This document shows positions 1 to 11,487 of a DNA stretch of 11,487 nucleotides, one piece after another. The position numbers and the translations under genes are program-made. Positions within the stretch are counted from its first letter, which is position 1, and each line of letters starts with the position of its first letter. The DNA comes from Candidatus Sumerlaeota bacterium. Its GTDB lineage: Bacteria > Sumerlaeota > Sumerlaeia > JADFCT01. The notes below the pieces were generated by a model. That model saw nothing but the letters and a program-made list of their open reading frames with translations, was not told the DNA's origin and did not search any database. The DNA is taken from NCBI GenBank assembly GCA_026398575.1, contig JAPLSP010000792.1:1-11487 (forward strand), given 5' to 3'.

Positions 1-99
1 CCGAAAACTCAAATGATGATCAGGCTCATGCTGATTCAAATCGCGGCTATTCACTCGGTATTATTGCCGCTTTTCACCCACTAATTCTTCACGGGAACC
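1..99. repeat. Left arm of an exact 99-bp inverted repeat
   Basis: Bases 1-99 are the exact reverse complement of 11348-11446. The match stops sharply at 99/100. At the left it is cut by the window edge, so its true extent there is unknown. Read on the plus strand it encodes a slice of the nuclease-like protein found at 10941-11487 (about 33 residues, ending LILHGN) and hits a stop at 105-107, so here it is only a gene fragment. A real duplication or inversion is possible. A length of exactly 99 is also a k-mer size commonly used by assemblers, so a de Bruijn-graph branch or a chimeric join is at least as likely. Confidence 0.9.
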
Positions 100-925
100 G
101 GAAATAATACGTTGAACCTGATGGGACCTCTGCCAAATCAAAGTAGAATGATGATCCATTTACAGTGACTGCATTTGTATATCCGTCCGAACAAGAGCTT
201 GTTGAGCCCCAACTGAAGCGCCTCTCTATGATAGACGCCCCTCCCGTATCCGTGATTGTGGCATTCAGTCTAGCTCCCGTCGTGAATATGTTTGTCGCGC
301 TATCTGTCCGCACTGTCGGCGGTGGAGGGATTGTTGCAACAACATCGACATCGTCAATGCGGAAGGTCGTTAAATTAAACGCGTCGGTGGTCCCGTCGAA
401 ATGCAACCGAAGAGTCTGTCCAGCATAAGCGCCGATATTTAAGACTTCATAGACGTAAGAACCGCCTGTCGTATCAACATTGCTGTATACTGCTATAACT
501 TCAAGGATATTCCCAGAAGAGTCTCGAAGAGTAATATTAAGGAAATCGAAAGGAGTGCTTCCAGTTTCTGTTGTCGAAATACTATAATAGTAGTGAAGTA
601 AAGCATTCGTTGCATTCGATGGTATAGTGAATTGCTGGTACATAGTGCCTGCTTGACTGTTTCCAGTTACATAGGCATAATAGCTGCCAGTGTGCGGGTT
701 GGAAAGAGCGCCTATCGTAAAACTTCCTGTTGGATTCCAATAGGCGTTGCCGGATTCAAAACTTGTGTTTGACAGAAGTGGCTGCATTTCAGCGTAGACA
801 GTTATCTCTATTCCACAAACGGAGCCGAGGAGCAGACAAGCTACAAATCTCCAGCGAATAGATTGCTGCCGATGGAGATTGCTGACTTTGTCATAGTTTC
901 TACTTCTTGTATCGATATTCTCCAT
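89..925 (-). CDS. Secreted beta-sandwich / fibronectin-III protein, C-terminus truncated at the repeat junction
   Basis: The probable start is the ATG at 925, preceded by GGAGG at 936-940; an upstream in-frame TTG at 946 is less likely. The product is about 278 residues. A basic N-terminus is followed by a hydrophobic stretch (FVACLLLGSV) and a plausible signal-peptidase site after VYA near residue 45, so export is expected. Residues about 48-200 look like a jelly-roll, carbohydrate-binding-like module (NTSFESGNAYW near the start, FRIDDVDVVA at the end). A proline hinge (PPPP) follows, then an FN3-like domain with the usual late motif YYFR. Only FP and a stop come after YYFR, where such domains normally continue, and the arginine codon straddles base 99/100. 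The real protein is therefore probably longer and this end comes from the join. No catalytic motif is visible; an adhesive or glycan-binding surface role is inferred. By eye it is more AT-rich than the core genes. Confidence 0.75.
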   Translation of the reverse strand: MENIDTRSRNYDKVSNLHRQQSIRWRFVACLLLGSVCGIEITVYAEMQPLLSNTSFESGNAYWNPTGSFTIGALSNPHTGSYYAYVTGNSQAGTMYQQFTIPSNATNALLHYYYSISTTETGSTPFDFLNITLRDSSGNILEVIAVYSNVDTTGGSYVYEVLNIGAYAGQTLRLHFDGTTDAFNLTTFRIDDVDVVATIPPPPTVRTDSATNIFTTGARLNATITDTGGASIIERRFSWGSTSSCSDGYTNAVTVNGSSFYFDLAEVPSGSTYYFRFP

Positions 926-954
926 GATTTCCGCTCCTCCTAGCAAATTTTGTT

Positions 955-964
955 GTTTGCAAAC
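955..964. promoter_or_regulatory. 10-bp perfect palindrome upstream of the secreted FN3 gene, possible operator
   Basis: GTTTGCAAAC is a perfect palindrome centred about 34 bp upstream of the ATG at 925 and just upstream of its Shine-Dalgarno sequence. Size, symmetry and position would suit a small helix-turn-helix repressor such as a LacI-type protein. No second copy or regulator gene is visible, so chance is possible. Confidence 0.3.
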
Positions 965-1008
965 GGTTGTTTAAGCTCAATGACATGGTTTGTTCTTGGA
1001 AAGAGAGC

Positions 1009-1031
1009 GGCCCGGCGCGTGGGGCCGGGCC
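1009..1031 (-). terminator. GC-rich hairpin, probable terminator of the small FN3 gene
   Basis: GGCCCGGC (1009-1016) pairs perfectly with GCCGGGCC (1024-1031) across a 7-base loop. It lies about 40 bp beyond the stop codon of the minus-strand gene at 1070-1684. On that strand the stem is followed by GCTCTCTTTCC, which is pyrimidine-rich rather than a clean U tract. On the plus strand it is followed by a T-rich stretch (TTGGTTTCTTTT), so it could act in either direction. The next minus-strand gene begins at 925, so the hairpin separates two transcription units. Confidence 0.55.
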
Positions 1032-1069
1032 ACCTTGGTTTCTTTTCGCGGACAGAGTATCGCAGTCGC

Positions 1070-1684
1070 TCAGATGTTTGCAACCCTTGTTGCCTGGTCG
1101 CTCCACGGGCCTACGAGGCTGGCGCGGACGGCGCGGACTCGGAACCAGTATTGATTGCCCTTCGTCAGGCCGGGGATTTCGTATTCGCTGTTGGTGACGG
1201 TGGCGCTGCCGACCATTTGCGTCAGCGCGGCGTCGCTGAACCACTGCAGTTCATAGACGGCGCCCTCGACGGTATCCCAATCAATCCAGATCGAAGCGGG
1301 CTGTGTGCCGTCGGTCGTGGCGGTGATGACGACCTGCTCCGGCTCGCCGCTCGCCTCTCCGCCCACCTTCTTGGGCGTCAAGCCGAAGTTCTGCTTCTCC
1401 GCGCCGTCGGGTCCGTAGAGCAGATCGGTGGCCTGATCCACTTTGGCCATGGCGTCGCGTGCGGCGTCAATCATGGGTTTCATGGCCTGCCGCGCGGCGC
1501 GCAGTTGGGTTTCGAGCGAGTTGATCACGCTGAGTTGCGAAGTCAGATTCGTGTTGCAGGTGGTCAGCGTGGCCGATGACGGCGCGCTGGCCGGCCAGCC
1601 GGGCCCCGCCGAAGTGATGGCGAAGGCGGCGAGGCCGCATTGCCGTGCGAGTTCTTCCGGGTTGCGCGAGATTCGTGGCGCCAT
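1070..1684 (-). CDS. Small fibronectin type III domain protein with a helical N-terminal half
   Basis: This 204-residue protein starts at the ATG at 1684, with GGAGG seven bases upstream. There is no signal peptide, so it is probably cytoplasmic unless exported by another route. Residues about 1-90 look helical, with alternating hydrophobic, Gln and Ala positions (LETQLRAARQAMKPMIDAARD), and resemble a short helical bundle. Residues about 115-204 form one FN3 domain: the conserved core Trp appears in IWIDWD, the Tyr in YELQWFSD, and the late motif as YWFRVRAV followed by GPWSD. Helical-N/FN3-C proteins of about 200 residues are known from environmental Verrucomicrobiota-type genomes, without a defined function as far as I know. 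It is transcribed alone, after a long repeat-filled leader and before a strong hairpin. I do not assign a function. Confidence 0.8.
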   Translation of the reverse strand: MAPRISRNPEELARQCGLAAFAITSAGPGWPASAPSSATLTTCNTNLTSQLSVINSLETQLRAARQAMKPMIDAARDAMAKVDQATDLLYGPDGAEKQNFGLTPKKVGGEASGEPEQVVITATTDGTQPASIWIDWDTVEGAVYELQWFSDAALTQMVGSATVTNSEYEIPGLTKGNQYWFRVRAVRASLVGPWSDQATRVANI

Positions 1685-1735
1685 GTGTCTTCCTCCGTGA
1701 GTGGATTTGGAGGCGCGATTCGGGGAGTCCGAATT

Positions 1736-1763
1736 GTGATTCGTGGATCGTGATTCGTGGATC
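1736..1763. repeat. Tandem pair of a 14-bp repeat
   Basis: GTGATTCGTGGATC occurs at 1736-1749 and again, identical and adjacent, at 1750-1763. Related degenerate words flank it. Runs of this kind (ATTCGTGGATCGTGATTCG style) are seen as intergenic low-complexity repeats in many environmental bacterial genomes and give spurious peptides rich in NHESRI-type words. It lies 52-79 bp upstream of the FN3 start, in its probable 5-prime leader. Confidence 0.8.
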
Positions 1764-1956
1764 GCGAGTTGTGCCGGGGCTCAGTCTGCCTCCGGGGCGC
1801 AATGCCCCAGCCTCCATGACTTGACAGCATAGCCGGGCAGTTTTCGGGCTGCAAGGCCAAAAATCAGCAACCGTCTCATGAATATGCATAAACAACTGAT
1901 ATTTAGAGCCTTATAAAGCAGCATTCGTGCATCGCCCAGCCAATTTCAGGCAAAAT

Positions 1957-2150
1957 CACGGCGTGCTTTTGGCGAAGCACGGCGTGCTTTTAGTAAAGCA
2001 CGGTAGGCTCTTAGCAAAGCACGGTGTGCTCTTACCAAAGCACGGTGTGCTCTTAGCAAAGCACGGTGTGCTCTTAGTAAAGCACGGTGTGCTCTTAGTA
2101 AAGCACGGCGTGCTCTTATCGGAGCACGGCGGACTCTTAACAAAGCACGG
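1957..2150. repeat. Array of nine 21-bp tandem repeats plus a 5-bp partial unit
   Basis: CACGG recurs at 1957, 1978, 1999, 2020, 2041, 2062, 2083, 2104, 2125 and 2146, exactly 21 bp apart each time. The core is CACGGTGTGCTCTTA, followed by a variable 6-base part, usually GCAAAG or GTAAAG. Units 6 and 7 are identical; units 1, 2, 8 and 9 differ most, the usual pattern for a tandem array that turns over in its middle. AGCAC-GGT-GTGCT, a dyad with 5-bp arms, forms across several unit junctions. Unit length is a multiple of three, so frames stay open on both strands (heptads like KHGVLLA or TPCFAKS), but substitutions are not biased to silent positions and no ribosome-binding site precedes the plus-strand frame. 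It lies 23 bp beyond the GH95-like stop codon. Function is unknown: protein-binding array, RNA hairpin series or plain minisatellite. Confidence 0.92.
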
Positions 2151-2173
2151 TTGAAATTGCGCTCCACCCCCAA

Positions 2174-4639
2174 TCACGGCATCACAATTTCGAGAGTGAC
2201 CGCGCGGCCTTGGGGCAGTGTGATCTTGCGCGCGCGGTCGTCGGCGGCTGGGGCGATCTTCGCGGTCCCACTGGTGGCGGTGATCTTCTGGATGGTTGCC
2301 GGAACTGACAATTCGATCGTCTGCTCCCGGCCGGATAATAACGAAACACGGATCCGGCCTGGCGCCCAGGTCAGTTGTCTGACTTCGATCTGGCCACGGC
2401 ACAGCGCCCCTTCGATCGTTCCCGTGGGCCAAGCCTTGGGCAGAGCGGGCAAGAGTCGGACCTTGCCCGGCGCCGACGCGACCAGCATCTGAATGAGCAC
2501 CGACGGCAGGCCGCCGCTGATGTCCATGTTGAGCAGCGACCGGTGATTGTGCATCGAGGCCAGGTTGCTCAACCAGTAGCTGTTCACCAACCGTAGAATC
2601 GCCTGGTAGGCGAGTTCGCCCTCGCCGAGCGTGGCGGCCGCCTGGCCGAGTTGCACGACGCCGAACGACATGAACCCGGCCTTGCGGTAATGGTTCTCCA
2701 TCTTGATCTCGACGATCTTCCGGAAGGCGGCCTGGAGTTTGGGATCGGCGGCAATCTCATCGGGCATGCTGTAGTAGAGCGGATAGAGGTGTGAGGAGTG
2801 GCGGTGATCCAGGTTGTCTTCGAGCTTGGGCGTGAGCCACTCTTTCACGACGCCTGCGTCGCTGATCATATAGCCGGGCATGCGGCCGAGCATCTTCTGC
2901 CAGACGGGTATCTTTTGCGCGTTGACGCCGAGCTCGCGCGAGGCTGCGATGAGATTGGTCAGCAGCTCCTTGGCGGCGGCGACGTCCATCGTGGCGTTGA
3001 ACGTGCCTTGGGAGCGAGTGTTGCGCGGGGCATTTTCTGGCGAGGTGGTCGGGTTGAAAACGAATTTTCCGTCAGGGCCTTCGTAGAGGTAATCCTCGAA
3101 GAACAGCGCCGCTTCCTGCATGAAGGGCAGGGCATGTTCAGCCAGGAACTTGCGGTCGCCGGTATAGAGGTAATAGTCGTAGAAGAAGCGGGCCGCCCAC
3201 GGGGCCCCGGCCACCCACATGCCGCCGGCGAAATTTGGGGCCAGGGCGTTGTTGTAACCGTGTGTTGTGGACCGCGACGGCAACACGATGCCGCGCGCGC
3301 CGAATATGTGCCTGGCGTTGACGCGGAGGTAAGGGACGATGGACTCGATGTAGGAAGTGTAAGCCAGCATCAGCTCCGGCGTATTGCCCGGAAGCATGCC
3401 GGCAATGGCGGATGGCACGTTGCCGTTCTGCGTAAAATCGCTGGCCCACGACGGCACGTAGGTTCCCGCCCATACGCCCTGCAGCGTCGGCGGCAATTCG
3501 CCTGTGCAACTGATGATGTTGTACCGACCGGCGTCGAACACCTTCTCCGTCAGAGCGCGAGACAGGTTCTCGCTGGTCGAACGGGCCAACAACTCCTCGG
3601 TGGTCAAACGGTGGTCCGCCCCGCCGCCAAGGTCCAGGCGCATCCGGTTAAACATCCCGCCGTGAATCGCCGCATGTCGCTCAAGCAGGCGCGCATAGTC
3701 GGTCGGCAGGTCATCCAGCGCCTTTTTCATGGGTTCTATTTGCGGGCGATCCGGATCGTAGATCGGTTCGATGCTTATGAACGCCAGCGCCTGATCGGCG
3801 CCTTTGATGATCATCTTCGATCCGTCCGCCATCACCTGCCCGCCGGGCGCAATGACGCGGACGGCGCCTTCGAGCCGGTGAATGCTGCCGGGATAGGCCT
3901 TGGTAAACGCGCTCGAGAAGGTCAAGTGCGTCGCGTCGGCCGTGGCGACGATGTTGGACACATGGCTCTTGAACACTTCCGCCGACTGCGTGACTGTTTT
4001 TTCCCCAAGCTTGGGCTCGGGATTGCGGGCAGCCAGCTCAAGCACACAGTCAACCGACCCCTTGCCCGGACCGGTGATCAGCAACACCGCCACGCCGTCG
4101 GCGCGCGAAACGAACAGTCGCCGCTCGAACACGCCGCGATCATCGGCCCAGTGGACCGTGGCCTGGCCGGTCTGAAAATCAACGCTGCGCGCGTAGTCCC
4201 GGACCTCGCCCCGGGCCGGCATGGTGATGCGCAGGTCAAAGGCGGGCACGAACGGGTCGGGATACATGAAGCCGTCCTGTCCGGACAGGTTGAAGGCCAG
4301 TTGGGTGGCCTGCTTGTAGAGGCCGCGGTCAATCAGCTGGCGGACCTCAAACAGGCGCGACGCGGTGTCGGGCGGGACTACCGGCGCGCCCGTGGGCAGG
4401 AACATCCGGTGATGGGTAAAGATGATCGTCTCATCGGCTGGCTGACCGAACACGTTGGCGCCAATCGTCCCGTTGCCGCTGAGCAGCCCCTGCTCCCAGG
4501 TCTCTCCGGGTGTGGCGCTGATGAATCCGCGCTCGGGTACGGGCAGGCCGAGGACCTGTGCTTTGGAAGGTGGACAAATCATCATGGAGGTCATAATGGC
4601 GAGAATCCCCGTCGAAAGGATTGCGAATTTGTTTTTCAT
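2174..4639 (-). CDS. Secreted GH95-family alpha-L-fucosidase-like glycoside hydrolase
   Basis: This 821-residue protein starts at the ATG at 4639 after an AGGAAG ribosome-binding site. Residues 1-27 form a signal peptide ending SKA. The N-terminal beta domain carries the GH95 opening motif (WEQGLLSGNGTIGANVFG, about 48-65). The catalytic (alpha/alpha)6 part has GRYNIISCTGELPPTLQGVW (371-390), SPEN (533-536), RHSSHLYPLYY (613-623) and NMDISG (704-709), then the family-like LLPALPKAWPTG (729-740) leading into a C-terminal beta domain. Against the Bifidobacterium 1,2-alpha-L-fucosidase, whose key residues are two Asn, one Glu and one Asp, the likely equivalents are N405, N407, E535 and D706. All four are present, so activity is expected on alpha-linked fucose or a similar sugar such as L-galactose. 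The segment after the paired Asn departs from the usual NLQMNYW-like sequence, so linkage and substrate are uncertain. It lies downstream of the esterase genes on the same strand. Confidence 0.85.
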   Translation of the reverse strand: MKNKFAILSTGILAIMTSMMICPPSKAQVLGLPVPERGFISATPGETWEQGLLSGNGTIGANVFGQPADETIIFTHHRMFLPTGAPVVPPDTASRLFEVRQLIDRGLYKQATQLAFNLSGQDGFMYPDPFVPAFDLRITMPARGEVRDYARSVDFQTGQATVHWADDRGVFERRLFVSRADGVAVLLITGPGKGSVDCVLELAARNPEPKLGEKTVTQSAEVFKSHVSNIVATADATHLTFSSAFTKAYPGSIHRLEGAVRVIAPGGQVMADGSKMIIKGADQALAFISIEPIYDPDRPQIEPMKKALDDLPTDYARLLERHAAIHGGMFNRMRLDLGGGADHRLTTEELLARSTSENLSRALTEKVFDAGRYNIISCTGELPPTLQGVWAGTYVPSWASDFTQNGNVPSAIAGMLPGNTPELMLAYTSYIESIVPYLRVNARHIFGARGIVLPSRSTTHGYNNALAPNFAGGMWVAGAPWAARFFYDYYLYTGDRKFLAEHALPFMQEAALFFEDYLYEGPDGKFVFNPTTSPENAPRNTRSQGTFNATMDVAAAKELLTNLIAASRELGVNAQKIPVWQKMLGRMPGYMISDAGVVKEWLTPKLEDNLDHRHSSHLYPLYYSMPDEIAADPKLQAAFRKIVEIKMENHYRKAGFMSFGVVQLGQAAATLGEGELAYQAILRLVNSYWLSNLASMHNHRSLLNMDISGGLPSVLIQMLVASAPGKVRLLPALPKAWPTGTIEGALCRGQIEVRQLTWAPGRIRVSLLSGREQTIELSVPATIQKITATSGTAKIAPAADDRARKITLPQGRAVTLEIVMP

Positions 4640-4703
4640 GGCTTCCTGGTCCTCTCACTAGCGAAGTTTTGGGCGGCCGGATGGGATATACCCGTGAAAG
4701 GCG

Positions 4704-4736
4704 CGCCAACATTGGCGACTATCATTTCGCCGAAAT
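4704..4736. promoter_or_regulatory. Two adjacent dyads upstream of the GH95-like gene, possible operators
   Basis: CGCCAA-CA-TTGGCG at 4704-4717 is a perfect 6-bp-arm dyad with a 2-bp centre. Seven bases later ATTTCG-C-CGAAAT at 4724-4736 is another perfect dyad. Both lie about 65-97 bp upstream of the GH95 start codon, within the 276-bp gap that follows the stop of esterase 1. A perfect 10-bp palindrome, GGCTTAAGCC, is at 4821-4830. Together they suggest separate regulation of GH95. No sigma70 promoter could be picked with confidence, and short palindromes can arise by chance. Confidence 0.35.
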
Positions 4737-4915
4737 AGAACAAAGCCGGGGCGGAGAGCCGCTCAAGTGAAAAAAGAGACCGCAATATCATGCTTTGGCG
4801 CAAGCGAAATAGGGCAAAGCGGCTTAAGCCTGTAATCCATAAGGTGGCTGAGCCAGATCCAAAACTTCTACGCAAAATACGCAGAACATTTAACATAAAG
4901 GTTTAATCCTGTGAT

Positions 4916-6019
4916 CTATTGCTTCAACAGTTCCACCATGGCCTTACCCATGGCTTCACCGACGTCCATGTAGACCTTGGCATTGCCGCCGTAATGACCA
5001 TTCCCGCTACCGCCACGGGCCATGTCGTGGGTGTAGACGGTCGCCACATTGCCTTTGAACTCCGGGTACTTTCCAGTGCTGCCGTCAACCGCCAGATGGG
5101 CGTTCATCACGGTTTCGGTGTTGCCTCCGCAACCCTTGGCCGCTTCACCCAGCGTCGCAATGACGAATTTCGCATTGGGGGCATCGAAGTCCTTGCGCAG
5201 CGACTTGATCACCTTGACGAGATTCTCCTCGTAGTGCATGGAAAGCGCTTCGCTTCCACAATCCCGCTCACCCTGCCACCACAGGAACCCGGCTACTTCA
5301 TAGCCCTTGGCGCCTGGGTAATACTTATCGAGTTCGGACAGGATCTTCTTGGCATTGGCCACGTCGTCGTCGTACTGCTTGCCGGCGTACCACCCGATTG
5401 GCTGCGGCTGGGTTCCCTTTTCCCATCGATCGGGCGACTCCTTATAACCGGCGTAGGTGTACGTCACTTGCTTGCCCGTCTTCTTGTCCGTGGTCGTGAA
5501 ATCATAACCCTTGCTTCCGGGAGGCAGGAGGTCCCAACCCAGGGCGCGGTTGCCAATGCAGCTCTTGAGGAGCATGACGGGCTCGTCCAAGAAGTCGCCG
5601 AGCTCGTGCCCAAGGCCAAATTCGATCCCCATCTTGCCTTTGCCGACCTTCAACGCTTCGTTGTGAAGGACGCTCATGCCGCCGCCCTTGGCAACCATGA
5701 CCTGCACGTTCCGGACGTCGTTTCTCTCCGTCCAGTTGCCGGCGCCATCCACGAGGTATGGATAGAGTTTCTCGCTTTTAACGGCCTTTTCCAAGCTTTC
5801 ACCCTTGTCACCGGAGATATTCCCCATGCCGACCATGTTGGACTGTCCCAACAGGATGAAGACCTTGACCGGCTTCGTCATGTCCGCTGGTTTGCCGCCC
5901 GGCTTCGGCAATTGTTTTTTCGGATCCGTCTCGATCTTCTCCGCTGCCGACACGCCGGCAACGCCCATGAGCGCCACCGCCAGCAGACACACCACACCCA
6001 ACAATGTTCTTCTTTTCAT
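4916..6019 (-). CDS. Secreted SASA-type (sialate O-acetylesterase-like) carbohydrate esterase 1
   Basis: I place the start at the ATG at 6019 (367 residues): AAGGAG lies eight bases upstream, and an overlapping GTG at 6022 would sit too close. A signal peptide ends near GVSAA (about residue 25). The SGNH/GDSL-like esterase core begins KVFILLGQSNMVGMG, with the likely nucleophile S60. Other family blocks are KGGGM (about 111-115), CIGNRALGWDLLPPGS (about 154-169), FLWWQGE (245-251) and a C-terminal HYGGNAKVYMDVGEAMG containing the likely catalytic H342. The classical Asp three residues before the His is not there, so E251 or another acid may complete the triad. The family removes O-acetyl groups from sugars; the substrate here is inferred from the GH neighbours. 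It is clearly paralogous to 8236-9363. It lies 78 bp downstream of the transglutaminase-like gene, and the two share an AACAAA-GGAGACA leader. Confidence 0.85.
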   Translation of the reverse strand: MKRRTLLGVVCLLAVALMGVAGVSAAEKIETDPKKQLPKPGGKPADMTKPVKVFILLGQSNMVGMGNISGDKGESLEKAVKSEKLYPYLVDGAGNWTERNDVRNVQVMVAKGGGMSVLHNEALKVGKGKMGIEFGLGHELGDFLDEPVMLLKSCIGNRALGWDLLPPGSKGYDFTTTDKKTGKQVTYTYAGYKESPDRWEKGTQPQPIGWYAGKQYDDDVANAKKILSELDKYYPGAKGYEVAGFLWWQGERDCGSEALSMHYEENLVKVIKSLRKDFDAPNAKFVIATLGEAAKGCGGNTETVMNAHLAVDGSTGKYPEFKGNVATVYTHDMARGGSGNGHYGGNAKVYMDVGEAMGKAMVELLKQ

Positions 6020-6097
6020 CACTCTGTCTCCTTTTGTTTATGGTCGCCGATCCGATCATGCGTTGCGAACTTCGTTTCGATTTCCTGTTTTTTTCTG

Positions 6098-8206
6098 TTA
6101 TTTCACCGGCGTCAGCGTGAACTCCTTGATAGACACTCCGCGGCTTCCGTCTTGGAGTGTGAAGTGGAGGACATTCTTCCCGTTGACCAGGGAGAGCTCA
6201 ACCGGTTGGGTCTGCTGCCACAGGCCGATGGTGTAGGGCACAGCGATTTCTACCGGCGCTTTGGCATCGTTCGCCGTGAGCAGGAATTTCTGGCCCTCTT
6301 GCGCCGTCACCACTCGCGCGGTCAGCGCATACTTACCAGCATGCGGCGCCTCAATTGCGTACTCGGCCTTGAAGCCACCGGCGCCGTGCAATTGCATGCC
6401 GCCCGAGAAGCTCTTCATGGCCGCGAAGTGGCCCGACGGCTTGCTGTAGGCCACTGCCGGAATCGTGATCACCCCATTCTGGCCGATGACGATCTTCTGG
6501 TCCGCCTCCGTTAGCTTCGGCTGCTCGACCTTCTGTTTTTCCTTCGGTTCATTCGCTTCGGAAAGTTCCTGGCCGAGCGGGCCTAATGCAACCGCCGTGG
6601 ACGCGAGCGCAACCGTTTGGTAGTGAGCCATGCCGCTCCAGAAGCCGCCGGCAACGCCCTTGCGGTCGTTGTATGCCTGCTCGCCAAGAACGCGGCTGAT
6701 CCACTGCGCCCGCAACACCTTCAAGTAATCCTGCGCATGTTCCCGCGCCTGTGTCTCCAGCAGGAAGTCCGCCCCGCTGCGTGGAGCCTCATCCTTATCC
6801 CACCAGCTATGGGGAAAGCCCGCGCCAAGATTGACCACCCAGCCCTTCGGTGTCCAATGACTCAATGCGGCGTGTTTGTGCTGGGTCACGCCCCAAGTCG
6901 GGATGCCAAAACTTTGCAGGATAAACCGGCCGAAGAACGCGCGCCGGCCACAAACGCCCCCATCCTTGATGATATTCTGATAGTTTTGCAGCGAAGGGAG
7001 ATCATCCTTTACGTTTTGCGATCCATACGGGACTTCGGTCCTGACGGTTGCCGAATAGCGCCAGCCATAGTCCGCGTTGTAAATATGGTCGGGCCGGTAG
7101 TTCCGGAGCATCTCGCGCCCCCACGCCAGAATGTGATCCGGAGCATCGCAGTCAACGACCATTCGGTATTCCCAGACGGTCAGGTTTTTAAAAGCAGGAT
7201 CCAGTTCGCCATCGAGGCAGGCCTTCTCATAATGCAGGTAGCGCTTCACCGGATCCACGGTGGCCGGAGCATTGGTCTGGTCTTGGGGGTTCGACTGAGC
7301 AATCGGCTTCGCATGTTCCAGACTGACGGCTAGCGCCAAGCGCTGCAAGGCGCCTTCGCCGGACTTCGGGCTGGCCTTCTGAATCGCCGTGTAAATTTCC
7401 ATCGCCCGGCCGTATTTGCTGAACTTAGCTCCACCGGCTTCGAGCATCTGCTTCATCAATAGGTTGTCGGCCAGAAGCTTGTCCACCAACGCTTCCTGCT
7501 CCTTGCCCTGCTGGGCAAACTCGGCCAACCCCCGCGGCGTCGCCTCGGCCAGCACGGCGCCATTGACAAGCTTCGAATCCAGTTTATCGCTCGCCAGGAA
7601 AGGCGCCCTGGCAGTCAGGAGGGCCTTGGCTGCCATGAGTTCATTGGTTCGCGCCTGAGCCAGTGCTGCCTGGGCCGCCTGATTCGCCTGGGTCAACTTC
7701 GGCTCATCGGTTTTCGCCTTGTCCAACGCTTCCTGACGCTCCTTGAGCGCTTTGATCCCGTCTTGCTTGTTCGCCTGCCACTTGGCCAGATCTTTCTTCG
7801 CCGCTTCGCGTTCAGCCTCCGTGGTCGCCTTCTTCAGCGCCGCCTCCGCCTGTGCAATGCCCTTCTCAGCGCCGCCGATCCACTTGCCCTTCGCGTGATC
7901 CACCAAACCTTTTGCCCCTTGAATCTTGCTCAGGGATTGCTGCGCCGCGTTCGCCTCCGCCTCCGCCGCCTTGACCGCGTCACGCGCTTTCTGGAGGGCG
8001 GTCTTATTTTGCTCGTTCACGTTCGGCGCCGCCTTGCCGATCTCCGCTTGCAGTGCCTTGAGCATGTCGGCGTATTTCGCAAGCAGCTTGTTTCCGGCAT
8101 CGGTGAGCGGGATTTCCGGCGCCGCCTTTGGCGCTGCCGCCGACACGTTGGCGACGCCCGCGCACAGGAAGATGGCGAGCAGAACCGATAGTGATTTCAT
8201 GTTCAT
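6098..8206 (-). CDS. Secreted coiled-coil / transglutaminase-like protein with a C-terminal beta-sandwich
   Basis: This 702-residue protein starts at the ATG at 8206 with AAGGAG eight bases upstream. Residues 1-24 are a signal peptide (cut near VSAAA). Residues about 35-260 are Ala/Lys/Glu/Gln-rich and strongly helical, a probable long coiled coil. Residues about 340-500 carry a transglutaminase-like core: YNADYGWRYS (376-385), VPYGSQNVKDDLPSLQ (392-407), GGVCGRRAFFGRF (416-428) with candidate catalytic C419, then HAALSHWTPKGWVVNLGAG with H445 and possibly N459. A beta-sandwich of CBM6/35-like appearance fills about 573-702 and ends GVSIKEFTLTPVK. I recognise the middle as a family common in planctomycetes, usually annotated hypothetical or transglutaminase-like; such folds may be peptidases, cross-linkers or inactive scaffolds. 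It sits between two paralogous esterase genes, 29 bp after one and 78 bp before the other, so co-export with them is likely. No experimental function is claimed. Confidence 0.8.
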   Translation of the reverse strand: MNMKSLSVLLAIFLCAGVANVSAAAPKAAPEIPLTDAGNKLLAKYADMLKALQAEIGKAAPNVNEQNKTALQKARDAVKAAEAEANAAQQSLSKIQGAKGLVDHAKGKWIGGAEKGIAQAEAALKKATTEAEREAAKKDLAKWQANKQDGIKALKERQEALDKAKTDEPKLTQANQAAQAALAQARTNELMAAKALLTARAPFLASDKLDSKLVNGAVLAEATPRGLAEFAQQGKEQEALVDKLLADNLLMKQMLEAGGAKFSKYGRAMEIYTAIQKASPKSGEGALQRLALAVSLEHAKPIAQSNPQDQTNAPATVDPVKRYLHYEKACLDGELDPAFKNLTVWEYRMVVDCDAPDHILAWGREMLRNYRPDHIYNADYGWRYSATVRTEVPYGSQNVKDDLPSLQNYQNIIKDGGVCGRRAFFGRFILQSFGIPTWGVTQHKHAALSHWTPKGWVVNLGAGFPHSWWDKDEAPRSGADFLLETQAREHAQDYLKVLRAQWISRVLGEQAYNDRKGVAGGFWSGMAHYQTVALASTAVALGPLGQELSEANEPKEKQKVEQPKLTEADQKIVIGQNGVITIPAVAYSKPSGHFAAMKSFSGGMQLHGAGGFKAEYAIEAPHAGKYALTARVVTAQEGQKFLLTANDAKAPVEIAVPYTIGLWQQTQPVELSLVNGKNVLHFTLQDGSRGVSIKEFTLTPVK

Positions 8207-8235
8207 GACTTTGTCTCCTTTGTTGTTGAATAAAT

Positions 8236-9363
8236 CTATTTCTTCAACAACTCCGCCATGGCCCAGCCCAGCGCGTTGCCGACTTCCATATAGGTCTCGG
8301 CATTTCGATTATAGTGATAGCCTTGATTCTTGGGGGAGACACCGACCTCTCTCCAGAAATCCCGGGAGTCCACGCACTTCACGTTGCCGGCGAACTCGGG
8401 GTGCTTCTTGGCATCGTTCATCGCAAGCTGCGCTTCGGCGATCAGCAGCCCGAAGCTCTCGCGCCCGGGATTCCCGCAGCCCACGGCCAGCACAAAGGGC
8501 GCGTTGGGAGCATTGTAATCCTTGCGCAGGTTCTTGATCAGATTCACCAGGTTCTGCTCGTAGCGGCTGGCATGGGCCGCATTCTGATCCTTGTGCCCCT
8601 GCCACCAGACAAAACCGGCTATTTCATACTTTTCGGCGCCAGGATAATACTTGCCAAGCTCACTCAGGACCTTCTTGGCGTTCGCCATGTCGTCGTCATA
8701 CTGCTTGCCGGCATACCATTCGATGACTTTCCCGGTTTTTTTATCAATCCATGCGGGAGGCTTCGTCGCCGTGCCTTTGTCCTTGTCCATATCCCAGGAA
8801 TCAGGCGAGTCCTTGTATCCCGCATAGATCCTGCCATCGACAACGAACCGCTCACTCCCCGGCGGCAGAAGATCCCAGCCCAGACTGCGGTTCCCGATGC
8901 AGCTCTTGAGCACCAGCACAGGTTCGTTTAACAACTGCCCCATGATATGGCCAAACGCCACTTCCGGCCCGATCGTCCCGCCTTTGACCGTCAGCCATTC
9001 ATTATGATTCACCTGCATGCCACCACCTCTGCCAGGCATCACATGGACGTATCTGACATCGCTTCTCTCGGTCCATTTGCCCGCATCATCTATCAGATAG
9101 GGGTATCGCTTTTCCGTCTTGGTCAGATACCCCAGCGTTCCCGTGGTGGTGTCCGGGCCGACCTCTCCCATGCCGAGCATGTTGGACTGCCCCATCAGGA
9201 TGAACACCTTGACCGGCTTCTTCATGTCCGCCGGCTTATTGTCCGGCTTCGGCAATTGATGCTTTGGATCCGTATCGAATTTCTCCGCCGCCGCTGCGCT
9301 GGCGACGCCCAGTGACGTCGCCGCCAGCAGACATGCCACACCAAATAGTGTTCTCTTGTTCAT
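8236..9363 (-). CDS. Secreted SASA-type carbohydrate esterase 2, paralogue of the gene at 4916-6019
   Basis: The frame is open to an ATG at 9402, but the start at 9363 (375 residues) fits better: it has an AGAGG sequence seven bases upstream and puts the signal peptide (MNKRTLFGVACLLAA onward) in register with the paralogue. The mature part begins with the same KPADM-KKPVKVFIL block. Core motifs are GQSNMLGMG with likely nucleophile S60, GRGGGM (111-116), CIGNRSLGWDLLPPGS (155-170), FVWWQGHKD (251-259) and HYNRNAETYMEVGNALG with likely catalytic H350. Where the paralogue has WWQGE this protein has WWQGH (H257), so the two active sites differ and may take different acylated sugars. It is the first gene of the leftward run, and its product is expected outside the cytoplasm. 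The 281-bp divergent gap to the GH5 gene should hold the promoter of this operon. Confidence 0.85.
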   Translation of the reverse strand: MNKRTLFGVACLLAATSLGVASAAAAEKFDTDPKHQLPKPDNKPADMKKPVKVFILMGQSNMLGMGEVGPDTTTGTLGYLTKTEKRYPYLIDDAGKWTERSDVRYVHVMPGRGGGMQVNHNEWLTVKGGTIGPEVAFGHIMGQLLNEPVLVLKSCIGNRSLGWDLLPPGSERFVVDGRIYAGYKDSPDSWDMDKDKGTATKPPAWIDKKTGKVIEWYAGKQYDDDMANAKKVLSELGKYYPGAEKYEIAGFVWWQGHKDQNAAHASRYEQNLVNLIKNLRKDYNAPNAPFVLAVGCGNPGRESFGLLIAEAQLAMNDAKKHPEFAGNVKCVDSRDFWREVGVSPKNQGYHYNRNAETYMEVGNALGWAMAELLKK

Positions 9364-9644
9364 AATTCTGCCTCTTTTCATTGGTTTGTTGTTGTTGATC
9401 ATCGAGGCATTTTCCCAAGCATGATCGCTCTAGAATAAAAATGATGCCTCATCATCGGAAACAGGCGCGCATGCGCCGCTCACACGCGCTCTTTGAGCGA
9501 TCGTTCCGAAAATCATGCGCCAGGAAATGCCGGCGGAACAAGAGATTATCAACTTGCCCTTTCAAAGTCCCATCCGTGAGGAGCTCGCGAATCGCCCTGC
9601 ATGGAGAATTTCCTTTCATTCGCCGAAACAGCGGCGATAGAATC
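9364..9644. promoter_or_regulatory. Divergent intergenic region between esterase 2 and GH5, with a 15-bp dyad
   Basis: This is the only gap between divergent genes, so it should carry promoters for both directions. ATGATG-CCT-CATCAT at 9441-9455 is a perfect dyad. On the minus strand a poor TTTCCG / 17 bp / TATTCT pair brackets it (the -10 is the complement of 9432-9437), which would put the dyad in the promoter spacer, a typical place for a repressor. GCGCATGCGC at 9467-9476 is a perfect palindrome. I see no convincing plus-strand promoter. An Arg-rich open frame from 9441 leads into the GH5 gene but lacks a ribosome-binding site. Confidence 0.35.
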
Positions 9645-9665
9645 ATGGGTATGAGACTTACGAAG

Positions 9666-9710
9666 ATGCATATTGGCGTCATGCATATTGGCACCCTACA
9701 TATTGGCGTC
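9666..9710 (+). repeat. Three in-frame 15-bp repeats inside the GH5 signal peptide
   Basis: ATGCATATTGGCGTC (9666-9680), ATGCATATTGGCACC (9681-9695) and CTACATATTGGCGTC (9696-9710) encode MHIGV, MHIGT and LHIGV in a row. They sit directly before the hydrophobic core MLALAGVTLLG, so they lengthen the n-region/h-region of the signal peptide. Confidence 0.9.
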
Positions 9711-10280
9711 ATGCTCGCGCTTGCGGGCGTTACCTTGTTGGGGCAGGTCAGGGCGATGGATATTTTCGAGCAGAACCGACTGCTGGGGCGCGGCGTGAAT
9801 ATCATCGGGTATGACCCGATCTGGAAAGGGCGCGAACAGGCGCAGTTTCAGGAGAAACATTTCCGCCTGCTGAAGGAAGCAGGGTTCAACAACGTGCGCG
9901 TCAACCTTCATTCCTTCCGCCATATAAAACGGGAACAGAAATGGGCGCTGCCGCAGGCATGGTGGGATACACTCGACTGGGTGGTCAAACAGGCGACGCA
10001 GCAGGGCTTGCGCGCAATCCTCGACTGTCACGAATTCATGTCCATGGCGGAGGACCCGGAAGGGAACCATGAGCGCTTCCTGTCGTTCTGGGAACAGATG
10101 TCCGCCCATTTCAAGGACGCGCCGGATTCCGTATTGTTCGAGATACTGAACGAGCCCAACAAGAAGATGACGCCCGAACTCTGGAACCGGTATATGGGCG
10201 AGGCGCTGGCCCTGATCCGCGCCAACAATCCACAGCGCGCCGTGATCGTCGGGCCCGCCTTCTGGAACTCCATAGACCAC

Positions 10281-10334
10281 CTAGGAGTCTGTCGGAGAAC
10301 TCGGTTTTCTAAGGTATCTCCGACAAACTCCCAG
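10281..10334. mobile_element. Miniature inverted-repeat insertion in the GH5 gene
   Basis: GGAGTCTGTCGGAGA at 10284-10298 and TCTCCGACAAACTCC at 10317-10331 are inverted repeats matching at 14 of 15 positions, around an 18-base loop that contains the stop codon TAA (10310-10312). Deleting 50 bases restores the GH5 reading frame. The flanks are CTAG (10281-10284) and CCAG (10331-10334), which fits a 46-bp element with a 4-bp target duplication that has since changed by one base. The inferred empty site reads CAC-CTA-GCC-GAG. No transposase is encoded, so it would have been mobilised in trans, like a MITE. The family is not identified. Confidence 0.7.
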
Positions 10335-10814
10335 CCGAGCTCAAACTGCCCGAGCAGGATCGCAATCTGATCGTTACGGTGCACTACTACAAGCCCATGG
10401 AGTTCACGCACCAGGGCGCGCCGTGGTCCCCCCAGCACAAGGACAAAACCGGCGTGGAATGGACCGCGACGGAGGCGCAGCAAAAGGCCATCCGGGATGA
10501 TTTCGCCAAGGCGGCGGCCTGGGCCAAGGCGAACAACCGGCCCATCTTTCTCGGCGAATTCGGCGCCTACGACAAAGCCCCCATGCCCTCGCGCGTGGCC
10601 TATACGGATTGCGTCGCCCGCACGGCGGAGTCTTTCGGCTGGAGCTGGGCCTACTGGCAGTTCGACAGCGACTTCATCCTCTGGGACATGAAGTCCGACG
10701 CCTGGGTCGAGCCCATTCGCCGCGCTCTGATCCCGCAGGCGAAATAGCGTCCCGCCGCGCCCGCAACCATCAGCGGAATATGTTCTGCCCCCGCCGCTAT
10801 ATAGTTGATTAACT

Positions 10815-10840
10815 TGTCCCCGTTTTATGCCCCCGTTTTA
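10815..10840. repeat. Tandem 13-bp repeat downstream of GH5
   Basis: TGTCCCCGTTTTA (10815-10827) is followed directly by TGCCCCCGTTTTA (10828-10840), with one mismatch. It lies in the 193-bp gap between the GH5 stop and the stop of the nuclease-like gene. Words like AACTTGTCCCCGTTTT recur near REP-type transposases in other bacteria, but none is present here. I see no good terminator in this gap. Confidence 0.6.
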
Positions 10841-10940
10841 GGAAGGTGGAGAAATTGAGATGCAGGAGACGACGGGGATTCAGGAGTTTTCGCACCTGTC
10901 TCCGATTTTTCCCGATTTGCATATTTTTATCTATCGATTA

Positions 10941-11487
10941 TCAAATCATGGTGAAATCCAAAACATATGAACAGACTGCAATGCCATTCTTTGAAACTGA
11001 CTTAGCTTGAATTGCAAGTGCATCACGAAGATTCTGGATAGATTCAGTGTATTTCCTAGTATCCTCCGGATCCCAACGGCGCGAGGCAAAATAGCAAACA
11101 ACATACAAACCTCTGCCGGGACTAGGTACGCGCAAGTATTCAGCCGCTAATTGCGTTTCCATTGCTGTGTTTAGCTCAGTATTCCAACAGCCCTTGACTT
11201 CGATAACTGCGGTCAAACGCTTAGAAGAAACTGCTGCGCCGGATGTCGAAATTGCATCAATATGAATATCTGTTCTTTTCCCTACCCCCTGCGAATGATG
11301 GCGATAAACTTCTACCTCTCTATTTATGATTATACCTTTATTAACTAGGTTCCCGTGAAGAATTAGTGGGTGAAAAGCGGCAATAATACCGAGTGAATAG
11401 CCGCGATTTGAATCAGCATGAGCCTGATCATCATTTGAGTTTTCGGAGGCATGGGAGGAAATGGAAAAAGCGGAATAACCGGCTCTG
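10941..11487 (-). CDS. C-terminal part of a PD-(D/E)XK nuclease-like protein, 5-prime end outside the window
   Basis: The frame is open from the window edge (11486) to the TGA at 10941-10943, giving 181 visible residues; the only candidate start inside, a TTG at 11216, would cut the domain in half, so the gene continues beyond the window. Counting from the edge, a Ser/Asn-rich stretch leads into GIIINREVEV (51-60), RTDIHIDA (71-78) and AVIEVKGCWN (93-102). This order of E57, D73 or D77 and E96-V-K98 is the signature of the PD-(D/E)XK restriction-like nuclease fold. The rest (AMETQLAAEYL, then GLYVVCYFASRRWDPED) matches the end of large multidomain proteins of that fold seen in possible defence contexts, though the missing part is needed to decide. 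It is more AT-rich than the core genes. Bases 11348-11446 also occur inverted at 1-99. Confidence 0.75.
   Translation of the reverse strand, partial: RAGYSAFSISSHASENSNDDQAHADSNRGYSLGIIAAFHPLILHGNLVNKGIIINREVEVYRHHSQGVGKRTDIHIDAISTSGAAVSSKRLTAVIEVKGCWNTELNTAMETQLAAEYLRVPSPGRGLYVVCYFASRRWDPEDTRKYTESIQNLRDALAIQAKSVSKNGIAVCSYVLDFTMI
11348..11446. repeat. Right arm of the exact 99-bp inverted repeat
   Basis: This is the exact reverse complement of 1-99. It lies inside the open frame of the nuclease-like gene (visible residues about 15-47), which reads through it without interruption on both sides. This copy is therefore the original context and the copy at 1-99 is the transplanted or artefactual one. 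Confidence 0.9.

What the first reader, a model, noticed from the sequence alone, without database searches (positions are those of the whole stretch)
10281..10334. A 50-bp MITE-like palindrome breaks a GH5 gene and can be removed exactly on paper
The 15-bp arms match 14/15 and flank an 18-base loop with a stop codon. Deleting 50 bases gives NSIDHLAELKLPEQD, a natural GH5 sequence, and leaves a CTAG target; the flanks CTAG and CCAG look like a duplicated 4-bp target with one change. Two intact catalytic Glu and a good second half imply a recent event. At 46 bp it would be a very short transposable unit, worth searching for genome-wide.
Basis: partly seen in the sequence, partly recalled or inferred. 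Interest (0 to 1): 0.72.

Follow-up and report, generated by a model that had tools for sequence, protein, structure and literature searches.

The report
IS1182-type miniature element in GH5 gene
A 46-base piece of mobile DNA, little more than the two end signals of an IS1182-type jumping gene, sits in and breaks a sugar-cutting enzyme gene of an uncultured bacterium; it is a very small member of a known kind.

Summary
Window 10285-10330 is a 46-bp core with inverted ends GAGTCTGTCGGAGA / GAGTTTGTCGGAGA between CTAG and CCAG. Of five excisions tried, only core plus one tetranucleotide (50 bp) restores the GH5 frame; none of the 120 listed orthologues has extra residues there. The ends and the CTAG flank are those of a subgroup of IS1182-family insertion sequences: 6 of 6 transposases scanned from complete elements with such ends pass the NCBIfam IS1182 cut-off. 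CTAG plus this end occurs in 41 of 387 genomes of the Verrucomicrobiota (374 matches by my sum, 7 for the reversed control), often as pairs 33-235 bp long. One IS copy lies between AAAG and AAAG, so the duplication is 4 bp. Best explanation: a non-autonomous IS1182-type MITE that inserted at the gene's only CTAG. Corrections: the loop's TAA is out of frame; the break is a frameshift, stop at 10368-10370. Copies in the source genome could not be sought (none held), and nearest genomes show none. New member of a known kind; modest interest.

The parts
9645..10283 (+). GH5 gene, first part (start codon is my choice; the open frame begins at 9441)
   Evidence: Pfam Cellulase PF00150, 101.3 bits; translation; ORF list
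10281..10284 (.). CTAG, left copy of the duplicated target; the only CTAG in 9645-10747
   Evidence: sequence; CTAG positions
10285..10298 (+). left terminal inverted repeat GAGTCTGTCGGAGA
   Evidence: the first 16 bases with CTAG are identical to the right end of the IS in L130 and to the end of the G083 elements
10299..10316 (.). 18-base spacer between the ends; its TAA is out of the gene's frame
10317..10330 (-). right terminal inverted repeat, GAGTTTGTCGGAGA on the minus strand, 13 of 14 to the left one
10331..10334 (.). CCAG, right copy of the duplicated target with one change
   Evidence: of 50 paired elements in the fetched loci 8 also differ by one base between the two flanks
10334..10747 (+). 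GH5 gene, second part, out of frame with the first as it stands
   Evidence: Pfam Cellulase PF00150, 55.9 bits
10368..10370 (+). stop codon reached by the first part after the frameshift

Best explanation
A non-autonomous IS1182-type miniature inverted-repeat element of 46 bp, essentially two terminal inverted repeats with 18 bases between them. It inserted at the only CTAG of a GH5 glycosidase gene of a member of the Verrucomicrobiota, presumably moved in trans by an IS1182-family transposase that recognises ends of the type (C/G)AG(C/T)(C/T)TGTCGGA. Staggered joining duplicated the 4-bp target, so 50 bp were gained, which shifts the frame and ends translation at 10368-10370. It probably arose by internal deletion of a longer MITE or IS. 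Shown: the ends, the flanks, the frame arithmetic, orthologues without an insert, relatives with the same ends and an IS1182 transposase, a 4-bp duplication in a relative, and short relatives that align as deleted forms of longer ones. Inferred: movement in trans, origin by deletion here, and loss of enzyme function.
For: Frame: of five excisions tried (54, 52, 50, 48 and 46 bp) only 50 bp gives an open gene. Orthologues: 0 of the 120 listed relatives have a residue between the two joined positions. Ends: left end with CTAG is 16 of 16 to the right end of the IS in L130 and 20 of 20 to the right end of a 139-bp element in L097. Transposase: 6 of 6 scanned proteins from complete elements with such ends exceed the NF033551 IS1182 cut-off of 270 (L130 366.9; L138 326.1; L139 347; L140 340.4; L141 343.4; L247 326.9); L247 has CAGTCTGTCGGAGA at both ends, one base from the window's left arm. 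Spread: 41 of 387 genomes, 374 matches by my sum against 7 of the reversed control. Pairs: 50 distinct paired elements, 40 with identical tetranucleotides (39 CTAG, 1 AAAG), 8 with one change, 2 with more. Duplication: one IS of G406 lies between AAAG and AAAG, two sister copies between CTAG and CTAG, one between CAAG and CTAG. Size: cores of 33, 34, 51, 52, 52, 64 and 66 bp exist elsewhere.
Against: No second copy could be sought in the source genome. The nearest genomes held, G009 and G237, have no match to CTAGSAGYYTGTCGGA; the window's own subtype CTAGGAGTYTGTCGGAGA with one mismatch gave 1 of 146 genomes, a lone site without CTAG, and a shorter form 0 of 9; with 3 mismatches, 28 genomes gave counts like the control. 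The interior has no significant match to L097. A symmetric short pattern found only 1 of 41 genomes. Most loci were fetched by a pattern that includes CTAG, so only the second flank is independent. The right flank is CCAG, not CTAG.
Confidence: 0.9

Rival explanations
1. An IS630/Tc1-mariner-type MITE of 48 bp that duplicated TA within a CTAG target.
For: The window alone cannot tell TA from CTAG: both predict the same 50-bp gain. That IS630 targets NTAN is stated in PMC5678879 (passage); its liking for CTAG is recalled.
Against: Elements with these ends encode IS1182 transposases in 6 of 6 scanned; an IS copy between AAAG and AAAG shows a 4-bp duplication. I did not search for IS630 transposases.
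Confidence: 0.04
2. A stem-loop that was a target of, or left behind by, an IS1272-like IS1182 element that replaces hairpins.
For: IS1272, an IS1182-family member, replaces stem-loops without duplication (PMC5678879 and PMC4923244, passages).
Against: 0 of 120 listed orthologues have extra residues there, so no ancestral hairpin is seen; the arms carry the IS ends themselves and the 4-bp duplication fits the frame.
Confidence: 0.02
3. A REP-type palindrome moved by a REP-associated tyrosine transposase.
For: Size and hairpin shape; GTAG-tagged REPs are reported in Verrucomicrobia (PMC3733652, passages).
Against: No GTAG or CGTC tag at either end of the hairpin; the ends match IS1182 elements instead. 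RAYT genes were not searched.
Confidence: 0.02
4. Assembly or amplification artefact, or a transcription terminator.
For: The contig has a perfect 99-nt inverted repeat near its two ends, which may be an assembly fault.
Against: An artefact would not place IS-type ends at a CTAG with a frame-fitting 4-bp duplication. No run of T follows either arm. The terminator scan calls nothing here but only allows loops of 3-8, so it is no test of this hairpin.
Confidence: 0.02

Closest known systems
ISMac2-related MITEs of Methanosarcina acetivorans (IS1182 family; PMC3852290, table passage)
   Same: MITEs ascribed to an IS1182-family partner; the table gives 160 bp, 14 copies with a last column of 4, and 169 bp, 7 copies with 0 in that column
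   Different: 160-169 bp against 46 bp; archaeal host; their sequences were not compared here
Complete IS1182-family elements in L130/L134, L138-L141 and L247
   Same: Ends (C/G)AG(C/T)(C/T)TGTCGG and CTAG flanks
   Different: 1.57-1.66 kb with a transposase gene; the window element has none
ISPse1 of Paracoccus seriniphilus (IS1182 family; PMC3281130, table passage)
   Same: Table row reads 1653 bp, 16/16 and 4, which I take as inverted repeats and a 4-bp direct repeat
   Different: Full-size element; end sequence not seen
IS1272 of staphylococci (IS1182 family; PMC5678879 and PMC4923244, passages)
   Same: Transposase family
   Different: Replaces stem-loops and makes no target duplication; here a 4-bp duplication fits
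QMITE1 of Coxiella burnetii (review PMC10969869, passage)
   Same: MITE copies as short as 39 bp are reported
   Different: Another family; not compared here

Membership tests
IS1182-family MITE | Terminal inverted repeats like those of an autonomous IS1182 element | tested here: met
   16 of 16 bases (with CTAG) of the left end, 14 of 16 of the right end, to the right end of the IS in L130; IS1182 transposase in 6 of 6 scanned
IS1182-family MITE | Target duplication of the length made by the IS (4 bp) | tested here: met
   50-bp gain from the frame test; CTAG and CCAG differ by one base; AAAG/AAAG around an IS of G406
IS1182-family MITE | Short and without a transposase gene | tested here: met
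   46 bp
IS1182-family MITE | Several dispersed copies in the host genome | not testable with these tools
   No genome held; dispersed short copies exist in other genomes, e.g. 5 of 58 bp in G083, three of which share one flank
IS1182-family MITE | Moved in trans by an IS1182 transposase | not testable with these tools
   Needs a mobility assay
IS630/Tc1-mariner MITE | TA duplication and ends of an IS630-family element | tested here: not met
   AAAG/AAAG duplication around an IS with such ends; transposases are IS1182; IS630 elements themselves were not searched
IS1272-type stem-loop replacement site | A hairpin at the site before insertion, and no duplication | tested here: not met
   0 of 120 listed orthologues have extra residues; 4-bp gain beyond the core
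REP | GTAG or CGTC tag at one end | tested here: not met
   Sequence of 10281-10334; tag definition from PMC3733652 (title and passages)

The most novel reading that the evidence does not exclude
Two IS1182 ends set almost back to back (33-66 bp) are themselves a mobile unit: IS1182 transposases of Verrucomicrobiota spread such minimal end pairs into CTAG sites, genes included, as a widespread class of very small transposable elements made again and again by internal deletion of about 160-bp MITEs.
Probability: 0.35. Interest if true: 0.5.

Novelty: new member of a known kind. Interest (0 to 1): 0.33.

Why it matters
It is a clean, frame-checked insertion of a 46-bp unit into a gene, near the short end of reported prokaryotic MITE copies, and it ties a CTAG-flanked small repeat of Verrucomicrobiota to IS1182. 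Genes broken in this way look like two fragments with no visible IS, which annotators can miss. It raises a testable question: how short a spacer between two ends can a DDE transposase still use?

Tried and rejected
Own-genome search: no genome held. BLAST of the 60-bp site in plasmids and phages: one partial hit each (45% and 30% of the query), taken as chance. Symmetric pattern TGTCGGAGAN{8,38}TCTCCGACA: 0 of 25 genomes and 3 of 387, the spacers unlike the window's. A like pattern in viral contigs gave 2 stretches, one and the same hairpin beside what looks by eye like a tRNA gene. One-end pattern with 3 mismatches in 28 genomes: matches in 21, at about control level. Viral scans GAGTYTGTCGGAGAAC (19 stretches) and GAGTYTGTCGGAGATAC (11): of the 29 new loci none has CTAG next to the end and none a partner within 2.5 kb of held sequence; L266 shares 20 bases of the left end but no partner. 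Interior homology with L097: alignment score 17.0 against 17.9 at the 95% point of 500 shuffles, so not significant. GH5 in viral contigs: none. Rfam at gathering scores: none.

Rows dropped: pairs with more than one mismatch in the two 11-base ends together were left out, among them the 58-bp G083 family, the 43-bp L184, the 30-bp L172 and the 170-bp L231. Two of the 50 kept rows (L123, L135) have unrelated flanks and are probably chance; they are counted. L180 (rows 90 and 93 or nested) and L194 (235 bp) were not examined further. Only 6 of the elements of IS size had their transposase scanned.

Literature, seen as follows. Listings: IS1182 + CTAG + MITE, 0 papers; IS1182 + CTAG, 2; IS1182 + miniature inverted, 6; IS1182 + palindrom, 50, of which 20 listed; IS1272 + inverted repeat, 19, 15 listed; MITE + Verrucomicrobi, 8; IS1182 + target site duplication, 6; a six-term MITE search, 17, 15 listed. 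Passages only: PMC8027508, PMC3281130, PMC5678879, PMC3852290, PMC4923244, PMC3733652, PMC10969869. I saw no report of this element, but only these searches of this library were made; ISfinder was not available.

Full report
What is there. Window 10281-10334 reads CTAG, a 14-base arm, 18 bases, a second arm that pairs with the first at 13 of 14 positions, then CCAG; with the adjoining G/C pair the arms are 14 of 15. No other hairpin of that class is in the window, and 10 mononucleotide shuffles gave none; folding beats most dinucleotide shuffles. In 1.26 Mb of GH5-bearing loci, 172 hairpin hits of like size were found, none with CTAG beside it or TGTCGG in the left arm.

The gene. Both parts match Pfam Cellulase (GH5). 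As it stands, the frame runs through the hairpin and stops at 10368-10370; the TAA in the loop is in another frame. Five excisions were compared: removal of the 46-bp core plus one tetranucleotide (50 bp) gives an open 350-aa protein; removal of 54, 52, 48 or 46 bp leaves an early stop. The joined protein found 5126 relatives among 7999 scored candidates; the 120 listed were aligned (63-75% identity) and none has a residue inserted at the junction. Where the sources name an organism it is Verrucomicrobiota or a group in it; by a 702-aa neighbour the closest genomes among 387 are G237 and G009 (68%). So the gain was 50 bp, as expected of 46 bp plus a duplicated 4-bp target. CTAG occurs 9 times in the window (about 43 expected from base composition) and once in the gene region, at the insertion.

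What the ends are. A viral-contig scan for TAGGAGTCTGTCGGA (11 stretches) gave a 139-bp element between two CTAGs (L097) and 1.59-kb elements (L130, L134) with ends of this type. The L130 transposase is IS1182 family (366.9 bits, cut-off 270). With it as query, 23 of 387 genomes of the phylum of G001 (record L003, titled Verrucomicrobiota) matched at 1e-10. Several complete copies start and end with CTAG|CAG(C/T)(C/T)TGTCGG (L138, L139, L140, L141, L162, L163); the four scanned transposases are IS1182 above cut-off. More distant IS1182 relatives in the same list have other ends (for example L147, L151, L152, L158), so this is a subgroup. An IS in the genome of L061 (titled Chloroflexi) has CAGTCTGTCGGAGA at both ends, one base from the window's left arm, and an IS1182 transposase of 326.9 bits.

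How common. CTAGSAGYYTGTCGGA occurs in 41 of 387 genomes of that phylum; by my sum of the table 374 matches, against 7 of the reversed control. It also occurs in 4 of 50 genomes that hold more distant GH5 loci. Of 50 distinct paired elements in the fetched loci (at most one mismatch in both ends together), 34 are 33-235 bp and 16 are 1534-1735 bp; 40 have identical tetranucleotides on the two sides (39 CTAG, 1 AAAG), 8 differ by one base as the window does, 2 by more. Most loci were fetched by a pattern with CTAG, so only the second flank is independent. In G406 one IS copy lies between AAAG and AAAG, two between CTAG and CTAG, one between CAAG and CTAG: a 4-bp duplication, not TA.

Size. Cores of 33, 34, 51, 52, 52, 64 and 66 bp are in the table, and a 58-bp family in G083 has 5 copies with differing right flanks, three of them sharing a left flank. 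The 34-bp form of G212 matches a 160-bp element of the same genome at 27 of its first 28 bases, and the 64-bp form of G343 matches its 160-bp relative at 40 of the last 43 (sequences; counted by me). Short forms thus look like internal deletion products. Whether the shortest ones moved at that size or shrank in place is open, and the window's frame arithmetic does not tell the two apart.

Mechanism. Most likely an IS1182 transposase bound the two ends of this element, or of a longer parent, and joined it across a 4-bp stagger at the CTAG of the GH5 gene; gap filling gave two CTAGs, one of which later became CCAG. The joining chemistry and the order of events are inference. The alternatives (IS630-type with TA, IS1272-like stem-loop replacement, REP, artefact) each fail a test, as listed.

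Against. Nothing of this subtype is seen in the nearest genomes held, the source genome is not available, the interior has no significant match, and no transposase source in the host is seen.

Known or new. MITEs ascribed to an IS1182 partner, 160 and 169 bp, are in print (PMC3852290, passages), and MITE copies of 39 bp are reported for another family (PMC10969869, passage). I therefore file it as a new, very short member of a known kind.

Noticed in passing
window 1-99 and 11348-11446: A perfect 99-nt inverted repeat near the two ends of the window; the copies diverge beside the CTAG at 11345. Perhaps an assembly fault.
   Followed up: partly
window 1953-2151: A 21-bp tandem repeat of 9.5 copies just beyond the stop end (2174, minus strand) of a GH95-like gene.
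   Followed up: no
window 9666-9714: A 15-bp tandem repeat, 3.3 copies, in the N-terminal coding part of the GH5 gene.
   Followed up: no
window 4916-6022 and 8236-9402: Two SASA-domain esterase-like genes with repeated stretches of 74-80% DNA identity, on either side of a 702-aa protein without a Pfam match.
   Followed up: no
genome G343: 50 forward and 50 reverse matches to the IS1182 end pattern are printed, but the transposase query found only a partial match with a stop.
   Followed up: partly
L130 96-1697: The flanks of this IS (atcgttCTAG and CTAGtagaacgat) are near mirror images, so the target looks palindromic beyond CTAG.
   Followed up: no
L129 112-126 and L131 6367-6381: Two viral contigs of one metagenome both carry CTAGGAGTCTGTCGGACTTTCCAAG close to a contig end.
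   Followed up: no
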